Shown piece after piece: positions 1-64,000 of a stretch of 64,000 nucleotides of DNA (positions are counted from its first letter, which is position 1; each line of letters starts with the position of its first letter). The DNA lies in contig NZ_VOWY01000007.1 in NCBI RefSeq assembly GCF_008014645.1, forward strand, positions 186,001 through 250,000, written 5' to 3'. The translations under genes were made by a program, and so were the position numbers. The notes beneath the pieces are model-generated. The model worked only from the letters and a program-made list of their open reading frames with translations. It searched no databases and was not told the origin of the DNA. Origin of the DNA: Collinsella sp. BA40. GTDB taxonomy: Bacteria; Actinomycetota; Coriobacteriia; Coriobacteriales; Coriobacteriaceae.

Positions 1-66
1 GTAGGCTGATGGCGATCGAGTGCGCGCGGCGCTTTGCCCGCGCTGGCGGAAACGGCGGTGACGCGT

Positions 67-204
67 ATGAACGGCATGGTGGTTGTTGGTCCGATGCTGC
101 TGTGCACAGGCGCGGTTTGCGGCGTCGGCCTGCTGTATCTGGCCATCACGTCCCTGCGCGACGCCCGGCGCTCCGGCCGACGCGGCGATCGCCCGCGCGA
201 CTAG
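67..204 (+). CDS. possible small membrane protein (45 codons)
   Basis: A short open frame encodes about 45 residues: a hydrophobic segment (roughly residues 4-27) followed by an Arg/Asp-rich tail, as in a single-pass small membrane protein. The frame is open upstream only to a stop at 7-9, so it is not the end of a larger gene in the same frame. GTG at 58 is an alternative start. The ribosome-binding site is weak. It converges on the methyltransferase gene, with which its stop codon overlaps. I do not recognise it, and it may not be real. Confidence 0.3.
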   Translation: MNGMVVVGPMLLCTGAVCGVGLLYLAITSLRDARRSGRRGDRPRD

Positions 205-1136
205 CGCGCCCGTTTCTTTATAGCGGCGAGGAAGAATCCCTCGTAGAGCCTGGTGGGGCATACCGTGATCGCGCCCTCGTCCAGGCGGCAGGGCAGCTGC
301 GGGATATCGTCGAGCGCTTCGGCCGACAGGTCGACCGCGGCGAGCTCGCAGTCTTTATGGCGCTTGAGGGCTCCGCATACGATGTCCTCGTTTTCCTGCG
401 GAAGCACCGAGCAGGTGGAGTAGATGAGCGTGCAGCCGGGCTTGAGTACGGTGAGGCCGCGATCGAGCAGGGCCGCCTGGGCCTTGGTGACCTTGGCGAG
501 GAGCTGGGGCGTGATGCGCTTCGCTGCGCGCTCGTCGCCCGCGCGCACGGTGCCCGTTCCGGTGCACGGCGCGTCGAGGAGCACCTGGTCGAACGAGAAG
601 AACTCGTCGAGGCGGCGCGCGTCGGTGCGCATGACCTGGGTGTTGCGCACGCCCATCTTGGCCAGGTTGTACTCGAGCTTCTCGGCGCGGGGCACGTTGA
701 GCTCGCATGCCATGATGCGCGCCTCCCCGTGGCTGAGCGCGGCGAGCTGCGAGGTCTTGCCGCCGGGTGCGGCGCACATGTCCAGGACGTCGGCGCGGGG
801 CTGCGGGCCAAGCGCGAGCGGCGGCAGCATCGACGAGAGGCTCTGCAGGTAGATGCCGCCGGCGCGGTAGATATCGAGCCCCCACAGCTCGCGCTCGCGG
901 ATGCCCTCGGCTATGAACGCGTCCGGGTACCAGGGCACGGTGCCGGCCGAGATGCCGGCTTCTCCGAGGGCCTCCAGCACGTCCTCGGCGCTCGCCTTGA
1001 GGGTGTTGGCGCGAAAGGTCACGGGGCGGTCGTTGGCGGCGGCGAGGCCGTCGGCGATGCGCTGCGCGTGGTGCTCGTCATATGACTGGGCCATCTGTTC
1101 CACGAGGAATGCGGGAAGGCCGGTTGCTTCGTCCAT
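201..1136 (-). CDS. RsmB/NOP2-family RNA m5C methyltransferase
   Basis: SAM-dependent methyltransferase predicted to form 5-methylcytosine in rRNA or tRNA. The 311-residue protein carries the SAM-binding motif CAAPGGKT (about 121-128), motif IV DAPCTGTG (Cys about 191) and motif VI YSTCS (Cys about 242). In this family the TC cysteine attacks the base and the PC cysteine assists product release. An ATG 60 bases further upstream is open, but the start at 1136 has AGGAG at good distance and gives the usual N-terminus. It is shorter than RsmF and lacks the N-terminal NusB-like domain of RsmB, so the exact target is unknown. Confidence 0.85.
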   Translation of the reverse strand: MDEATGLPAFLVEQMAQSYDEHHAQRIADGLAAANDRPVTFRANTLKASAEDVLEALGEAGISAGTVPWYPDAFIAEGIRERELWGLDIYRAGGIYLQSLSSMLPPLALGPQPRADVLDMCAAPGGKTSQLAALSHGEARIMACELNVPRAEKLEYNLAKMGVRNTQVMRTDARRLDEFFSFDQVLLDAPCTGTGTVRAGDERAAKRITPQLLAKVTKAQAALLDRGLTVLKPGCTLIYSTCSVLPQENEDIVCGALKRHKDCELAAVDLSAEALDDIPQLPCRLDEGAITVCPTRLYEGFFLAAIKKRAR

Positions 1137-1213
1137 GGGTGCTCCTGTCATCGAATCGTATGGAACCATTGTTGCAGAATCGCGCCCGGGGGACAAAGCG
1201 CGCCGCGCCTCGC

Positions 1214-1960
1214 CTAGAGGAGCGCGCCCGCGCAGACGAGCGCGGCTGCCGCGACGCAGGCGGCCATATCGGCGCCGCGCATCGGATAGCGCTTGTAGGC
1301 GCTGTCGCGCCCGCGCAGGTAGAAGCCGCGCTGCTCGGCTGCCAGCGCGCTGGCGTCGGTCTTGGCCACCGACGAGAGCAGCAGCGGAATGCAGAGCGGC
1401 AGCATGAGCCGCATCTTCTTGAGCGGGTTCTTGGTGTCGAACGCCACGCCGCGCGCGGTCTGGGCCTCCATGATGGCATCCATCTCCTGGCTGAATACGG
1501 GAACGAAGCGCAGCACGGTGGTGAAGGCGAATGCGTAGTGATAGGGGACGTGCAGGACCTCGACGCAGGCGTTGGCGAGGTCGTTGGGGCGGGTCACCAT
1601 GAGCGCGAGCACGAGCGGCAGGGCCACGCCCAGCAGGCGCAGGCTGGCCCGCGCGCCCGAGGCGACGCCTTCCGTGGTGAAGAAGGCGAAGAGGGGGGCG
1701 CCGCCCTGGACGAAGACCGATTGCAGCACGAGCATGAGCAGGGCGAGGGGCGCGAGCACCCGTAGGAGCGAGGCGAGGCGACCGAGCACGCCCGCGTAGG
1801 CTCCCAGGGCGAGCGTGAGCGCCAGGAGCCCGATGAGCGCGGGGAAGCTTTGCGCCAGGAAGGTCGCGACGATGATGCCCGTGGCGAGCGCGAGCTTGCT
1901 GACGGGGTTGAGGCGGTGCAGGAACGTGGCGCCGTCGACGTAGTCGATCACGTTAATCAT
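1214..1960 (-). CDS. ecfT: ECF transporter transmembrane T component
   Basis: Integral membrane coupling subunit of an energy-coupling factor importer. It links ATP hydrolysis by EcfA to movement of the substrate-binding S component. The 248-residue protein has several hydrophobic segments and the two short Ala-x-x-x-Arg-Gly coupling motifs of the family (AQTARG near residue 170, AAEQRG near 210), which contact the ATPases. Its start overlaps the end of the ATPase gene by 8 bases, so translation is probably coupled. It is last in the S-A-T operon, whose transcription is predicted to be set by the tryptophan leader at 4550-4621. Confidence 0.88.
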   Translation of the reverse strand: MINVIDYVDGATFLHRLNPVSKLALATGIIVATFLAQSFPALIGLLALTLALGAYAGVLGRLASLLRVLAPLALLMLVLQSVFVQGGAPLFAFFTTEGVASGARASLRLLGVALPLVLALMVTRPNDLANACVEVLHVPYHYAFAFTTVLRFVPVFSQEMDAIMEAQTARGVAFDTKNPLKKMRLMLPLCIPLLLSSVAKTDASALAAEQRGFYLRGRDSAYKRYPMRGADMAACVAAAALVCAGALL

Positions 1961-3746
1961 GGTGGATCAGCTCCTTGCAGGTGGCAACGATATCGGAGAC
2001 CTCGGTGATGGGGGCGAAGCGCGGCGAGACGCGCGCGGCCAGCTCGCCGGCCAGGGCGCAAACCTGGGGCGGCGCGATGCTGGCGGCGTCCATGAGCGGG
2101 GCGTTCGAGAACACCTCGCGCGTCGTTCCCGCGCCGATGATGCGGCCGCCCGCCATGACGACCAGGCGGTCGGCGAAGTCCGAGACGACCTCCATGTCGT
2201 GGCACACCATAAGCACGGCGCTGCCGCGGCGGGCCATCTCGCGCACGGCGCGCATCACGGTCATGCACTCCCTATAGTCGAGGCCGCTGGTGGGCTCGTC
2301 GAGGATGACGAGCTTCGGATCGAGGGCGACGACCGAGGCCAGGGCCACGAGCTGGCGCTGGCCGCGCGAGAGCGCGAACGGCGCGCGGTCGGGGTCGAGG
2401 CCGAAGCGCCGCGCGGCCTCTTCCGCGCGGACGCGGGCCTGCTCGGCGGGGGTGCCGTGGAGCTCGAGGCCGAAGGCGATCTCGTCGCGGACGGTTTCTT
2501 GGCAGATCTGGCGGTCGGGGTTTTGGAAGAGCGTCGCGGCGTGCCGGGCGATGTGCGATACGGGCGTGCTTCGGGTGTCCAGGCCGGCTACGAGCACGCG
2601 CCCGCCATTCGGCTTGAGCAGGCCGTTGACGAGCTTGGTGAGGGTCGTCTTGCCGGCGCCGTTTTGACCTACGACGCCTACGATCTCGCCCGCGCGCACC
2701 TCCAGGTCGAGGTCGCGCACGCTGCTGCCGCCCTGGGGATAGGCAAACGATGCGCCCTCGATCCGCAGGGTCGCGGGAGCCGATCCGCCCGCGGCGCCGG
2801 CGGGGTCGGGGCGGCTGCAGGCGGTCCCGCCCGCCATGGGCTTGCAGGCGGGGCCATGCGGTGCTGCGACAGGCACTGCCCGCTGTTCGCTACCGGCAGA
2901 GACGATCGATTCGACGAGCCGGACGGCCTCGTCCACGTTGAGGCACGGACGGCTCTCGCGTGCAAGGCCGCGCTCGACGAGGCTGTTGTACACGCGCGTC
3001 ACGCGGGGGCAGTCCACGCCTATGCGCCGCAGGGCCCGGGCGTGCGCGAACACCTCGCGCGGAGCGCCGTCCAACGCAATGGAGCCATCGTCCATAACCA
3101 CCACGCGGCTGCAGTATTCCGAGAGCAGCGCCACCATCTGCTCGACCACCACGATGGTCACGCCGTGGTCCCGGTTGATGGCGCGCAGGGTGTCGAAGAC
3201 GAGGCGGGCGCTGCCGGGGTCGAGGGCCGAGGTGGGCTCGTCCAGAACGAGGACGCGCGGCCGGAGCGCGAGGATGGCCGCGATGGCGACCTTTTGCTTC
3301 TGCCCGCCCGAGAGCGTGGCGATCTGGCGTGCGCGCAGCTCGCGGATGCCCGTGGTGGCAAGCGCCTCGTCGACGCGCGCCTCGATCTGCTCGCGGGACA
3401 CGCCGAAGTTCTCGAGGCCGAACAGCAGCTCGTCCTCGACGACCGAGGCCACCATCTGCGCGTCGATGTCCTGTCCCACGCTTCCTACCGTACGGGCGAT
3501 GTCGGTGAGCGTGATCTCGCAGGTGTCGTGTCCGGCAACGTGGACGGCGCCGTAGAGGGCGCCGCGGTGATGGTGCGGTATGGCGCCCGATAGCGCCGCG
3601 GCCAGCGTGGACTTGCCGGCGCCCGAGGGCCCGATCACGCCCACGAACGCCCCGGGTTCGATCGCGAGCGTGACGTCGCGAAGCGCGGGCTCCTTCGCAT
3701 GCTGGTAGAAGAACGAGACGTGGTCGAGGGTGATGATGGGGTCCAT
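1953..3746 (-). CDS. ecfA: ECF transporter ATPase, two fused ABC domains
   Basis: Tandem ABC ATPase powering the ECF importer. Domain 1 has Walker A GPSGAGKS (about 39-46), signature LSGGQ (about 145) and Walker B VLVLDEPTSALD. Domain 2 has Walker A GQNGAGKT (about 360-367), signature LSRGQ and Walker B LVILDEPTSGLD. The two are joined by a Gly/Ala/Pro-rich linker. One 597-residue chain thus replaces the usual EcfA-EcfA' pair. The start at 3746 has AAAGG upstream; a start 63 bases earlier would only add a Pro/Arg-rich stretch. A dedicated S-A-T operon is the group I arrangement. Confidence 0.9.
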   Translation of the reverse strand: MDPIITLDHVSFFYQHAKEPALRDVTLAIEPGAFVGVIGPSGAGKSTLAAALSGAIPHHHRGALYGAVHVAGHDTCEITLTDIARTVGSVGQDIDAQMVASVVEDELLFGLENFGVSREQIEARVDEALATTGIRELRARQIATLSGGQKQKVAIAAILALRPRVLVLDEPTSALDPGSARLVFDTLRAINRDHGVTIVVVEQMVALLSEYCSRVVVMDDGSIALDGAPREVFAHARALRRIGVDCPRVTRVYNSLVERGLARESRPCLNVDEAVRLVESIVSAGSEQRAVPVAAPHGPACKPMAGGTACSRPDPAGAAGGSAPATLRIEGASFAYPQGGSSVRDLDLEVRAGEIVGVVGQNGAGKTTLTKLVNGLLKPNGGRVLVAGLDTRSTPVSHIARHAATLFQNPDRQICQETVRDEIAFGLELHGTPAEQARVRAEEAARRFGLDPDRAPFALSRGQRQLVALASVVALDPKLVILDEPTSGLDYRECMTVMRAVREMARRGSAVLMVCHDMEVVSDFADRLVVMAGGRIIGAGTTREVFSNAPLMDAASIAPPQVCALAGELAARVSPRFAPITEVSDIVATCKELIHHD

Positions 3747-3819
3747 GGCTGCCTTTCGGTGAGGGGCGGACGAGGGAGGTGCGGGCCGCGCGTCGTTTCG
3801 CGCGGGCATCGGGCGGCCG

Positions 3820-4383
3820 TTACTCGTCGATGCCGAGCGTGGTGCGAACGGGTCGGTAGAGCGCTTGCACCAGCAGGGCGTTGAAGACGGCGGTGGCCGT
3901 CACCACGGGCAGCATGGCGGCTGCAAGCTGGGTTGCCGCGCCCACCAGCGCCATCTTGATGCACATGAATATGACGCCCGAAAGCATGGTGGTGACGAAG
4001 GTGCCCGCCAGGGGTGTGATGCCGGCGGCGCGTCCGCGCATCCCGAGGCAAACGATGAGGGCCATCGCCACGGCCGCCGCGCCCTCCGCGGCGAAATCGA
4101 TGAACGGCGAGGTGGTGGTGAGCTGGATGATGGCGGCCGACATGATGCCGATGGCAAGGGCCTGGCGCAGCGTGGGGCGGATGAGCAGGATGGCGAGGCA
4201 GAACGCCGAGACGATGAACTCGGGGCTGATCATGCCCGCCGAAAGCGCCGAGATGGCCTTGCCCACGGTGAAGTTGAGGATGAACCCGGCGGCAAGCAGG
4301 ATGGCCAGCAGGACGAGCGAGCGGACATCGAGGTTCGCGCGGGCGGGAGCGGTGATGGTGCGGGGCTGGTCGTAGGGGGTCAT
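3820..4383 (-). CDS. ECF transporter substrate-binding S component, predicted for tryptophan
   Basis: A 187-residue, highly hydrophobic protein with about five or six membrane segments after a short polar N-terminus (about residues 1-20). It sits directly upstream of ecfA and ecfT on the same strand, so it is the operon's S component, the subunit that binds substrate. Sequence alone does not give the substrate. The evidence for tryptophan is regulatory: a leader peptide with three consecutive Trp codons and a terminator lie 100-240 bases upstream. A related compound such as a tryptophan precursor is possible. AAAGGA precedes the ATG. Confidence 0.72.
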   Translation of the reverse strand: MTPYDQPRTITAPARANLDVRSLVLLAILLAAGFILNFTVGKAISALSAGMISPEFIVSAFCLAILLIRPTLRQALAIGIMSAAIIQLTTTSPFIDFAAEGAAAVAMALIVCLGMRGRAAGITPLAGTFVTTMLSGVIFMCIKMALVGAATQLAAAMLPVVTATAVFNALLVQALYRPVRTTLGIDE

Positions 4384-4480
4384 GCGGGGTGCTTCCTTTC
4401 TGGCAGGGCGGCGTCGCTGCGGGCGGGGCGGGTGGCGGGGAGCTTGCCATCGGGGGATGGGGCGGGATGGGGGGCTTTGG

Positions 4481-4514
4481 AAAAAGAAAAAGGCCCCCGG
4501 TCAAACCGGAGGCC
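4481..4514 (-). terminator. attenuator terminator of the ECF operon
   Basis: On the minus strand a perfect 10-bp stem (one G-U pair) with a three-base loop occupies 4514-4492. It is followed by a run of U interrupted by one C (4491-4481). This is a canonical intrinsic terminator placed between the Trp leader peptide and the S-component gene. Confidence 0.9.
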
Positions 4515-4562
4515 TTGGTTGCGCTACAGGGGCTGGGGCGCGATAGGACTCACCTTTGACCG
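4498..4562 (-). promoter_or_regulatory. antiterminator pairing of the Trp attenuator
   Basis: The minus-strand sequence CGGTCAAA at 4562-4555, inside the last codons of the leader peptide, is exactly complementary to TTTGACCG at 4505-4498 in the loop and 3' arm of the terminator. The two pairings exclude each other. A ribosome stalled at the Trp codons (4588-4580) leaves 4562-4555 free to block the terminator. A ribosome reaching the stop codon at 4550 covers it and lets the terminator form. Confidence 0.75.
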
Positions 4563-4621
4563 ACCGAGATCGCATCGTGCCACCACCAGTTGTTGAGAGA
4601 GGCGTTCATCGTGCTCTGCAT
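4550..4621 (-). CDS. tryptophan leader peptide (23 codons, Trp-Trp-Trp)
   Basis: A short frame encodes 23 residues with three consecutive TGG codons at positions 12-14, and ends in TGA. A strong ribosome-binding site (AAAGGAG at 4636-4630, 8 bases from the ATG) shows that it is meant to be translated. Met5 is a second possible start. It lies between a sigma-70-like promoter (4677-4704) and an intrinsic terminator (4481-4514). This is the arrangement of trpL-type attenuators: scarce Trp-tRNA stalls the ribosome on the Trp codons and permits read-through into the ECF genes. No trp biosynthetic gene is nearby, so the controlled function is transport. Confidence 0.88.
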   Translation of the reverse strand: MQSTMNASLNNWWWHDAISVGQR

Positions 4622-4676
4622 GGTGTTGGCTCCTTTCGGTCCGTCGGGGGCGGGGCGCCCGCTGTACTTGGGCGAG

Positions 4677-4704
4677 ACTATAGCACACGGCTCGCGCCGC
4701 GCAA
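4677..4704 (-). promoter_or_regulatory. promoter for the Trp leader and ECF operon
   Basis: Minus strand: TTGCGC (4704-4699), 16-base spacer, TATAGT (4682-4677). The predicted [15 protein letters not shown] near 4670 leaves about 50 bases before the leader ATG. It lies in the gap after the lipid kinase stop codon. Confidence 0.6.
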
Positions 4705-4759
4705 GGAACGATTGCGTATCGTTGCGGATACGTTTCGCCGAACGGCGCGGCCGGCGAAG

Positions 4760-5677
4760 CTAGGCGCCGAGTTTGGAGAACTCGTCGACGATGAGGTCGA
4801 GGCAGGCGGGCAGGGCCCGGGCGCTGAACGAGCCGGCGTTGCTGGGAATGAGCTCGCCATCGAACTGCATGCCCAGCGAGGGCGTGCAGGTGATCGCGGC
4901 CTCGCGCGCCTGGAAGAGCGTGAACTGCGGGCGGCCCAGGCCGGTGCCCGCGCGGTCGAGCACGCCCGCCAGCAGCGTGGGCAGGAGCTCGACCGTCTTG
5001 GCCGGCTCGATCACCGCGATGTCGATGAGGCCGTCGTTCATGTGGCATCCGGGGAAGAGGTTGATCTCGTTTTGGATCACCGACGTATTGCCCACCATGC
5101 ATCCGATGCCGTCGAGCTCGTGCGTTTCGCCGTCGCATTCGATGGTGAAGTGCGCTACCTGCGGAGAGGGCGTTGCCAGGGCCGAGAGCATATAGGCGAT
5201 CTCGCCCATCTCGCCCTTCGTGGCCTCTGCTTTCTGCATGATGGTGGCGTCGAAGCCCGTGCCGGCTATGATGATGAATCCGTGGCTGCGCTCGGCTCCC
5301 GTCTCGTCCACCCAGCTCATCTCGCCCATATCGGCCTTCACGGTGCGCCCGGCGCGGCACGCCTTGGCAAGCGCCGCGGCCTCGGGCGCGTTGCCGATGT
5401 TGTTGAAGAACAGGTTGGCGGTTCCCGACGGGAATACCAGGATGGGCACGTGTACGTTGCGCAGGCAGTTGAGCATGTTGGAAACGCTGCCGTCGCCACC
5501 CGATACCACGATGCGGTCGAAGGAGGCCGCATCGCTCGTGGCGTCCTCGGGCTCCATGCCCACGCCTATGAAGCGCATGACGATTTCATCCCCCGGCGCG
5601 CTGAGCGCGTGGGCGAAGGCGAAGATCTCGTCCGAACGCGGGCCGGATGCGGGGTTGTGGATGATGAGGAAGCGCAT
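4760..5677 (-). CDS. diacylglycerol/lipid kinase family protein
   Basis: A 305-residue cytoplasmic lipid kinase of the DagK/YegS/BmrU type, which uses ATP to phosphorylate diacylglycerol or a similar lipid. The N-terminal catalytic domain shows NPASG (about 8-12), the nucleotide-binding GGDGS (60-64) and PSGTANLF (about 83-90). The C-terminal half is the family's beta-rich domain with a conserved acidic FDGE near residue 273. It is complete, on the same strand as the ECF operon but separated from it by that operon's own promoter. The substrate is not certain; salvage of diacylglycerol from lipid turnover is the usual role. Confidence 0.85.
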   Translation of the reverse strand: MRFLIIHNPASGPRSDEIFAFAHALSAPGDEIVMRFIGVGMEPEDATSDAASFDRIVVSGGDGSVSNMLNCLRNVHVPILVFPSGTANLFFNNIGNAPEAAALAKACRAGRTVKADMGEMSWVDETGAERSHGFIIIAGTGFDATIMQKAEATKGEMGEIAYMLSALATPSPQVAHFTIECDGETHELDGIGCMVGNTSVIQNEINLFPGCHMNDGLIDIAVIEPAKTVELLPTLLAGVLDRAGTGLGRPQFTLFQAREAAITCTPSLGMQFDGELIPSNAGSFSARALPACLDLIVDEFSKLGA

Positions 5678-5931
5678 GCGGAATTCCCTCCGAAGGACGC
5701 GGTGCTCTTAAGGACATTATCGGCTTTTCCTACCCGATACAGCGGATTGCAAGCACTGTGTGCCGTGATTCGGCGTTTCTCCACGGCATGTCCTCTATAT
5801 TCCGTGGCGCTTGCATGTCTTCTGCCGCGCGAACGGCAATCGCGATAGAATGAAAACATGTGTGCGGCTCCCTGCTGGAACGGGCGCCGCGCAGTTCGTC
5901 GTTCGCCTGTGATCGAGGGGTTCTTTCACGT

Positions 5932-7065
5932 ATGTATATTTCCACCAGCGCCGACCTTCTGGAGTTTTGCACGCGGGCCCGCACGTTTGACGCCGTGGCC
6001 GTGGATACCGAGTTCCTCCGCGAGCGCACCTATCATCCGCGCCTGTGCCTGGTGCAGGTGGCCACTCCCGATGAGTGCGCGGTCATCGACCCGCTGGCGA
6101 TCGCCGACCTCGCCCCGCTTCGCGACCTGCTCGCCGATGCGGCGGTGACCAAGGTGTTCCATGCCTGCTCCCAAGACATGGAGGTCCTGCACCACGCCCT
6201 GGGCGTGCTGCCCGCCCCCATCTTCGACACGCAGGTGGCCGCCGCCTTTTTGGGCGAGCGCGTCCAGACGTCTTACAACAGCCTGGTCCACGCCTTTTGC
6301 GGCATCACGCTTCCCAAGAGCGAGTCGCTGACCGACTGGTCGCGCCGTCCGCTCACGCCCGAGCAGCTCGAGTACGCTGTCGACGACGTCCGCTACCTCA
6401 TCGTCGCGTTCGGCGCGATCCGCGAGCGCCTCGAGGAGCAGGGCCGCCTGTCGTGGGTGCTCGACGAGCTGCGCCCCCTCACCGAGCTGAGCCACTACGA
6501 GGTCGACCCCCGCGCCGCCTTCAAGCGCGTGAAGCGCGTGAACTCGCTCACGCGGCGCCAGCTCGCCGTGGCGCGCGAGCTCGCATCGTGGCGCGAGCGC
6601 AAGGCCGAGCAGGCCGACATCCCGCGCAAATGGGTCATGCCCGACGAGGTCCTGCTGGCGCTTGCCCGCCGTCCCCCGCAGACGCCCGACGAGCTCAAGC
6701 GCATGCGCGGCACCGAGCAGCTCTCCGTGCAGGACGTCGCGGCGATCATCGCCGGCGTCGAGCGCGGCGGCTCGTGCCCGGCGGAGAAGCTCCCGTTCCT
6801 GCCGCGTCCCCATAAGGCGCCCGCGCCCGAGCTGGAGAGCGTCATCGACCTCATGTACGCCCTTATCCGCCTGGTGGCCGAGCGCTCCGGCGTGGCGACG
6901 TCCGTGATCGCCTCCCGCGACGAGCTCATCGACTACGTTTCGCATCCCGAGCGCAGCCGTCTGCGCGAGGGCTGGCGCTTCGAGCTGGTGGGCACGCTGA
7001 TCGACGATCTGCTCCAGGGCAATATCGGTCTTACGGTGAAGGATCGGGCGCTCGAGATCTTATAG
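5932..7065 (+). CDS. rnd: ribonuclease D
   Basis: 3'-5' exoribonuclease for tRNA 3'-end maturation, 377 residues, close to the usual RNase D size. The DEDD exonuclease domain has Exo I AVDTEFL (D25, E27), Exo II HACSQDME (D82) and Exo III YAVDD (Y148, D152), the DEDDy set of metal ligands. An HRDC nucleic-acid-binding domain follows (about residues 205-285). The ATG at 5932 starts at the domain boundary; its GAGGGG is rather distant (11 bases). The frame is open to 5860 but without a better start. Transcribed divergently from the lipid kinase. Confidence 0.9.
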   Translation: MYISTSADLLEFCTRARTFDAVAVDTEFLRERTYHPRLCLVQVATPDECAVIDPLAIADLAPLRDLLADAAVTKVFHACSQDMEVLHHALGVLPAPIFDTQVAAAFLGERVQTSYNSLVHAFCGITLPKSESLTDWSRRPLTPEQLEYAVDDVRYLIVAFGAIRERLEEQGRLSWVLDELRPLTELSHYEVDPRAAFKRVKRVNSLTRRQLAVARELASWRERKAEQADIPRKWVMPDEVLLALARRPPQTPDELKRMRGTEQLSVQDVAAIIAGVERGGSCPAEKLPFLPRPHKAPAPELESVIDLMYALIRLVAERSGVATSVIASRDELIDYVSHPERSRLREGWRFELVGTLIDDLLQGNIGLTVKDRALEIL

Positions 7066-7129
7066 GTCGGCACCGCCCGATTTGGGGTATAAGGCGTTCC
7101 GTCGGTCCGATATGCAAGGAGATGCACGC

Positions 7130-7828
7130 ATGTTCTATCCGTACTACGGCTTCGGCTACGATCCCGCCTATATTGCCCTGGTGCTGATCTCGCTGGTGCT
7201 GGGTATGCTCACCCAGGCTTACATCAATTCCACCTATAAGAAGTGGTCGCGCGTGCCCTCCGGCGGCGAGAGCGGCGAGCAGGTGGCGCGCCGCATGCTG
7301 GACGCGAACGGCTGCGAGCGCGTGGGCATCCGCAGCGTATCGGGCCACCTCACCGATCACTACGACCCGCGCGACAACAACCTGTATCTCTCGCACGATA
7401 ACCTCGGCGGAGGTTCCGTTGCCAGCGTGGCGGTGGCGTGCCACGAGGCCGGCCACGCGGCCCAGCGTGAGCAGGGCTACTTCATGATGAAGGTGCGCCA
7501 TGCGCTGGTCCCCGTGGTCAACTTCACCCAGAACATCTGGATGCTCGTGTTCTTGCTGGGCGTGTTCATGAACGTGTCCGGCCTTACCAGCATCGCCGTG
7601 GCGCTGTTCTCGTTCACCGTGATCTTCCATCTGGTCACCCTCCCGGTGGAGATCAACGCCTCCCGGCGCGCGGTCGCCTATATCGAGCAGTCCGGTATGG
7701 GCGCGGTGAACGTTCGAGGCGCGCGCCAGGTGCTCACGGCCGCGGCCCTTACCTACGTTGCCGCCGCGCTCACCTCGGTGCTGCAGCTGCTGTATATTCT
7801 TGGTCGCACGCGCTCCGAAGACGAGTAG
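7130..7828 (+). CDS. YugP-type zinc metallopeptidase (Zn_peptidase_2)
   Basis: A membrane-bound putative neutral zinc metallopeptidase of 232 residues. It begins with an aromatic N-terminus and a membrane segment (about 11-27). The zinc-binding HEAGH motif lies in CHEAGHAAQ near residue 105, and further hydrophobic segments follow at about 122-175 and at the C-terminus. AAGGAG lies 8 bases before the ATG at 7130; the longer open frame from 7082 has no such site. The physiological substrate of this family is not established. It stands alone between rnd and xseA. Confidence 0.82.
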   Translation: MFYPYYGFGYDPAYIALVLISLVLGMLTQAYINSTYKKWSRVPSGGESGEQVARRMLDANGCERVGIRSVSGHLTDHYDPRDNNLYLSHDNLGGGSVASVAVACHEAGHAAQREQGYFMMKVRHALVPVVNFTQNIWMLVFLLGVFMNVSGLTSIAVALFSFTVIFHLVTLPVEINASRRAVAYIEQSGMGAVNVRGARQVLTAAALTYVAAALTSVLQLLYILGRTRSEDE

Positions 7829-7924
7829 GCGCGACGGGGCCATCGATGTTGCGAATGCGTGTCTGCGCGTCGTGCCATACTGGTACGCAGCAGGCACGCA
7901 TTTTGCTTAAGAAGGAAGGAGGCG

Positions 7925-9391
7925 ATGCGCGTGAACGGTTGGAATCTCACGGGTACCGCTTCGGCGCCATCGAACGCCGACCGCGGTGCGCTATCGGTTT
8001 CCCAAGCGGTCGATATGGCCGCGGGTGCGCTCGATGCGATCCCGCAGATCACCGTTTTGGGCGAGGTCACGGGGTTTCGCGGGCCCAACGCCCGGAGCGG
8101 CCATTGCTATTTCCAGATAAAAGACGATTCATGCGCGATGGACTGCATCATCTGGAAGGGCTCGTATGCCAAGCGCACGTTCGACCTGCGCGATGGCATG
8201 CAGGTGCATCTTACCGGCCAGTTCAACCTGTATAAGGCCGTCGGCAAGATGAGCTTCGTGGCGCGCTCGTTCGCCCTCGCGGGCGAGGGGCTCTTGCGCC
8301 AGCAGGTTGCGGAGTTGGCTGCGAAGCTGCAGCGCGAGGGCCTCATGGACGATGCCCGGAAGCGCCGCATTCCGGCGTTTTGCTCGCGGGTGGCCGTGGT
8401 GACCTCGCTGTCCGGTGCGGTTATCGACGACGTCAAGCGCACGCTGCGTCGTCGCAACCCGCTCGTCGAGCTGATATGCGTCGGCTCGAAGGTGCAGGGG
8501 GAGGGCGCTCCCGCGGAGCTGATCGAGGGCCTGCGGCGCGCAGCCTCCATCGACCCCGCGCCCGACTGCATCCTGCTGGTTCGCGGCGGCGGCTCGTTCG
8601 AGGACCTGATGACCTTTAACGACGAGGCGCTTGCGCGCGCGGTGGCGGCGTGCCCCGTGCCCGTCGTCACGGGCATAGGCCACGAGCCGGATAACTCGAT
8701 TTGCGACATGGTGGGAGACCGGCGCTGCTCGACCCCCACGGCGGCCGCCGAGTCGGTGGCGCCCTCGATGGCCGAGCTGGCCGATGTACTCGAGGCCCGG
8801 TCGCATCGGCTGTGCCGTGCGCTGGATGCCACGGTCCTTGCCGGCAACGCCGCCCTGGATACGGCAAGCCGTCGTGCCGACCGTGCGCTCGGGGCGCATC
8901 TCGCCCGTTTGCGCATGGCGCTCGATGCGGCCGCGTCCCGCCCGTGCCTCACGCGCCCCGATGCCGTGCTCGAGCAGCGCGGGGCGGATCTCGACATGAC
9001 GCAGGACCGCCTCGTTGCGGCCGGGACCCGCATGCAGCACCGGATGCGCGAGCGGCTCGATGTGCTTGCCTCGCGGTTCGAGGGAAGCACGTCCGGATTG
9101 GCGCCGCTTCGCCATGAGCTGGCGTTGTCGGCTTCTCGGCTGGAGCACGCCGGAGCGGCCATGACCGGACGAGCCGCGTCCGAGCTGGCGGCGCAAGCGG
9201 GCAAGCTCGACGCGCTCTCGCCGCTCAAGGTGCTTTCGCGCGGATACTCCATCGCCTACGGAGAGGACGGCGTGGCGACGCGCGCTGGCGCGTTCGCGCC
9301 GGGCGACGCGCTGCGCGTGCGTATGGCCGACGGCATGGTGTGCGGAACGGTTTCGCAGGTAGAATCCAATGAGGACAGAACGGAGAACTAA
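7925..9391 (+). CDS. xseA: exodeoxyribonuclease VII large subunit
   Basis: Catalytic subunit of the ATP-independent single-strand DNA exonuclease VII, 488 residues. An OB-fold (about 28-120, with VLGEVTGF) is followed by the catalytic core containing VVTSLSGAVIDD, LVRGGGSFEDL and the conserved GIGHEPD, then a helical C-terminal region ending in the PLKVLSRGYSI motif. Two starts compete: ATG 7925 (AAGGA 8 bases upstream) and GTG 7931 (GGAGG 8 bases upstream). xseB begins two bases after its stop, so the subunits are co-expressed. Confidence 0.92.
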   Translation: MRVNGWNLTGTASAPSNADRGALSVSQAVDMAAGALDAIPQITVLGEVTGFRGPNARSGHCYFQIKDDSCAMDCIIWKGSYAKRTFDLRDGMQVHLTGQFNLYKAVGKMSFVARSFALAGEGLLRQQVAELAAKLQREGLMDDARKRRIPAFCSRVAVVTSLSGAVIDDVKRTLRRRNPLVELICVGSKVQGEGAPAELIEGLRRAASIDPAPDCILLVRGGGSFEDLMTFNDEALARAVAACPVPVVTGIGHEPDNSICDMVGDRRCSTPTAAAESVAPSMAELADVLEARSHRLCRALDATVLAGNAALDTASRRADRALGAHLARLRMALDAAASRPCLTRPDAVLEQRGADLDMTQDRLVAAGTRMQHRMRERLDVLASRFEGSTSGLAPLRHELALSASRLEHAGAAMTGRAASELAAQAGKLDALSPLKVLSRGYSIAYGEDGVATRAGAFAPGDALRVRMADGMVCGTVSQVESNEDRTEN

Positions 9392-9393
9392 CC

Positions 9394-9663
9394 ATGGCAG
9401 AAGAGAAGAAGAAGGTCGAGGAGCTTTCGTATAAGGAGGCGTCCATCGAGCTCGAGGGCATCATCCGCAGCCTCGAGTCCGGCGAGCTCGAGCTGGAGGA
9501 GTCGCTCGAGTGCTATACCCGCGGCGTGGAGCTGCTCAAGAGCCTTCGCACGCGCCTGGCCGACGCCGAGCAGAAGGTGTCCGTGCTGATGGCCGACATC
9601 GACGGCGCGGACGCGCTGGTTCCCGCCGAGGCAGCGAGCGACGAGGACGCGCTGAGATTCTAA
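9394..9663 (+). CDS. xseB: exodeoxyribonuclease VII small subunit
   Basis: An 89-residue protein with the family core LSYKEASIELEGIIRSLESG, typical of ExoVII small subunits, which form a helical coat on the large subunit. The C-terminal 25 residues are an acidic, Ala-rich tail longer than the minimal family. It follows xseA by two bases, with the ribosome-binding site inside the end of xseA, so translation is probably coupled. Confidence 0.93.
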   Translation: MAEEKKKVEELSYKEASIELEGIIRSLESGELELEESLECYTRGVELLKSLRTRLADAEQKVSVLMADIDGADALVPAEAASDEDALRF

Positions 9664-9756
9664 TTCGCTAGAAGCCCGGGGAGCAGGCAGGCGTTTTACG
9701 GGCTTATCGCCACGTTCGCGTCCGCGCATCCGGGCGCGCGAGAGGAGAGGACCATC

Positions 9757-10092
9757 ATGGACGATTGCATTTTCTGCAAGATCGCGGCGGGCGAGATTCC
9801 CGCGACCGTCGTGTACGAGGACGATGCCGTCATCGCCTTCGACGACCTCAATCCGCAGGCGCCGGTGCATACGCTGGTGATCCCCAAGGCCCATCACGCG
9901 CATATCGTCGACGGCGTTCCCGCCGAGACGCTTGCCGCCATGGTGCATGCGATTCAGGAGGTTGCGCGCATCAAGGGCCTCGACGAGGGCTTCCGCGTGA
10001 TCGCCAACACCGGCGAGGCGGCCGGCCAGACGGTGCATCATTTCCATATGCACGTGCTGGGCGGAAAGCCGCTGGGCGAAAACCTCGTGTAG
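9757..10092 (+). CDS. HIT-family (HinT-like) nucleotide hydrolase
   Basis: A 111-residue histidine-triad protein of the HINT branch, which hydrolyses purine nucleoside phosphoramidates such as AMP-lysine. It starts with the DCIFCKIAAGEIP signature, whose two cysteines may bind zinc, and ends with the triad HHFHMHVLGG. The length matches the family exactly. It lies about 90 bases after xseB on the same strand and could share its transcript. A large imperfect palindrome follows before ackA. Confidence 0.93.
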   Translation: MDDCIFCKIAAGEIPATVVYEDDAVIAFDDLNPQAPVHTLVIPKAHHAHIVDGVPAETLAAMVHAIQEVARIKGLDEGFRVIANTGEAAGQTVHHFHMHVLGGKPLGENLV

Positions 10093-10175
10093 CGCATGTG
10101 GAGGCCACGGGTCCCGGCGCTGCGAGGCTGCGCTGAGAGGCGCTATAAGCAGGGCTTCTAGCAGGGGTTTTCCGT

Positions 10176-10247
10176 ATACGATGATGATGGCAGGCCGTAT
10201 GCGTCCGTTTGTGGAAAGACGGGCGTACGGCCTGATTCATATCGTAT
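10176..10247 (+). repeat. long imperfect inverted repeat upstream of ackA
   Basis: The left arm (10176-10199) and right arm (10226-10247) can pair over more than 20 positions. The nine-base core CAGGCCGTA pairs with TACGGCCTG, and an outer ATACGAT pairs with ATCGTAT with small bulges. The loop can fold further (CCGT with ACGG). No U-tract follows, so it is not an obvious terminator. It ends about 55 bases before the ackA start. Confidence 0.6.
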
Positions 10248-10301
10248 GATGAAAGACGGGTTGCAACGGCCCCGATTCGTTTTATTGAAGATAGGAGATA
10301 C

Positions 10302-11468
10302 ATGAACGTTCTGGTTATCAATGCCGGTAGCTCGAGCCTGAAGTACCAGCTGCTCAACACGAAGTCCGGCGAGGTGTTCGCCAAGGGCAACTGCGAGCGC
10401 ATCGGCATCGAGGGCTCGTTCATCGGCCACGAGGAGATGGGCGTCAAGGGCAAGCTCGAGGTCGCCCTGCCCGATCACAAGACGGCTATCTCCCATGTGT
10501 TCGAGCTGCTGAAGACCGTCGACGCCCCGGTCGAGGGCATCGGCCATCGCGTGGTCCAGGGCGGTTGGTACTTCCCCGAGTCCGCCGTGGTCACCGATGA
10601 GACCCTGGCCCAGGTGCGCGAGGTGGCTCCGCTCGCCCCGCTGCACAACTACGCCGAGGCCGACGTTATCGAGATCTGCCGCGACATGTTCCCCGAGCTG
10701 GGCAACGTCATCGTGCCCGACACCGCGTTCCACTACAACATGCCCGAGCGCGCGTGGCGCTACGCCATCCCGCGCGACGTCGCTGCCCAGTACCATGTGC
10801 GCAAGTACGGCGCCCACGGCACCAGCCATCGTTTCATCTGGCGCTCCGTCAACGAGTTCCTGGGCGGCGAGGCTCACAAGGTCGTGAGCTGCCACCTGGG
10901 CTCCGGTGCATCCCTCTGCGCCATCGAGGATGGCAAATGCATGGATACGACCATGGGCCTCACCCCGCTCGACGGCCTCATCATGGGCACCCGCTGCGGC
11001 ACCGTCGACCCCGCCACCGTCTTCTATCTCAACCGCGTGGCCAACATGAGCATCGATGATATCGATACCATGATGAACAAGAAGTCCGGCCTGCTGGCCG
11101 TCTCCGAGGTGTCCTCCGACTCCCGCGACGTGTGCGCCGGCGCCGCCAACGGCGACGAGCACTGCGCCATGGCGATCGAGATGTTCTGCTATCGCGCCTC
11201 GCAGCTCATCAGCGAGATGGCCGCTTCCATGCAGGGCTTCGATACCATGGTCTTCACCGCGGGTATCGGTGAGAACTCCGTCGACCTGCGCGCTGGCGTT
11301 TCCGAGCGCCTGGGTTGGCTTGGCGTCGAGATCGACCCCGAGCTCAACAAGATCCGCTCCGACGAGCCGCGCGTCATCTCCACGCCGGAGTCCAAGGTGC
11401 GCGTCCTGGTTGTTCCCACCAACGAGGAGCTTATGATCGCCCTCGACGTCGAGGCGCTGCTGGGCTAG
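10302..11468 (+). CDS. ackA: acetate kinase
   Basis: Converts acetyl phosphate and ADP to acetate and ATP, the last step of acetate fermentation. The 388-residue protein has the N-terminal ASKHA phosphate loop (VLVINAGSSSLKYQ), the conserved HRVVQGG region near residue 88, and the second signature TAPLAPLHN-like segment near 110-118 (here VAPLAPLHN). The later FTAGIGENS motif marks the C-terminal domain. AGGAG precedes the ATG. A strong terminator follows. Its partner pta is 1 kb away on the opposite strand, with a stress protein gene between, rather than in the common ackA-pta operon. Confidence 0.96.
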   Translation: MNVLVINAGSSSLKYQLLNTKSGEVFAKGNCERIGIEGSFIGHEEMGVKGKLEVALPDHKTAISHVFELLKTVDAPVEGIGHRVVQGGWYFPESAVVTDETLAQVREVAPLAPLHNYAEADVIEICRDMFPELGNVIVPDTAFHYNMPERAWRYAIPRDVAAQYHVRKYGAHGTSHRFIWRSVNEFLGGEAHKVVSCHLGSGASLCAIEDGKCMDTTMGLTPLDGLIMGTRCGTVDPATVFYLNRVANMSIDDIDTMMNKKSGLLAVSEVSSDSRDVCAGAANGDEHCAMAIEMFCYRASQLISEMAASMQGFDTMVFTAGIGENSVDLRAGVSERLGWLGVEIDPELNKIRSDEPRVISTPESKVRVLVVPTNEELMIALDVEALLG

Positions 11469-11490
11469 CCCCAACTTATCAGGGAAACCG

Positions 11491-11532
11491 AAGCAACCCC
11501 TTTCGAGCATGTCTCGAGAGGGGTTGCTTTCA
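11491..11532 (+). terminator. terminator after ackA
   Basis: A 17-bp stem (11491-11507 with 11513-11529, one wobble pair, five-base loop) followed by a short T-rich stretch. It could act in both directions but lies past the end of ackA. Confidence 0.75.
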
Positions 11533-11616
11533 TATAGGGCGACGATGCGGCTGTCGTAAGCGGCTCGGCTCGGTGCATATCGGTGGGTTGTTCGCGCACC
11601 GGTATGCGCGGGCGGG

Positions 11617-12099
11617 CTATTTGACGGTGAGCACGGGAATCTCGGCGGTGCGCAGCACGCCGTAGCTCACGCTGCCCAGCATGCCGCGCAGCGCGCCCAG
11701 GCCGCGACGGCCCATGACGATGAGGTCGCAGTCGTGCTCCGATGCGTAGGCGGAGATGCCGTCGACGGGGGAGGGGGAGAGCCGGGCCTCCACGACGAGC
11801 CGTGCGGCAAGATGGTTGGCGTCCTGCCCGAGGATCGCGTGAACGTTGTCGTGGAGCTCCTTATTGGAGCGCTCGGTCATGGCTGCCAGCATGGCTTCGT
11901 AATTCTGATAGTCCATGAAGGTATCGCTGATAACGGAGGGCGCTGCGAGCATGGAGGGCGGCATGATATCGCTCGAGACGACCATGACGACGTGGATGCA
12001 GGCGGCTGCGTCATCGCCCACCAGGTCGATGGCCGTATGCAGCGCGGAGCGCGCATGATCGGAATCGTCAAAGGGAACCAGGACGTTTTTGTACAGCAT
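11617..12099 (-). CDS. universal stress protein (UspA family)
   Basis: A 160-residue single-domain Usp. It begins with the typical first strand YKNVLVPFDDSDHA and ends with MGRRGLGALRGMLGS, the ATP-binding Gly-rich loop, followed by the family's C-terminal strand VPVLTV-like sequence (IPVLTVK). The presence of GxxG and GS suggests the ATP-binding class. AAGGGG lies upstream of the ATG at 12099; the frame is open 39 bases further but without a better start. It lies between ackA and pta, which may reflect a link to acetyl-phosphate metabolism, but that is only context. Confidence 0.88.
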   Translation of the reverse strand: MLYKNVLVPFDDSDHARSALHTAIDLVGDDAAACIHVVMVVSSDIMPPSMLAAPSVISDTFMDYQNYEAMLAAMTERSNKELHDNVHAILGQDANHLAARLVVEARLSPSPVDGISAYASEHDCDLIVMGRRGLGALRGMLGSVSYGVLRTAEIPVLTVK

Positions 12100-12466
12100 G
12101 AGAACCCCTTTCTCGTGAAGGATGCGGAATGCAACCATGCTCCTTAACGACTGTTGTACCCGCGCTCGCCCCGTCGTATCAGGGCACGTTGTTCGGCATC
12201 ACGCGTTTTGGGGATGTGGCGGAACGCCTCGATTCGCGTCGGCGTATGTGGACGATGCCGGATGAGGGCTGCAAGCGTCTGTGAAATGAGAGCGGGCGCT
12301 ACCGCGGTGTTTTCCCGCGCGGCGGGGCTCTATAGGAAAAGCCCGGCTTCGGACGTGCCGAAGCCGGGCTGGAGCGCGCTAGGTTACGCGAGTGGACGGG
12401 CGCCCCACCGTGCCTGCAAAGCGAGCAGCCGCTCGGGGGCGGTCCGTGTGAGGTGCGGTCGGATCG
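12100..12466. other. intergenic region between the Usp gene and pta
   Basis: 367 bases with no credible gene. The only long frame (plus strand) is Arg-rich and has no homology-like features. The region holds the pta terminator and presumably the promoter of the Usp gene, which I could not place confidently. Confidence 0.6.
12334..12370 (-). terminator. terminator after pta
   Basis: Minus strand: a 13-bp perfect stem (12370-12358 with 12352-12340) with a five-base loop, followed by TTTTCC. It lies about 97 bases past the pta stop. Confidence 0.8.
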
Positions 12467-13447
12467 CTACTCGGCCATCTGGGCCTGGACGGCGGTGATG
12501 GCGACGACGCCCACGATGTCGTCGGCGGAGCAGCCACGGGACAGGTCGTTCACCGGCTTGGCGATGCCCTGCAGGATGGGGCCGTAGGCCTCGGCGCCGC
12601 CGAAGCGCTGGACCAGCTTGTAGCCGATGTTGCCGGTCTCGAGGTTGGGGAAGACCAGGACGTTGGCGTGGCCGGCGACCTTGGACTCGGGTGCCTTCAG
12701 CTCGGCGACGGACGGAACGATGGCGGCATCGAGCTGCAGGTCGCCGTCGATGGCGAGCTCGGGTGCCTTCTCCTTGGCGAACGCGGTGGCCTCCTGGACC
12801 TTCTTGGCGGTATCGCCGCCGGCGGAACCCATGGTGGAGTAGGAGAGCATGGCGACCTTGGGCTCGATGTCGCCCATGAAGGTCTTGAAGGAGTTGGCCG
12901 AGGCGATGGCGATCTCGGAGAGCTCGTCGGAGGTGGGGGCGATGTTCAGGCCGCAGTCGGCGAAGACCAGGGTGCCGTCGGCGCCGAACTCGGGCGTCTT
13001 GGTGCACATGATCATGAAGGCCGAGACCAGCCTGGTGCCGGGGGCGGTCTTCAGGATCTGCAGCGCCGGACGCAGGGTGTCGGCGGTGGAATGGCAGGCG
13101 CCGGACACCAGGCCGTCGGCGTCGCCCATCTTGACCATCATGGTGCCGAAGTAGGTGGCGTCCATGACCTGGGCGCGGGCCTGCTCGATGGTCACGCCCT
13201 TCTTGGCGCGGAGCTCGGCGAACTTCTGCGCGTACTCCTCGTGCTTCTCGGCATTTCGAGGGTCGATGACGGTGGCGCCGGGGACGTCGATCTCGTCCGG
13301 GTTGCCCAGGATGACCAGGTTGGCCAGGTCCTCGGCCACGATCTTCTTGGCGGCCTCGATGGTGCGCGGGTCCTCGCCCTCGGGCAAGACGATGGTCTTC
13401 TTGTTAGCCTTGGCAGCATCTTTCATACGGGTAAGGAAGTCGCTCAT
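12467..13447 (-). CDS. pta: phosphate acetyltransferase
   Basis: Transfers the acetyl group between acetyl-CoA and phosphate, feeding AckA. The 326-residue protein is the compact catalytic PTA_PTB form, without the N-terminal DRTGG domains of the E. coli enzyme. Family landmarks include VLPEGEDPRTIEAA near the N-terminus, the GLVSGACHSTADTLRPALQ segment in the middle, and VFPNLETGNIGYKLVQR late in the chain. The start at 13447 has AAGGAG five bases upstream; a frame open 120 bases further has no good site. Transcribed divergently from glf. Confidence 0.95.
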   Translation of the reverse strand: MSDFLTRMKDAAKANKKTIVLPEGEDPRTIEAAKKIVAEDLANLVILGNPDEIDVPGATVIDPRNAEKHEEYAQKFAELRAKKGVTIEQARAQVMDATYFGTMMVKMGDADGLVSGACHSTADTLRPALQILKTAPGTRLVSAFMIMCTKTPEFGADGTLVFADCGLNIAPTSDELSEIAIASANSFKTFMGDIEPKVAMLSYSTMGSAGGDTAKKVQEATAFAKEKAPELAIDGDLQLDAAIVPSVAELKAPESKVAGHANVLVFPNLETGNIGYKLVQRFGGAEAYGPILQGIAKPVNDLSRGCSADDIVGVVAITAVQAQMAE

Positions 13448-13588
13448 GATTCTCCTTGGACTCTCGTCGCTCCCGTGTCCAGTTGACGCGCGGTATGGCG
13501 GCCGGGCTTCTAACCAGCTGGTTTGCTGGCGCATGCGGCCGTGATTCCTTACATCGAGCTTGGGCATGTTGAGCTTTCTTGTGTGACA

Positions 13589-13619
13589 TTGCTTATTATA
13601 CGGCGCTGAGCGCTATAAT
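13589..13619. promoter_or_regulatory. overlapping divergent -10 elements, pta and glf
   Basis: A perfect TATAAT lies on the plus strand at 13614-13619, and another on the minus strand at 13600-13595. The -35 hexamers are weak in both directions (for example TTGCTT 13589-13594 with a 19-base spacer for glf). The two polymerases would compete for this site. Confidence 0.4.
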
Positions 13620-13702
13620 CGCTGTGACAATAGGCACGACTGTGCCCATCATCTACCAAAGTGCCCGCTGGTGTATCCGGCCGGCCTGTTCAAGGAGTAT
13701 CG

Positions 13703-14905
13703 ATGCAGATCGCTTCTGGTCTTCCGACTGGTTTTAACCCGCACGATTACGACATGATCGTCGTAGGCGCCGGCTATGCGGGCGCCGTGTGCGCTCGCCG
13801 CCTCGCCGAGACCGTTGGTTTCCGCGTGGCCGTGCTGGAGCGTCGCGAGCATATCGCGGGCAACGCCTACGATTACTACGATGAGGCCGGTGTTCTTGTT
13901 CACATGTACGGCCCGCACATCTACCATACCTTCAACGAGCGCGTGCACGAGTTCCTCTCGCGTTTCACCGAGTGGACGGACTACCAGCACAAGGTGCTGG
14001 CCAACGTTCACGGCACCCTCATGCCCGTGCCCTTCAACCACCAGAGCCTGCTGCTCGCCTTCGGCGAGGAGCGCGGCGAGGAGCTCTATCGCAAGCTCGT
14101 GGATACCTTCGGCGAGAACAAGAAGGTGCCCATCATGGAGCTGCGCGAGAAGAACGACCCGGACCTGCAGGAGGTCGCGGATTATGTGTACGAGAACGTC
14201 TTCCTGCACTACACGATGAAGCAGTGGGGCCAGACCCCCGACCAGATCGACCCGTCCGTGACCGGCCGTGTTCCCGTCTTCGTTGGCGATGACGACCGCT
14301 ACTTCCCGCAGGCCCCCTTCCAGGGTATGCCCAAGGAGGGCTACACCGCCCTGTTCGAGAACATGCTCGAGCACGACCTCATCGATGTCTTCTGCAACGT
14401 GGACGCCCGCGACCTGCTGACCATCGACGACGGCCGCGTCCTGGTGAACGGCGAGGTCTATGGCGGCGAGGTCGTGTACACCGGTCCGCTCGACGAGCTG
14501 TTCAACCTGGATATGGGCGATCTGCCGTACCGCTCGCTCGACATGAAGTTCGAGACCCTGGATATGGACCAGTTCCAGCCCGTGGGCACCGTCAACTACA
14601 CGGTGAGCGAGGATTACACCCGCATCACCGAGTTCAAGAACATGACCGGTCAGGTGCTTCCCGGCAAGACGACCATCATGAAGGAGTACAGCCACGCCTA
14701 CGTGCCCAACAGCGGTCAGACGCCATACTACGCGATCATCGATCCCGATAACCGCAAACTGTACGAGCGCTACCTCGAGCGCGTTGCCAGCGTGACCAAC
14801 TTCCACCCCGTCGGCCGCCTCGCCGAGTATCGCTACTACGATATGGATGCCGTGACCTATTCCGCCCTCGAGCTTTCCGACGAGATCATTTCCTGCCATG
14901 CATAA
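13703..14905 (+). CDS. glf: UDP-galactopyranose mutase
   Basis: Flavoenzyme interconverting UDP-galactopyranose and UDP-galactofuranose, the donor for galactofuranose in surface glycans. The 400-residue protein shows the FAD-binding DMIVVGAGYAGAVCARRLAE near residue 16, then HIAGNAYDYYDE and the characteristic YGPHIYHT. In the C-terminal half are the TVNY and YYAI segments of the family. AAGGAG lies five bases before the ATG at 13703. Its stop overlaps the following glycosyltransferase by 8 bases, so the two are translationally coupled and very likely act together. Confidence 0.94.
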   Translation: MQIASGLPTGFNPHDYDMIVVGAGYAGAVCARRLAETVGFRVAVLERREHIAGNAYDYYDEAGVLVHMYGPHIYHTFNERVHEFLSRFTEWTDYQHKVLANVHGTLMPVPFNHQSLLLAFGEERGEELYRKLVDTFGENKKVPIMELREKNDPDLQEVADYVYENVFLHYTMKQWGQTPDQIDPSVTGRVPVFVGDDDRYFPQAPFQGMPKEGYTALFENMLEHDLIDVFCNVDARDLLTIDDGRVLVNGEVYGGEVVYTGPLDELFNLDMGDLPYRSLDMKFETLDMDQFQPVGTVNYTVSEDYTRITEFKNMTGQVLPGKTTIMKEYSHAYVPNSGQTPYYAIIDPDNRKLYERYLERVASVTNFHPVGRLAEYRYYDMDAVTYSALELSDEIISCHA

Positions 14906-15962
14906 CGACACCTCCACTTGTTCGGCCGGGGCTCACAAGGTCGTGAGCTTCGGCATCCCAAGCTATAACGCCGCCGCCGACATCGATCGGTGCGTCACGT
15001 CGATTCTCGAGGGAAGCGATTACGCTTCCGATATCGAGATCATCATCGTGGACGACGGCTCGCATGACGAGACCCCCCAGAAGGCCGACGACTGGGAGGC
15101 GCGCTATCCCGGTATCGTGCGCGCCATCCATCAGGAAAACGGCGGTCATGGCATGGCGGTGCTGGCGGGCCTCGATGCCGCCACCGGCACGTATTACAAG
15201 GTGGTCGACTCCGACGACTGGCTCGATGCGGATGCCCTCGCCACCATGCTCTCGATCCTGCGCGGCTTCGAGGAGCGCGACATGCGCGTCGACCTGTTCA
15301 TCTCGAACTATGTGTACGAGAAGGTCTACGAGGGCACGCGTACGGCGATCAACTACCGTTCCGCCCTGCCGCGCAAGCGCGTGTTTGGCTGGGACGAGAT
15401 CGGTCGCTTCCTTCCGAGCCAGAACCTGCTCATGCATAGCCTGTGCTACCGTCGCGACGTGCTGCTGGAGGCTCACCTGCCCATGCCGGCGCATACGTTC
15501 TACGTGGATAACATCTACGCGTACGTACCCCTGCCGCGCTGCAAGACCATGTATTACGCAGACATCGACCTCTATCGCTACTTCATTGGCCGCGAGGGCC
15601 AGAGCGTGAACGAGGCTACGATGGTGAAGCGCTTGGACCAGCAGTTCCGTATCACGCGCATCATGATGAATTCATTCCGCCTGTACGAGGATGTGGCCCA
15701 GCCGCGCCTCCGTACCTACATGATGGGCTACTTCACCATGATGATGGCCATCTGCTCGGTGTTCTCGAAGCTCTCCGACGATCCGGAGGCCCCTAAGAAC
15801 CTCGAGGACCTGTGGGCTGAGCTCAAGGCCTACGATGAGCGGATGTACCGCCATGCCCGCTACGGCGTGATCGGCATCGGAACCAACCTGCCGTCGCAGC
15901 TGGGCGAGAAGACGACGATCGGCTTGTATCACCTGGCTGGAAAGATCTTCAAGTTCAACTAG
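14898..15962 (+). CDS. glycosyltransferase family 2 protein
   Basis: A 354-residue GT-A fold transferase. The nucleotide-binding start VVSFGIPSYNAAADID is followed by IIIVDDGSHDETP (about 50-62) and the metal-binding DSDDWLDADAL (about 104-114). There is no clear membrane segment, so it should act at the inner face of the membrane. Overlap with glf suggests a link to galactofuranose-containing glycan, possibly as the Galf transferase, but donor and acceptor cannot be read from sequence. A strong terminator follows, so glf and this gene form a two-gene operon. Confidence 0.85.
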   Translation: MHNDTSTCSAGAHKVVSFGIPSYNAAADIDRCVTSILEGSDYASDIEIIIVDDGSHDETPQKADDWEARYPGIVRAIHQENGGHGMAVLAGLDAATGTYYKVVDSDDWLDADALATMLSILRGFEERDMRVDLFISNYVYEKVYEGTRTAINYRSALPRKRVFGWDEIGRFLPSQNLLMHSLCYRRDVLLEAHLPMPAHTFYVDNIYAYVPLPRCKTMYYADIDLYRYFIGREGQSVNEATMVKRLDQQFRITRIMMNSFRLYEDVAQPRLRTYMMGYFTMMMAICSVFSKLSDDPEAPKNLEDLWAELKAYDERMYRHARYGVIGIGTNLPSQLGEKTTIGLYHLAGKIFKFN

Positions 15963-16004
15963 GTCCGCTTGCTTCGATCCGTCGAATTCCTGTAGGGAAA
16001 TGAA

Positions 16005-16041
16005 GGCGCCGCGACTCGTTTGGGGTCGCGGCGCCATTTTT
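16005..16041. terminator. bidirectional terminator between the glycosyltransferase and permease genes
   Basis: GGCGCCGCGAC (16005-16015) pairs with GTCGCGGCGCC (16025-16035). ATTTTTG follows on the plus strand and TTCATTT on the minus strand, so it can end both converging transcripts. Confidence 0.8.
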
Positions 16042-16147
16042 GATAGGGGTGCGCAGGCGCGCGGGTCCGCTGCCGGGATGCCGACTCATCGCGCCGGCGT
16101 GTACCGGCTGCCGCGCCCGTTCAGCTCGCGACGGCAGTTTGGCGTGC

Positions 16148-17656
16148 CTAGGGCAGCGATGTGAAATGCCCTAAGATGCCGACGAGCATCACGATCGCTA
16201 CGGCGAGTATGCCCACGGCTGCAAGCAGTTCGGGCTTGCTGAATGCGCGCTCCTTCTGCTCGCGGCTGGACATGACGTAGAACGCTATGCCCGGGACATA
16301 GGCGATGCAGCAGAGCATGAGGAGCTCGACTCCGGCCACCACTACGGCCACCACGAGGAAGATGCAGGTGAAAAGGGCTACGAGAAGGTCGGGAACGGTG
16401 ATACCGCGCCGTTCCCGGCTCGCTTTCGTCCAGCCCAGCTTGACCATGTAGGCGGCGGCGAGCGTCCAGCTGATGGCGATCGAGGCCGTGCAGAGCGAGT
16501 ACGCGAACTGATACGCCTCCTGCGAGAACAACATGATGATCGAGAGTATCTGGATCATGGCTCCCGTGGTAAACAGACAGGCGGTCGGCGCGCTGTACGT
16601 GTTGAGGTGCGAGAAGAACCCGGGGAGGAGCTTCATCTGCGCCATGCCGCACATGGCTTCGGCGGACAGGATGGTGAAGCTGAGCCATGCGCCCAGGATC
16701 GAGATGATGAGGCCGCCCGAGATGAAGGCGCCGCCCCACGGCCCAACCACGCTCTCGAAGATATAGGGCATCGATGGCGCCCCGATGGTCATGAGCTCTT
16801 CACGGGTGAGATAGCCGTAGGGAAGGATGGAGGCGGCAACGTAGATGATGACGAGCGCGGTGCAGCCGAGTATGGTGGCACGGCTGACATCGGATTTGCG
16901 TTCGGCGCGGTGCCCCAGGACGCTCGCGCCCTCCATGCCCACGAAGGTCCACATCATGACCATGAAGCAGTTGACGATCTGGGTGGAAAGCGGTCCGGGT
17001 GCCCTGATCGCGGTGCCGTCGATGGTCGCAACCGACTCGCCATACAGGTTGTTGGCGAGGTTCCCCCAAAAATCTGCCGTGAACACGTCGAAGCTGAAGA
17101 CGAACAGCATCGCCGCGATGAACGCGAAGATGGGCACGAGCTTGCACACCATGACGATGGCGTTGAGCACGCTGGCCTTCTCGACGCCGCGGTTGACCAG
17201 CAAGACCATAAGCCAGTTGACCACGGAGATGAGCGCGATGCCCGGTATGCCGAGCTGTCCGGCGAACGGAGGATAGAAGTAGCCGATGGCGCTGACTAAC
17301 ATGACGCCGAACGCGACGTTGCCGATCCAGATGGACAGCCAGTAGCCCCAGCCCGATACGAAGCCGATGAAGCGCCCAAAGCCGGCGCGCGCGTAGGCCA
17401 CGACGCCATCGAGGTCGGGGGCGACGATGGAGAGGCGTCCGAGGGTGGTGGCAAGCCCCATGAAGCCGACGCCCGTGATGAGCCATGCGATGATGGCCGG
17501 TCCGGGCGCCGCTGCAGCCGAGATGTCGGTGGAGAGGGCGAAGACGCCCGAACCGATCGACGAGCTGATAACGAGGGCGATGAGCCCAAGGAGGTTGATG
17601 CCCTTCTTGCGCGGGGTTTCCGGGACGGTATCGGGGTGGTCGGGGACGTGAGACAT
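16148..17656 (-). CDS. APC-family basic amino acid permease/antiporter
   Basis: A 502-residue membrane transporter with about 12-14 hydrophobic segments. The first unwound helix motif SSSIGSGVFAL (about 33-43) is typical of the amino acid-polyamine-organocation superfamily. Overall size and the WTFVGMEGASVLGHRA segment in helix 6 resemble the arginine/ornithine (ArcD-type) and lysine/cadaverine exchangers of the basic amino acid/polyamine antiporter group. The arginine deiminase genes 7 kb away make arginine/ornithine exchange plausible, but it is not in that operon and other amino acids cannot be excluded. AAAGGA precedes the ATG. Confidence 0.82.
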   Translation of the reverse strand: MSHVPDHPDTVPETPRKKGINLLGLIALVISSSIGSGVFALSTDISAAAAPGPAIIAWLITGVGFMGLATTLGRLSIVAPDLDGVVAYARAGFGRFIGFVSGWGYWLSIWIGNVAFGVMLVSAIGYFYPPFAGQLGIPGIALISVVNWLMVLLVNRGVEKASVLNAIVMVCKLVPIFAFIAAMLFVFSFDVFTADFWGNLANNLYGESVATIDGTAIRAPGPLSTQIVNCFMVMMWTFVGMEGASVLGHRAERKSDVSRATILGCTALVIIYVAASILPYGYLTREELMTIGAPSMPYIFESVVGPWGGAFISGGLIISILGAWLSFTILSAEAMCGMAQMKLLPGFFSHLNTYSAPTACLFTTGAMIQILSIIMLFSQEAYQFAYSLCTASIAISWTLAAAYMVKLGWTKASRERRGITVPDLLVALFTCIFLVVAVVVAGVELLMLCCIAYVPGIAFYVMSSREQKERAFSKPELLAAVGILAVAIVMLVGILGHFTSLP

Positions 17657-17736
17657 GTCGTGCGTTCCTTTGGTTGCAGCGGATGGCCCGGCGAGCTATG
17701 GGGCGTCGGGACGTTTATGCAGCAATAAGGATAGCG

Positions 17737-18744
17737 CTATGCAACGGTGTCTTGATACGAGGGAAGGCCGAAAAGCCCCTCTGCGGTCGTGCAGCCCGCG
17801 CAGATGGCGGCTTCGAGTGCGCGCGTGGCGACGAGCCCCATCAGGTCGATGGGGTATGCGGCGCTTGCCGCTGCATCGAGCGCACCGCTCGCGAGCACGT
17901 AGATGGTGTCGCCGTCGTTGGAGGTGTGGGTGGGGCGAATGGTGTGCGCATACGCGTCAGCCGCCATCTGGGCTATCTTGGTTGCCTGCGCCTTGCTGAG
18001 CGTGGCGTTGGTGACGATGCACGAGATGGTGGTGTTCGTGCGGTCGAGCGGCATCGTCATCTGCGAGGCCATGGAGATCATGGCCTCCTCCATATCGAGG
18101 ACCTCCATGCTGTCGCTTGCGGCGCGCATGCCCGCGATCGGCGCGAGCGTGGCGGGGTCCACGACGTTGCCCACGGCGTTCACAGCGCTTACGGCGCCCA
18201 TCTGGAGCTCGCCAAGCTGGAACGCACGGGCTCCGAGGCCCGCTTTCATGGAGCGTTCGGGGCCGGCGAGCTTGCCTACCGTGGCGCCCGTGCCCGCGCC
18301 CACGGACCCTTCGGCGAGGGGGTCGGACGCGCTGCGGGAGAGCGCGTCGCGTACGGCGAGGATGCCGGATGCGCTGGACGGACGGACGTCGGAGCGTCCA
18401 AGGCCAAGGTCGAACAGGCAGCTGGAGCATACGATGGGCACGCGGCCGACGCCCACATCGAGGCCGATGCCGTGCTCTTCCAGTTCGCGTGCGGCGCCGC
18501 TCGCCGCTTCCAGGCCGTATGCGGATCCGCCGGACAAGATCACGGCATGCACCTGCTCGACCGTATTCTCGGGGCGCAGGAGATCGGTCTCGCGGCTCGC
18601 GGGTGCGGCGCCGCGTACGTCGACGCCGCCCGTCGCGCCCTCGCGGGCTACGATCGCGGTGCAGCCCGTGGCGGCATCCAGATCGGTGTAGTGGCCGAAC
18701 GAGAAGCCCGGGATACTCGTAATGGAAATAGGGGTAAGGGCCAT
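17737..18744 (-). CDS. P1-family (DmpA/S58) peptidase
   Basis: A 335-residue member of the self-cleaving N-terminal nucleophile hydrolases related to the D-aminopeptidase DmpA and the nylon oligomer hydrolase NylC. The N-terminal half has GFSFGHYTD and ILSGGSAYGLEAA. The later RTNTTISCIVTNA segment (about 235-247) is the expected autocleavage site, with a Thr (T238) becoming the nucleophile of the beta chain. The real substrate in gut anaerobes is unknown; short peptides or cyclic amides are candidates. AAGGAG lies six bases before the ATG. It is followed on the same strand by maf. Confidence 0.86.
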   Translation of the reverse strand: MALTPISITSIPGFSFGHYTDLDAATGCTAIVAREGATGGVDVRGAAPASRETDLLRPENTVEQVHAVILSGGSAYGLEAASGAARELEEHGIGLDVGVGRVPIVCSSCLFDLGLGRSDVRPSSASGILAVRDALSRSASDPLAEGSVGAGTGATVGKLAGPERSMKAGLGARAFQLGELQMGAVSAVNAVGNVVDPATLAPIAGMRAASDSMEVLDMEEAMISMASQMTMPLDRTNTTISCIVTNATLSKAQATKIAQMAADAYAHTIRPTHTSNDGDTIYVLASGALDAAASAAYPIDLMGLVATRALEAAICAGCTTAEGLFGLPSYQDTVA

Positions 18745-18836
18745 GGCGCTCTCCTTGCGTGGGGATGCCCGTCACTGCACGATGAAGGCGGACGGGCCGA
18801 GGGTGTTTAGGTGCGGGATGTCACCGTATTCGGTTG

Positions 18837-19391
18837 CTAGAGCTCCTGCAGGGCTCGGGCGACGCGGGCGATGGGCAACCCCACCACGTTGTAGAAATCG
18901 CCGTCGATCTTTCGAACCAACATGCGTCCGCCCGCACCCTGGATACCGTAGGCGCCCGCCTTGTCCATGGGCTCACCGCTGGCGATGTACGCGTCGATCG
19001 CGTCGTCGGAAAGGTCGTAGAAGGTGACGTCGGTCACATCGACGAACGAGGCGGCCGTGTCGTCGCGCAGCAGGGCGACGCCCGTCGCCACCTGGTGCGT
19101 CGCTCCGGACAGGGCGCGCAGCATGCGGCGGGCGTCATCGGCGTCGGCGGGTTTGCCCAGCAGCTCGCCATCAAGGGCCACGATGGTATCGGCGGCGATC
19201 ACGATTTCGCCGGGTTTGGCATGCGTTCGCGCCACGGCTGCGGCCTTTGCTTTCGCCAGGCGCTCGACGAGCTCGAACGGGCCCTCGCCGGCGCGCGCGG
19301 ACTCGTCGATATCGGCGGGGATGATGCGCGCATCCAGCCCGGCCTCGCTCATGAGCTCGATGCGGCGGGGCGATTGGGATGCCAAGATCAT
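18837..19391 (-). CDS. maf: Maf nucleotide pyrophosphatase
   Basis: A 184-residue house-cleaning enzyme that hydrolyses dTTP/UTP or modified nucleotides to monophosphates. Family motifs are MILASQSPRR at the N-terminus, IVIAADTIV (catalytic Asp, near residue 70), GKP, and DKAGAYGIQG in the C-terminal half. The start at 19391 has AAGGAG seven bases upstream; the frame opens ten codons earlier without a good site. In this family an Arg after SPRR and the neighbouring residues separate dTTP/UTP from m7GTP types; the SPRR form fits dTTP/UTP. Confidence 0.92.
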   Translation of the reverse strand: MILASQSPRRIELMSEAGLDARIIPADIDESARAGEGPFELVERLAKAKAAAVARTHAKPGEIVIAADTIVALDGELLGKPADADDARRMLRALSGATHQVATGVALLRDDTAASFVDVTDVTFYDLSDDAIDAYIASGEPMDKAGAYGIQGAGGRMLVRKIDGDFYNVVGLPIARVARALQEL

Positions 19392-19452
19392 GGGCGTCTC
19401 CTTACCTGCGCGCTGCGCCACCGCACCGCGCTGTCTTCATTGCATAGAGGGC

Positions 19453-19486
19453 AAAACGCCCCGTTCGGCATGCGACCGAGCGGGGC
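19453..19486 (-). terminator. terminator after the DJ-1/PfpI gene
   Basis: Minus strand: CGCCCCGCTCGG pairs with CCGAACGGGGCG (one mismatch), followed by TTTTGCC. It lies just past the stop at 19502 and before maf. Confidence 0.8.
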
Positions 19487-19501
19487 GAGCGGGCGAGCGG
19501 A

Positions 19502-20047
19502 TTAGAGCTGGATACCCTCGCGGACCTTCTGGACGGCGACGTCGCCGGCGATATCCTCGAGCACCGCGAGCGCGAAGGGAAGTGCCTGCCCCATGGCGCT
19601 TGCGGTGATGATGTTGCCGTCGCGGACGACCATCTTCTCGCCAGCGAAGGAGCCTGCGGGGAAATCGACGTCGAATCCGGGGAAGCACGTGGCGCGATGG
19701 CCCTCGAGCAGGCCGAGTTCGGCCAGGATGGACGGGGCGGCGCAGATGGCGGCGACATGCTTGCCGGCGGCGAACTCGCGCACCAGCTCGCAGACGCGCT
19801 CATCGCGTCGCAGATGGGTCGTGCCGGGCATGCCGCCGGGCAGCACCACGTAGTCGTACTCGGAGAAGTCCACGTCGTCGAAGACCTCGTCGCAGGTGAC
19901 GCTTACCTGCTGGGCGCTCACCACGTCGCGCGTATCCATGATGGAGACGAGGGTGGCGCGCACGCCTCCTCGGCGCAGGATATCCAGGATGGTGAGGCAT
20001 TCGATGGTTTCAAATCCATCGGCGGCAAGGATGGCGACGGCGGACAT
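19502..20047 (-). CDS. DJ-1/PfpI family protein (YajL-like)
   Basis: A 181-residue single-domain protein of the DJ-1/ThiJ/PfpI superfamily. Glu in DGFETIE (about residue 15) and the nucleophile Cys in AAICAAPSIL (about residue 100) form the elbow typical of the YajL/DJ-1 branch, associated with oxidative or glyoxal stress protection. The exact activity (chaperone, deglycase, amidotransferase-like) is disputed for the family. AAAGGAG lies five bases before the ATG. It has its own terminator. Confidence 0.9.
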   Translation of the reverse strand: MSAVAILAADGFETIECLTILDILRRGGVRATLVSIMDTRDVVSAQQVSVTCDEVFDDVDFSEYDYVVLPGGMPGTTHLRRDERVCELVREFAAGKHVAAICAAPSILAELGLLEGHRATCFPGFDVDFPAGSFAGEKMVVRDGNIITASAMGQALPFALAVLEDIAGDVAVQKVREGIQL

Positions 20048-20153
20048 GGCGCTCCTTTCGTACGGGGCTCTTGAGAATCAGCTGCGTTATACCCAAAACT
20101 CCTGGGTGCCGCGGGCGTTTCTCGATGATTTTTTCTGTTCGCGCGGCGCGGGC

Positions 20154-21482
20154 TTAAGCGCGGTGCGAAGCGGAGCGCGTAAGGTGGACGACGGTCTCGC
20201 AATGATATGTCTGCGGGAACAGGTCGACCGGCGTGGCGCTTACGGGGACGAAGGTGCCTTCGTCTGCAAAGCGGCGCAGGTCGCGCGCGAGGGTGGCGGG
20301 GTCGCAGGAAACGTAGGCCACATCGCGTGCGGAGGTGGAGGCGATGAGGTCGATCGCCTCGGCGGCGAGGCCCGCGCGCGGCGGATCGACCACGAGCACG
20401 TCGGCGTCCTCGTCCGGGAATTCGCGGACGGCGTCGCCGCCGATCACGTCGACGTTGTCGAGGTGCGCGATCTCGAGGTTGCGGCGCAGGTCGCGTACGG
20501 CGGGACCGTAGGCCTCGACGGCGGCGACGTATTCGCAGCGGCGGGCGAGCGGCAGGGTGAAGGTGCCGGCTCCGCAGTACAGGTCGATGGCCACCTCGTG
20601 CTCCTGCGGCTGCAGGGCTTCGAGGACGAGCTCGAGGAGGATTTCGGCGGCGGCGGTGTTCACCTGGAAGAACGACGGCGCGGACAGGCGCATCTCCTCG
20701 CGGCCGATCCGCTCCGTCCACGAGCCCTCGCCCAGCAGGGATTCGACGCCGGCGATCTTGCGCGCGCGGCGGTCTCCCTTGGACATCACGCGTACCACGC
20801 TGGTGGGGTTGAGCGAATCGGCCAGAACGCGCGATACCTGACCGCGCGGGAAGCCGCCCGTGGGCGTCCAGAGCGCGATTTCGAGCGCCTTCGTGCGGCG
20901 CGATGCGCGGATGCCGACGCGCTCGAGTTCGAGGTCGCGCGAGTTGCCAAGATAGCCGAGGGCGCCCGCGACACCCTTGAGGGCTTTGGGGAACTTCTTG
21001 TCGAACAGGGGGCACGCGTCCACCCGAATCACGTCGTCGGGATTGCGACCGTGCATGCCGAGGAAGAACTTGCCGTTGCGGTGCACGGGCGCGAGCTCGA
21101 TCTTATTGCGGTAGCCCCATGCATCCTTGGCGTGGCGAATGGGCTTCACGAGCTCGTCGACCTCTTCGGGGGTGAAGCGGCCGATGCGCGAGAGCGTGGA
21201 GCGAAGGTTGTCTTCTTTGGCGGCGAGCTGCGCGTCGCGCCTCATGGCGGCCCAAGGGCAGCCGCCGCAGACGCCGGCATACGGGCAGGCGGGTTCCGTG
21301 CGGGAGGGCGAGGGCTCAAGCACCTCGTCGCAGATCGCCCGCGCGAACGAAGCCCCCTCCTCAACGATACGGGCCTCGACAACATCGCCGGTTATGCCCC
21401 CGGAGACGAAGACCGCCTTGCCGTCTTCCTTGCGGGCGAGGCCGTCGGGTCCGTAGGTCATGGCCGTGATGGTGAGCTGCAT
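20154..21482 (-). CDS. rlmD: 23S rRNA uracil-C5 methyltransferase (RlmD/RumA family)
   Basis: A 442-residue TrmA/RumA-type methyltransferase forming 5-methyluridine in 23S rRNA. It carries an N-terminal TRAM-like domain (the first 55 residues or so), then the iron-sulfur cluster cysteines CPYAGVCGGC with a further Cys in DACPLF. The SAM-binding segment VAIDLYCGAGTF and the nucleophile in VSCDPATLARDL near the C-terminus complete it. AAGGA precedes the ATG. In Gram-positives a single enzyme (RlmCD) may modify two sites, so positional specificity is not certain. Confidence 0.88.
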   Translation of the reverse strand: MQLTITAMTYGPDGLARKEDGKAVFVSGGITGDVVEARIVEEGASFARAICDEVLEPSPSRTEPACPYAGVCGGCPWAAMRRDAQLAAKEDNLRSTLSRIGRFTPEEVDELVKPIRHAKDAWGYRNKIELAPVHRNGKFFLGMHGRNPDDVIRVDACPLFDKKFPKALKGVAGALGYLGNSRDLELERVGIRASRRTKALEIALWTPTGGFPRGQVSRVLADSLNPTSVVRVMSKGDRRARKIAGVESLLGEGSWTERIGREEMRLSAPSFFQVNTAAAEILLELVLEALQPQEHEVAIDLYCGAGTFTLPLARRCEYVAAVEAYGPAVRDLRRNLEIAHLDNVDVIGGDAVREFPDEDADVLVVDPPRAGLAAEAIDLIASTSARDVAYVSCDPATLARDLRRFADEGTFVPVSATPVDLFPQTYHCETVVHLTRSASHRA

Positions 21483-21527
21483 GGGGCGTCCTTTTCATAG
21501 GTTGATGGTTCGATTACAGCAGCATAG

Positions 21528-21563
21528 CGCAACGCCCGCCCCCATGTGCGGGCGGGCGTTGCG
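21528..21563. repeat. GC-rich inverted repeat between rlmD and ppk1
   Basis: A 13-bp perfect dyad (CGCAACGCCCGCC with GGCGGGCGTTGCG). It would fold in the ppk1 3' end. No U-tract follows on the minus strand, so termination here would need Rho, or the hairpin may protect the message end. Confidence 0.55.
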
Positions 21564-21599
21564 GAGGTATCGATGCTCGTAAAGAGAACGCAAGCGGGG

Positions 21600-24131
21600 C
21601 TAGCGCTTCTTGGGGGCGATGAGCGTCTTGATGCCGAGGGAGAACAGCGCGAGGGCGGTTTTGACGCGTCCCTGGCGCGGAAGCGCCAGCACGGTTCCGG
21701 GGGCATCGCCGCGGCGCGCCTTCGGGTCGTGCGCGGGCTCGCGCTCGATGATGCGGGGCACGACCGGTTGGGCGTCTGGAGCGGCTTCGTCTGATGGTGC
21801 CGGAACGGGTGCGGATGCCGGCGACGGAGCGGGCGCGGGGGCCGTGGCGGAAGGTGCCGCTGCGGCTGCCGGGGTTGCGGCGGAAGGGACGGGGGAGGCG
21901 GCGGGCTTCGCCGCGGGCTGCGGGGCGACGGCCGTCGCGGCGGCCGCGTTGAACACGGCGTCGGCGCCGGTGTGCGCGGCGCGCGGGCCGGCGGGTTTAT
22001 GGGCAACGGCCGCGGCGTCGCGGTAGGCCTCGGCGAGCAGGTACTCCTGGGAGTTGAACGGCTCTTCCCCCTGGGCGGCCGAGATGTGCGCCCAGGCGCC
22101 GTCGGGGGTGAGCTCGCGCGCCTTGACGTTGTCTGCGAGCTGGGCGGCCATGTAGCCGCGCACGGCGGCGCGGACGCGCTCGTCCAGCAGCGGGTAGGCG
22201 ATCTCGACGCGATGCTCGGTGTTGCGCGTCATCATGTCGGCCGACGACAGGTAGATGGTGTCGGCGTGCTCGCCGAACGCGTAGACGCGCGCATGTTCGA
22301 GGAAGCGACCCACGATGGAGCGGATATGGACGTTCTCGGTCTTGCCCTCGATACCGGGCAGCAGGCACGAGATGCCGCGGATGATCATCTCGACGCGCAC
22401 GCCCGCCTGGCTCGCCTCCGAGATCTTGTCGATGACCTCGCGATCGGTGAGGGAGTTGAGCTTGAAGAACACGCGGGCCGGTTCGCCGGCGCGGGCGCGC
22501 TCGATCTCGCGGTTGAGTCCCGTCATGATGAGGGGCTTGAGCCCGGCGGGCGCCACGCCCAGGAAACGGTAGTCGCCGTTGAGGTTGCCCAGGGCGAGGT
22601 TCTGGAAGAACGCGTTGGCGTCCTCGCCGATGCCGGGATGCGCGGTCATGAGCATGAAGTCCGAATACAGGCGCGCCGTCTTCTCGTTGAAGTTGCCGGT
22701 TCCCAGCAGCGTGATGCGCTCGATGGCCATCCCGGTGCGGTAGGTGATCTGGCAGATCTTGGAGTGGCATTTAAAGCCCTCGGATCCGTAGATGACGGTG
22801 CAGCCGGCCTCCTCGAGGCGCTCGGCCCAGGCGATGTTGTTGGCTTCGTCGAACCGCGCGCGAAGCTCCATGAGCACCGTGACCTCCTTGCCGTTCTCGG
22901 CGGCGGAGATGAGCGACTCGCACAGGCGCGACTGCTTGGCTACGCGGTAGAGGGTGATGCGGATCGAGATGCACTCCTCGTCGTTGGCGGCCTGGTGCAC
23001 GAGGTCGAGCAGGGGGTTCATGGATTCATAGGGGTAGAACAGCAGCTTGTCGCCCTCGAGGACCTGGTCGCGCAGGGCGCGATCGGGGTCGATGGCCGGA
23101 TCGGGCTGGGGCGTGAAGGGCTTGAAGAGCAGGTCGGCGCGCTCGGACTCGGGAATGTGGCCCTCGATGCCGAATACGAACCCGGGGTCGAGGGGGAAGT
23201 CGAGCGGGTAGACCGCGTACGACGGAAGCTCGAGCGCCGTGCGGATGAGCTTGAGCGTGGGGCGCGCCAGCTCGCCGCGGACCGTGAGGCAGACCGGCTG
23301 GAGGCGAAGGCGCTTCTTGAGGATGCGCTTCATATGCTGGCGGTAGTCCTCGTCCTCCTCGACGCCCTCGCCGTCGGGGTCGATGTCGGCGTTGCGGATG
23401 ACGCGGATGACGGCGCGGTCCTGCGGCTCGTACATGCCGAAGCAGGTGTTCATGCACGCGAGGATCATATCTTCGAGCAGGATGTAGCGGTATGAGCCGT
23501 CCACGGAGGGCAGGCTCACCACGCGCGGCAGGGAAGCGGGAACCTCGATGAGGCCCACCAGCCCGGATTCGTTCGCGCCCTCGAGCGAGCACACGAGGTA
23601 GAGCGCCTCGTTGCGCAGGTTGGGGAACGGGTGGCGCGGATCTATGACGAGCGGGGAGATGATAGGGGATACATAGGCGTGGAAATAGCCCTCTACGAAG
23701 GTGCGGTCCTCGCCCGACAGCGTGGAGGCGTCAAGCCGGGTGACGCCGTGTTCGGACAGCTGGGCCTCGAGGTCGTTGAACGCCGTGCCGGCGCGCTGGA
23801 GCAGCGGCGGCAGCGTCGACGAGATGCGCGCGATCTGCTCGGCCGGCGTGAGGTTGCTCTTGTTGTCGACGGGCTGGCGCTTGAGCGTGGCGAGGTCGGA
23901 TAGGCCGCCTACGCGGACCATGAAGAACTCGTCGAGGTTGCTGCAGAAGATCGAGACGAACTTCAGGCGTTCGAAGAGCGGGACCGCGGGGTCGAAGGCC
24001 TCGTCGAGGACGCGGTTGTCGAACTTCAGCCAGGAGAGCTCGCGATTTTGCGTATAGGAATAATCGTGGCGATCGCAGGCCGACGACGATTTCATCACCT
24101 TGTTAGACTTCTTTCCGTTTTTTGGTGACAT
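21600..24131 (-). CDS. ppk1: polyphosphate kinase 1 with Ala/Pro-rich C-terminal extension
   Basis: Makes inorganic polyphosphate from ATP. The 843-residue protein has the N-terminal domain (NRELSWLKFDNRVLDEA near residue 29), the head domain, and the two phospholipase D-like C domains. The autophosphorylated His lies in the GFKCHSK motif (about residue 456), with the second conserved His in FLEHARVYAFG. Usual family length is about 690-720. Here some 140 extra residues follow residue 705 or so: an Ala/Pro-rich linker ending in a basic segment with KTALALFSLGIKTLI, which could be an amphipathic membrane anchor. AAGGAG precedes the ATG. Divergent from arcA. Confidence 0.94.
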   Translation of the reverse strand: MSPKNGKKSNKVMKSSSACDRHDYSYTQNRELSWLKFDNRVLDEAFDPAVPLFERLKFVSIFCSNLDEFFMVRVGGLSDLATLKRQPVDNKSNLTPAEQIARISSTLPPLLQRAGTAFNDLEAQLSEHGVTRLDASTLSGEDRTFVEGYFHAYVSPIISPLVIDPRHPFPNLRNEALYLVCSLEGANESGLVGLIEVPASLPRVVSLPSVDGSYRYILLEDMILACMNTCFGMYEPQDRAVIRVIRNADIDPDGEGVEEDEDYRQHMKRILKKRLRLQPVCLTVRGELARPTLKLIRTALELPSYAVYPLDFPLDPGFVFGIEGHIPESERADLLFKPFTPQPDPAIDPDRALRDQVLEGDKLLFYPYESMNPLLDLVHQAANDEECISIRITLYRVAKQSRLCESLISAAENGKEVTVLMELRARFDEANNIAWAERLEEAGCTVIYGSEGFKCHSKICQITYRTGMAIERITLLGTGNFNEKTARLYSDFMLMTAHPGIGEDANAFFQNLALGNLNGDYRFLGVAPAGLKPLIMTGLNREIERARAGEPARVFFKLNSLTDREVIDKISEASQAGVRVEMIIRGISCLLPGIEGKTENVHIRSIVGRFLEHARVYAFGEHADTIYLSSADMMTRNTEHRVEIAYPLLDERVRAAVRGYMAAQLADNVKARELTPDGAWAHISAAQGEEPFNSQEYLLAEAYRDAAAVAHKPAGPRAAHTGADAVFNAAAATAVAPQPAAKPAASPVPSAATPAAAAAPSATAPAPAPSPASAPVPAPSDEAAPDAQPVVPRIIEREPAHDPKARRGDAPGTVLALPRQGRVKTALALFSLGIKTLIAPKKR

Positions 24132-24332
24132 GCGGCATGCTCCTTCGCGCTGGAAATGAGACTGAATTATCCAACACTATATATAATTGCTAGAAAACCG
24201 CTGAAGAGTCGAGGTATCGAAAGCTTTATCAATCCCTTACGAATCGCAAGCGGCGCGATATTTCATCCGAACGGTACCTCATGGCCCGTAAACGGTGCAT
24301 TTTGCCATATGGGTGCATAAAATAAGCTACCT

Positions 24333-24387
24333 AATGAATATATATATCGATGTTTCAAGAGGGTGCGCGTATTGCAAATATATGCAA
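24333..24387 (+). promoter_or_regulatory. candidate ArgR-type operators upstream of arcA
   Basis: TTGCAAATATATGCAA (24372-24387) is a perfect five-base dyad with an AT-only centre. TGAATATATATATC (24334-24347) resembles half of an ARG box (TGAAT-AT-rich-ATTCA). Two such sites about 38 bases apart upstream of an arginine deiminase gene suggest ArgR/AhrC control. This is a resemblance only. Confidence 0.35.
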
Positions 24388-24562
24388 CGAACGCCAAAAC
24401 CTATCCATATCTATACGGCTGTTCTGTAAAGGATCTCTAACATCATGAGCGGCAACTTCATGATTTCCGCACGTAAAACGCTTTAATAAGCGGGAGTGCT
24501 CAACTCGTAATACGTCGGAAATATACCGTTCCCATCCACTTTGATACCGCTTACGGTTCTGG

Positions 24563-24591
24563 GTGACAAGTCGCTCGAAATTGGATATAAC
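24563..24591 (+). promoter_or_regulatory. arcA promoter
   Basis: GTGACA (24563-24568), 17-base spacer, TATAAC (24586-24591). A [15 protein letters not shown] near 24598 gives a 5' leader of about 90 bases. Confidence 0.65.
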
Positions 24592-24610
24592 CATAGTTGT
24601 CCGTAAGGAG

Positions 24611-24665
24611 GCCCGGCGAGCCGGGTCCACACGTGAATCAAGGGTCCTCGAAACCGCGGGACCCT
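24611..24665 (+). promoter_or_regulatory. structured arcA 5' leader with alternative hairpins
   Basis: Hairpin 1 pairs CCCGG (24612-24616) with CCGGG (24621-24625). Hairpin 2 pairs AGGGTCC (24641-24647) with GGACCCT (24659-24665). A second copy of GGGTCC at 24623-24628 could take the same GGACCC partner, which would disrupt both hairpins. No U-tract follows. Function unknown. Confidence 0.45.
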
Positions 24666-24686
24666 CGGAAGAAAGGTAGGAGGCAC

Positions 24687-25928
24687 ATGACGAAAGGTCT
24701 GCACGTACCGAGCGAAATTGGCCAGCTGAAGAAGGTTTGCCTGCATCGCCCCGGTGAGGAGCTCCTGAATCTGCCGCCGTTCGAGCTCGAGCGTCTGCTG
24801 TTCGACGACGTTCCGTTCCTCGAGGTCGCTCAGGAGGAGCATGACACCTTTGCTCAGATCCTGCGCGATCAGGGTGTCGAGGTTCTCTATCTCGAGAAGC
24901 TCGTTGCCGAGGTCTTCGACCTGAACCCCGATGCACGCCAGGAGTTCCTGGATCAGTACATCGCCGAGGCCGGCATCAAGGGCAGGGAGATGCCCAAGGT
25001 CGTCCGCGAGAAGCTCGATTCCATCAAGGACAACCTCGAGTTCGTCCAGAAGACGATGGCCGGTCTCACCAAGGCCGAGATCGAGATGCCGCTCGTGAGC
25101 TCCACCACGCTTGACTCCCTGGTCAACACCGAGTCCGAGTCCGATCTCATCATCGACCCGATGCCCAACCTGTACTTCACCCGCGACCCGTTCGCGGTCG
25201 TCGGCAACGGCGTCTGCCTGAACCGTATGTACTCCGTCACCCGCAACCGCGAGACCCTGTACGGCAAGTACATCTTCAAGTATCACCCGGATTACAAGGA
25301 CGTGTCCCTGTACTTCCGTCGCGATGCCGCTTACCACACCGAGGGTGGCGACGTCCTCAACATCAACGAGCACACCCTGGCCGTGGGCATCTCCCAGCGC
25401 ACCCAGGCTGCCGCTATCGACGTCATGGCCCAGAACATCTTCTGGAACAGCGACTCTAAGGTCGATCGCATCCTCGCCTTCGACATCCCCAACAACCGCG
25501 CCATGATGCACCTCGACACCGTCTTCACCCAGATCGACGTGGATAAGTTCACCATCCACCCGGCGATCATGGGCACCCTCAAGGTGTACGAGCTCACCCC
25601 GGGCAAGAACCCCGGCGAGGTCAACATCAAGGAAATGGTCGACACGCTCGAGCACATCCTCGAGGATGCTACCGGCGTCGATCAGATCAAGCTGATCCCC
25701 TGCGGTGGCGGCGACCCGATCGCTGCTGCTCGCGAGCAGTGGAACGACGGCTCCAACACGCTGGCCGTCGCCCCCGGCAAGATCTGCGTCTATGCCCGCA
25801 ACACCGTCACCAACGACGTGCTCTACAAGGAGGGCCTGGATCTCCTGGTCGTTCCCTCCGCCGAGCTCTCCCGTGGTCGTGGCGGCCCGCGCTGCATGAG
25901 CATGCCCTTCTGGCGTGAGGACCTCTAA
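24687..25928 (+). CDS. arcA: arginine deiminase
   Basis: Hydrolyses arginine to citrulline and ammonia, first step of the arginine deiminase pathway. The 413-residue protein has the usual length. Catalytic features of the guanidine-modifying fold are visible: PMPNLYFTRDPFAVVGNG (Asp of FTRDP), HTEGGDVL (His/Glu), GGGDP, and the nucleophile Cys in GRGGPRCMSMP (about C403). TAGGAGG precedes the ATG at 24687; the frame opens 90 bases earlier inside the structured leader. The ornithine carbamoyltransferase follows after 100 bases containing a hairpin, so the two are probably one transcription unit with read-through control. Confidence 0.96.
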   Translation: MTKGLHVPSEIGQLKKVCLHRPGEELLNLPPFELERLLFDDVPFLEVAQEEHDTFAQILRDQGVEVLYLEKLVAEVFDLNPDARQEFLDQYIAEAGIKGREMPKVVREKLDSIKDNLEFVQKTMAGLTKAEIEMPLVSSTTLDSLVNTESESDLIIDPMPNLYFTRDPFAVVGNGVCLNRMYSVTRNRETLYGKYIFKYHPDYKDVSLYFRRDAAYHTEGGDVLNINEHTLAVGISQRTQAAAIDVMAQNIFWNSDSKVDRILAFDIPNNRAMMHLDTVFTQIDVDKFTIHPAIMGTLKVYELTPGKNPGEVNIKEMVDTLEHILEDATGVDQIKLIPCGGGDPIAAAREQWNDGSNTLAVAPGKICVYARNTVTNDVLYKEGLDLLVVPSAELSRGRGGPRCMSMPFWREDL

Positions 25929-25941
25929 GATCTTATGAATT

Positions 25942-25976
25942 TGACGGCGCATCGGTCGTGATGCGCCGTCATACTT
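25942..25976 (+). terminator. hairpin between arcA and the carbamoyltransferase gene
   Basis: A perfect 12-bp stem (25942-25953 with 25960-25971), six-base loop, followed by the weak T-tract TACTTAC. It may act as a partial terminator or mRNA processing site that sets the ratio of arcA to the downstream genes. Confidence 0.55.
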
Positions 25977-26028
25977 ACTGCATGTCGCATCCGCGGCATG
26001 CCTCCCATTTATTAGAAAGGATACGCAC

Positions 26029-27024
26029 ATGGGCGTTAACCTCTCCGGTCGCAGCTTCCTGCGCCTGCTCGACTTCACCACCGAAGAGATCGAGTACATG
26101 CTCAAGCTCTCCAAGAACTTCAAGGACCTCAAGCGCACGGGTACCCCGCACCGCTACCTCGAGGGCAAGAACATCGTCCTGCTGTTCCAGAAGACCTCTA
26201 CGCGCACCCGTTGCGCCTTCGAGGTCGGCGCCATGGACCTCGGCATGGGCGTGACCTACCTCGATCCCGGTTCGTCCCAGATGGGCAAGAAGGAGTCCAT
26301 CGAGGACACTGCCCGCGTTCTCGGCCGCATGTATGACGGTATCGAGTTCCGTGGCTTCGATCAGGAGGACGTCGAGGAGCTCGCCGCCAAGTCCGGCGTG
26401 CCCGTGTGGAACGGCCTGACCGACCTGTGGCACCCCACCCAGATGCTCGCCGACATCCTGACCGTCCAGGAGAACTTCAACTACGACATCAAGGGCAAGA
26501 CCCTCGTCTTCATGGGCGACTGCAAGAACAACGTCGCTCGCTCCCTGATGGTCGTCTGCGCCAAGCTCGGCATGAACTTCGTGGCCTGCGGTCCGCAGGA
26601 GTGCATGCCCGCCGACGACGTCATCGAGGCCTGCAAGCCCATCGCTGAGGAGAACGGCTGCACCATCAAGCTGACCTCCGACGTCAAGGACGCCTGCACC
26701 GGCGCGCACGTCATCTACACCGACGTGTGGGTCTCCATGGGCGAGCCCGACGAGGTTTGGACCGAGCGCATCAACCAGCTCCAGGACTACCGCGTCACCA
26801 CCGAGCTCATGGCCATGGCCGATCCGTCCGCCATCTTCCTGCACTGCCTGCCGGCCTTCCACGACACCAACACCACCATCGGCAAGGACATCGCCGAGAA
26901 GTTCGGTGTCACCGAGATGGAGGTCGAGGACGCTGTCTTCGAGTCCAAGCAGTCCAAGGTCTTCGATGAGGCCGAGAACCGCATGCACACCATCAAGGCG
27001 ATCATGTACGCCACCCTCAAGTAA
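26029..27024 (+). CDS. argF: ornithine carbamoyltransferase (catabolic, by context)
   Basis: Interconverts citrulline plus phosphate and ornithine plus carbamoyl phosphate. The 331-residue protein has the carbamoyl-phosphate loop STRTRCAFE (near residue 56), [16 protein letters not shown] in the middle, and the ornithine/catalytic HCLPAFHD (near 280). It sits between arcA and a YfcC-family transporter, which points to the catabolic role (ArcB) rather than arginine synthesis; the protein itself does not decide this. AAAGGA precedes the ATG. A strong terminator follows. Confidence 0.95.
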
Positions 27025-27036
27025 GTAGCTTGAGCC

Positions 27037-27084
27037 TCCCCGGGCGGGTGCTGCTTCCGAGCGGCACCCGCCTTGGGGCGTTTA
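27037..27084 (+). terminator. terminator after the carbamoyltransferase gene
   Basis: A long GC-rich stem (GGCGGGTGC with GCACCCGCC, extended by CCCC with GGGG) followed by CGTTTATT. It separates arcA-argF from the transporter, or tunes its expression. Confidence 0.75.
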
Positions 27085-27175
27085 TTATCGGCAGTCCTCT
27101 GCAGCCCTCGCATCGTAAGAAGCACGGCACGGTATCGATGCGGGGAACAGAACAACACCTTGATACGAAAGGGGG

Positions 27176-28765
27176 ATGAGAACCTTGACTGAGACCGCTA
27201 AGAAAAAGCGTGGTATGCCTTCATCGTTCACCATTCTTCTTATCCTGCTGGCAGTCGTAGCGCTCATCACCGTCGCTGTTGCCGGCATCACGCCCGAAGT
27301 CACCGCTGCCCGCTTGGATGACTTCTTCATGGCGCCCGTCCGCGGCTTCGCGGATGCCCTCCCCGTATGCCTGTTCGTTATGATCCTCGGTGGCTTCCTT
27401 GGCATGATGACCGAGACCGGTGCCCTCGACAACGGCATCGCCGTCCTGGTCAAGAAGCTCAAGGGCAACGAGCTGATGATCATCCCCGTCCTTATGTTCA
27501 TCTTCTCCCTCGGCGGTACCAGCTATGGTATGTGCGAGGAGACGGTGCCCTTCTACGCCCTGCTCGCTGCCACGATGATGGCCGCAGGCTTCGACCCCAT
27601 GGTCGGCGCCGCGACCGTTCTTCTGGGCGCCGGCTGCGGCTGCCTGGGCTCCACGGTCAACCCCTTTGCCGTCGGCGCCGCCGTCGACGCCCTTCGCGGT
27701 GTCGGCATCGAGGTCAACCAGACCATCATCATCGGTCTTGGTGCCGTCCTGTGGCTCGTGACCACCGCTATCTCCATCGCGTTCGTGATGAGCTACGCCA
27801 AGAAGGTCAAGGCCGATAAGGGCTCGACCATCCTCTCCATGCAGGAGCTCAAGGACGCCGAGGAGGCCCACGGCGCAGCTGCCGCCGAGGTCACCAAGGA
27901 CGTCAAGCTCACCGGTCGCCAGAAGGGTGTTCTGGTTGCCTTCGCCTTCACCTTCGTCGTCATGATCGTCGGCTTCATTCCGCTGGGTGACCTCAACCAG
28001 GGCGTTGCCGACTTCTTCGACGCCGGCGCTCAGTGGGAGACCGTCGAGACCGAGGTCGGTACCGACGACTTCGTCGCTGCATACGACGAGGCCAACGAGA
28101 CCACGACCGTGGCCGAGGGCGAGCTCGAGGGCGTCGCTACCTCCGAGGTCCAGACCAAGCTCGGCTGGTCCGCTATGATCACCGGCCTGCCCATCGGCCA
28201 GTGGTACTTCGATGAGGCCTCCACGTGGTTCTTCATCATGGCTATCGTGATCGGCATCATCGGCGGCCTGTCCGAGAAGCAGATCGTGAACACCTTCATC
28301 ACCGGCGCCGCCGACATGATGTCCGTCGTTCTCATCATCGCCCTTGCTCGCGGCATCTCCGTCCTCATGGCGTCCACCGGCCTCGATGTCTACGTCCTCG
28401 ATTTGGCTGCGAACGCCCTGGCCGGCCTCTCCGGTATCATCTTCGCTCCCATGGCGTACCTGGTGTACTTCGGCCTGTCCTTCCTGATCCCCTCGACCTC
28501 CGGTATGGCCACCGTGTCCATGCCCATCATGGGCCCGCTCGCTGCCGAGCTCGGCTTCTCGCCTGAGGTCATGGTCATGATCTTCTCCGCCGCCATCGGT
28601 GTCGTGAACCTGTTCACCCCGACGTCCGGCGCCATCATGGGCGGCCTCGCGCTCGCCAAGATCGAGTGGACCACCTGGCTCAAGTTCGCTATGAAGCTCA
28701 TCGTGGTGCTCACCTTGGTCTGCATGGTTATCCTTACGATCGCCTGCGTGGTCATCGTTCCGTAA
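27176..28765 (+). CDS. YfcC-family transporter, likely arginine/ornithine antiporter
   Basis: A 529-residue membrane protein of the YfcC/DcuC-like anion permease family, with about 12 membrane segments. Conserved parts include PVCLFVMILGGFLGMM, the SLGGTSYGMCEETVPFY loop and FLIPSTSGMATVSMPIMGPL. An extracytoplasmic, acidic Thr-rich stretch lies near residues 290-325. Members in streptococcal arc operons serve as the arginine/ornithine antiporter ArcD, so the same role is inferred here. Start choice: ATG 27176 has AAAGG only three bases away, while TTG 27185 lies nine bases after GGGGG and may be the true start. Confidence 0.85.
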   Translation: MRTLTETAKKKRGMPSSFTILLILLAVVALITVAVAGITPEVTAARLDDFFMAPVRGFADALPVCLFVMILGGFLGMMTETGALDNGIAVLVKKLKGNELMIIPVLMFIFSLGGTSYGMCEETVPFYALLAATMMAAGFDPMVGAATVLLGAGCGCLGSTVNPFAVGAAVDALRGVGIEVNQTIIIGLGAVLWLVTTAISIAFVMSYAKKVKADKGSTILSMQELKDAEEAHGAAAAEVTKDVKLTGRQKGVLVAFAFTFVVMIVGFIPLGDLNQGVADFFDAGAQWETVETEVGTDDFVAAYDEANETTTVAEGELEGVATSEVQTKLGWSAMITGLPIGQWYFDEASTWFFIMAIVIGIIGGLSEKQIVNTFITGAADMMSVVLIIALARGISVLMASTGLDVYVLDLAANALAGLSGIIFAPMAYLVYFGLSFLIPSTSGMATVSMPIMGPLAAELGFSPEVMVMIFSAAIGVVNLFTPTSGAIMGGLALAKIEWTTWLKFAMKLIVVLTLVCMVILTIACVVIVP

Positions 28766-28843
28766 CCCGTGCACTCGACCCCATAGTCGTCTAGCCGGTT
28801 GCCTCGCTCACACGCGGTAAAGCTGGCTGAGACCTACCTTTCG

Positions 28844-28883
28844 GCCCCCTCCCGTTCCGTGCACGGGAGGGGGCGCTTTTGTT
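28844..28883 (+). terminator. terminator after the YfcC-family gene
   Basis: A perfect 12-bp stem (28844-28855 with 28863-28874) followed by GCTTTTGTTT. Confidence 0.9.
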
Positions 28884-28962
28884 TATGGCGACGTTTGCCC
28901 TCGGCCGCGTAGAGTATTTGGATGCAGATTGTGCACGGCGTGGTTCGTTCGGACGGCTTCGG

Positions 28963-28968
28963 TATAAT
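28963..28968 (+). promoter_or_regulatory. -10 element of the DUF1846 gene
   Basis: A perfect TATAAT about 40 bases before the start at 29009. No convincing -35 hexamer at the normal distance. Confidence 0.45.
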
Positions 28969-29008
28969 GGCAAGGTTAGAACGTGGCTGCTGGAAGGAGC
29001 ATGGGGAC

Positions 29009-30490
29009 ATGCGTCAAGGTTTTGATAACGAGAAATACATCGAGTTACAAACCGAGCAGATTCGTCGCCGGATCGACGAGCTTGGCGGCAAGTTGTATCT
29101 CGAGTTTGGCGGCAAGCTGTTCGACGACTACCATGCGTCGCGGGTCCTACCCGGTTTTGAGAGCGATACCAAATTCCGTATGCTCCAGAAGCTTGTCGAC
29201 GACGTCGAGATCATCATCGCCATCAACGCGAACCATATCGAGAAGAACAAGGCTCGCGGCGATCTGGGTATCACCTATGACGAGGACGTCCTTCGCCTTA
29301 CGGATATCTTCCGTGCGAATCGCTTCGCGGTCGCCGGCGTCGTGATCACCCAGTATGCGGGTCAGCCCGCTGCCGCCGTCTTCCGCCATCGTCTGGAGGA
29401 GATGGGCATCACCTGCAGGCTCAATTACCCCATCGAGGGCTATCCCCACGACATCGACCTCATCGTTTCGGAAGATGGCTACGGTAAGAACGAGTTCGTG
29501 GAGACCACCCGTCCGCTCGTGGTCGTTACCGCGCCCGGTCCTGGTTCGGGCAAGCTCGCCACCTGCCTGTCCCAGCTCTATCACGAGCACAGCCGCGGCG
29601 TCGAGGCGGGCTATGCCAAGTTCGAAACCTTCCCGGTGTGGAATCTGCCGCTCAACCATCCGGTGAACATAGCCTACGAGGCCGCTACGGTCGATCTGGA
29701 CGACGCCAACATCATCGACTCGTTCCACCTCGAGGCCTATGGAAAGACCGCGGTGAACTACAACCGCGATGTCGAGGCGTTTCCGGTGGTCAAGGCGTTG
29801 ATGACAAAGATCTTGGGCGAGAGCCCGTACCAGAGCCCCACGGATATGGGCGTCAACATGGTCGGCTTCGCCATCTGCGATGACGAGGCCTGCCGCGAGG
29901 CCTCGCTGGCCGAGATCGTGCGACGCTATTTCGATGCCGCGGCGCGCGTGAAGCGCACGGGAATGGGGGAGGAGCAGGTCGGACGCCTCAAGGCCATCAT
30001 GCAGAAGGCGGGAATCGACAAGGGCTACCTGCCCACGCGCGAAGCCGCGCTCGAGCGCGAAGAGGAGACCGGCGGCCCGGTGGGCGCCATGATCCTGCCC
30101 GACGGCACGGTTATCACGGGCAAGACGTCCGAGCGCCTCGGTGCGGCGAGCTCGCTGCTGATGAACGCCCTGAAGACGGTCACGGGCGTCGATGTGGAGG
30201 AGGATGTGATCGACGATGGTGCCATCGACCCCATCTGCCGTCTTAAGACGGAGTTCCTCGACAGCAAGAACCATCGCCTCCATTCCGATGAGACGTTGAT
30301 CGCGCTGTCCATCTCTTCGGCTACGAGCGATGTCGCGAAGCGCGTGATCGGCGGGCTTTCGGCGCTTCACGGATGCGATGCGTTCTTTAGCGTGATCATC
30401 TCGCAGACAGACGAGGAGCTGTACCGCAAGCTTGGTATCAACGTGTGCTGCGAGCCCAAGTACGAGCGTCATACGTTCTATCATAAATAG
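29009..30490 (+). CDS. DUF1846 (UPF0371) family protein
   Basis: A soluble 493-residue protein of a conserved family without an agreed function. Near residues 172-180 it contains APGPGSGKLATCLSQL, a P-loop-like sequence, so nucleotide binding is likely. The N-terminal YLEFGGKLFDDYHASRVLPGF and the late DGAIDPICRLK and SKNHRLHSDE segments are typical of the family. AAGGAG lies nine bases before the ATG at 29009. It follows the arc genes but has its own -10 element and sits after a terminator, so a functional link to arginine use is not shown. Confidence 0.85.
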   Translation: MRQGFDNEKYIELQTEQIRRRIDELGGKLYLEFGGKLFDDYHASRVLPGFESDTKFRMLQKLVDDVEIIIAINANHIEKNKARGDLGITYDEDVLRLTDIFRANRFAVAGVVITQYAGQPAAAVFRHRLEEMGITCRLNYPIEGYPHDIDLIVSEDGYGKNEFVETTRPLVVVTAPGPGSGKLATCLSQLYHEHSRGVEAGYAKFETFPVWNLPLNHPVNIAYEAATVDLDDANIIDSFHLEAYGKTAVNYNRDVEAFPVVKALMTKILGESPYQSPTDMGVNMVGFAICDDEACREASLAEIVRRYFDAAARVKRTGMGEEQVGRLKAIMQKAGIDKGYLPTREAALEREEETGGPVGAMILPDGTVITGKTSERLGAASSLLMNALKTVTGVDVEEDVIDDGAIDPICRLKTEFLDSKNHRLHSDETLIALSISSATSDVAKRVIGGLSALHGCDAFFSVIISQTDEELYRKLGINVCCEPKYERHTFYHK

Positions 30491-30522
30491 GCTTCGTCGT
30501 TAGACGGGCTGGCTGATACGAT

Positions 30523-30563
30523 GCGATGGAGGGGCGATTCGATGCGAGGCGCCCCTCCATCGC
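30523..30563 (+). repeat. large hairpin after the DUF1846 gene
   Basis: GCGATGGAGGGGCG (30523-30536) pairs with CGCCCCTCCATCGC (30550-30563), 14 bp, no U-tract. Possibly the 3' end structure of the preceding message. Confidence 0.6.
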
Positions 30564-30666
30564 TGTATATGGTGCGCGGCGCGAAGGGACGGGACGGCTC
30601 CCGCGCCCTTGCGTGACGGGGTGTGTAGGCGGGCATTCATGCCGTCGAGCTATGCGGGAGGTGCAT

Positions 30667-31668
30667 ATGGGGGAGCGCGCTCATGCGTCCGGGCCAACCG
30701 GTGCTCGGGAATCGATCGATTCGAAGCGCTTCTTGATTCCCGGGGCGCCGTTGGATGGCGCCACCGCCCTCGAAGGCGCTCTGGAGGAATACCTCTCGCA
30801 CCTGGTGGTCGAGCGCAACGCCTCGCCGCGAACGGTGGAGGGCTATCGACGCGACCTTCGGCGCTATCTCTCCTATGCGCTGCTCCAAGGGGCGTGTGCC
30901 CCCGACGATGTCGACCTATCGTTGATCGAGGCCTTTGCCGCCGAGATGCGCCGCGCGCGCTATGCCGATGCGTCGATCGAGCGCTCGCTCGCTGCCATCA
31001 AGGGATTCCATCGCTTTATGAACCGCGAGGGCCTTGCATCCTCCCAGCCCACCGCCGCCCTGCATCTCCCGCGCAAGGCGGAGCGCCTGCCGCAGTGCCT
31101 TTCCATCGAACAGGTTACCAGGCTGCTGGAGCAGCCCTTCACGGCTACCCCGACGGGTGATCGCGATCGCGCCCTGTTGGAGGTGCTCTACGGATGCGGC
31201 CTGCGCGTGGGCGAACTCGTCGGCCTCGATACGGGCGATGTCTTTTGGGACGAGGAGTTCGTGCGCGTGCTCGGCAAAGGCTCTAAAGAGCGCTTGGTGC
31301 CCCTGGAGGGCGCGGCGTACCGCTCGTTGGCGTCATATGTGGTCGACGGCGCCCGTTCGGCGTTGGCATCGCATGCTCGCACGGGCGCTCCTACCGATGC
31401 GATGTTTTTGAATAAGAACGGGACGCGCCTTTCGCGGCAGAGCGTGTTTACGCTGTGCGAGCGCGCGGGCCGCGCCGTTGGCATAGAGGGACTGCATCCC
31501 CACGTGCTGCGGCATTCGTTTGCCACGCATATGCTTGCGGGCGGAGCGGACCTGCGCGTGCTCCAGGAGATCTTGGGGCATGCCGATATCTCGACCACGC
31601 AGGTCTACACCCATGTGGACCGCACCCATATCACCGAGGAGTATCTCGCCGCTCATCCCCGGGCGTGA
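30667..31668 (+). CDS. xerD: tyrosine recombinase XerD/XerC type
   Basis: A 333-residue site-specific recombinase resolving chromosome dimers at dif. The N-terminal SAM-like core-binding domain (about 34-125) is followed by the catalytic domain with R180 (YGCGLRVGEL), K204 (GKGSKE), H279 and R282 (HVLRHSFATH), H305 (LGHADISTTQ) and the nucleophile Y314. All six catalytic residues are present. Start 30667 has GGAGG five bases upstream; the N-terminus is about 30 residues longer than E. coli XerD. There are no mobile-element features next to it, so it is taken as the housekeeping enzyme. XerC versus XerD cannot be settled here. Confidence 0.9.
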   Translation: MGERAHASGPTGARESIDSKRFLIPGAPLDGATALEGALEEYLSHLVVERNASPRTVEGYRRDLRRYLSYALLQGACAPDDVDLSLIEAFAAEMRRARYADASIERSLAAIKGFHRFMNREGLASSQPTAALHLPRKAERLPQCLSIEQVTRLLEQPFTATPTGDRDRALLEVLYGCGLRVGELVGLDTGDVFWDEEFVRVLGKGSKERLVPLEGAAYRSLASYVVDGARSALASHARTGAPTDAMFLNKNGTRLSRQSVFTLCERAGRAVGIEGLHPHVLRHSFATHMLAGGADLRVLQEILGHADISTTQVYTHVDRTHITEEYLAAHPRA

Positions 31669-32043
31669 AGACGACGCCGATGCGGCGCGGGACTCGGTGG
31701 GGAGGTGGTGGGACGCGCGGTTGCCGGGTGCGGCCGGTAGGGCTTCGCGCCCGCTTGCCAGCGGCCCGCCGTGCGCATGGTGGGAGGCTGGTGGGACGGA
31801 TGGCCGTATCGGGGCCGATCGAGAGGGTGGGGATTGGGGAGCGCCACTGCCCCTCGTGGCGGCGTTCCAGGCCTGTAGCGCTGCATATTTTGCCGTTTCC
31901 TTCGGGAATGACCCAAAGTATAGTGGTCTGTTCAATTCCTTGTCCATGCGAAGCGCTATAGTACGGCTATCGATGGGGCGTTGGGGATCTCCACCTCATC
32001 TACCTGCGGCTTCACAGTCGACTCACAACTGAATAAAAATCGG

Positions 32044-32067
32044 TTCAAGCTCAACTTGAAGGTTATC
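32044..32067 (+). promoter_or_regulatory. element A, shared with ftsZ upstream region
   Basis: It contains the perfect dyad TTCAAG-N5-CTTGAA (32044-32060) followed by GGTTATC. It matches 47051-47074 upstream of ftsZ at 19 of 24 positions. The dyad looks like a MerR-family operator (compare SoxR sites). Confidence 0.5.
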
Positions 32068-32112
32068 CTCCCCTTGGTTCCGTGGCGTTGATGGTGCTTA
32101 TCACCGTATCTA

Positions 32113-32130
32113 ACACAACATGTAGTGTTT
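32113..32130 (+). promoter_or_regulatory. element B, shared with ftsZ upstream region
   Basis: AACATGTAGTGTTT (32117-32130) corresponds to AACATACAGTGTTT at 47027-47040; only two positions differ, both transitions. Here it lies in a near-palindrome ACAC-N8-GTGT. Confidence 0.45.
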
Positions 32131-32179
32131 ACTCTGCGCCCTGAATCCCGTCTCCGCATCTCTCCCATGTGTCATGGTG

Positions 32180-32204
32180 TGGGAGGGTGGGGGAGAGGGT
32201 GGGA
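32180..32204 (+). promoter_or_regulatory. MraZ-box array
   Basis: TGGGA (32180), GGGGA (32190) and TGGGA (32200) are spaced exactly 10 bases apart. This matches the TGGGN-N5 direct repeats bound by MraZ in other bacteria. It lies just upstream of the -35 element, so autoregulation is expected. Confidence 0.7.
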
Positions 32205-32211
32205 AAAAGTG

Positions 32212-32240
32212 TTGCGAAAAGTACCGCTAGCCCATAAGAT
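32212..32240 (+). promoter_or_regulatory. mraZ (dcw) promoter
   Basis: TTGCGA (32212-32217), 17-base spacer, TAAGAT (32235-32240). A start near 32247 leaves about 60 bases before the mraZ GTG. Confidence 0.7.
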
Positions 32241-32308
32241 GGAAAGCGTCGACAGAGGGGGTGGTTCCCCGTATCGCGCATCCGAGCAACCGAGGGGAGG
32301 GCGCAGCA

Positions 32309-32740
32309 GTGATCTTGACCGGAACATACGAGCGCAATCTCGATGCCAAAGGTCGTTTGTCCCTGCCTGCTGCCGTCCGCGACGAGCTCTCGACGCACGT
32401 GTACGTGTTGCCCGCACCCGATGTCGATGCCCTGTATGTGTTCTCGAGCGACGAGTATGAGAAGTGGGTCATGGCCCTCTTCGAGAAGCGCGGCGGTTTC
32501 GACCCCCGTAAGCGCGAGGACCAGGCGCTCATGAGGAAGATCAATTCGATGGCGACGCCGATGGATATCGACTCCGCCTCCCGTATCGGTCTTTCCGAAG
32601 CGCTTCGCGAGAAGAAGCATCTCTCTCGCGAGGTCACCGTGGTGGGCAACTTCGACCACCTGGAGATCTGGGACCGCGCAACCTGGGATCAGGCGCAGCA
32701 AGAGTCCGATGAAGACCTGGCAGACCTCTTCTATTCGTAA
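32309..32740 (+). CDS. mraZ: MraZ transcriptional regulator
   Basis: A 143-residue protein with two SpoVT/AbrB-like halves; first gene of the dcw cluster and its DNA-binding regulator. The N-terminal GTYERNLDAKGRLSLPAAVRD is the family signature, and SMATPMDIDSASRIGLSEALRE starts the second half. The GTG at 32309 is chosen because MraZ proteins begin a few residues before GxY and because GGGAGG lies eight bases upstream; an ATG at 32261 would add 16 unconserved residues. Its likely operator is at 32180-32204. Confidence 0.95.
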   Translation: MILTGTYERNLDAKGRLSLPAAVRDELSTHVYVLPAPDVDALYVFSSDEYEKWVMALFEKRGGFDPRKREDQALMRKINSMATPMDIDSASRIGLSEALREKKHLSREVTVVGNFDHLEIWDRATWDQAQQESDEDLADLFYS

Positions 32741-32754
32741 GGACGGCAACACAT

Positions 32755-33720
32755 ATGGAGACGGGATCTTTGACACCTGAATTTCGGCATGAACCTGTCA
32801 TGCTCCAAGAAGTGCTCGACACGCTCGCACTCACGCCCGGCTCGGTCGTATGCGACTGCACGCTGGGAGGCGCCGGCCATTCGGTTCGTATGGCGGCCTG
32901 CGTGGGCGCGGACGGCCTTCTGCTCGGCATCGACCAGGATGACATGGCGCTCGCCGCGGCGGGGGAGCGGCTCGACCGCGAAGCCCCGGATACACCGCAT
33001 CGCTTGCTCAAGGGCAATTTCGGCGATATGGATGCGCTGCTGTGCTCGGCGGAGGTGCCGGGTGTCGATGGATTCCTGTTCGATCTGGGCGTTTCGAGCC
33101 CGCAGCTTGATATCCCAGGAAGGGGCTTCTCCTACAACGAGGACGCCCCGCTTGATATGCGCATGGATCCGGGAAACAACACCCTAGACGCAGCTGAGGT
33201 CATCAACACCTATTCCGAAGCAGACCTCGCCCGGATTCTCCGCGTCTACGGCGAAGAGAAGTTCGCGACGCAGATCGCGCGCGAGATCGTTCGACGCCGT
33301 GCCACGAGCGAGATCGCCACGACGGGCGATTTCGTCGAGGTGATCAAGGCTGGAATTCCCGCGGCCGCACGCCGCCATGGCGGGCATCCCGCCAAGAGAA
33401 GCTTCCAGGCCATTCGCATCGAGGTCAACCACGAGCTCGAGGTGCTCGAGCGCGGACTCGAGGCGGCGATTCGCTGGGCGAATCCGGGAGGGCGCATCTG
33501 CGTTATCTCGTATCACTCGCTCGAGGATCGCATCGTGAAGAACATCTTCAAGGAGATGAGCCAGGGCTGCACGTGCCCGCCGGATATACCGGTCTGCGTG
33601 TGCGGCAACGTGCCGACGTTGAAGGTGCTTACCCGCAAACCCCTTGTCGCGTCGCCGGAAGAGGTGGCGCGCAACCCCCGAGCCCGTTCGGCGAAGATAC
33701 GCGTGGCGCAGCGGTTGTAG
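32755..33720 (+). CDS. rsmH: 16S rRNA m4C1402 methyltransferase
   Basis: N4-methylates C1402 of 16S rRNA (formerly MraW). 321 residues, the normal length. HEPVMLQEVLDTL starts the protein, SAM-binding CDCTLGGAGHS is near residue 35, and LFDLGVSSPQLD, GFSYNEDAPLDMRMD and HSLEDRIVK follow. A Cys-rich loop (CTCPPDIPVCVCG) near residue 280 is common in the family. It starts 14 bases after mraZ, with TAAGGA overlapping the mraZ stop. Confidence 0.96.
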   Translation: METGSLTPEFRHEPVMLQEVLDTLALTPGSVVCDCTLGGAGHSVRMAACVGADGLLLGIDQDDMALAAAGERLDREAPDTPHRLLKGNFGDMDALLCSAEVPGVDGFLFDLGVSSPQLDIPGRGFSYNEDAPLDMRMDPGNNTLDAAEVINTYSEADLARILRVYGEEKFATQIAREIVRRRATSEIATTGDFVEVIKAGIPAAARRHGGHPAKRSFQAIRIEVNHELEVLERGLEAAIRWANPGGRICVISYHSLEDRIVKNIFKEMSQGCTCPPDIPVCVCGNVPTLKVLTRKPLVASPEEVARNPRARSAKIRVAQRL

Positions 33721-33823
33721 CCGATGCGCCTGTACCTCCGCCAGCGTGCGCGCATGAATCGTTCTACTGAATCGCAGCACCGCCCATGGCGATGCGCACA
33801 CCGAAAGCGGAGGCTTGCATATC

Positions 33824-34255
33824 ATGGCCTATTACAACTCAAATGCAGCACGTGCCTATGATATGCAGGACGAGGCATATGAGCCGTACGGCGCGTATGC
33901 CCCCGCCGCCCCGCGCGAGGAGGCCCGTCCCCGACTCGATGTCCTGACGGGTGCCGGCCGCGAGGCCAATCAGGGCGTGAGCCCGCTGTTCACCACCGTG
34001 GCGAAGGTCGCGGTCGCCATGGTGCTCGTGCTCTTCGCCGTGGGCGCCGTGCGCGTTGCCCTGGGCAGCATGACCACGGTCGCGCTCAACGCCAACGCGG
34101 AGATGACCACGGCTATCAGCGAGGCGCATCAGGAGGCTTCCGATCTGGAGGTCAAGCGCTCCGTGTACGGCTCCCGTGCGCGCATCCGCGACCTTGCGGC
34201 CGATACGCTCGGCATGGTGGAGGCGGAAGGCGGCGTTACGCTCGACCTGTCCTAG
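33824..34255 (+). CDS. ftsL: FtsL-like divisome protein
   Basis: A 143-residue bitopic membrane protein in the ftsL position between rsmH and ftsI. One membrane segment (about 60-80) is followed by an external heptad-rich helix (about 85-125), as in FtsL, which works with FtsQ and FtsB to activate septal synthesis. The cytoplasmic N-terminus is about 58 residues, longer than typical, and the first 30 are rich in Tyr, Ala and acidic residues. ATG 33824 is preferred, with GGAGG ten bases upstream. Identity rests on position and topology, as FtsL sequences diverge strongly. Confidence 0.8.
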   Translation: MAYYNSNAARAYDMQDEAYEPYGAYAPAAPREEARPRLDVLTGAGREANQGVSPLFTTVAKVAVAMVLVLFAVGAVRVALGSMTTVALNANAEMTTAISEAHQEASDLEVKRSVYGSRARIRDLAADTLGMVEAEGGVTLDLS

Positions 34256-34291
34256 GGTTCGATGTGACGGAACGACGGAATTGACTGATCT

Positions 34292-36058
34292 ATGAATAAT
34301 CGCATGCATCGTGAAAACGAGAATGGCCCGCGCGGGACGACGGATCGTCGGCCGCGCGGGCAGCGTGATATCGCGCCCACGGACTTCATTCGCAGCGGCG
34401 TCGATGGCGAGTCGTTTTCGCGTCGAGCGGTGCTGGGAGGCCTGTTCGGCGCGGCCCTGGTGCTCGGCGTGGGAAAGCTCGTGGACTACCAGATCGTAAA
34501 CAGGGACGCCTATCTCGAGCAGGCCGACATGCGCCGCCGTATCGGCGCGACGCTGTTCGCGAAGCGCGGGACCATCTACGACCGCAACGGCAACGTGCTC
34601 GCTGCGAGCGCGGAGTGCTCCAACGTATACGTGAATCCACAGCGCATCGAATCGCGTAAGAAGGCGGCCCGGGCTCTCGTCGACGTATTGGGCATCGATA
34701 GGAAGTTCGCAGCCGAGGTGGTCTCCGGCGAGGGCACGTTCGCCTATGTCAAGCGGCTGGTTGACCGGGAGGACTGCGATCGTCTTGCCGAGAAGGACAT
34801 AGCGGGCATCGAGTTCGAGCCCGCCGTCAAACGCGTCTATCCGTATGGCCCCCTCGCCGCCCAGGTGCTGGGCGCCGTGGGCTTTGATAATAAGGGCATC
34901 TCGGGACTCGAGGGGTACTACGACGACATCCTCACCGGCTCCGATGGCTACGTGGAGCGCGAGTCGGGCGCCGGCGGCTCGTTCATCGCCGGCGGCGATT
35001 ACGAGAAGACGCCTGCGACCGACGGCGGCGACATCGTTTTGAGCATCGATGCGGATATCCAGCAGGCCGCCGAGGAAGCCATGGCAAAAGCCGTGGAGGA
35101 CTCCGGCGCGAAGTACGGATCGGCGATCGTGGTCGATCCCACGACCGGCGATATCCTTGCAGCGTGCTCCTATCCCACCTATGATCCCTCCGACCTCTCC
35201 ACGGCGCGCGCAGAGGATATGAACCTGCGCGTCGTCACCGACGCCTACGAGCCCGGTTCGGTTTTCAAGGCGCTCGTATGCGGCATGGCCATCGACATGG
35301 AGAAGATCTCGCCCGACACCGAGTTCAGCGTCCCGGCCAGCGTCCTGGTGGGTTCGGACCGCGTGTACGATGTCGACAAGCGCGACTATACGATGACCAT
35401 GACCACGCGCGAGATCATGCGTCGTTCGTCCAATACCGGCATGGTGCTGGTGGGCAAGGAGATCGGCGCCGACAGCTTCGCGAAGTACCTGAAGAAGTAC
35501 GGCCTGGGTACCAAGAGCGGCGTGGATTTTCCGGGCGAGTCGACCGGAATCATCCGCAAGCGCAGCGAATACGATGGCTCCAGCTTGGGCTCCATGTCCT
35601 TCGGACAGGGTATCGCCGTATCTCCCATCGAGCTGGTGCGTGCCATGACCGGCATCGCGAACGGCGGCATCATGTCCACGCCCCATTTCCTGCTTTCAAA
35701 AAAGGGCGAAGAGGTTGATTGGAGCTCCTCGCAGAAGCGCTGCATCAGCGAAGAGGCGGCCCGCCAGGTCGTTTCGATGATGGAGACGGTCGTGGCCGAG
35801 GGCACCGGTTCTGCGGGCCAGATCGATGGCTATACCATCGCCGGCAAGACCGGCACCGCCGAGCGAGCGGGCGAGGGCGGCTACGAGGAGCTCAACAACA
35901 TGGCATCCTTCCTCGGTTTCACATCGCCCGACAACCCGCGCGCCATGGTGTATATCACGCTCGATGGAACGGCGTACACCTCGAGCGTCGCGATGCCTCC
36001 GTTCAAGGAGATCATGCGGGCAGCCATCAGCAGCCTGGGCATCAAGCCCGATGCATAG
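34292..36058 (+). CDS. ftsI: septal peptidoglycan transpeptidase FtsI/PBP3
   Basis: Class B penicillin-binding protein, 588 residues, cross-linking septal peptidoglycan. A basic cytoplasmic tail of about 43 residues precedes one membrane anchor (about 44-62). Then come the pedestal with RGTIYDRNGNVLA and the transpeptidase domain with SVFK (Ser near 322), SSN (near 379) and KTGT (near 518). No C-terminal PASTA domains are present, unlike in some Gram-positives. The ribosome-binding site is weak. The next gene is murF; murE, often found at this point, is absent. Confidence 0.95.
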   Translation: MNNRMHRENENGPRGTTDRRPRGQRDIAPTDFIRSGVDGESFSRRAVLGGLFGAALVLGVGKLVDYQIVNRDAYLEQADMRRRIGATLFAKRGTIYDRNGNVLAASAECSNVYVNPQRIESRKKAARALVDVLGIDRKFAAEVVSGEGTFAYVKRLVDREDCDRLAEKDIAGIEFEPAVKRVYPYGPLAAQVLGAVGFDNKGISGLEGYYDDILTGSDGYVERESGAGGSFIAGGDYEKTPATDGGDIVLSIDADIQQAAEEAMAKAVEDSGAKYGSAIVVDPTTGDILAACSYPTYDPSDLSTARAEDMNLRVVTDAYEPGSVFKALVCGMAIDMEKISPDTEFSVPASVLVGSDRVYDVDKRDYTMTMTTREIMRRSSNTGMVLVGKEIGADSFAKYLKKYGLGTKSGVDFPGESTGIIRKRSEYDGSSLGSMSFGQGIAVSPIELVRAMTGIANGGIMSTPHFLLSKKGEEVDWSSSQKRCISEEAARQVVSMMETVVAEGTGSAGQIDGYTIAGKTGTAERAGEGGYEELNNMASFLGFTSPDNPRAMVYITLDGTAYTSSVAMPPFKEIMRAAISSLGIKPDA

Positions 36059-36166
36059 GTTGGATGCGAGCGCACGTGGCGTGGAGCGTTCACACACCCT
36101 GCACCACAGCCGGGGTATCGCGCGATACAATTGACCGCCAGGATATGAGCGTACGAAGGGTGACGC

Positions 36167-37603
36167 ATGATTGAGATAGCTGTGAAGTACCTCGAAAGCG
36201 TGACGGGGGCCAAGCCTTGGACGGGCAACGCCGACCGTATCTGCCGCGGGGTGGTGATCGATTCGCGCGGCGTGGAGGAGGATTCCATCTTCGTGGCGTT
36301 CCCGGGCGAGCGCGTGGACGGCAACGCCTTCGCGCCGCAGGCGATCCAGGCGGGCGCGGCGTGCGTGGTGCTCACGGTCGAGCCCTCCCGCGAGCTGCTG
36401 CGCCTTGCCGACGAGCACGAGTGCGCGGTCTTTACCTGCGACGATCCCACGGAGTTCCTGCTCCGCCTGGCCCAGGGCTACCGCGCCCGCATGCGCTGCA
36501 CCGTGGTCGCCGTGACCGGCTCCATCGGTAAGACCACCACCAAGGACGTTCTGTGCGCCCTGCTATCCACCCGCTATCGCGTGCACGCCACCCAGGGCAA
36601 CTACAACAGCGTGATCGGCATGCCGCTCACCATCCTGGCCGCTCCGCGAAACACCGAGGTCATGGTGCTCGAGATGGGCATGGACGCCCGCGGGCAGATC
36701 GAGCGTCTGTCGCGCTGCGCCCAGCCCACGTATTCGATCATCACCAAGATCGGCACGTCGCATATCGGCCTGCTGGGGAGCCGCGAGAACATCGCCCGTG
36801 CGAAAGCCGAGGTCTGCTGCGGCATGCCGCCATCGAGCGAGAATTTCGAGGGGCACCACTCCGCGCTCGTGCTTTCGGGCGAAGACGACTTCACGCCGTT
36901 CATCATCGAGCATTTCGCCAAGCCGGCCGGTATCGACGTCATCCTGTGCGGCCTGTCTGGCGACGACGACGTCTCGGCCACGTCCATCGAGGTCGGCGAG
37001 GACGGCCGTCCCACGTTCAATATGATGGTGCGCAACGGATCTCAGTTCAAAACCACGCTCGCGATCCCCGGAAAGCAGTCGGTGGGCAACGCGCTGTACG
37101 CCGCGGCCGTGGCATCCGAGCTCGGCATCCCCCAGTTCACCATCGACGAGGTGTTCCAGAGCCTGCAGATCACCGGTCGTCGCCAGGAGGTTCGGCGTGC
37201 CGCATGCGGCGCCCGCGTAATCGACGACTCGTACAACGCCAGCCCGGAATCCATGGCCGCCGGCCTGGACCTGCTGTCAACGCTTCCCTGCAGCGGCACG
37301 CGCATCGCCGTTCTTGGCGAGATGGGCGAGCTGGGCGAAGAAGGGGAGCGCTTCCATGAGCTGGTGGGAGCCTATGCCGCGGCGAAGAAGCCGGGCCTTG
37401 CCATCTTCGTGGGCGGCGAGAACGCCCAGGCGATGGCGCGCTCGGCGCGCATGATGGGCCTGGGTGAGGATGCGGTGGCCGTGGTCCCGTCGTGCGACAA
37501 GCTCATCGCGCGCTACCGTACCGTGTTGTCCGCTACCGATCTGGTGCTGGTGAAGGGTTCGCGCTTCGTTGGTCTCGATCGCTTCGTTGAAGAGGTGTGC
37601 TAA
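36167..37603 (+). CDS. murF: UDP-MurNAc-tripeptide D-Ala-D-Ala ligase
   Basis: Adds D-Ala-D-Ala to the UDP-MurNAc tripeptide in the cytoplasm. 478 residues with the three Mur ligase domains. The N-terminal domain has GVVIDSRGVEEDSIFVAFPG, the ATP-binding P-loop GSIGKTTTKD is near residue 117, LEMGMDARGQI follows, and the central/C-terminal boundary has DDSYNASPESM. AAGGGTGA lies before the ATG. It is separated from ftsI by 108 bases. The mraY start codon directly follows its stop. Confidence 0.95.
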   Translation: MIEIAVKYLESVTGAKPWTGNADRICRGVVIDSRGVEEDSIFVAFPGERVDGNAFAPQAIQAGAACVVLTVEPSRELLRLADEHECAVFTCDDPTEFLLRLAQGYRARMRCTVVAVTGSIGKTTTKDVLCALLSTRYRVHATQGNYNSVIGMPLTILAAPRNTEVMVLEMGMDARGQIERLSRCAQPTYSIITKIGTSHIGLLGSRENIARAKAEVCCGMPPSSENFEGHHSALVLSGEDDFTPFIIEHFAKPAGIDVILCGLSGDDDVSATSIEVGEDGRPTFNMMVRNGSQFKTTLAIPGKQSVGNALYAAAVASELGIPQFTIDEVFQSLQITGRRQEVRRAACGARVIDDSYNASPESMAAGLDLLSTLPCSGTRIAVLGEMGELGEEGERFHELVGAYAAAKKPGLAIFVGGENAQAMARSARMMGLGEDAVAVVPSCDKLIARYRTVLSATDLVLVKGSRFVGLDRFVEEVC

Positions 37604-38635
37604 ATGTTCGCCAATCCCGCTTATCCTACCTATCAGGCGTTCGTCGCCCTGGGTATCGCCGCGCTCGTCGTGCTCGTCGCCATGCCGTTTTGGATCAAGC
37701 TCCTGAAGATCGAGGGCATCGGCCAGCAGGTCCGCGCCGACGGTCCCCAGCGCCATCTCGTCAAGCAGGGCACGCCCACCATGGGCGGCGTGGTCATCCT
37801 GCTTGCCATCGTGGTCTCGACGCTCCTCACCGGCCACCTCACCATCGAGGTCCTGCTTGCCGGCGGCGCCGCGCTCGCCACGGGCGCGCTCGGCCTCTTC
37901 GACGACATCACCTCCGTGGCGCACGGGCGCTCGCTCGGCCTCACGCCCACGGCCAAGATGGTGGGCCTGTCGCTCATCGTCGTCTGCTTCTTCTTGCTCG
38001 CCGTCAACCTGTGCGGCGTCGAGCCCGTCATTCGCTTCCCGGGCGGCTTCGCCATCGATCTGGGCGTGCTCACCACCACGCTCACCGTTGCGGGCGCGAC
38101 CGTCTCCATTCCCTGGCTCTATCTCGTCTTCGTGTTCCTGCTGCTTGCGGGAATGTCGAACGCCGTCAACCTTACCGACGGCCTGGACGGCCTCGCGGGC
38201 GGCACGGTCATGATGGCCATGATCGTGATGGCCGCGATCTGCTTCCTGAGCGGTGATGCCAACCTGGCCACCTTCTGCGCGGCATGCGCCGGCGGCTGCC
38301 TCGGCTTCCTCTGGTTCAACGCGTATCCCGCGAGCATCTTCATGGGCGACACCGGGTCTTTGGCGCTTGGGGCCGGGTTCGCAGCCGTGGCGATCCTTAC
38401 GAACACCGAGGTCATCTCACTGATCGTGGGCGCCCTGTTTATCGTCGAGGCCCTTTCGGTCATGATCCAGGTCGTGAGCTTCAAGGCAACCGGCAAGCGC
38501 GTCTTCCTCATGGCGCCCATCCACCATCACTTCGAGAAGCTCGGCTGGGCCGAGACCAAGGTGGTTATCCGCTTCTGGATCATCGCCGCGGCCTTCGGCG
38601 CGCTCGGCCTCGCCTGCTTCTTCCAGCTGGGCTAG
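37604..38635 (+). CDS. mraY: phospho-MurNAc-pentapeptide translocase
   Basis: Integral membrane enzyme transferring phospho-MurNAc-pentapeptide to undecaprenyl phosphate to make lipid I. 343 residues with about ten membrane segments. Conserved loops include GTPTMGGVVIL, FDDI with the following Asp/His context, NLTDGLDGLAGG, MGDTGSLALG and MAPIHHHFEKLGW. Its ATG abuts the murF stop, and the ribosome-binding site GAGGTG lies inside murF. Confidence 0.96.
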   Translation: MFANPAYPTYQAFVALGIAALVVLVAMPFWIKLLKIEGIGQQVRADGPQRHLVKQGTPTMGGVVILLAIVVSTLLTGHLTIEVLLAGGAALATGALGLFDDITSVAHGRSLGLTPTAKMVGLSLIVVCFFLLAVNLCGVEPVIRFPGGFAIDLGVLTTTLTVAGATVSIPWLYLVFVFLLLAGMSNAVNLTDGLDGLAGGTVMMAMIVMAAICFLSGDANLATFCAACAGGCLGFLWFNAYPASIFMGDTGSLALGAGFAAVAILTNTEVISLIVGALFIVEALSVMIQVVSFKATGKRVFLMAPIHHHFEKLGWAETKVVIRFWIIAAAFGALGLACFFQLG

Positions 38636-38643
38636 GGGATCTC

Positions 38644-40050
38644 ATGCTGCTTTCCCCGTCTTTCTCCCTGCTCGTCTTGGGCCTTGGCTCCACGGGATGC
38701 GCCGTTGCAGATTGGGCGCTCTCCCATCTGGGCGATCGCGTTTCGTCTGTAACCGTGTACGGCGGCGCGTCATCGAGCCGCGATGATGCGATCCGTGCGC
38801 TCGAGGCGCGCGGAGCCCGGTGCGTTGTGGGAACCGAGGATGTGCAGGGCTCCTACGATGTGTGCGTAGCGAGCCCCGGCATCTCCGAGTTCTCGCCGTT
38901 CTACCGTTCCGCCGCCGCGGCGAGCTGCCAGATCATGGGCGAACCTGAGTTCGCGTTTCGCCTGTCCCCAGAGCGCTGGTGCGCGATAACGGGAACGAAT
39001 GGCAAAACCACCACCACGGCGCTGATCCGGCATCTTATCTGCGCGAGCGGTATGGCTGCCACCGCCGTTGGCAATATCGGCACGGTTTCGGTGGGGGCCG
39101 TCGACGAGCGCTGCACGGGCGAGTGGTTCGTGGCCGAGCTCTCGAGCTATCAGCTGGCTACCACCTCCGAGCTTCATCCGCGCGTCGCCGCGCTGCTCAA
39201 CATCACACCCGACCACCTCGCCTGGCATCGCTCGCACGATAACTACGCCCGCGCCAAGCTGAAGCTCTTTGCCAACATGAATGAGGACGACCTGTGCATC
39301 GTGGACGCCGACGACCCCGGTATCGCCGCGTACGCTTCCGAGGTCTACGTTGCCGATCGGCGCGTGCTGCGCGTCTCGTTCGAGGATCCGGGCACCGTCG
39401 ACGCCGCGTTCGTGCGCGACGGGATGCTCGTGGTTCGCCTCGGCGGCGAGGAGATCGAGCTCATCGCGCGAGACGAGCTGCAGCTCCCCGGTCGCCATAA
39501 CGTGAAGAACGCGCTCGTCGCCGCCTGCGCGGCCCTCGCGTGCGGTGCCTCGCCGGCCGGCGTGCGCCAAGGCCTGCGCTCGTTCGCCCCGCTCGAGCAC
39601 CGCTGCCAGCCCTGCGGCTCCATCGACGGCATTCGCTTCGTGAACGATTCCAAGGCCACGAACACCGACGCCGTCATGAAGGCGCTCTCCGCCTACCCCG
39701 ATGACCGCGTGATCGTACTGCTTGGCGGCCACGATAAGGGGACGCCCTTGGACGAGTTCGCATCGTATGTGGTCGAGCATGCGGCCGGTGCGGTGTGCTT
39801 CGGTGGGGCGCGGGAGCGTTTCCGCCGCGCGCTCGAGGAGGCCGACCGAACCGGGGATATCGATATCGCCGAGGCCGACGACCTCGGCGATGCCGTCGAT
39901 GTGGCGCGCTCGCTCGCCTCGCGCGGCGATATCGTCTTGCTTTCTCCGGCGTGCGCATCGTTCGACCAGTTCTCTGGATTTGAAGAGCGGGGCCGCGCCT
40001 TCAAGGCGTATGTTGATCAATTGCGCGCTACCCTCGAATCGGAGGAGTAG
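38644..40050 (+). CDS. murD: UDP-MurNAc-L-alanine:D-glutamate ligase
   Basis: Adds D-glutamate to UDP-MurNAc-L-Ala. 468 residues. The N-terminal Rossmann-like domain has LVLGLGSTGCAVADW, the P-loop ITGTNGKTTTTALI is near residue 118, and ELSSYQL and LNITPDHLAWH follow, with NDSKATNTDA at the C-terminal domain. ATG 38644 follows mraY by eight bases with AGGGGA overlapping the mraY end; the frame is open far upstream in mraY but that is a shadow. Domain order and spacing fit MurD rather than the other Mur ligases. Confidence 0.95.
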   Translation: MLLSPSFSLLVLGLGSTGCAVADWALSHLGDRVSSVTVYGGASSSRDDAIRALEARGARCVVGTEDVQGSYDVCVASPGISEFSPFYRSAAAASCQIMGEPEFAFRLSPERWCAITGTNGKTTTTALIRHLICASGMAATAVGNIGTVSVGAVDERCTGEWFVAELSSYQLATTSELHPRVAALLNITPDHLAWHRSHDNYARAKLKLFANMNEDDLCIVDADDPGIAAYASEVYVADRRVLRVSFEDPGTVDAAFVRDGMLVVRLGGEEIELIARDELQLPGRHNVKNALVAACAALACGASPAGVRQGLRSFAPLEHRCQPCGSIDGIRFVNDSKATNTDAVMKALSAYPDDRVIVLLGGHDKGTPLDEFASYVVEHAAGAVCFGGARERFRRALEEADRTGDIDIAEADDLGDAVDVARSLASRGDIVLLSPACASFDQFSGFEERGRAFKAYVDQLRATLESEE

Positions 40051-40080
40051 GCGGTAGCAGATAGGTAGATGGAGGCGCAT

Positions 40081-41715
40081 ATGGCAACCAATCCAACCGA
40101 GCGCGGGTCGCGCGGAAGCACGTCGGCTCGCAGGGGGTCGGGGGCGGCGGCCGGTCGCGCCTCGGTTCGCGGCGAGGGTGCGCGCTCGCGCCATTCGTCC
40201 CTGGGCGAACGGTTTATCGCGGGCGTTCCCGCTCGCATCATGGCGCCGCGTATCGTGTTCATCCTTTGCGTGGTTGCAATCGTGGCATTCGGCGTGCTCA
40301 TGGTGTATTCGTCCTCGGCCATCATGGTTGCCTCGGGCGCGGATCCCAAGCCGCCTTCGTTCTACCTGACCCGCCAGGGCATCTTCGCCTTCGCGGGGGC
40401 GATCATCGCGATCATCATCGCCTGCGTCCCCATGTCGTTCTACACGAAGCAGCGCGTGTTCGCGCTGTGGGCGTTGAGCCTGCTCGCTCTGTTTCTCGTT
40501 TTGGCGATGGGTTCCACTGCGGGCGGCGCCCAGCGCTGGATCGACCTGGGCTTCTTCGCCCTGCAGCCCTCCGAGCTCGTCAAGCCGTTTCTCATTCTCT
40601 CCGTGGCCACGGTGCTGGCCGAGTTCTTCGAGTGCTACGCCTTGGATACGAGGTCGTTCCTGCTCCTCCTCGGCGCTGCGGTGATCGCTCCGCTGGCGCT
40701 TGTGATGGCGCAGCCCGATTACGGAACGACGATCATCATCGTCGCCACGATATTCTGCATGCTGGTCCTCGCGGGCGCCTCGTTGAAGTTTTTGCTCCTG
40801 CTGCTGTCCATCGGCATCGTGGCGCTCGGCGCGCTCTTTCTTTTGGAGCCGTATCGCCTGACGCGTTTCCAGGTTCTTCTCGATCCATGGGCCGATCCGT
40901 ACGGCGACGGCTACCAGGCCACGCTTGGTATCATCGCGTTCGCTTCGGGCGGCCTGTTCGGTCGAGGCGTCGGCAACGCCACCATGAAGTACGGCTACAT
41001 CCCCGAGCTGCATAACGATTTCATCCTCGCCAACATCGGCGAGGAGGTCGGATTCGTGGGCACCGTCGTGCTGTTCGCCCTCTTCGTGTGCCTCGTGTTG
41101 ACGGGCTTCATGATCGCCCATCAGGGGCCGAGCATGCGCGATCGCCTGACGGCGTATGGCTGCACCATCATCATCGTCGTGCAGTTCTTGGTGAATATCC
41201 TCGGCGTCCTCGTCGTGCTTCCCATGACCGGCAAGACGCTTCCGTTCATCAGCTACGGAGGCTCGTCGATGCTCGCCTCGTTTATGCTGGTCGGGTACGT
41301 GCTGCGCGTTTCCGTCGAAAGCGGCAGGCGGAGCGTCTACGATGAGCGCCGAGCCGATTTCGCGGTCGTGTCCGCTGGGGGCGAGGGTTCCGACCAGGAC
41401 GCGGTGTCGAGCCATATGGGCCGCAGCACCGCGGGCTCGCCGCGCCGCCGATCCGAGGCGACCCGCGCGCGTTCGGGTTTCAGCGTGATGGATGGTCGGC
41501 GTGGCGAATCGACTGCGACCCGCCCGCATCCTCGCGAGGACCGCTCGTCGTACGGTTCGTACGACCGCGTCAATCTCAACGATAATCCTTCGGAGCGCCT
41601 GCGTTCGCGCGACAGCGGTCCGCGGGTGCGCCGCGGGGGCACGAGCCCGCAATCCGGCTCGCGCGGCCGCGGCAGCGATTCATATTCTTCGAGGAGGGGT
41701 CGATATGACCGTTAA
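40081..41715 (+). CDS. ftsW: lipid II polymerase FtsW with long Arg/Ser-rich C-terminal tail
   Basis: SEDS glycosyltransferase polymerising septal peptidoglycan with FtsI. 544 residues. A polar basic N-terminus of about 55 residues is followed by ten membrane segments (about 60-410). Family motifs are GGAQRWIDLGFFALQPSEL, AQPDYGTT, PELHNDFILANIGEE and FISYGGSSMLASF. From about residue 415 a 130-residue tail follows, rich in Arg, Ser, Gly and Asp, with no hydrophobic segment and probably disordered; most FtsW proteins have a much shorter one. Start 40081 has GGAGG five bases upstream. The end overlaps murG by 11 bases. Confidence 0.93.
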   Translation: MATNPTERGSRGSTSARRGSGAAAGRASVRGEGARSRHSSLGERFIAGVPARIMAPRIVFILCVVAIVAFGVLMVYSSSAIMVASGADPKPPSFYLTRQGIFAFAGAIIAIIIACVPMSFYTKQRVFALWALSLLALFLVLAMGSTAGGAQRWIDLGFFALQPSELVKPFLILSVATVLAEFFECYALDTRSFLLLLGAAVIAPLALVMAQPDYGTTIIIVATIFCMLVLAGASLKFLLLLLSIGIVALGALFLLEPYRLTRFQVLLDPWADPYGDGYQATLGIIAFASGGLFGRGVGNATMKYGYIPELHNDFILANIGEEVGFVGTVVLFALFVCLVLTGFMIAHQGPSMRDRLTAYGCTIIIVVQFLVNILGVLVVLPMTGKTLPFISYGGSSMLASFMLVGYVLRVSVESGRRSVYDERRADFAVVSAGGEGSDQDAVSSHMGRSTAGSPRRRSEATRARSGFSVMDGRRGESTATRPHPREDRSSYGSYDRVNLNDNPSERLRSRDSGPRVRRGGTSPQSGSRGRGSDSYSSRRGRYDR

Positions 41716-42844
41716 CCATACCCTGAGCGTCGCCATCGCCGCGGGCGGTACCGCCGGGCACGTGAATCCCGCGCTCGCGCTGGCCGAGGAGCTGCGCGAA
41801 CGTGGCCATCAGGTGCGATTTTTTGGAGAGACCCGAAGGCTCGAGGGGCGCTTGGTGCCCGAGGCGGGCTTCGACTTCTTTCCGGTCGAGGTGACGGGGT
41901 TCGATCGAGAGCGCCCCTGGACGCTCATCGGCGCCCTGCTCCATCTCGCACGCGAGGAGCGCCGTCTGGTGAAGGCGTTTCGAGACGATGCGGCCCTCAT
42001 GCCCGACGTCGTCGTCGGTTTCGGCGCCTACGTCGAGCTCCCGCTTATGCGTGCGGCGGCGAAGCTCGGCATTCCCATCGCGTTGCACGAGCAGAACTCG
42101 GTCCCCGGCCTTGCCAACAAGCAGACCGCCAAGCACGCGGGGCTGATCGCTATCGCGCAGCCAAGCGTCGAGCGCATCTTTCGCGAACGCTGCGGCGACG
42201 GCACGCGCATCGTCATGACCGGCAACCCGGTCCGTGCGTCCGTGCTCGCCGGCGACCGCTGCCGTGGCCGAGGGGCTCTGGGCGTCGCGGATGACGAGAC
42301 GCTGCTGCTGGTGTTCGGCGGATCCCTGGGCGCTGCGCACCTCAACGAGCGCATCGCCTCCCTCAAGTCCGAGTTGCTCGCTATACCCGGTCTGCGCGTG
42401 GTGCAGTCCACGGGCGCCGAAGGCCATGACGCTGCGGTCGCGGCATTGCGTCTGACCGATGAGGAAGCCCGTCGTTGGGACGTGCGCGCCTACATCGACG
42501 GCATGGGCGATATGCTCGCTGCTTCCGACCTTGTTCTCTCGCGCGCGGGTGCGTCTTCCATCGCAGAGATTGCAGCCCTGGCCTCGCCGTCCGTGCTCGT
42601 TCCCTATCCGCACGCCACGGCCGACCATCAAACAACCAACGCGCGGTTCCTGGTTGACGCCGGCGCCTCCGTCATGTTCGCCGACGCCGGCATCGATGAG
42701 CGCGCGTTTGCGGACGAGCTGCTCGACCTGCTCCGCCGTCCCGAGCGTCGCGAGCGCATGCGCGCCGCGGCCCGCGCCCTGAAGCAGGACCGCGCCGCCC
42801 AACAGCTCGCGGATGCTGTGGAGGCCCTGCGCCTCCGCGGCTAA
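41705..42844 (+). CDS. murG: UDP-GlcNAc:lipid I N-acetylglucosaminyltransferase
   Basis: Adds GlcNAc to lipid I to give lipid II at the inner membrane face. 379 residues of GT-B fold. AAGGTAGHVNPALALAEEL is the N-terminal glycine loop, LHEQNSVPGLANK and VTGNPVR-like sequence (MTGNPVR) lie mid-protein, and VFGGSLGAAHLNE and SRAGASSIAEIAAL form the donor-binding half. GAGGAGGGG precedes the ATG at 41705, inside the end of ftsW, so translation is coupled. Confidence 0.95.
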   Translation: MTVNHTLSVAIAAGGTAGHVNPALALAEELRERGHQVRFFGETRRLEGRLVPEAGFDFFPVEVTGFDRERPWTLIGALLHLAREERRLVKAFRDDAALMPDVVVGFGAYVELPLMRAAAKLGIPIALHEQNSVPGLANKQTAKHAGLIAIAQPSVERIFRERCGDGTRIVMTGNPVRASVLAGDRCRGRGALGVADDETLLLVFGGSLGAAHLNERIASLKSELLAIPGLRVVQSTGAEGHDAAVAALRLTDEEARRWDVRAYIDGMGDMLAASDLVLSRAGASSIAEIAALASPSVLVPYPHATADHQTTNARFLVDAGASVMFADAGIDERAFADELLDLLRRPERRERMRAAARALKQDRAAQQLADAVEALRLRG

Positions 42845-42915
42845 GACCGCGGTTTTAGGGATGGAAGAGTATACTGGGATGGTTTAAGTAGAAGCGAGGC
42901 TACGAGGAGTCAAGC

Positions 42916-44358
42916 ATGTCGAATATTGTGGTACCGGAGTCTACGGCGGCACCGACCTTTGCCAGCGCGCACTTCATCGGCGTGGGCGGTGCGGGCATGA
43001 GCGGTATCGCGCTCGTCTTGCACGAGCGCGGCTACGAGGTGACCGGCTCCGACCTCAAGACCTCTCGTTACATCCGCCAGCTCAGCCGAGCGGGTATGGA
43101 GGTATTCGTGGGCCACGACGCCGCGACCATCGATGCGGTGAAGCCCGATGTCGTCGTCGTATCCACCGCTATCCCCGAGACGAATCCCGAGCTCATCCGC
43201 GCTCGCGAACTCGGTATTCCCGTCTGGCCGCGTGCCAAGATGCTCTCCGCCCTGGGTGCCGGCTATACCACGCTGGCCGTTGCCGGCACGCATGGCAAGA
43301 CCACGACGTCCTCCATGTGCGCCACCATGCTCGACCGCATGGGGCTCGATCCCAGCTTCCTGATCGGCGGCATCGTCGAGGGCTACGACACCAACGGCCG
43401 TAACGGCGCCGGCGAATACTTCGTTTGCGAGGCCGATGAATCCGATAGCTCCTTTTTGTACCTCGATCCCGACGTCGTGGTGGTAACCAACGTCGAGGCC
43501 GACCATATGGACCATTACGAGTCCCTCGCGCAGATCGAGGAGACCTTCTGCACCTTCATGGGCCTGGTGGGCGACGAGGGTACGGTCATCGCATGCGGCG
43601 AGGATCCGCGTCTTGTCGAGCTTGCCCGCTCCACCGGCCGTGCCGTTGTCACCTACGGCCTCGATCCCTCGAACGACGTCGTGTGCACGGTGCACCCGGC
43701 CGCCCACGCGCTGGGCAGCACCTTCGACGTCACCCTGCCCGACGGCTCGGTGCGCGAGGTGTCCATCCAGCATAACCCGGGCGCTCACAACGTTCTCAAC
43801 GCCACGGCATCCCTCGCCGCGGCCTATGTCATGGGTCTTGATACCTCCGCAGCCGCCGAGGCGCTCTCCACGTTCGAGGGCGCTCGCCGCCGCTTCACGC
43901 ATATCGGCGATACGCGCGGCGTGACGGTTGTGGACGACTACGGCCACCACCCAACCGAGATCAAGGCGACGCTCGCCGCGGCGCATGGTCTGGATTTCAA
44001 CAACGTCGTGGTGGTGTTCCAGCCGCATCGCTATTCGCGCCTGCAGGCGCTGTGCGACGATTTCGCCAACGCCTTCGCCGATGCCGACAAGCTCGTCCTC
44101 ATCGATGTCTTTCCCGCTGGCGAAATGCCCATTCCCGGCGTTACCAGCAAGATGCTCGCCGACACCATCCGCACGCTCCATCCCGACAAGGACGTGGTGT
44201 ACGTCGACGACCGCCCCGCCCTTATGGAGCACCTGGACGCGCTCGTGAACGAGGGGGACCTGCTCATCACGATGGGCGCCGGCGACGTCACCACGGTGGG
44301 CCCCGATTATATCGAGCACGTAGCCGACCTCGAGCGCGCCGCCGGTTCGCGAGCGTAA
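42916..44358 (+). CDS. murC: UDP-MurNAc:L-alanine ligase
   Basis: Adds L-alanine to UDP-MurNAc, first peptide step. 480 residues. HFIGVGGAGMSGIALVL is the N-terminal nucleotide loop, the P-loop VAGTHGKTTTSSM is near residue 121, and EADESDSSFLYL and DDYGHHPTEIKATL, with QPHRYSRL, are classic MurC motifs. GAGGAG lies nine bases before the ATG. A 71-base gap after murG contains TATACT, a possible weak internal -10. Confidence 0.96.
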   Translation: MSNIVVPESTAAPTFASAHFIGVGGAGMSGIALVLHERGYEVTGSDLKTSRYIRQLSRAGMEVFVGHDAATIDAVKPDVVVVSTAIPETNPELIRARELGIPVWPRAKMLSALGAGYTTLAVAGTHGKTTTSSMCATMLDRMGLDPSFLIGGIVEGYDTNGRNGAGEYFVCEADESDSSFLYLDPDVVVVTNVEADHMDHYESLAQIEETFCTFMGLVGDEGTVIACGEDPRLVELARSTGRAVVTYGLDPSNDVVCTVHPAAHALGSTFDVTLPDGSVREVSIQHNPGAHNVLNATASLAAAYVMGLDTSAAAEALSTFEGARRRFTHIGDTRGVTVVDDYGHHPTEIKATLAAAHGLDFNNVVVVFQPHRYSRLQALCDDFANAFADADKLVLIDVFPAGEMPIPGVTSKMLADTIRTLHPDKDVVYVDDRPALMEHLDALVNEGDLLITMGAGDVTTVGPDYIEHVADLERAAGSRA

Positions 44359-44380
44359 GCGCTGGGCTGGGGACACGGAC

Positions 44381-45292
44381 ATGGGCGTATTCAATGCGGT
44401 TATGTCGCTGTCGGGTCTGATCGATACCGAGCTGGCCGAGGGCGAGCGCCTCGCGCGCCATACCAGCTACCGTATCGGTGGCAAGGCGGCGTTGTTCATC
44501 ACCTGCCATAGCTATCACTCGCTGCGCCGTACCATCGAGGTCCTCGGCCGCGAGCGCGTGCCCTGGGTTATTCTGGGCAAGGGGTCCAATTTGCTGGTCG
44601 CCGATGCGGGGTACGAAGGAGCCGTCATCTCGCTCGGACGCGAGTTCTCGCGTTTCGTGGTGAGCGACGACGGCGCCACCATAACCGCCGGAGCAGGCGC
44701 CATGCTGGCGCGCTTGGTCAACGAGGCGCTTTCACGCGAGCTGTCGGGCCTCGAGTTCGCCGTTGGCATCCCGGGTACCGTGGGCGGTGCGATCTCCATG
44801 AACGCGGGGTCGCGCGACGAGTGGATCGGCGCCGTCGTGCAGGATGTGGTGACCTATAAGCCCGCTGCGGGTATCAGGCATTACGGACGCGAGGACGTTA
44901 CGTGGGGGTATCGCGTCACCTCGCTTCCCCGTGACGAGATCATCCTCGAGGTCACGCTTCGGCTCGCTCCCGGCAAGAAGGTCGATATCCGGGCTAAGAT
45001 GGAGCAATCGCTGGCGCGCCGTCGTCGTACGCAGCCGATCGGATCGGCATCATGCGGGTCGGTTTTCCGCAATCCAGCCAACATGAGTGTTGGAAAGATG
45101 ATAGAGGATTGTGGATTGAAGGGTTTTTCCGTTGGCGGGGCCGAGGTCTCAACCATGCACGCTAACTTTATTGTCAACAAGGGCACCGCGAGCGCAGCCG
45201 ACGTCTCGGCCGTGATCTCGCATGTATATGAAAAGGTTAAGGAAACGTATGGCGTCGAGCTCCAACCGGAAGTTAAATTCCTCGGGTTCTAA
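44381..45292 (+). CDS. murB: UDP-N-acetylenolpyruvoylglucosamine reductase
   Basis: FAD- and NADPH-dependent reductase making UDP-MurNAc. 303 residues, the short type II MurB. HTSYRIGGKAALF and the FAD-binding GKGSNLLVADAGYEG and GIPGTVGGAISMNAG segments are present, as are the catalytic Ser in GSVFRNP and a C-terminal catalytic Glu region (ELQPEVKFLG). ATG 44402 is an alternative start. The 3' end overlaps ftsQ by 44 bases. Confidence 0.94.
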   Translation: MGVFNAVMSLSGLIDTELAEGERLARHTSYRIGGKAALFITCHSYHSLRRTIEVLGRERVPWVILGKGSNLLVADAGYEGAVISLGREFSRFVVSDDGATITAGAGAMLARLVNEALSRELSGLEFAVGIPGTVGGAISMNAGSRDEWIGAVVQDVVTYKPAAGIRHYGREDVTWGYRVTSLPRDEIILEVTLRLAPGKKVDIRAKMEQSLARRRRTQPIGSASCGSVFRNPANMSVGKMIEDCGLKGFSVGGAEVSTMHANFIVNKGTASAADVSAVISHVYEKVKETYGVELQPEVKFLGF

Positions 45293-46907
45293 AGCACCGA
45301 AGCCCACGTTTCGTCGTGCCGGGGCGGGGGCTCCGCGACCCGCGCAGCGCTCCCAGGTACCGCCGCGTCCGAGCAGCGTTCCCGCTCCCACCAAAGCCAT
45401 AAGCGCCTATACCGCTCCGTCCAGGCAGCACACCGCGCGACGTGCCGCAGCGGTCGTGCGCGAGCAGCGCCTGCGAAAGGCGCAGGGCGCCCCGTCGGCG
45501 CCCAGGCCCACCAAGCGTCCCGCAAACTCCCTGCCTGCGCGGTCGCGCGAGAACGGCGCCACGCGACGCCCGGCATCCCTGCCGTCGGGCCCTTCCCGCG
45601 CGCTGCCCGCTCGAGCGGGTGGTTCGGCTATTCAGCGCGTGCCGGCTCCAGCTCGCCAGGTTCGGCCCGCGTACGCGCCCGCGACGCGTGGAGCCCGGCC
45701 GCAGCGCGCCTCGGCTTCCCGTCCCGTCCAGCCGCTGCGAACCGCGGACGCGCATCGACCGCCGACCCCGGCGGCCGGCCCCGCTCGGCGGCGCGGACCG
45801 ATGGAGGCCAAGAGGCTCACGCATGTCGCGGCCGCTCCCCGCGGTTCCGAGCAGGCTTCGGCGCGCCCTCGTCGCTCCGCGGGCCTGTCGCGCGCGCATA
45901 TCGCGCTCGTCGCTGTCGCGGGCGTGCTCGCCCTGGTGGCCCTCGCGGTCGTCGTCGTGGTCAACTCCAGCCTCTTTGCAGCCACCGATATCCGGATCGT
46001 CGGTAGCGAGCATGTTGCCCAGGATGCTGCCGAGCAGCTCATCAACCTGCCCGAGGGCACGACGCTCCTCAACGTGGACGAGGACCAGATCGTCGAGTCC
46101 CTCAAGCAGAACCCCTGGGTGGCGGGCGTCGACGTCAAGCGCGAATACCCGCATACGCTCGTTATCACCCCGCGCGAGCGCGCGGTGAGCGCCATCATGT
46201 ACGTGGCGGCCGACGATATCGCCTGGGCGATCGGCAACGACGGCTGCTGGATCGCGCCGCTTTCCCTGGCGGTCGCGGTCGACGATTCCGGCGCGATCGT
46301 CGAGAGCGGCATCGTCTCCACCGCCATCTCCGACCAGGCCGAGGACGGCGGCGCGAGCGCTCCGACAGACACCCGCGCCGATCCATCGGCGGACGGCGCC
46401 GACGCCTCCGAAGACGGGGCGGCCGACGCCTCGGATGCCGGGGATGGCTCCGCCTCCGACGATGGGGGGTCCGATGCGCCCGCCGATGAGGACAAGCCGG
46501 CCGAGGACGATGGCGATGGGGAGCCCGCCGACCAGCAAGATCTTGCGGGTCTGGGGGCCGCCGAGGCCCTCGCGCGCCATTTCGGAGCGCTTCTCCTCAC
46601 CGATGTGGCCTCCGATGTCGCCCCCTCAAGCGGCTCCGATGTGTCTGCGCCCATCATCTTGGCGGGCCTCGATTACGCGAAGAAGTTCTCCTCGGATTTC
46701 AAAGCGCAGATCAAGTATCTTTCCGTGCCGTCCAAGGAGGCCATCGCCGCCAACCTCGTATCGGGCATCGAGGTCGCGCTGGGAGCGCCAGAGGACATCG
46801 GCCTGAAGGAACGCGTCGTCACCACGCTTCTCGAGCAGCAGCCGGGCGTCACGTACATCGATGTGCGAACGCCCAACGCGTATACATTTCGCAGCGTGCC
46901 CAAATAG
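45249..46907 (+). CDS. ftsQ: FtsQ-type divisome protein with basic N-terminal tail and acidic insert
   Basis: A 552-residue bitopic protein in the ftsQ position. Residues 1 to about 213 are a cytoplasmic tail rich in Arg, Pro, Ala and Ser, very basic and probably disordered. One membrane segment lies at about 216-240. An external POTRA domain follows (IRIVGSEHVAQDAAEQLI) and an FtsQ beta domain that includes NPWVAGVDVKREYPHTLVI. This beta domain is interrupted at about 361-432 by a run of Asp, Ala, Ser, Gly and Glu, strongly acidic. FtsQ is commonly 250-320 residues. ATG 45249 has AAGGA six bases upstream; ATG 45222 is possible. Confidence 0.88.
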   Translation: MASSSNRKLNSSGSKAPKPTFRRAGAGAPRPAQRSQVPPRPSSVPAPTKAISAYTAPSRQHTARRAAAVVREQRLRKAQGAPSAPRPTKRPANSLPARSRENGATRRPASLPSGPSRALPARAGGSAIQRVPAPARQVRPAYAPATRGARPQRASASRPVQPLRTADAHRPPTPAAGPARRRGPMEAKRLTHVAAAPRGSEQASARPRRSAGLSRAHIALVAVAGVLALVALAVVVVVNSSLFAATDIRIVGSEHVAQDAAEQLINLPEGTTLLNVDEDQIVESLKQNPWVAGVDVKREYPHTLVITPRERAVSAIMYVAADDIAWAIGNDGCWIAPLSLAVAVDDSGAIVESGIVSTAISDQAEDGGASAPTDTRADPSADGADASEDGAADASDAGDGSASDDGGSDAPADEDKPAEDDGDGEPADQQDLAGLGAAEALARHFGALLLTDVASDVAPSSGSDVSAPIILAGLDYAKKFSSDFKAQIKYLSVPSKEAIAANLVSGIEVALGAPEDIGLKERVVTTLLEQQPGVTYIDVRTPNAYTFRSVPK

Positions 46908-46916
46908 GCGAGCAGG

Positions 46917-46954
46917 GGAGCCGTTTACCTGCGACTCGGTGAACGGCTCCATGA
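46917..46954 (+). terminator. hairpin between ftsQ and ftsZ
   Basis: GGAGCCGTT (46917-46925) pairs with AACGGCTCC (46942-46950), followed by ATGATTTACC. The weak T-tract suggests partial termination, leaving ftsZ largely dependent on its own upstream signals. Confidence 0.45.
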
Positions 46955-47001
46955 TTTACCTGGTATTTGATTACCAAATTCACAATTGATGCGGTATACG
47001 T

Positions 47002-47074
47002 TTGACAAGTGCCGCAAAAACATGCAAACATACAGTGTTTTACCTCTACGTTTAATCTGAACTTGAGGGTTACC
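47002..47074 (+). promoter_or_regulatory. ftsZ upstream region with elements B and A
   Basis: The 222-base ftsQ-ftsZ gap is AT-rich. It holds TTGACA (47002-47007, a -35 consensus, but without a good -10 at normal spacing), element B (47027-47040) and element A (47051-47074). Both elements also occur upstream of mraZ, in the opposite order. Confidence 0.5.
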
Positions 47075-47129
47075 AGTACCGTTTTCTATTCGCAAGCATT
47101 ACGTTGAGCGATGTTCGGAGGACCGACAC

Positions 47130-48263
47130 ATGCACGAGAACGAGATCAACAACTATCTTGCCGTCATCAAGGTGGTCGGCGTGGGCGGCGGCGGCACCAA
47201 CGCGGTCAACCGAATGATCGAAGAGGGTATCCGCGGCGTCGAGTTCGTCGCCATCAACACCGACGCGCAGGCGCTCGCGATCTCCGATGCAGATATCAAG
47301 GTCCACATCGGCACCGACCTCACGCGCGGCCTGGGCGCCGGCGCCAACCCCGAGGTCGGCCGCAAGGCCGCCGACGAGAGCCGCGACGACATCGCCGAGG
47401 CCCTTGCCGGCGCCGATATGGTGTTCATCACCGCGGGCGAGGGCGGCGGCACCGGTACCGGCGCGGCCCCCATCGTCGCCGATATCGCCATGAACGAGGT
47501 CGGCGCGCTGACCGTGGCCGTCGTCACCAAGCCGTTCACCTTCGAGGGCCGCAAGCGCAAGAAGGCGGCCGAGGAGGGTATCAAGACCCTGTCCGACAGC
47601 GTCGACACCCTCATCGTCATCCCCAATGACAAGCTGCTCGACATCGCCGAGAAGAAGACCACCATGCTCGAGGCCTTCTCCAACGCAGACGGCGTCCTCT
47701 CCCAGGGCACCCAGGGCATCACGGACCTCATCACCGTCCCCGGCGTCATCAACCTGGACTTCGCAGACGTGAAGACCATCATGCGCCAGGCCGGCACCGC
47801 CATGATGGGCATCGGCGTCGCCTCCGGCGACTCCCGTGCCGTCGACGCCGCCCAGCAGGCCATCTCCAGCCGTCTGCTCGAGAGCTCCATCGATGGCGCC
47901 ACGCGCGTCCTGCTCTCCATCGCAGGCTCCAAGGACCTCGGCATCCAGGAGATCAACGACGCCGCCGACCTCGTCGCCAACGCCGTCGACCCCGAGGCCA
48001 ACATCATCTTCGGTACCGTCGTGGACGAGTCCCTGGGCGATCAGGTGCGCATCACCGTTATCGCCACGGGCTTCTCCGATTCCAACGTCAACCGCCAGGA
48101 CGACCTGTTCGCCCAGTCCCAGGCCCAGGCTAAGGCCGAGGCCGCGGCTCCCGCTCATGCCGCGCAGGCTGCCCCCACGCGCAACGTCGGCGGCACCGAG
48201 CTTCCCAATTTCGGCAACGACCAGTTCGAGCTGCCCGATTTCCTCAAGCGCGGCAACTTCTAA
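47130..48263 (+). CDS. ftsZ: cell division GTPase FtsZ
   Basis: Tubulin-like GTPase forming the Z ring. 377 residues. [19 protein letters not shown] is the N-terminal nucleotide loop, the tubulin signature [12 protein letters not shown] is near residue 105, and the T7 loop NLDFADVK is near 208. An Ala/Gln-rich linker of about 40 residues leads to the conserved C-terminal peptide [12 protein letters not shown], which in Actinobacteria binds SepF and FtsW-type partners. GGAGG lies nine bases before the ATG. No ftsA precedes it. A strong terminator follows. Confidence 0.98.
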
Positions 48264-48288
48264 GGTCGCTTCGTCCTCATGCACCTGC

Positions 48289-48324
48289 AACCCGCCGGGA
48301 ATATCCCCGGCGGGTTTTTCTTTA
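48289..48324 (+). terminator. terminator after ftsZ
   Basis: CCCGCCGGG (48291-48299) pairs with CCCGGCGGG (48306-48314), followed by TTTTTCTTT. Confidence 0.92.
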
Positions 48325-48399
48325 CGGCGCTTGGGATAGCGCCCGTCAATCGGTTATCCCGCACAACATCATTTTGGATGTGCGGCGGAGGAGGTATCT

Positions 48400-49185
48400 A
48401 TGGATCGAGTGGAATACGAATCGGGCGTCGTGCTGCATCGGGCCGACCACGGCCGCGTGCGCCTTGCCTTTACCGAGCGCTCAGGCGGCGTCTCGAAGCC
48501 TCCGTATGCATCGCTTAATCTGGGGAGCCATGTAGGGGACGATCTGGCCGCGGTCGAGGAGAACCGTCGTCGCGCGCTCGCGGCCCTTGGTTGCGAGGCC
48601 GATGCGCCGCGCCTGCTCGTTCCCAACCAGGTTCATGGGGATGACGTGGTGGTCGTTCGAAATTCCGACGAGCGCGAGCTTGCCGTTATACGCGAGCGCA
48701 TCGCCGCCGGGGCGGACGCCATCGTGTGCACCGCTTTGAACGTGCCCGTGCTGCTGTGTTTCGCCGATTGCGTTCCCGTGCTTCTGACCTGCGGAGATAC
48801 CGCGTTTGCAGTGGTCCATTCCGGTTGGAAGGGCACGTATGCGCGCATCGCGGCCAAAGCCGCTCGAATCCTATGCAGCGAGACCGGGCTCGATGCATCC
48901 CATATTCGCGCGTATATCGGACCGCATATCCAAGGTGACGAATATCAGGTCTCAGCTGACCTGCTGCACACATTCTCATTACGGTTTGATAACATTGAGG
49001 ATACTGCATCGCGGCTGCTCGACCTGTCCGCGTGCATCGTATCGTCGCTCGAAGAAATTGGAGTTCCTCCGTGCGAAATTCACGACTTGCGGCTTTCGAC
49101 CGTGCGTCTCAACACCCGGTTCTTCTCGTACCGGGCCGAGGCGGGCACCTGTGGTCGTCACGCCGCCATAGCCGTGGCCCTCTAG
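48400..49185 (+). CDS. pgeF: PgeF/YfiH (LACC1-family) protein
   Basis: A 261-residue member of the multicopper-like YfiH family, now seen as purine nucleoside phosphorylase/deaminase or peptidoglycan-editing enzymes. NQVHGDDVVV, FADCVPVLL, VHSGWKGTYARI and the Cys/His near HIRAYIGPHI provide the zinc-binding set (His, Cys, His). In E. coli the homologue prevents misincorporation of Ser in peptidoglycan precursors, which fits its place after the dcw cluster. GGAGGAGG precedes the ATG. Its 3' end overlaps the likely pstS start by 115 bases. Confidence 0.9.
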   Translation: MDRVEYESGVVLHRADHGRVRLAFTERSGGVSKPPYASLNLGSHVGDDLAAVEENRRRALAALGCEADAPRLLVPNQVHGDDVVVVRNSDERELAVIRERIAAGADAIVCTALNVPVLLCFADCVPVLLTCGDTAFAVVHSGWKGTYARIAAKAARILCSETGLDASHIRAYIGPHIQGDEYQVSADLLHTFSLRFDNIEDTASRLLDLSACIVSSLEEIGVPPCEIHDLRLSTVRLNTRFFSYRAEAGTCGRHAAIAVAL

Positions 49186-50018
49186 CGCTCATTGCCGCCG
49201 GGGCCCTCTCTTTTGTCACAGCCGTATCCATCTCCGCGTGCTCGACGACCGTATCCACGGGGTCGATCACCGTTGCGGGCTCCACGACCTGCCTACCCAT
49301 CGCCGAGGTAGCTGCCGAGTCCTATACCGAGCAGACCGGTGTGTCGGTGCTCGTGTCGGGCCTGGGTTCCAGCGCGGGTATCGAGGCGGTTTCCAACGAC
49401 ACCGCGGATATCGCCACCTCCTCACGCGGACTCAACGCCCAGGAGCAGGACCTGGGGCTCACGACCATCCCCATCGCCCACGACGGCATCGCGGTGATCG
49501 TGAACCCCGACAACCCGGTCCAGAACCTCTCCGTCGACCAGCTGCGCGCCATCTACGCCGGCGAGGTCACCAACTGGTCCGAGGTCGGTGGCGAGGACCT
49601 GCCCATCCAACTCGTCAATCGCGATGAGGCTTCGGGTACGCGCGAGGCGTTCAAGTCCATCATCATGGACGGTGCGCCGTTCGACCGCCGGGCCGCCGTG
49701 CTCTCAGGCACCGGCCAGGTGCGCGACGTCGTAAGCCGCACGCGTGGAGCCATCGGCTACATCTCCATGGGCTTCGTCGAGTCCAAGTACGCTCAGACCC
49801 AGGTTCGCGCCATCAGCGTCAACCACGTCGAGCCCAGCGAGAAGACCGTCGCCAGCGGCGGTTACCCCATCTCGCGCGACCTGTATTTCTTCACGAAGGG
49901 CGAGCCCTCCGACGAGGCGCAGGGATATATCGAGTACGTCTTGTCCGACGAGATGGACGACCAGATTCGCGAGGCGGGCTTCATTCCCGTGAGCAACGAT
50001 GCAGGGGAGGGGATGTAG
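49071..50018 (+). CDS. pstS: phosphate-binding lipoprotein PstS
   Basis: Substrate-binding protein of the Pst phosphate ABC importer, 315 residues. After a polar N-region of about 35 residues, a hydrophobic signal segment ends in the lipobox ISAC (lipidated C57). The mature part has the phosphate-binding motifs ITVAGSTTCLPIAE, SGLGSSAGIEA and RDEASGTREAF. GTG 49071 is chosen because GGAG lies seven bases upstream and no later start codon precedes the signal segment; GTG 49032 is the alternative. Both begin inside pgeF, an unusual overlap that implies translational coupling to it. Confidence 0.9.
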   Translation: MRNSRLAAFDRASQHPVLLVPGRGGHLWSSRRHSRGPLALIAAGALSFVTAVSISACSTTVSTGSITVAGSTTCLPIAEVAAESYTEQTGVSVLVSGLGSSAGIEAVSNDTADIATSSRGLNAQEQDLGLTTIPIAHDGIAVIVNPDNPVQNLSVDQLRAIYAGEVTNWSEVGGEDLPIQLVNRDEASGTREAFKSIIMDGAPFDRRAAVLSGTGQVRDVVSRTRGAIGYISMGFVESKYAQTQVRAISVNHVEPSEKTVASGGYPISRDLYFFTKGEPSDEAQGYIEYVLSDEMDDQIREAGFIPVSNDAGEGM

Positions 50019-50019
50019 C

Positions 50020-50943
50020 ATGACGAGCGTCGACCGTTCCGACGCAGGCGAGAACCAGGCTCCGCGCAAGCGCGAGCTCGCCCTCGTTTCGCGCAGCACC
50101 TATCTTAAGGAGAAGGGCCTGCAGTACCTCTTCTTCGCATGCGCCTTCCTGGCCGTGGTCACCGTGCTGCTCATCTTCGCGTTCACCATGATGCAGGCCG
50201 CGCCGGTGTTCACCGATATCGGGCTGGCGAACTTCTTCAGCTTCACCTGGGCTCCGACCGAGGGCCAGTACGGCATCATGTCCCTGCTGGCGGGCTCCGG
50301 CCTCGTCACCGTCGGCGCGCTCGTGCTCGGCGTCCCCCTCGGCGTGGGCACCGCCGTCTACCTTACCGAGATCGCCACCGACCGCGTGCGCGCCCTCATC
50401 AGCCCGGCGGTCGACCTGCTGGCCGGCATTCCCTCGATCATCTACGGTTTCTTCGGCATGGTGATCATCCGTCCCGTGGTGGCGGAGCTCACCGGCGGGA
50501 TGGGCTTCGGCGCCCTGACCGCATGGCTCGTGCTCGCGATCATGATCGTGCCCACCATCACCACGCTCACCATCGACGCGCTCAACTCCATCCCCATGGG
50601 CATTCGCGAGGCCTCCTATGCGATGGGCGCCACCAAGTGGCAGACCATCTACAAGGTCGTCTTGCCCGCCGCCCGATTCGGCATCGTCGACGCCGTGGTG
50701 CTGGGCATGGGCCGCGCCATCGGCGAGACCATGGCCGTGCTCATGGTCGTCGGCAACGCCCCCGTCATCCCCGAGTCCATCTCGAGCCCGGTATCCACGC
50801 TCACGAGCCAGATCGCGCTCGACATGAGCTATTCGTCGGGTCTGCACCGTACGGCCCTGTTCGGCATGGGCGTGGTGCTGTTCATCATCTCCGCATCGCT
50901 CGTGGGCATCGTGCGCCTGCTGTCCAAGATGAGGAAGGGATAG
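50020..50943 (+). CDS. pstC: phosphate ABC transporter permease PstC
   Basis: Membrane subunit of the Pst importer, 307 residues with six membrane segments. The cytoplasmic coupling loop EASYAMGATKWQTIYKVVLP (about 203-222) contacts PstB. GIGTAVYL-like LGVGTAVYLTEIA is present. The ATG overlaps the pstS stop region (spacing one base), and GGGAGGGG lies upstream inside pstS. Confidence 0.93.
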   Translation: MTSVDRSDAGENQAPRKRELALVSRSTYLKEKGLQYLFFACAFLAVVTVLLIFAFTMMQAAPVFTDIGLANFFSFTWAPTEGQYGIMSLLAGSGLVTVGALVLGVPLGVGTAVYLTEIATDRVRALISPAVDLLAGIPSIIYGFFGMVIIRPVVAELTGGMGFGALTAWLVLAIMIVPTITTLTIDALNSIPMGIREASYAMGATKWQTIYKVVLPAARFGIVDAVVLGMGRAIGETMAVLMVVGNAPVIPESISSPVSTLTSQIALDMSYSSGLHRTALFGMGVVLFIISASLVGIVRLLSKMRKG

Positions 50944-50947
50944 GGCT

Positions 50948-51859
50948 ATGGCTATCAACCAGACTTCTCGCGCCGCCGACGAGCAGCTGAGCTCCTCGCA
51001 GCGCATCAAGCGCGCCCTGTCCCACGGCAAGCAGGGACGCATCTCTAAGAACACGTCCAACAAGGTGATGCTCGGCGTCTTTCGCGTTGCGGCCGCCATC
51101 ACCACGCTCGTGCTGGTCGCGATCATCGCCTACGTGGTGATCAACGGCCTGCCGCACATCTCGCCCGATTTCATCTTCGGCTGGCCCCACGGCGTCAACG
51201 CCGAGGGCGGCATCTGGCCCACCATCGTCTCGACCGTCTACGTCACCGCGCTCGCCATGCTCATCTGCACGCCCATCGCCGTGCTGGCAGCGGTCTATCT
51301 CGCCGAGTACGCCAAGCAAGGTCGCCTGGTCGGCATTATTCGCTATGCCGCCGACGCCCTTGCATCGGTGCCCTCCATCGTCATGGGTCTGTTCGGATAC
51401 GCGCTGTTCGTCGAGGCCATGGGTTTCGGCCTGTCCATGTTCTCCGCTGCCCTCGCGCTCGCGCTGCTCATGCTCCCCATCATCATGCGCACCACCGAGG
51501 AGGCTATCCGCGCCGTGCCGCGCTACATCCGTTGGGGTGCGTACGGCCTGGGCGCCACCAAGTGGCAGGTCGTCTCCCGCATCGTGCTCCCGTCCGCCTT
51601 CGGTCGCATCGCGACCGGCATCGTGCTGGGCATCGGCCGCGCTATCGGCGAGACCGCCGTCGTCCTGTACACCATGGGCCAGGCTATCAACCTGCCCATC
51701 ACGCCCATGGATTCCGGCCGCCCCATGACGGTGCACCTGTACCTTCTGGCCAATGACGGCATCAACATGAACGCCGCCTACGGCACCGCGTTGCTGCTGA
51801 TGATCATCATCCTCGCCTTCAACCTGTTCGCACGCCATCTCTCTCGCAAGAGCAAGTAA
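50948..51859 (+). CDS. pstA: phosphate ABC transporter permease PstA
   Basis: Second membrane subunit, 303 residues. A basic cytoplasmic tail of about 40 residues precedes six membrane segments. The coupling loop GAYGLGATKWQVVSRIVLPSA (about 195-215, partly quoted as GATKWQVV) parallels PstC. It starts four bases after the pstC stop, and AGGAAGGG lies in pstC. PstC and PstA together form the channel for phosphate. Confidence 0.93.
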   Translation: MAINQTSRAADEQLSSSQRIKRALSHGKQGRISKNTSNKVMLGVFRVAAAITTLVLVAIIAYVVINGLPHISPDFIFGWPHGVNAEGGIWPTIVSTVYVTALAMLICTPIAVLAAVYLAEYAKQGRLVGIIRYAADALASVPSIVMGLFGYALFVEAMGFGLSMFSAALALALLMLPIIMRTTEEAIRAVPRYIRWGAYGLGATKWQVVSRIVLPSAFGRIATGIVLGIGRAIGETAVVLYTMGQAINLPITPMDSGRPMTVHLYLLANDGINMNAAYGTALLLMIIILAFNLFARHLSRKSK

Positions 51860-51868
51860 GGAGCTCCC

Positions 51869-52672
51869 GTGACCGTTTACCAAGCTGCGCCCACGCCCGA
51901 GATCAGCGCTATATCCACGGCGAATTTCGATTTCTGGTACGGAGATTTCCACGCCCTTACCGATGTCAACCTCAACATCGCCAAGAACAAGATCACCGCG
52001 TTCATCGGCCCCTCCGGTTGCGGCAAGTCCACCTTCCTTCGCTGCATGAACCGTATGAACGACCTGATCGAGGGGACGCGCATCGAAGGTTCGATGACGC
52101 TCGACGGCGCCGATATCTATGCCGAGGGCGTCGATCCCGTCGACCTGCGTCGCCGTGTGGGCATGATCTTCCAGCAGCCCAACCCCTTCCCCAAATCCAT
52201 CTACGAGAACGTCGCTTTTGGCCCGCGTTTGCAGGGCGTGACTAGCAAAAGCGACCTCGACGACATAGTCGAAGAGTCCCTCAAGCGCGCCAACCTTTGG
52301 AAAGAGGTATCCAATCAGCTCTCGAAAGACGGTCTGGCGCTTTCCGGCGGACAGCAGCAGCGACTGTGCATCGCCCGCGTCCTGGCGGTTCAGCCGGACG
52401 TGCTCCTGATGGACGAGCCCTGTTCGGCCATCGATCCCACCTCCGTTCAGAAGGTCGAGGACCTGATGGCCGAGCTCGCGCCTGAGATGACCATCATCAT
52501 CGTTACGCATAACATGCAGCAGGCCGCGCGTATCTCCGATTACACTGCATTCTTCTTACAGGAAGTCGCTGGTGAGCCTGCTACACTTATCGAGTATGGT
52601 CAAACCGACGCTCTCTTCACTAGTCCGATGGATAAGCGTACGGAGGACTATATCACCGGTCGTTTCGGCTAG
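51869..52672 (+). CDS. pstB: phosphate ABC transporter ATPase PstB
   Basis: ATP-hydrolysing subunit, 267 residues. Walker A GPSGCGKS is near residue 49, the Q-loop [15 protein letters not shown] near 107 is the PstB-specific form, the signature is LSGGQQQR, and Walker B is [16 protein letters not shown] at 51869 has AAGGAG six bases upstream. It lies in the pstSCAB-phoU operon with a 9-base gap to pstA. Confidence 0.96.
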
Positions 52673-52741
52673 TCACCGATTCGCCCGGCTCGTACTGGTT
52701 GCGGATGTAGCACGTCCGCGCGCGTCTGATTGGAGCCTAGA

Positions 52742-53578
52742 ATGCGCAAACTGTTTTCCCGTCAGCTGGTCGAGGCTCGCCACGAGATGTTCTCCATCTT
52801 CGAGGCCGTCGACCTGGCGTTGCACGATGCCGTGCGCGCCTATGTAGAGGACGATAAGAAGCTCGCCGCCGCGACGCAGGAGGCAACGTTCCAGATCGAT
52901 GCCCGCTGCGCCAACCTCGAGGCCGTGTGCTACAACCTTATTGCCACGCAGAGCCCGGTCGCGTCCGATTTCCGCTTGCTGCAGACCATCATCTACATCG
53001 ATTTCAACCTGCAGCGCATGTGCGACAAGGTCCGCCGTATCGCTCGCGCCGCCAAGCGCAAGGTGAAAAACGATATCGAGGTGCCCGTCGAGATGGTGCA
53101 GCTCATCGATGCCGAAGCGCAGGGCGTCTTCCGCGTGCTGGGCGCCACCATCTCCGCGCTCGTCAACAACGACCTGTCGATCGTGCTGGCTCTCTCCGAT
53201 GAGGACGAGGCCGTGCACGGTGCGTATCAGGAGTTCTTCCGCGTCTTCAATCGCACCGAGACCATGGATGTGGCCGACGACGCGCAGATGGACGACTTCC
53301 GCCGCACCATCATGGTTTCGCGCTATCTCGACCGCATCGCATCCATCTCCATGGAGTGCGCGTATCGCCTGGTCTTCCTGCTTACGGGCCAGCGCGCCTC
53401 GGCGGCCGACCTGGCCGAAGCAGACGAGGGCGAGCTCGAGAGCATGCGTATCCCCTCGGGCGAGGGCGTCATCCTCGATCCCGCTGCCGATGCGCGCTAT
53501 GTAGCCGAGCTTCCGCTCGAGGAGGTGGGCGACCAGCTGGCCGCCCTCATCCGCAAGGCGGCTGAGACTACGGATTAG
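52742..53578 (+). CDS. phoU: phosphate signalling protein PhoU
   Basis: A 278-residue PhoU, longer than the usual 215-240. Two three-helix bundles each with a metal-binding acidic signature are expected; the first includes DFRLLQTIIYIDFNLQRMCDK and the second MVSRYLDRIASISMECA. About 55 residues at the C-terminus are acidic and less conserved. PhoU links Pst activity to phosphate regulation. GGAG lies before the ATG at 52742; TTG 52730 is a weaker alternative. A terminator follows, so the Pst operon ends here. No PhoR/PhoB genes are in the window. Confidence 0.92.
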   Translation: MRKLFSRQLVEARHEMFSIFEAVDLALHDAVRAYVEDDKKLAAATQEATFQIDARCANLEAVCYNLIATQSPVASDFRLLQTIIYIDFNLQRMCDKVRRIARAAKRKVKNDIEVPVEMVQLIDAEAQGVFRVLGATISALVNNDLSIVLALSDEDEAVHGAYQEFFRVFNRTETMDVADDAQMDDFRRTIMVSRYLDRIASISMECAYRLVFLLTGQRASAADLAEADEGELESMRIPSGEGVILDPAADARYVAELPLEEVGDQLAALIRKAAETTD

Positions 53579-53604
53579 CCTGCTGCCTGTCGGGCCATGT
53601 GTTT

Positions 53605-53653
53605 GCAAACCGCCGTACGAATCCGGATACGAGGATTTGTCCGGCGGTTTTTG
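53605..53653 (+). terminator. terminator after phoU
   Basis: AAACCGCCG pairs with CGGCGGTTT, with an inner AATCC/GGATT stem, followed by TTTTGC. Confidence 0.85.
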
Positions 53654-53761
53654 CATAAGCGGCGTTTCATGATGCAAACGTGTAGCGATGGCGATGAAGC
53701 TGCTTCGCCGCAGACCGCTGCGGTAGTATGGGCTGCGAACCACTGCGAAGGGAATCCCGCT

Positions 53762-54502
53762 ATGGATATGGCATATCTCGAACATCTTAAACGTCGCCGA
53801 GAGGCCATCCTCTCCCGTATGGCGCTGGCACTCGATCGCAGCGGCCGCAGCTTCGCCGACGTCGACATGGTCGCGGTTTCCAAGACGGTTGGGGCCGATG
53901 AGGTCGAAGCGGCTATAGCTGCCGGGTTCAGGCGATTCGGTGAGAATCGGCCCCAGGAGCTCATCAGGAAGACGCAGCATGTTGCAACCCTTCCAGATGC
54001 GCCATGCGTGCGATTCGATATGATCGGCAACCTGCAGACGAATAAGATCAACGCCGTGCTGGGCCGTGCGGAGCTCATCCACTCCATCAGCTCGCTCCAC
54101 CTCGCCAAAGCCGTTTCAACGCGCGCGCAGCGCCATATCGCGGAGGGTTCGCTTCCTGGTCCTCAGGACGTGCTGATCGAGGTAAATGTGGCCGGTGAGC
54201 GCTCCAAGTCGGGGTTTTCTCCCGATGAGCTTCGCGAGCTGTTCCCCGAGCTGAGCGCACTTTGTGGAATTCGCATCCGAGGGCTTATGACGATGGCTCC
54301 TCGCGGGGATAAGCAGAGGGCGCGAGCATGTTTCTCGGGCCTACGCGAGCTGCGCGATGAGCTGTCGGCGCAAGACCCGGCGCTCGACCTGCGCGAGCTG
54401 TCGTGCGGCATGAGCGAGGACTTCGATATCGCGCTCGAGGAGGGTTCTACCATCGTTCGCCTTGGTAGGGTGTTGTTCGACCCTGGTTTTGCAGTAGAAT
54501 AA
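53762..54502 (+). CDS. yggS: YggS-family PLP homeostasis protein
   Basis: A 246-residue single-domain alanine-racemase-fold protein that binds pyridoxal phosphate without known catalysis and keeps PLP balanced. The PLP Lys is in VAVSKTV (K41). FGENRPQEL, HMIGNLQTNK-like FDMIGNLQTNK, IEVNVAGERSKSGF and the phosphate-binding LSCGMSEDFDIALEEGSTIVRLG follow. It usually sits next to sepF and yggT, as here. ATG 53762 has AAGGGA upstream; the longer frame runs back into the phoU terminator and is not used. Confidence 0.93.
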   Translation: MDMAYLEHLKRRREAILSRMALALDRSGRSFADVDMVAVSKTVGADEVEAAIAAGFRRFGENRPQELIRKTQHVATLPDAPCVRFDMIGNLQTNKINAVLGRAELIHSISSLHLAKAVSTRAQRHIAEGSLPGPQDVLIEVNVAGERSKSGFSPDELRELFPELSALCGIRIRGLMTMAPRGDKQRARACFSGLRELRDELSAQDPALDLRELSCGMSEDFDIALEEGSTIVRLGRVLFDPGFAVE

Positions 54503-54574
54503 GCAGGTCAGGCATGCGTTTGACCTGCACCATTCGAAGATCAAACGAAACCTAGGGCAGAGAGGTTGAGAAAC

Positions 54575-55321
54575 GTGGGCTTTTTAGACGATATCAAAAG
54601 CAGGCTCCCGTTCGGTCAGAACCAGTCCGGCTACGGCCAGGAAGGCTACGGCCAGGACGGTTATGACGATTATTACGAGGGCGGCTCGGATGCATACGCC
54701 ACCGATGGCTATCAGGACCAGGGCTACGGCGCCCAGGCCGACACGGGCTATGCTTCCCAGTACACCGACGAGGACTCGAGCTCGGGGCTGCTCGGTCAGA
54801 CTCATCGCGGCGAGGCGGCGTCCGTCGCCGTGTATACGCGCAGCGGTCAGCCCGTCGGCGATGCCGAGCGCCACGCCACCACGTACAACCCGCCCGCACG
54901 CGGCCAGGAGGCCTATCGCCCCGGCGCGTACGATACGCCGTCCAGCTATGCCGAGACCCTTCGCTCGGTGCCCTCGCCGGCGTCTCCGGCCCCCGCTTCC
55001 GACGTGTCGGCGCAGGTGAGCGCCGTGGTCAACAATACGCCCCAGCTGCCTGCCTACATCCTGCGGCCCGAGAGCTACGACGACGTGGAGACGGTCGTTC
55101 GCCGCGTCCGCACGCGCCAGCCCGTCGCACTCGTCTTCGTTGGCGTGCGTACCGAGGTGGCTAAGCGCGTCCTCGATTTCAGCTATGGTTTCGCCTGCGG
55201 TCTGGGCGCCAGCATCAAGGAAGTCGCCGACCGCGTGTTCATCGTCTTGCCCCAGGGCTGCGAGGTCAAGGAATCCGACCTGGCCAAGCTTCGCTCCGAG
55301 GGCTACATCAAGTCTAAGTAG
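54575..55321 (+). CDS. sepF: SepF, FtsZ membrane anchor, with Tyr/Gly-rich linker
   Basis: In bacteria lacking FtsA, SepF tethers FtsZ to the membrane. The 248-residue protein starts with an amphipathic helix GFLDDIKSRLPFG. A low-complexity segment (about 15-62) follows with some ten Tyr among Gly, Gln and Asp in loose GYGQ/GYD repeats. Then come a polar linker and the SepF core (about 160-248: LRPESYDDVETVVRRVRTRQ, FSYGFACGLGASI, VFIVLP). SepF is usually 150-220 residues. GTG 54575 is chosen, with GAGAGG nine bases upstream; TTG 54566 is in frame. Confidence 0.92.
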   Translation: MGFLDDIKSRLPFGQNQSGYGQEGYGQDGYDDYYEGGSDAYATDGYQDQGYGAQADTGYASQYTDEDSSSGLLGQTHRGEAASVAVYTRSGQPVGDAERHATTYNPPARGQEAYRPGAYDTPSSYAETLRSVPSPASPAPASDVSAQVSAVVNNTPQLPAYILRPESYDDVETVVRRVRTRQPVALVFVGVRTEVAKRVLDFSYGFACGLGASIKEVADRVFIVLPQGCEVKESDLAKLRSEGYIKSK

Positions 55322-55328
55322 GAGAACC

Positions 55329-55598
55329 GTGACCCCGTACACCCTTGTCTCTATCATTCAATCGCTCTTCCAGTTCTATAACTTCCTGATTCTGGCGTAC
55401 TGCCTGCTCACGTGGATCCCCATGAATCCCAACGGCCTGCTCGCCGACATCGGGGCGGTGCTCGAGTCCCTGGTGGGACCGTTTCTCAACTTCTTTCGCA
55501 GGTTCATGCCGGCTATGGGCGGTATCGATTTCTCGCCCGTTATTGCTGTTCTTGCGTTGACCCTTATCGAGCGGCTTCTCATAGGTATACTTTTGTAG
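55329..55598 (+). CDS. YggT-family membrane protein
   Basis: An 89-residue protein with two membrane segments, the second after the conserved GPFLNFFRRFMPAMGGIDFSP loop (partly quoted: FRRFMP), typical of YggT (YlmG in Gram-positives). It is linked to division and chromosome/nucleoid placement in several bacteria, but its biochemical role is unknown. It starts at GTG 55329, seven bases after sepF, with GGAG four bases upstream. The open frame upstream is a shadow of sepF. Confidence 0.88.
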   Translation: MTPYTLVSIIQSLFQFYNFLILAYCLLTWIPMNPNGLLADIGAVLESLVGPFLNFFRRFMPAMGGIDFSPVIAVLALTLIERLLIGILL

Positions 55599-55653
55599 GA
55601 AACGCATGGCGGTGCTCGCTAGGGCCGCCAGGTGCATGGAAAGGATTGTTTCG

Positions 55654-56310
55654 ATGGCTATTACTCCCGCTGATATCCAGGCTCAGACGTTCTCCGAGGC
55701 CAAGCGCGGCTACGATCCCGCCGAGGTCGACGTGTTCCTCGAGCAGATCTCGTCCGAGGTCGACGCTATGCTCAATAAGATCGTCGACCTGAAGACCCGC
55801 CTCACCGCAACCGAGCAGCAGCTCGCCGACGCCCAGGCCGCCCTCGCGCAGAATGCCGCCGCGCCCGCTCCGGCACCCGCGCCCGCTCCGGCTCCCGACT
55901 TTACGGCCACCGAGCGCCAGATCTCCGCTGCCCTCATCGCCGCGCAGCAGACCTCCGATGCCATCATCAACGATGCCCAGGAGAACGCCGAGCGCATCCG
56001 CAACGAGGCCGACGCGAAGGCGCGCGAGGTCATTCGTCAGGCTCTTGCCGAGAAGCAGAAGCAGATCGACGAGATCGATCGCCTGAAGGCTTCCCGTGAG
56101 GACTTCAAGAACGAGTACATGAAGCTCATCCAGCACTTCATGGACGAAGCCCAGAACTCCTTCCCGGCTGAGCTGCTCGCCAATACCCCTACGGGCTCCG
56201 CTGCTGCCGTGGCTCCCGTCGCGGCCCCGGTGTCCGAGCCCATGGCGACTGCGCCCGTGGCCGATCCGTTCGCTCCGCTCGACAACTTCGTGGCCGACGA
56301 TCTGGACTAG
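55654..56310 (+). CDS. divIVA: DivIVA/Wag31-family polar growth and division protein
   Basis: A 218-residue coiled-coil scaffold that binds curved membrane and organises poles and septa. The N-terminal membrane-binding domain ITPADIQAQTFSEAKRGYD...VDVFLEQI is typical, and a coiled coil follows (about 28-65). An Ala-Pro repeat linker of about 14 residues (near 68-82) separates it from a long second coiled coil (about 85-180) and an Ala/Pro-rich tail. ATG 55654 has AAAGGA eight bases upstream. It closes the yggS-sepF-yggT-divIVA group. Confidence 0.93.
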   Translation: MAITPADIQAQTFSEAKRGYDPAEVDVFLEQISSEVDAMLNKIVDLKTRLTATEQQLADAQAALAQNAAAPAPAPAPAPAPDFTATERQISAALIAAQQTSDAIINDAQENAERIRNEADAKAREVIRQALAEKQKQIDEIDRLKASREDFKNEYMKLIQHFMDEAQNSFPAELLANTPTGSAAAVAPVAAPVSEPMATAPVADPFAPLDNFVADDLD

Positions 56311-56341
56311 CCTTCGGTCTCTCAAGATCTTTGCAACGTGT

Positions 56342-56380
56342 ACGGCTGCCGGTCATGTATCGGCGGCCGTTTTTGTGTGT
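56342..56380 (+). terminator. terminator after divIVA
   Basis: ACGGCTGCCG (56342-56351) pairs with CGGCGGCCGT (56361-56370, one G-U), followed by TTTTGTGTGT. Confidence 0.85.
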
Positions 56381-56399
56381 AACGGTCTTGAAAGCCTAT

Positions 56400-56446
56400 G
56401 AGAGAGCCCGCATCTCCGATAGGGAGGTGCGGGCTCTCTCTTTCGC
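56400..56446. terminator. hairpin downstream of the nitroreductase gene
   Basis: A perfect 13-bp dyad (56400-56412 with 56428-56440). It sits between converging genes and may end the minus-strand nitroreductase operon, though the minus-strand side lacks a clear T-tract. Confidence 0.6.
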
Positions 56447-56479
56447 ATACAAGGCCGAATACGGCGTTACAAGGCGTTG

Positions 56480-57016
56480 CTAGGCGTGCACGTTGGTGAA
56501 GTCTGCAAGGGCTATGGTGCGGGCCTCGCGCACCTCGGGATCGGCGATCGAATCTGCGGCGTAGCCCACGGTGAGCATGTGGATGGGGTAGACGTCCTCG
56601 GGCAGGTCGAATACCTCGCGAGCGACCTCGGGGTTGAAATGGCATACCCAGCACGTGCCCAAGCCGAGCTCGGTGGCCTGCATCATCATCTGGTCGACGA
56701 CGATGGCGGTGTCGATATCGGAGGCGTTGCGCTGATCGTACTTGCGTACCCAGGCCTCGTCGGTCTTGGCGCATACGAGCAGCACGACCGGAGCGCCGAA
56801 GACGCTGCCGTCGCGCTCGAATCGATAGGCGGCCTTCGCCGCGGCCTCGCGGAGCGACGGCGTGTCGCATACCAGCACGCGTGCGGGATGATTGTTGCAT
56901 GCGGAGGGGGCGATGCGGCCCGCCTCGAGGATGGCCGCGAGCTTTTCGGGCTCGACGGCATCGGCGGTATAGTGCCGGCACGAATAGCGCTGGCGCGTAA
57001 GCTCGGTGAATGACAT
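56480..57016 (-). CDS. nitroreductase-family flavoprotein
   Basis: A 178-residue FMN-binding protein of the nitroreductase fold. The N-terminal RQRYSCRHYT is the FMN phosphate motif; APSACNNHPARVLV and the central GLGTCWVCHFNPEVA are conserved. Small members like this one reduce quinones, nitro compounds or act in redox balance; the physiological substrate is not known. Start 57016 has AGGAG upstream. It follows the DUF47 gene by eight bases, so it is co-transcribed with the phosphate genes, an unusual partner. Confidence 0.85.
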   Translation of the reverse strand: MSFTELTRQRYSCRHYTADAVEPEKLAAILEAGRIAPSACNNHPARVLVCDTPSLREAAAKAAYRFERDGSVFGAPVVLLVCAKTDEAWVRKYDQRNASDIDTAIVVDQMMMQATELGLGTCWVCHFNPEVAREVFDLPEDVYPIHMLTVGYAADSIADPEVREARTIALADFTNVHA

Positions 57017-57024
57017 AGGGGCTC

Positions 57025-57648
57025 CTAGCTGTTCTTCATCACGATGGACTCGACGGTATCGGCAACGAACTCGCAGGAGTCGGCGCAATACTCAAGGAAC
57101 GTATAGACGTCGCGCCAGGAAATGATGGTGAGGGGATCGAGGTCTGCGGTGTGAAGCTCGCGCATGGCCCCTATGTAGATGTCGTCGCACTCGCTCTCGA
57201 TGGTGTTCACGGTGATGACGTGCTCACGCAGGCTCTTGGAGCGCTTGAACTGCGGCAGCTCGAGCACGAGGTCGTGCATCTGCTCGGTAGCGCGCACCAC
57301 CTTGGCCGACATCTCCAGGGCGTCCGGGCGCATCTGCTGGATATTGGTGAAGTAGATGCGGTGCAAGACGCCTTCGATGCGGTCGATCACGACGTCGAGG
57401 GAGTTTGCCAGGGTGGCGATGTCCTCGCGCTCGATCGGGGTGATGAAGGCGGTGATCAGCGCGTCGTTGATCTCGTGGACCAGCTCGTCTGCTTCCTGCT
57501 CGATCTCGTGCATCTCGGCGACGGCCTCCTCGATCTTGGAGGGATCGAAGTGATGCATGATGGTGTCGAGCTTGATGGCCGCCTTGCAGGCGAGCTCGGC
57601 CGCCGAGGCGAAGCAATCGTAGTAGAACGCGTCGTTTTTCTTAGCCAT
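57025..57648 (-). CDS. DUF47 (PhoU-like) phosphate transport regulator
   Basis: A 207-residue all-helical PhoU-related protein (DUF47, Pit-accessory type). The acidic HEIEQEADELVHEINDALI and DVVIDRIEGVLHRI segments are the metal-cluster signatures, and DIYIGAMRELH and EYCADSCEFVADTVESI are in the second half. Such proteins almost always neighbour PiT transporters and modulate low-affinity phosphate uptake. AAAGGA precedes the ATG. It lies 62 bases after the PiT gene in the same operon. Confidence 0.92.
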   Translation of the reverse strand: MAKKNDAFYYDCFASAAELACKAAIKLDTIMHHFDPSKIEEAVAEMHEIEQEADELVHEINDALITAFITPIEREDIATLANSLDVVIDRIEGVLHRIYFTNIQQMRPDALEMSAKVVRATEQMHDLVLELPQFKRSKSLREHVITVNTIESECDDIYIGAMRELHTADLDPLTIISWRDVYTFLEYCADSCEFVADTVESIVMKNS

Positions 57649-57710
57649 GATGAGTCCTTTGGTTGCGGGGATGTTTGCGGATGGGGATTCGCCTGGAACA
57701 GGCGAATCGG

Positions 57711-58790
57711 CTAGATGAAGAGCAGGAACAGCTTAGCCATGAGGAAGCTGATGAGGCCGCAGCCCGGGAAGGTGAACACCCAGGTGAGCAGCATGTCCTT
57801 GACCACGCCGAAGTTGATGGCCGAGATGCGCTTCACGGCGCCCACGCCCATGATGGCCGTTGTCTTGACGTGCGTGGTGGAGACGGGGATGCCCGTAAGG
57901 GTGGCCAGAAGCAGGCACAGGGAGCTGGAGAGGTCGGCGGAGAAGCCCTGGTACTTCTCGAGCTTCACCATGTCCATGCCCACGGACTTGATGATCTTCT
58001 CGCCGCCGACGGACGTGCCCACGCCCATCACGACGGAGCACAGCAGCATGAGCCACACCGGGATGATCATGTTCTCGACGGAGGGCTGGCCGTTGCAGAA
58101 GGCGACGCCCAGGAAGAGGACGCCTATGAATTTCTGGCCGTCCTGAGCGCCGTGCATGAAGCTCATGCCGGCGGCGCCGGCGATCTGCGCCCACCGAAAG
58201 AAGGTGTTGGACTTCCGCCGATCGCTGTTGGCGAAAAGGATGGTAACGATCTTGCAGGTCACCCAGCCCATGGCGAAGCCCAGGCCGAGGGAGAGCACCA
58301 GGCCGTAGAGAACCTTCACCCATTCGTTCATGTTGACGCCCTCGGCGCCGCCGAGCGCGATGGCCGCACCGGTAAGGCCGGCGATGAGGCTATGGCTCTC
58401 GCTCGTGGGGATGCCGAAGATGCTCGCGCCCACGGAGTACACCACGATGGAGAAGAGCGCCGCGCACAGGGCGATGAGCGCGATCTGGGTGTTCGCGCCG
58501 AAGTCGACCATGTTGGAGATGGTCGAGGCGACGCTGGCGTTGATGTGCGTCATGATGAAGACGCCGAGGAAGTTGAAGATCGCGCTCATGATGATGGCCG
58601 CTTTCGGCGGCAGGCAGCGCGTGGTGACGCACGTCGCGATGGCGTTGGGCGCGTCGGTCCAGCCGTTGACGAAGATCACGCCGAGCGTGAGCAGGACCGT
58701 CATGGCGAGGATTGGATTTGAAAAGACTTGGGAGATGAAATAGGAGAATGAGACGTCCACGAATAACCACATTCCTATCGTGCGGCGCAT
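57711..58790 (-). CDS. pit: PiT-family inorganic phosphate transporter
   Basis: Low-affinity, ion-coupled phosphate permease of 359 residues with about ten membrane segments. Both PiT repeats are visible: NGWTDAPNAIATCV near residue 42 and the FMHGAQDGQKFIGV segment near 210. GIPTSESHSL and GIPVSTTHVKT are the paired inner loops. The start is uncertain: ATG 58790 (AAAGG rather distant) or ATG 58772. First gene of the pit-DUF47-nitroreductase operon. With pstSCAB it gives the cell two phosphate uptake routes. Confidence 0.93.
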   Translation of the reverse strand: MRRTIGMWLFVDVSFSYFISQVFSNPILAMTVLLTLGVIFVNGWTDAPNAIATCVTTRCLPPKAAIIMSAIFNFLGVFIMTHINASVASTISNMVDFGANTQIALIALCAALFSIVVYSVGASIFGIPTSESHSLIAGLTGAAIALGGAEGVNMNEWVKVLYGLVLSLGLGFAMGWVTCKIVTILFANSDRRKSNTFFRWAQIAGAAGMSFMHGAQDGQKFIGVLFLGVAFCNGQPSVENMIIPVWLMLLCSVVMGVGTSVGGEKIIKSVGMDMVKLEKYQGFSADLSSSLCLLLATLTGIPVSTTHVKTTAIMGVGAVKRISAINFGVVKDMLLTWVFTFPGCGLISFLMAKLFLLFI

Positions 58791-58954
58791 GCGAGGCGCG
58801 CACCTTTGTAAAGCGTCTCTAAGGATAACACCTTACACAAAGCTAACGAGCAGTTAATACAGCTAGCGAATGTAATGAATCAGTAAAGGAAATGATGGTT
58901 TGGGCGCGTCTCGGGATGTCGTTGGCGCGCCGGGGCTATTTTCGGGATTCGAAG

Positions 58955-59318
58955 AAGGCAAAGCGGGCCGATAAGCCGGGTTCTGTCGCGGGCGATCATT
59001 TATCTTGCCTGCACGTCACCGTGCAGTTCCACGCACGCTACCCGAACGCGGACCGGGCCGGCCCATCGCGTTCCTATTTGCGCTTGCTCCGGATGGGGTT
59101 TACCAAGCCGCCATGTTGCCACGACGCTGGTGGTCTCTTACACCACCGTTTCAGCTTTTCCCTTTACGACGAGTCGTAGGTGGGAGTCTTCTTTTCTGCG
59201 GCACTTTCCGTCGGGTCGCCCCGCCTGGCCGTTAGCCAGCATCCTGCCCTGTGGAGCCCGGACTTTCCTCACATGCGAACATGCCGCACGCGCGATCGCC
59301 TGGCCCGCTTTGCGGGGG
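58955..59318 (-). ncRNA. rnpB: RNase P RNA, bacterial type A
   Basis: Catalytic RNA of RNase P, which cuts tRNA 5' leaders. On the minus strand the universal P4 5' segment GAGGAAAGTCCGGGCTCCAC and the 3' segment ACAGAACCCGGCTTAT are both present. The ends pair as stem P1: GCAAAGCGGGCC (59313-59302) with GGCCCGCTTTGC (58969-58958). About 360 nucleotides, as expected. TACAAT at 59326-59321 is a good -10 placed right before the 5' end; I found no clear -35. The 3' flank is modestly T-rich. Exact ends are uncertain by a few bases. Confidence 0.95.
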
Positions 59319-59503
59319 GTATTGTACCACGAAGCCGGGATGTCGGGGCCGCCGCCAGCGCAGGCACATAACACGCGTTCAGTTGATCTCGCTTTCGCGA
59401 GGGGTCTGCGCCGTCATGGACGGTCCGCCTAACATATAATCGATATCCGACGAAGTGCTGCGCCCGATGCGGTGGGGGCTGCGCGAGCTAGGGGAGGGTG
59501 GTT

Positions 59504-60142
59504 ATGGCCGAAAGCTATCTGACGCTTCGACGCGACGTGGAGGCCGTGGGCGAGTTCGTGGACCGCAAGAGCAGGTTCATCGCCCAGCTCATCCACGTTG
59601 AGAGCGTCGATGAGGCCGCGGCGCACCAGGCTGCGGTCCGCTCCAGGCATTACGATGCGCGCCATAACGTGCCCGCGTTCGCGCTGGCCGACGGGACGGA
59701 GCGCGCGAGCGATGACGGTGAGCCGCAGCGCACGAGCGGCATGCCCACGCTGGAGGTGCTGCGCGGAGCGGGCTTGAAGAACGTGTGCTGCGTGACCACG
59801 CGCTACTTCGGCGGCACGCTGCTGGGGAGCGGCGGGCTGGTTCGAGCCTACACGGCTGCCGCGCAGGCCGCGGTGGAGCAGGCCCGCGCGGCCGGCTATA
59901 TCGTGGAGATGACGAGCGTGGTGTCGGTCGACGTGACGGTTGCCTATCCCCAGTACGAGCAGGTTGCCCGCTTGGTTGCCGATACCGGCGGCAAGGTGGC
60001 CGCCACCGATTTCACCAACGAGGTGACGATTCACGCCGTCTACAAAGCCGGCGAGGAGCTCGCCCTGCGCCCGCTGCTCACCGAGTTGCTGGCGGGGCGC
60101 GAGCGCATGACGGCGAGCGCCCCGCGGTTCGCGCAGTTCTAA
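59504..60142 (+). CDS. YigZ/IMPACT family protein
   Basis: A 212-residue protein of the YigZ family, related to eukaryotic IMPACT. The N-terminal domain carries DRKSRFIAQL, DDGEPQRTSGMP, and TTRYFGGTLLGSGGLVRAY, the family signature. The C-terminal ferredoxin-like DUF1949 domain lies at about 140-200. Function in bacteria is unclear; translation-related roles have been suggested. ATG 59504 has GGGAGGG upstream. It converges on the next gene with a 4-base overlap. Confidence 0.9.
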   Translation: MAESYLTLRRDVEAVGEFVDRKSRFIAQLIHVESVDEAAAHQAAVRSRHYDARHNVPAFALADGTERASDDGEPQRTSGMPTLEVLRGAGLKNVCCVTTRYFGGTLLGSGGLVRAYTAAAQAAVEQARAAGYIVEMTSVVSVDVTVAYPQYEQVARLVADTGGKVAATDFTNEVTIHAVYKAGEELALRPLLTELLAGRERMTASAPRFAQF

Positions 60143-60597
60143 GCAGAGCGCTGCGCGTCTTCCTCCAGGATATCGAGCGCCAGGCACAGGGCGTCGTCGA
60201 TGCAGCCCTGGCAGCTGCGCAGCGGGCCGTGGTCGCTGCCCACGCCCTTGAGCTCGCGGCACACGGTCGAGCCGTTGGCCTGGGCGAAGCGCTCGCACAG
60301 GCTGCGTGCGAGACGGTACGTGTGCCCCTTGCTGCCCACGTGCCCGGTGCCCGTGCTCGACGCCTGGCCCACGGCCATGAGCGCGCCCGAGATGGCGCCG
60401 CAGGTCTCGGTCATGCCTCCCATGCCCGCGCCGAAACCCTCGGCGAGGCGAAATGCCGCATCCGCGTCGATGCCCAACGACGGCGCCAACGCGCATACCA
60501 CCGATTGCGCGCAGTTGTAGCCCTGCTCGTGATAGGCCGCGGCCCGGGCGAGCAGCTCGGCGCGGTCCGTTGACGTTACATCCATGTTGACAGCCAT
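60139..60597 (-). CDS. C_GCAxxG_C_C family redox protein
   Basis: A 152-residue small protein with the defining Cys pattern of this family: Cys29 and Cys35, the central TETCGAISGALMAVG (Cys66), Cys101, Cys113, the CxxC pair 129/132 and Cys138. Members are common in anaerobes and are thought to bind metal or an iron-sulfur cluster in redox processes, but no activity is established. No signal peptide. GAAGGA precedes the ATG. It is divergent from the O-acetylhomoserine sulfhydrylase gene, with 93 bases between the two starts. Confidence 0.88.
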   Translation of the reverse strand: MAVNMDVTSTDRAELLARAAAYHEQGYNCAQSVVCALAPSLGIDADAAFRLAEGFGAGMGGMTETCGAISGALMAVGQASSTGTGHVGSKGHTYRLARSLCERFAQANGSTVCRELKGVGSDHGPLRSCQGCIDDALCLALDILEEDAQRSA

Positions 60598-60690
60598 ACT
60601 GAAGTCCTTCGCATAGGTTGAGTGGGTATACCATTCTACTCGTATATTCGAGAGCGGGCGGCGCACGCGCCGTGCGAGAAGGAGAAGGTT

Positions 60691-61971
60691 ATGGCAGAGC
60701 ATCTTGGAACCACCTGCGTGCAGGGCGGCTATCGCCCTGGCGACGCCGAGCCCCGTCAGGTCCCCATCTACCAGTCCACCACCTGGAAGTACGACACGTC
60801 CGAGCACATGGGCAAGCTCTTCGACCTCGAGGAGTCGGGATACTTCTATACGCGCCTGCAAAATCCCACCAACGATGCGGTGGCGGCCAAGATCTGCGAG
60901 CTCGAGGGCGGCTCGGCCGCCATGCTCACCAGCTCCGGCCAGGCGGCGAACTTCTTCGCCATCTTCAACATCGCGGGCTGCGGCGATCACGTGGTGGCCA
61001 GCTCGGCTATCTACGGCGGAACGTATAACCTGCTCGCGCATACCATGAAGCGCATGGGGCTGGAGTGCACGTTCGTGGCCCCGGATTGCTCCGATGAGGA
61101 GCTCGAAGCGGCGTTTCGGCCCAACACGAAGGCCGTGTTCGGCGAGACCATCGCCAATCCCGCCCTCGCCGTCCTCGATATCGAGCGCTTCGCCGCGGCG
61201 GCCCACGCCCACGGCGTGCCGCTGATCGTCGACAACACGTTCCCCACGCCGGTGAACTGCCGTCCCATCGAGTGGGGCGCTGATATCGTGACCCACTCCA
61301 CCACCAAGTACATGGATGGTCATGGTGCGGCCGTGGGCGGTGCCATCGTCGACGCCGGCCGCTTCGACTGGAACGAGCATTCCGATGCGTTCCCCGGTCT
61401 CACCACGCCCGATGTCTCCTACCACGGCGTGGTGTACACCGAGCGCTTCGGTCTGGAGGGCGCCTTCATCACCAAGGCCACCGCGCAGCTTATGCGTGAT
61501 TTCGGGTGCATCCAGAGCCCCCAGAACGCCTTTTTGCTCAACCTCGGCCTCGAGAGCCTGCACGTGCGCATGCCCCAGCACTGCAAGAACGGCCAGGCTG
61601 TGGCCGAGTTCTTGCAGCAGCACCCCAAGATCAGCTTCGTGCGCTTTCCGGGGCTGCCGGGCGATGCGTACCATGAGCTCGCGCAGAAGTATCTGCCCCA
61701 GGGCGGCTGCGGCGTGGTGAGCTTCGGATTCACGGGCGGACGCGCCGCCGCCGAGCAGTTCATGAAGAGTCTGCGCCTCGCGCAAATCGCCACGCACGTG
61801 GCCGATGCGCGCACCTGCTGCCTGCATCCGGCCAACGCCACGCATCGCCAGATGAACGACGACGAGCTGGCCGCCTGCGGCATCACGCCCGATATGGTTC
61901 GCCTTTCCTGCGGTATCGAGGCGACCGAGGACCTGCTGGCCGATATCGCCCAGGCGCTCGACACCATCTAG
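60691..61971 (+). CDS. metY: O-acetylhomoserine sulfhydrylase (MetY type)
   Basis: PLP enzyme of the Cys/Met metabolism family, 426 residues. It joins O-acetylhomoserine with sulfide to make homocysteine, or acts on a related substrate. TTCVQGGYRPGDAEPRQVPIYQ-type start (partly quoted: TCVQGGY), the tetramer/PLP-phosphate loop LTSSGQAANFF, DNTFPTP, and the PLP Lys in THSTTKYMDGHG (about residue 208) are present. AAGGAG precedes the ATG. I see no S-box or other methionine riboswitch in the 93 bases upstream. A terminator follows. Confidence 0.92.
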   Translation: MAEHLGTTCVQGGYRPGDAEPRQVPIYQSTTWKYDTSEHMGKLFDLEESGYFYTRLQNPTNDAVAAKICELEGGSAAMLTSSGQAANFFAIFNIAGCGDHVVASSAIYGGTYNLLAHTMKRMGLECTFVAPDCSDEELEAAFRPNTKAVFGETIANPALAVLDIERFAAAAHAHGVPLIVDNTFPTPVNCRPIEWGADIVTHSTTKYMDGHGAAVGGAIVDAGRFDWNEHSDAFPGLTTPDVSYHGVVYTERFGLEGAFITKATAQLMRDFGCIQSPQNAFLLNLGLESLHVRMPQHCKNGQAVAEFLQQHPKISFVRFPGLPGDAYHELAQKYLPQGGCGVVSFGFTGGRAAAEQFMKSLRLAQIATHVADARTCCLHPANATHRQMNDDELAACGITPDMVRLSCGIEATEDLLADIAQALDTI

Positions 61972-62011
61972 CGTCGCATGCCGCGCAAGAAGCGCATTCG
62001 GGCGACCCCGT

Positions 62012-62060
62012 CCCCGCCGTCTATCCGGTTGGGGCGGGGTCGTCGTGCTTTTCGGGTAGG
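62012..62060 (+). terminator. terminator after metY
   Basis: GACCCCG-TCCCC pairs with GGGGCGGGGTC around a GC-rich loop, followed by TCGTGCTTTTCGG. One bulge; moderate T-tract. Confidence 0.6.
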
Positions 62061-62074
62061 ATGGACCTGGTAGA

Positions 62075-62080
62075 TATAAT
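62075..62080 (+). promoter_or_regulatory. -10 element of the hydrolase gene
   Basis: A perfect TATAAT about 30 bases before the GTG at 62110. The -35 region is inside the preceding terminator and is weak. Confidence 0.45.
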
Positions 62081-62109
62081 CCTCATTTGTTCGTTTGGAG
62101 GCCCTTCTC

Positions 62110-63075
62110 GTGAAGACCACCGTCATTACGTTTTCGAGCTACGACGGCGCCTCGTCCATTCGCGCGCTGCTCTGGGAACCCGATGCGGCCGACGCCCCCG
62201 GCGGCATTCGCGGCCTCGTGCAGATCGTCCATGGCATGGCCGAGCACATCGAGCGCTATGCCGGTTTCGCCGAGTTCCTCTGCGGCTGCGGGTTCGCGGT
62301 GTGCGCCGAGGACCACATCGGCCATGGAAAGTCGGTTGCAAGCGAGGATGACTTGGGCCATATGCCGCTCGAGGCGGGCGAGGAGGTCCTTCTGCACGAC
62401 GTCCATGCGCTGCGGGCCCTCGTCTTGGACCGCCTGGCCGGACCGCAGGGCGATGCCTCCGCGATCCCCTATGTCATCTTCGGCCATTCGATGGGAAGCT
62501 TCATCACGCGCGTATACCTCACGCGCTACGCGATGGGCGTGCGCGCGGCCGTCATCTGCGGGACGGGCCAGCAGCCGCGCGCTCTCTCCGCTGCCGGCAA
62601 AGCGCTGACCCGCGGTATCGCACGCCATCGCGGCGAGCGGTATGTAAGCGAGTTGGTGGACAGCATGGGTGCGGGCGGCTACGGCAAGGCCATCGAGGAC
62701 GCGCGCACCGACGTCGACTGGATCTCGACCGATCCCGCCGTCGTCGACGCCTACCGGGACGACCCGTTATGCGGGCAGAAGTTTTCCGTGGGCGCGTACC
62801 ATACGCTGTCCTCGCTGGTAGCCGATGCTACCGATACCGATCTTGCCAAGCGCATTCCGCATGCGTTGCCCATGCTCTTTATTGCCGGCGCCGACGACCC
62901 GGTGGGCGAATGCGGCCGCGGTGTGGAGCGGGCTGCGTCGATGTATCGCCGCGTAGGCGTGGAGCGGGTGGACGTGTCGATCTATCCCGATGCACGCCAC
63001 GAGATCTTGAATGAGCCGATTCGGGGCGATGTCCATCGCGATGTCGGCGCATGGCTCGACGACGTGCTTGCATAG
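62110..63075 (+). CDS. alpha/beta hydrolase, monoacylglycerol lipase/lysophospholipase type
   Basis: A 321-residue serine hydrolase of the S33/Hydrolase_4 group. The oxyanion segment VQIVHGMAEHIERY is near residue 41, the lid follows AEDHIGHGKS, the nucleophile elbow is FGHSMGS (Ser near 133), the Asp is in AGADDPVGE and the His in YPDARHEILNE. This layout matches bacterial monoacylglycerol lipases and lysophospholipases; the true substrate is not known. GTG 62110 is chosen (GGAG nine bases upstream) over TTG 62095. No signal peptide, so it is cytoplasmic. Confidence 0.88.
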   Translation: MKTTVITFSSYDGASSIRALLWEPDAADAPGGIRGLVQIVHGMAEHIERYAGFAEFLCGCGFAVCAEDHIGHGKSVASEDDLGHMPLEAGEEVLLHDVHALRALVLDRLAGPQGDASAIPYVIFGHSMGSFITRVYLTRYAMGVRAAVICGTGQQPRALSAAGKALTRGIARHRGERYVSELVDSMGAGGYGKAIEDARTDVDWISTDPAVVDAYRDDPLCGQKFSVGAYHTLSSLVADATDTDLAKRIPHALPMLFIAGADDPVGECGRGVERAASMYRRVGVERVDVSIYPDARHEILNEPIRGDVHRDVGAWLDDVLA

Positions 63076-63279
63076 CGGCGCGCACGGGCGGGGACTTGCT
63101 GCTTGGGCGCTGCCTGTGTTACAAACAAATACTTATGCAGCGGGGCTGCGGGGTGCATCCTCGCGGCTCCCTGGCGTATCTACGCGGCCGCGGGAACGAT
63201 AGCGCGGCTCATGGGGGTCCGCCTGCATGCGGGCCGTCATCAGAGCGCGCGGCGCCATCAGCGAATATGCGAGGTACGT

Positions 63280-64000
63280 ATGAACGAGTCCCAGCGCATC
63301 CACGACGCGGTGGAGGGCAACACGCACGGCAAGAACAAGTGGGCCATCCTGTTTACCGTGCTGGTCATGACGTTTATGGCCACGCTCGATTCGAGTATCG
63401 TCAACGTGGCGCTGCCCGTTATGCGCAAGGCCCTCGATGCGGGCCTCGACCAGATTCAGTGGGTGTCCTCGGTCTACCTGCTCACCACATGCGCGGCGTT
63501 GCTGGTCTTTGGTCGCCTGGGCGATATCTACGGTAAGGTGCGCTTCTTCCAGGTGGGCGTGGCGGTGTTCGCTGCCGGCTCGCTGCTGTGCGGCATGGCG
63601 AGCACGCTCGAGTTCCTTGTCGTCGCCCGAGCCATCCAGGGCATCGGCGGCGCCGCGGCCATGGCCAACAACATGGGTATCATCACCGAATCGTTTCCTG
63701 CACGCGAGCGCGGGCGCGCCTTGGGGCTGCTCGCGAGCTTCGTCGCGCTGGGCATGATGTGCGGGCCGGTACTGGGTGGTTTCATCGTGAGCTCGCTGCC
63801 ATGGGAATACATCTTCCTCATCAACGTGCCGGTGGGCGTGGTGTCGCTGCTCGTCGGATTCAAGACCCTTCCGCACGTCGCCCCCGAGCGCGACGGGCGG
63901 CGCCTCGATGTGGCCGGCTCGCTGCTGCTCGTTCCCGGTCTGTTCCTCACCTTCGTCTCCATCACGCTGCTCGAGGCCGGCGTCACGTTGCAGGTGCTGG
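63280..64000 (+). CDS. MFS drug exporter, DHA2 (EmrB/QacA) type, cut by window end
   Basis: The first 240 codons of a major facilitator. A short polar N-terminus precedes the first membrane segment, which carries the DHA2 motif LDSSIVNVALP (about 37-47). Motif A is LGRLGDIYGKVRFF, the GIGGAAAMANN region and the antiporter motif C (LGMMCGPVLGGFI) follow. Six membrane segments are visible; the 14-helix DHA2 type would need about 230 more residues. Substrate range is not predictable. A weak GAGG precedes the ATG. No regulator gene is visible in the 200 bases upstream. Confidence 0.88.
   Translation, partial: MNESQRIHDAVEGNTHGKNKWAILFTVLVMTFMATLDSSIVNVALPVMRKALDAGLDQIQWVSSVYLLTTCAALLVFGRLGDIYGKVRFFQVGVAVFAAGSLLCGMASTLEFLVVARAIQGIGGAAAMANNMGIITESFPARERGRALGLLASFVALGMMCGPVLGGFIVSSLPWEYIFLINVPVGVVSLLVGFKTLPHVAPERDGRRLDVAGSLLLVPGLFLTFVSITLLEAGVTLQVL

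Follow-up and report, generated by a model that had tools for sequence, protein, structure and literature searches.

A leader region on the minus strand of a 64-kb window from Collinsella sp. BA40 (the window being the whole 64,000-nucleotide stretch of DNA analysed) is best read as a ribosome-mediated, trpL-type transcription attenuator controlling an ECF tryptophan importer, a reading to which a probability of roughly 0.87 is assigned. The parts of the leader, their conservation and spacing, the alternative fold, the company of other genes in the regulon and the absence of Trp synthesis genes were computed here. They indicate that the leader ribosome probably stalls at Trp codons, that scarcity of charged tRNA-Trp probably raises uptake and that tryptophan is probably the substrate. 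The preliminary description had proposed ribosome attenuation at Trp codons, and the conservation of the leader, the arms of its antiterminator and the TrpP match of the S component all argue for it.

An external supply of tryptophan, which host and microbes contest, seems to be needed by many of the common bacteria of the gut (Collinsella, Olsenella and their kin), and the leader offers a testable switch for its uptake. The reading would also assign tryptophan to a large number of ECF S components whose annotation is poor and provide a case of trpL-type control serving uptake and salvage instead of synthesis.

Proposed mechanism

In the proposed mechanism, the leader would be transcribed and translated simultaneously. 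With ample charged tRNA-Trp, the ribosome would reach the UGA stop codon and cover the 5' arm of the antiterminator (4562-4545); the terminator (4516-4481) would then form because the ribosome at the stop codon covers this arm, and transcription would end. With scarce charged tRNA-Trp, the ribosome would stall on the UGG triplet. Transcription would then continue because a ribosome on the Trp codons leaves the arm free to pair with the terminator's loop and the upper part of its stem, so that the terminator would be prevented from forming, and RNA polymerase would proceed into the S-A-T operon and raise tryptophan uptake. This would be the classical attenuation logic, with the arm placed inside the last codons of the leader. 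The coverage of the arm was assessed with the generally known length of a ribosome footprint.

Leader region

The promoter (4677..4704, minus strand) is made up of a -35-like TTGCGC at 4704-4699 and an extended -10 element, TGCTATAGT, whose TATAGT (4682-4677) is preceded by TG. The -10 is a good match, and most orthologues have it some 50 to 70 nt ahead of the start of the leader. The -35 is weak, with 3/6 consensus positions, and a consensus promoter scan did not call the pair. The promoter-like pair noted at the outset is thus borne out for its conserved -10 and found weak for its -35.

The ribosome-binding site AAAGGAG (4630..4636, minus strand), kept in orthologues, is followed by a leader peptide frame read directly from the sequence (4550..4621, minus strand). 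It begins with ATG at 4621, has 23 codons encoding MQSTMNASLNNWWWHDAISVGQR and ends with TGA at 4552-4550, and the pattern NWWWRD....GR is kept in about 80 loci. Three tandem UGG codons, seen in the sequence and in the orthologue comparison, form the proposed stall site (4580..4588, minus strand). The intrinsic terminator (4481..4516, minus strand) consists of AAGGCCTCCGGT and ACCGGGGGCCTT around TTG, which form a 12-pair stem at 4516-4490, and a T-rich tail (U-rich in the RNA) running to 4481. It stands about 100 nt before the S-A-T ECF operon and is the one terminator-like site found in 4380-4800, where shuffled sequences gave 0.4. The strong ribosome-binding site, 23-codon frame, tandem Trp codons and terminator first described for this region are therefore all present in the sequence. 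The short translated Trp-rich leader of a trpL-type attenuator corresponds here to the predicted 23-codon WWW frame with its strong ribosome-binding site and its conservation, and an intrinsic terminator lies between this leader and the first structural gene, as in that type.

The window holds 13 ATG frames of 8-40 codons that are led by a ribosome-binding site, and WWW occurs in the leader alone; even two adjacent Trp codons are absent from every other such frame in the 64 kb. No WWW frame appeared in 30 windows simulated with matching dinucleotide content. The stability of the window's full leader fold against shuffled sequences is unremarkable (z -1.1). Rfam matches to the leader (ctRNA_p42d and others) sit on the terminator far below gathering scores and were rejected.

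Antiterminator and alternative fold

The 5' arm of the antiterminator, CGGUCAAA...GAGUCCU (4545..4562, minus strand), runs across the final codons of the leader and its stop codon and starts about 17 nt past the last UGG. Its 3' arm, AGGCCUC...UUUGACCG (4498..4515, minus strand), overlaps the terminator stem. Six codons lead from the last Trp codon to a Gly codon, a spacing that is nearly invariant among orthologues and is kept even where one Trp codon has been lost (WW at L029, WAW at L073). Together with the base in front of them, the Gly-Arg/Gln codons have the sequence CGGUC(GA/AA); its partner (UC/UU)GACCG is supplied by the terminator's loop and the upper 3' side of its stem, so that pairing of the Gly codon's GGUC with the terminator yields the antiterminator. 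For the folding of 55 orthologue RNAs, the sequence used ran from the border of a ribosome halted at the Trp codons to the point before terminator closure, and nearly all formed a common long-range antiterminator, often lengthened by GAGUC:G(G)CUC.

In the terminator, 5/11 counted pairs changed on both sides. Re-pairing of antiterminator arms among the trpP leaders alone gave no signal, with 762/5000 re-pairings as good as the native ones, because the antiterminator core is invariant or nearly so and leaves little covariation; for the window by itself, a shuffled 5' arm equalled the native one in 134/2000 trials. In a set of 70 leaders, where those of trpP were joined by trpB-like, NSS and divergent ones so as to cover several types of gene, none of the 5000 re-pairings did as well as the native pairs, and the 15 non-standard leaders outside the main group gave this result by themselves too. 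These counts serve as a guide and not as probabilities, because related sequences are not independent. Among the added leaders, those before trpB-like genes carry the arm CGGAUUA or CGGAC with UAAUCCG or GUCCG in the terminator. The divergent leader L084 (G251 C7) ends right after WWWRTIS and has an unrelated terminator sequence, with the pair ACUCUGA:UCAGAGU keeping the switch logic. An antiterminator mutually exclusive with the terminator, as in a trpL-type attenuator, is thus indicated by the position of the arms, the folds and the re-pairing tests; the initial account of the leader as an attenuator gains from this comparison a pair of conserved and, across leaders of different genes, co-varying arms.

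Conservation among relatives

Relatives of the S component are present in 164/298 genomes of the class. From 47 leaders a covariance model, R1, was made that detects the leader element in 54/54 genomes with an S gene in the window's family and in 50/53 in a sister family (both hand counts from the match lists), and the named records with a leader include Collinsella, Olsenella, Atopobium, Thermophilibacter and relatives. Leader, spacing and terminator are kept in about 80 loci. The orthologue comparison suggested in the preliminary description was therefore carried out, and it finds Trp codons and terminator conserved upstream of orthologous S genes. One of the three sister-family exceptions is the genome with the divergent WWW leader described above (G251, L084). 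Most S relatives in Eggerthellaceae, which are 33-42% identical, have no leader. No strong R1 match lies outside Coriobacteriales in a 396-genome sample of the phylum, where the best value was 2.4e-6 in G438.

In one genus of the sister family, two genomes (G194 and G188; L079 and L080) have trpA and an S gene with no WWW leader, and two others (G217 and G299) have the leader and nothing listed in the trpA search. Many relatives have a second S gene, about 46% identical to the first, which stands in tandem just downstream of it at L003, L004, L008, L033 and other loci; the search of the window's genome gave one S gene only. In G145, G149 and G299 an S copy lies inside an open frame of more than 800 aa and is probably fused to the ATPase.

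Leaders before other tryptophan genes

R1 also matches WWW- or WW-leaders with terminators upstream of genes for TrpB-like PLP enzymes (TIGR01415). Six of these loci were confirmed (L136-L138, L141, L145 and L146) and two were assigned by sequence appearance (L142 and L143), and their antiterminator pair, for example CGGAUUA:UAAUCCG, differs from that of the trpP leaders. In one Eggerthellaceae genus, WWW leaders precede NSS sodium-dependent transporters (L129, L131 and L134), a family that includes the tryptophan transporter TnaT (PMC2494555). The locus L134 (G109 C1:1549500-1553600) brings together within 2 kb an NSS gene with its WWW leader and a trpP ECF operon with a WWW leader of its own. 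At L138 (G213 C13:1-4200) a WWW leader is followed by a trpB-like gene and then by a fusion of S component and ECF ATPase in one operon, an arrangement that may place salvage of indole or tryptophan and its uptake under one attenuator. Because such leaders precede trpB-like and NSS genes, WWW leaders are tied to tryptophan independently of the annotation of S.

Partial R1 matches covering positions 42-108 were regarded as terminators, and the weak matches L149 and L150 in the window's own genome, like L147 and L148, are tRNA genes followed by terminators and were rejected as leaders. No further leader of the same type was recognised in the window's genome. The trp biosynthesis regions of seven relatives contain no WWW leader with a terminator; one of the seven carries a T-box (Rfam RF00230, L225 1431-1708), which is absent from the other six. 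A tryptophan-salvage regulon of Coriobacteriales governed by ribosome-mediated attenuation is a reasonably likely interpretation, in which related WWW leaders with their own co-varying antiterminators would act on ECF-TrpP, NSS and trpB-like indole-salvage genes and the trp biosynthesis operons would seemingly stand outside.

Transporter and substrate

The operon downstream of the leader has the order S, A-A, T proposed for it and forms a self-contained ECF operon on the minus strand. It encodes a TrpP-like S component of 187 aa (3820..4383), a fused tandem ECF ATPase A1-A2 of 618 aa (1953..3809; TIGR04520 and TIGR04521) and a T component of the CbiQ family of 248 aa (1214..1960; PF02361). The S component scores 27.8 bits against Pfam TrpP (PF17099) with a cut-off of 27.2, which is marginal for a single protein, and 26/29 members of the S orthologue alignment match the family at E 0.01 or better. 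Its predicted model (pLDDT 82.7) has ECF S components (ThiT, RibU, FolT and others) as its best 13 PDB matches, all of them modest (Foldseek E 0.02 or worse, TM 0.42-0.62). Helix 1 contains, within LLAILLAAG, the AxxxA motif by which S components dock on the T component (PMC11109136). The B. subtilis member of the TrpP family imports tryptophan (PMC13170310) and has been classed as an ECF S protein (PMC11487621).

Model searches for trpA, trpC and trpB-like genes found none in the window's whole assembly (99.99% complete), and the same models match in all control genomes. The observation that no trp biosynthesis gene lies nearby thus extends, for these models, to the entire assembly. Because these genes were not detected, the organism is probably a tryptophan auxotroph.

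The attenuator could be real and the S component carry another cargo, for example a Trp dipeptide, indole or a different aromatic compound. The marginal TrpP score would allow this, and the WWW-led operon of G213 (L138), with its trpB-like gene and S-ATPase fusion, would suit indole uptake. However, TrpP homologues import tryptophan, and with no detectable trpB-like gene the window's organism could not use indole to make tryptophan, so that a different cargo is quite unlikely. Since no enzyme for converting indole to tryptophan was found, indole or another precursor is an improbable substrate in this genome, and this together with the probable auxotrophy makes tryptophan itself the most likely natural substrate. 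Of the substrates first suggested, tryptophan or a close precursor, the former is thus favoured by the family match and the latter is not, and the S component is most likely a subunit of an ECF tryptophan importer.

Mode of sensing

In a TnaC-like arrangement, an excess of free tryptophan would stall the ribosome near the stop codon and turn the operon on. The leaders have a similar length of about 20-30 codons, and the conserved C-terminal tail RD....GR could be a nascent-chain stall motif. The RNA, however, accounts for the conservation of this tail, as its Gly-Arg/Gln codons make up the antiterminator arm; the leaders before trpB-like genes and NSS transporters keep the RNA pairing although their peptides have a different tail or none. 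A ribosome halted near the stop codon would moreover mask the arm and so promote termination, and a run of three Trp codons suits the sensing of tRNA charge, which makes sensing of free tryptophan very improbable. Terminators between operons are common, but a reading without regulation, in which the terminator would serve the gene upstream and the small frame would have arisen by chance or encode an unrelated peptide, is refuted in practice by the joint conservation of promoter, leader, spacing and both hairpins well beyond the genus and by the recurrence of WWW leaders before other tryptophan genes. The leader has no match to the T-box family (Rfam RF00230).

Relation to known systems

Trp attenuators are known in Actinobacteria for trp operons and a trpS (PMC1262725). 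They resemble the attenuator proposed here in having a leader peptide with a UGG double or triple, a GC-rich terminator and an alternative antiterminator hairpin. Those attenuators control trp biosynthesis operons and a trpS, whereas that of the window would control an ECF importer, and their conserved triple gGCC-rGCy-GGCC contrasts with CGGUC(GA):(UY)GACCG here. B. subtilis TrpP (YhaG) shares the PF17099 family and imports tryptophan with an ECF module, but that module is a general one and here the S-A-T operon is dedicated. Its trpP is translationally repressed by the TRAP protein (PMC13170310), in contrast to the ribosome-sensed attenuator proposed here. In Firmicutes, tryptophan-sensing T-boxes stand before transporters (PMC2494555, PMC9382623). 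They likewise sense the charging of tRNA-Trp and raise uptake, as is proposed here, but they bind the tRNA directly, whereas here a leader peptide is predicted to be translated. The tnaC leader of E. coli also encodes a Trp-containing peptide before a tryptophan operon. It responds to an excess of free tryptophan through Rho, in contrast to the intrinsic terminator and three tandem Trp codons found here.

Searches of the literature, which took in few subscription papers, found no description of an ECF importer under a Trp leader-peptide attenuator, or of any such attenuator in Coriobacteriales; this is weak evidence of absence. The attenuation mechanism and the link between TrpP and ECF transport are each known, and their combination, with a Coriobacteriales salvage regulon, appears on that weak evidence to be unreported. 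The notability first claimed for the system is tempered to this extent: ECF uptake of tryptophan (PMC11487621) and actinobacterial trp attenuators (PMC1262725) were already described, and what stands is the combination. Elsewhere in the window, a bacterial class A RNase P RNA (Rfam RF00010) lies at 58956-59311 on the minus strand.

Follow-up and report, generated by a model that had tools for sequence, protein, structure and literature searches.

Predicted control by FtsR, NrdR and MraZ at the start of the dcw cluster in Collinsella and its relatives

The start of the division and cell-wall (dcw) cluster in Collinsella sp. BA40 appears to be controlled by three regulators, namely FtsR, which would be shared with the ftsZ promoter, NrdR and MraZ, a reading to which we assign a probability of about 0.7 and in which all binding is predicted. 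A dcw-type cluster, flanked by mraZ at one end and ftsZ 15 kb away at the other, lies within the 64,000-nucleotide stretch that was analysed (the window). In the proposed mechanism, FtsR would bind the ftsZ and mraZ promoters and raise both together, having been recruited in the family of the window also to mraZ and to genes of PcsB-like cell-wall proteins. NrdR, a repressor that senses dNTP/ATP, would occupy the strong box of mraZ and a weaker box about 16 bp upstream of it, lowering dcw transcription together with ribonucleotide reductase, and repeats of the MraZ type would lie on the mraZ core promoter. This reading builds on the observed sequence, conservation, co-occurrence and genome-wide specificity of the sites, and its more novel part is the predicted NrdR-type operator heading the division cluster. 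In the open-licence PMC literature, no report of an FtsR or NrdR site at mraZ was found, nor any FtsR literature beyond PMC6683498.

The comparative set comprised 80 further stretches from the class, each reaching from mraZ to ftsZ and up to 20 kb long. Families are numbered so that f1 is the window's own, f2–f6 belong to the same order (f2 being probably Atopobiaceae), and f7 and above belong to other orders of the class. Since six of the 81 rows contain no mraZ in their stretch (L133, L158, L179, L182, L188 and L192), the mraZ rows number 75; moreover, many of the family genomes are closely related, and genome counts therefore overstate the independent evidence. A search for relatives based on MurD gave 78 loci, two of which (L009 and L010) were useful, and the remainder, from distant bacteria, were left out.

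Table 1. Features at the two ends of the cluster, in window coordinates.
Feature	Position	Strand	Remarks
mraZ	32309..32740	+	Pfam MraZ, 2.4e-22; GTG start set by homologue alignment; first dcw gene
ftsZ	47130..48263	+	Pfam Tubulin and FtsZ_C
mraZ copy of element A, putative FtsR operator	32040..32064	+	register as in the 25-bp site of C. glutamicum
ftsZ copy of element A, putative FtsR operator	47047..47071	+	59–83 nt 5' of the ftsZ start
Possible second NrdR box (weak)	32081..32096	.	16-bp spacing; 5/14 positions; half-site kept
NrdR-box-like palindrome ACACAACATGTAGTGT, full mraZ element B	32113..32128	.	contains most of 32117-32130
TGGG/TGTTG repeats about 10 nt apart, MraZ-binding-repeat-like	32178..32211	+	from sequence; conserved in alignment
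Predicted mraZ core promoter TTGCGA-N17-TAAGAT	32212..32240	+	TTG..A-N17-TA...T conserved in many relatives
Block TTTGAC...TGCAAACATA...GGTTTACCT 5' of ftsZ element A	47001..47032 (to 47045 with GGTTTACCT)	+	strongly conserved in the alignment of 25 f1 rows
ftsZ copy of element B (rejected)	47027..47040	+	chance match by shuffle test; not palindromic in relatives

Elements A and B at the two ends of the cluster

The first-pass annotation had described two elements, A and B, as shared between the upstream regions of mraZ and ftsZ in opposite order, which proved correct for A and not for B. The two copies of A agree at 19 of 24 positions, and the mraZ copy contains the dyad TTCAAG-N5-CTTGAA as a perfect core at 32044-32060, both as originally described. 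Element A can stand alone, because pairs of 24-mers with 19 matches never arose in 300 shuffles of both upstream regions, on either strand. For B, the reported match of 12 out of 14 is present, but 23% of shuffled pairs reach this value somewhere, and the ftsZ copy forms no palindrome in relatives; a NrdR-like box with at least 12/14 matches was found upstream of ftsZ in none of the 25 f1 rows. Because B fails both the shuffles and the ftsZ alignment, one shared element and one element confined to mraZ are retained. The suggestion that one MerR-like regulator, similar to FtsR, serves both promoters divides in the same manner: operator match, presence of the ftsR gene, co-occurrence and conservation speak for it at A, whereas B is not shared and is NrdR-like.

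The NrdR-like palindrome of mraZ

At the mraZ element B, the f1 alignment reveals a conserved palindrome, AACACAAnATnTTGTGTT, and the window sequence fits the NrdR box consensus, ACACWANATNTWGTGT, perfectly. The element looks like a NrdR box, the site of a regulator other than FtsR; as the gene downstream is mraZ and no reductase, it is here termed NrdR-like at a new target and not a standard operator. On the 5' side of mraZ, the rows read by eye mostly carry a XerC/D-like recombinase and no reductase, which makes mraZ the natural target of the box.

In the Collinsella genome itself, the only perfect match is the mraZ site, and the sole match with one mismatch lies upstream of nrdD, the gene of the anaerobic reductase. 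Perfect boxes occur in 53 of the 63 family genomes (0/63 for the reversed control), with one or two per whole genome in most members of the genus, and a NrdR gene is found in 63/63, the genome's own copy scoring 180 bits. Among 29 new box loci, 16 lie before mraZ and nine before nrdD, while the other four include two with a vitamin-B12-type (nrdJ-type) reductase, a third assigned to this type by eye, and L232. As in known NrdR systems, boxes here mark nrdD and nrdJ-type genes. In the 21 kb of L009, one of the two useful relatives from the MurD search, the strand that was read carries a single 14/14 box, some 150 nt 5' of mraZ; the best box of L010, the other relative, reaches 11/14.

According to PMC12051234, NrdR boxes at reductase promoters are pairs of 16-bp palindromes 15–16 bp apart, an arrangement that the mraZ region may resemble; unlike known pairs, the target here is the division and cell-wall cluster and the second box is degenerate, most of all in the window's family. 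A NrdR operator is expected to have a second box at 14–17 or 24–27 bp; in a joint test for box pairs, mraZ rows pass in 23/24 cases in f1, 16/28 in f2, 9/11 in f3, 1/1 in f4 and 1/1 in f5, with 0/10 in other orders. The corresponding counts for ftsZ, which served as control, are 1/25 in f1, 3/29 in f2 and 1/12 in f3 (5/66 together) and 1/15 in the remaining families, and nrdD passes in 30/30. The partner is best visible in f2, where the position 32 nt 5' of the best mraZ box is the most box-like, averaging 7.15 of 14 vs a maximum of 5.86 in 300 shuffles; this peak corresponds to the 16-bp spacing, and at nrdD promoters of the same group the partner reaches 7.5 at that same 32-nt distance. In f1, the partner peak at mraZ is modest (2.5 sd with 19 non-redundant rows, 1.9 sd with 20 non-redundant rows), and in the window the pair test gives a score of 19 (p 0.02) that stems mainly from the strong box.

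Two features of these counts weigh against the reading favoured here, namely that the pair score of f1 derives mostly from the single strong box and that f2 passes in only 16/28 rows, and so do the match of the window's partner box at no more than 5/14 positions and the statement in PMC12051234 that NrdR is unable to bind a single box. The weak partner in f1, set beside this reported need for two boxes, gives some room to an alternative in which A is the FtsR operator at both promoters and the mraZ palindrome is bound by another regulator that has a NrdR-like box. We consider this unlikely, since the box marks nrdD and nrdJ-type genes, perfect matches were read almost only there and at mraZ, and sister families have the partner box at NrdR spacing.

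Element A and the FtsR operator

The FtsR operator of Corynebacterium glutamicum is AACCCTAAAGTAAAGGTTGAGGGTA, with half-sites 7 bp apart, and the site of Mycobacterium tuberculosis is similar, right halves of the TTGAGG type and the 7-bp gap being common to both species (PMC6683498). Both copies in the window, TTCAA-N7-TTGAAGGTT at mraZ and TTTAA-N7-TTGAGGGTT at ftsZ, have the register and half-site spacing of this published operator and fit a 25-bp inverted repeat with a 7-bp gap, their left half-sites being imperfect. The interpretation of element A as a FtsR operator is well supported computationally, with the binding predicted. In operator type, spacing, regulator family and location of a site at the ftsZ promoter, the system is like FtsR-ftsZ in C. 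glutamicum and Rv1828-ftsZ in M. tuberculosis, as described in PMC6683498. Unlike FtsR in those two species, it has a second site before mraZ and more before PcsB-like genes. The ChAP-Seq table for C. glutamicum in that source contains nine FtsR peaks and none at mraZ, which counts against the favoured reading, and the main text of PMC6683498 has 0 occurrences of the name mraZ.

FtsR is encoded elsewhere in the Collinsella genome, where NF050798, a NCBIfam equivalog, scores 199 bits vs a cut-off of 150. The gene lies directly behind a FHA-domain gene, and this succession is the actinobacterial gene order. Across the class, FtsR exceeds the cut-off in 171/246 genomes. In f3, matches are no better than E 2.5e-14 in all 68 genomes and are taken as other MerR proteins, no convincing FtsR being found there. 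A consensus built from the published FtsR sites and scored against shuffles finds ftsZ sites in 18/25 rows of f1, 24/29 of f2 and 0/12 of f3, and mraZ sites in 17/24, 1/28 and 0/11 rows, respectively. Sites at ftsZ are present in f1, f2 and most other families that encode FtsR, with one exception, the f19 row G144, whose ftsZ site is present although FtsR was not found in the genome (91% complete). Scan counts and FtsR survey together therefore imply that the ftsZ site tracks FtsR across the class and that the mraZ site is an addition of f1. Family f3 is without FtsR (68 genomes) and without the ftsZ site (0/12 rows), yet retains the NrdR-type pair at mraZ (9/11 rows). The genes nrdR and ftsR are about 6 kb apart (L322, G000:C2:104000-116000), and the ORFs beside nrdR resemble, by eye, lexA and a dUTPase gene.

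In the f1 alignment, element A is kept at both promoters amid variable flanks, the opposite of an element that decays while its surroundings hold, and equally good matches are not found elsewhere, CTTGARGGTTA occurring twice in the 1.93-Mb genome, only at mraZ and ftsZ. With a matrix trained solely on the f1 ftsZ sites and about 39,000 positions ranked per genome, the mraZ site is the top match outside the ftsZ promoter in 21/24 f1 rows, located 249 to 268 nt upstream of the mraZ start; three of the 25 training sites (L122, L134 and L196) were wrongly anchored, a fault that makes the matrix weaker and introduces no bias towards mraZ. It counts against the favoured reading that A at mraZ is absent in L120, L123 and L127 and weak in L125 (4/24 f1 rows). 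L120, L123 and L127 belong to the same genus, have genomes of 1.7–1.9 Mb, and retain both the FtsR site at ftsZ and a NrdR-type box.

The absence from three genomes of the same family, along with the low counts in f2 (1/28) and f3 (0/11), would suit a mraZ copy of A that has decayed or lost its function, leaving the ftsZ site as the only one that matters. This seems improbable, however, given the near-fixed position of the site in 21/24 rows and all six genera of the family, with variable flanks around it. Still less probable is binding of A by a different member of the MerR family, for instance the HspR-like one: the genome has four MerR_1 matches, one of them a HspR equivalog, but A sites follow FtsR, the MerR-family protein surveyed, across families, and the half-sites of the HspR element stand in the opposite order. 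Chance or base composition explains the ftsZ copy of B, as the shuffles indicate, but is largely refuted for A and the mraZ palindrome, which are conserved and rare genome-wide, the match of A never being reached in the 300 shuffles, and as an account of both elements it is very improbable.

Under the FtsR interpretation, further candidate targets emerge from the genome. The A pattern with at most two mismatches occurs at 12 places, of which the rows examined were mraZ, ftsZ, C27:44930 and C28:268705 (two overlapping); at most three mismatches yield 92 matches vs 32 for the reversed control, and the low-scoring tail is therefore probably largely noise. Three tandem FtsR-like sites (G000:C27, L211:1500-1626) precede a secreted-protein gene (1678-2715, + strand) whose match to the PcsB coiled coil is weak (0.00073, below the cut-off), and a palindromic FtsR-like site (G000:C28, L219:1501-1527) precedes another (306-1457, - strand) whose product carries a lytic-transglycosylase-type domain. 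Among the 30 best-scoring PcsB-like loci out of 63 genomes, FtsR-like sites, defined by scores reached by at most 5% of shuffles, lie within 230 bp 5' of the gene in 30/30, at similar positions. A palindromic match at C22:7159 was rejected as a target, as it falls inside an ORF that resembles, by eye, an ATP synthase subunit.

Promoter arrangement and meaning for the order

At ftsZ in f1, the last TA of the element opens a TAnnnT hexamer, and a hexamer resembling TCGACA stops just 5' of the element, the spacer between the hexamers being 20 bp in 22/25 rows and the mean -35 match 3.6 of 6. A promoter of the MerR type is taken here as one with -35 and -10 hexamers 19–20 bp apart and the operator between them, and we infer that the f1 operator, by filling the 20-bp gap, adopts the classical arrangement of MerR-type activators. 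The site of M. tuberculosis Rv1828 likewise sits between the -35 and -10 of the ftsZ promoter (PMC6683498), as proposed for ftsZ here. The window's own copy reads TACCAG, without TAnnnT, and is among the 3/25 exceptions, which counts against the favoured reading. The conserved block 5' of this operator is probably a second ftsZ promoter plus a further element.

The situation at mraZ is different in that no convincing -35/-10 pair was found around A, judged by eye in the f1 alignment, and this too is a point against. Well over 100 nt separate A from the predicted core promoter on its 3' side; the call of this promoter rests on the alignment, because the automatic scan favoured a downstream pair in the window row. 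With the A and B sites 120–190 nt 5' of the start predicted for mraZ, distance also counts against the favoured reading, and action from so far upstream, like binding itself and the direction of regulation, is put forward here as a prediction. E. coli MraZ binds short repeats, and those at the mraZ promoter here resemble MraZ-binding repeats. Their tandem arrangement on the core promoter recalls the autoregulation of dcw by MraZ, the repeats of Mollicutes being AAAGTG[T/G] (PMC8475190); unlike in MraZ autoregulation systems, two additional upstream operators are predicted here.

Considered together, dcw may be a NrdR target across the order Coriobacteriales, so that nucleotide supply would repress or release division and wall genes along with ribonucleotide reductase. 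FtsR would be an addition in one family, where a single promoter region would integrate the status of DNA precursors, a FtsR signal shared with ftsZ and PcsB-like proteins, and MraZ feedback; for this wider picture, we see the odds as even. Little is understood of how bacteria link division and DNA synthesis through transcription. The predicted NrdR operator heading the division cluster is retained throughout an order to which common gut bacteria belong, and offers a cheap and concrete test of such coupling. FtsR, which is little studied, would be extended from ftsZ alone to a predicted regulon of division-cluster and cell-wall genes. If true, division genes would be tied to the supply of DNA precursors via a NrdR-type site.
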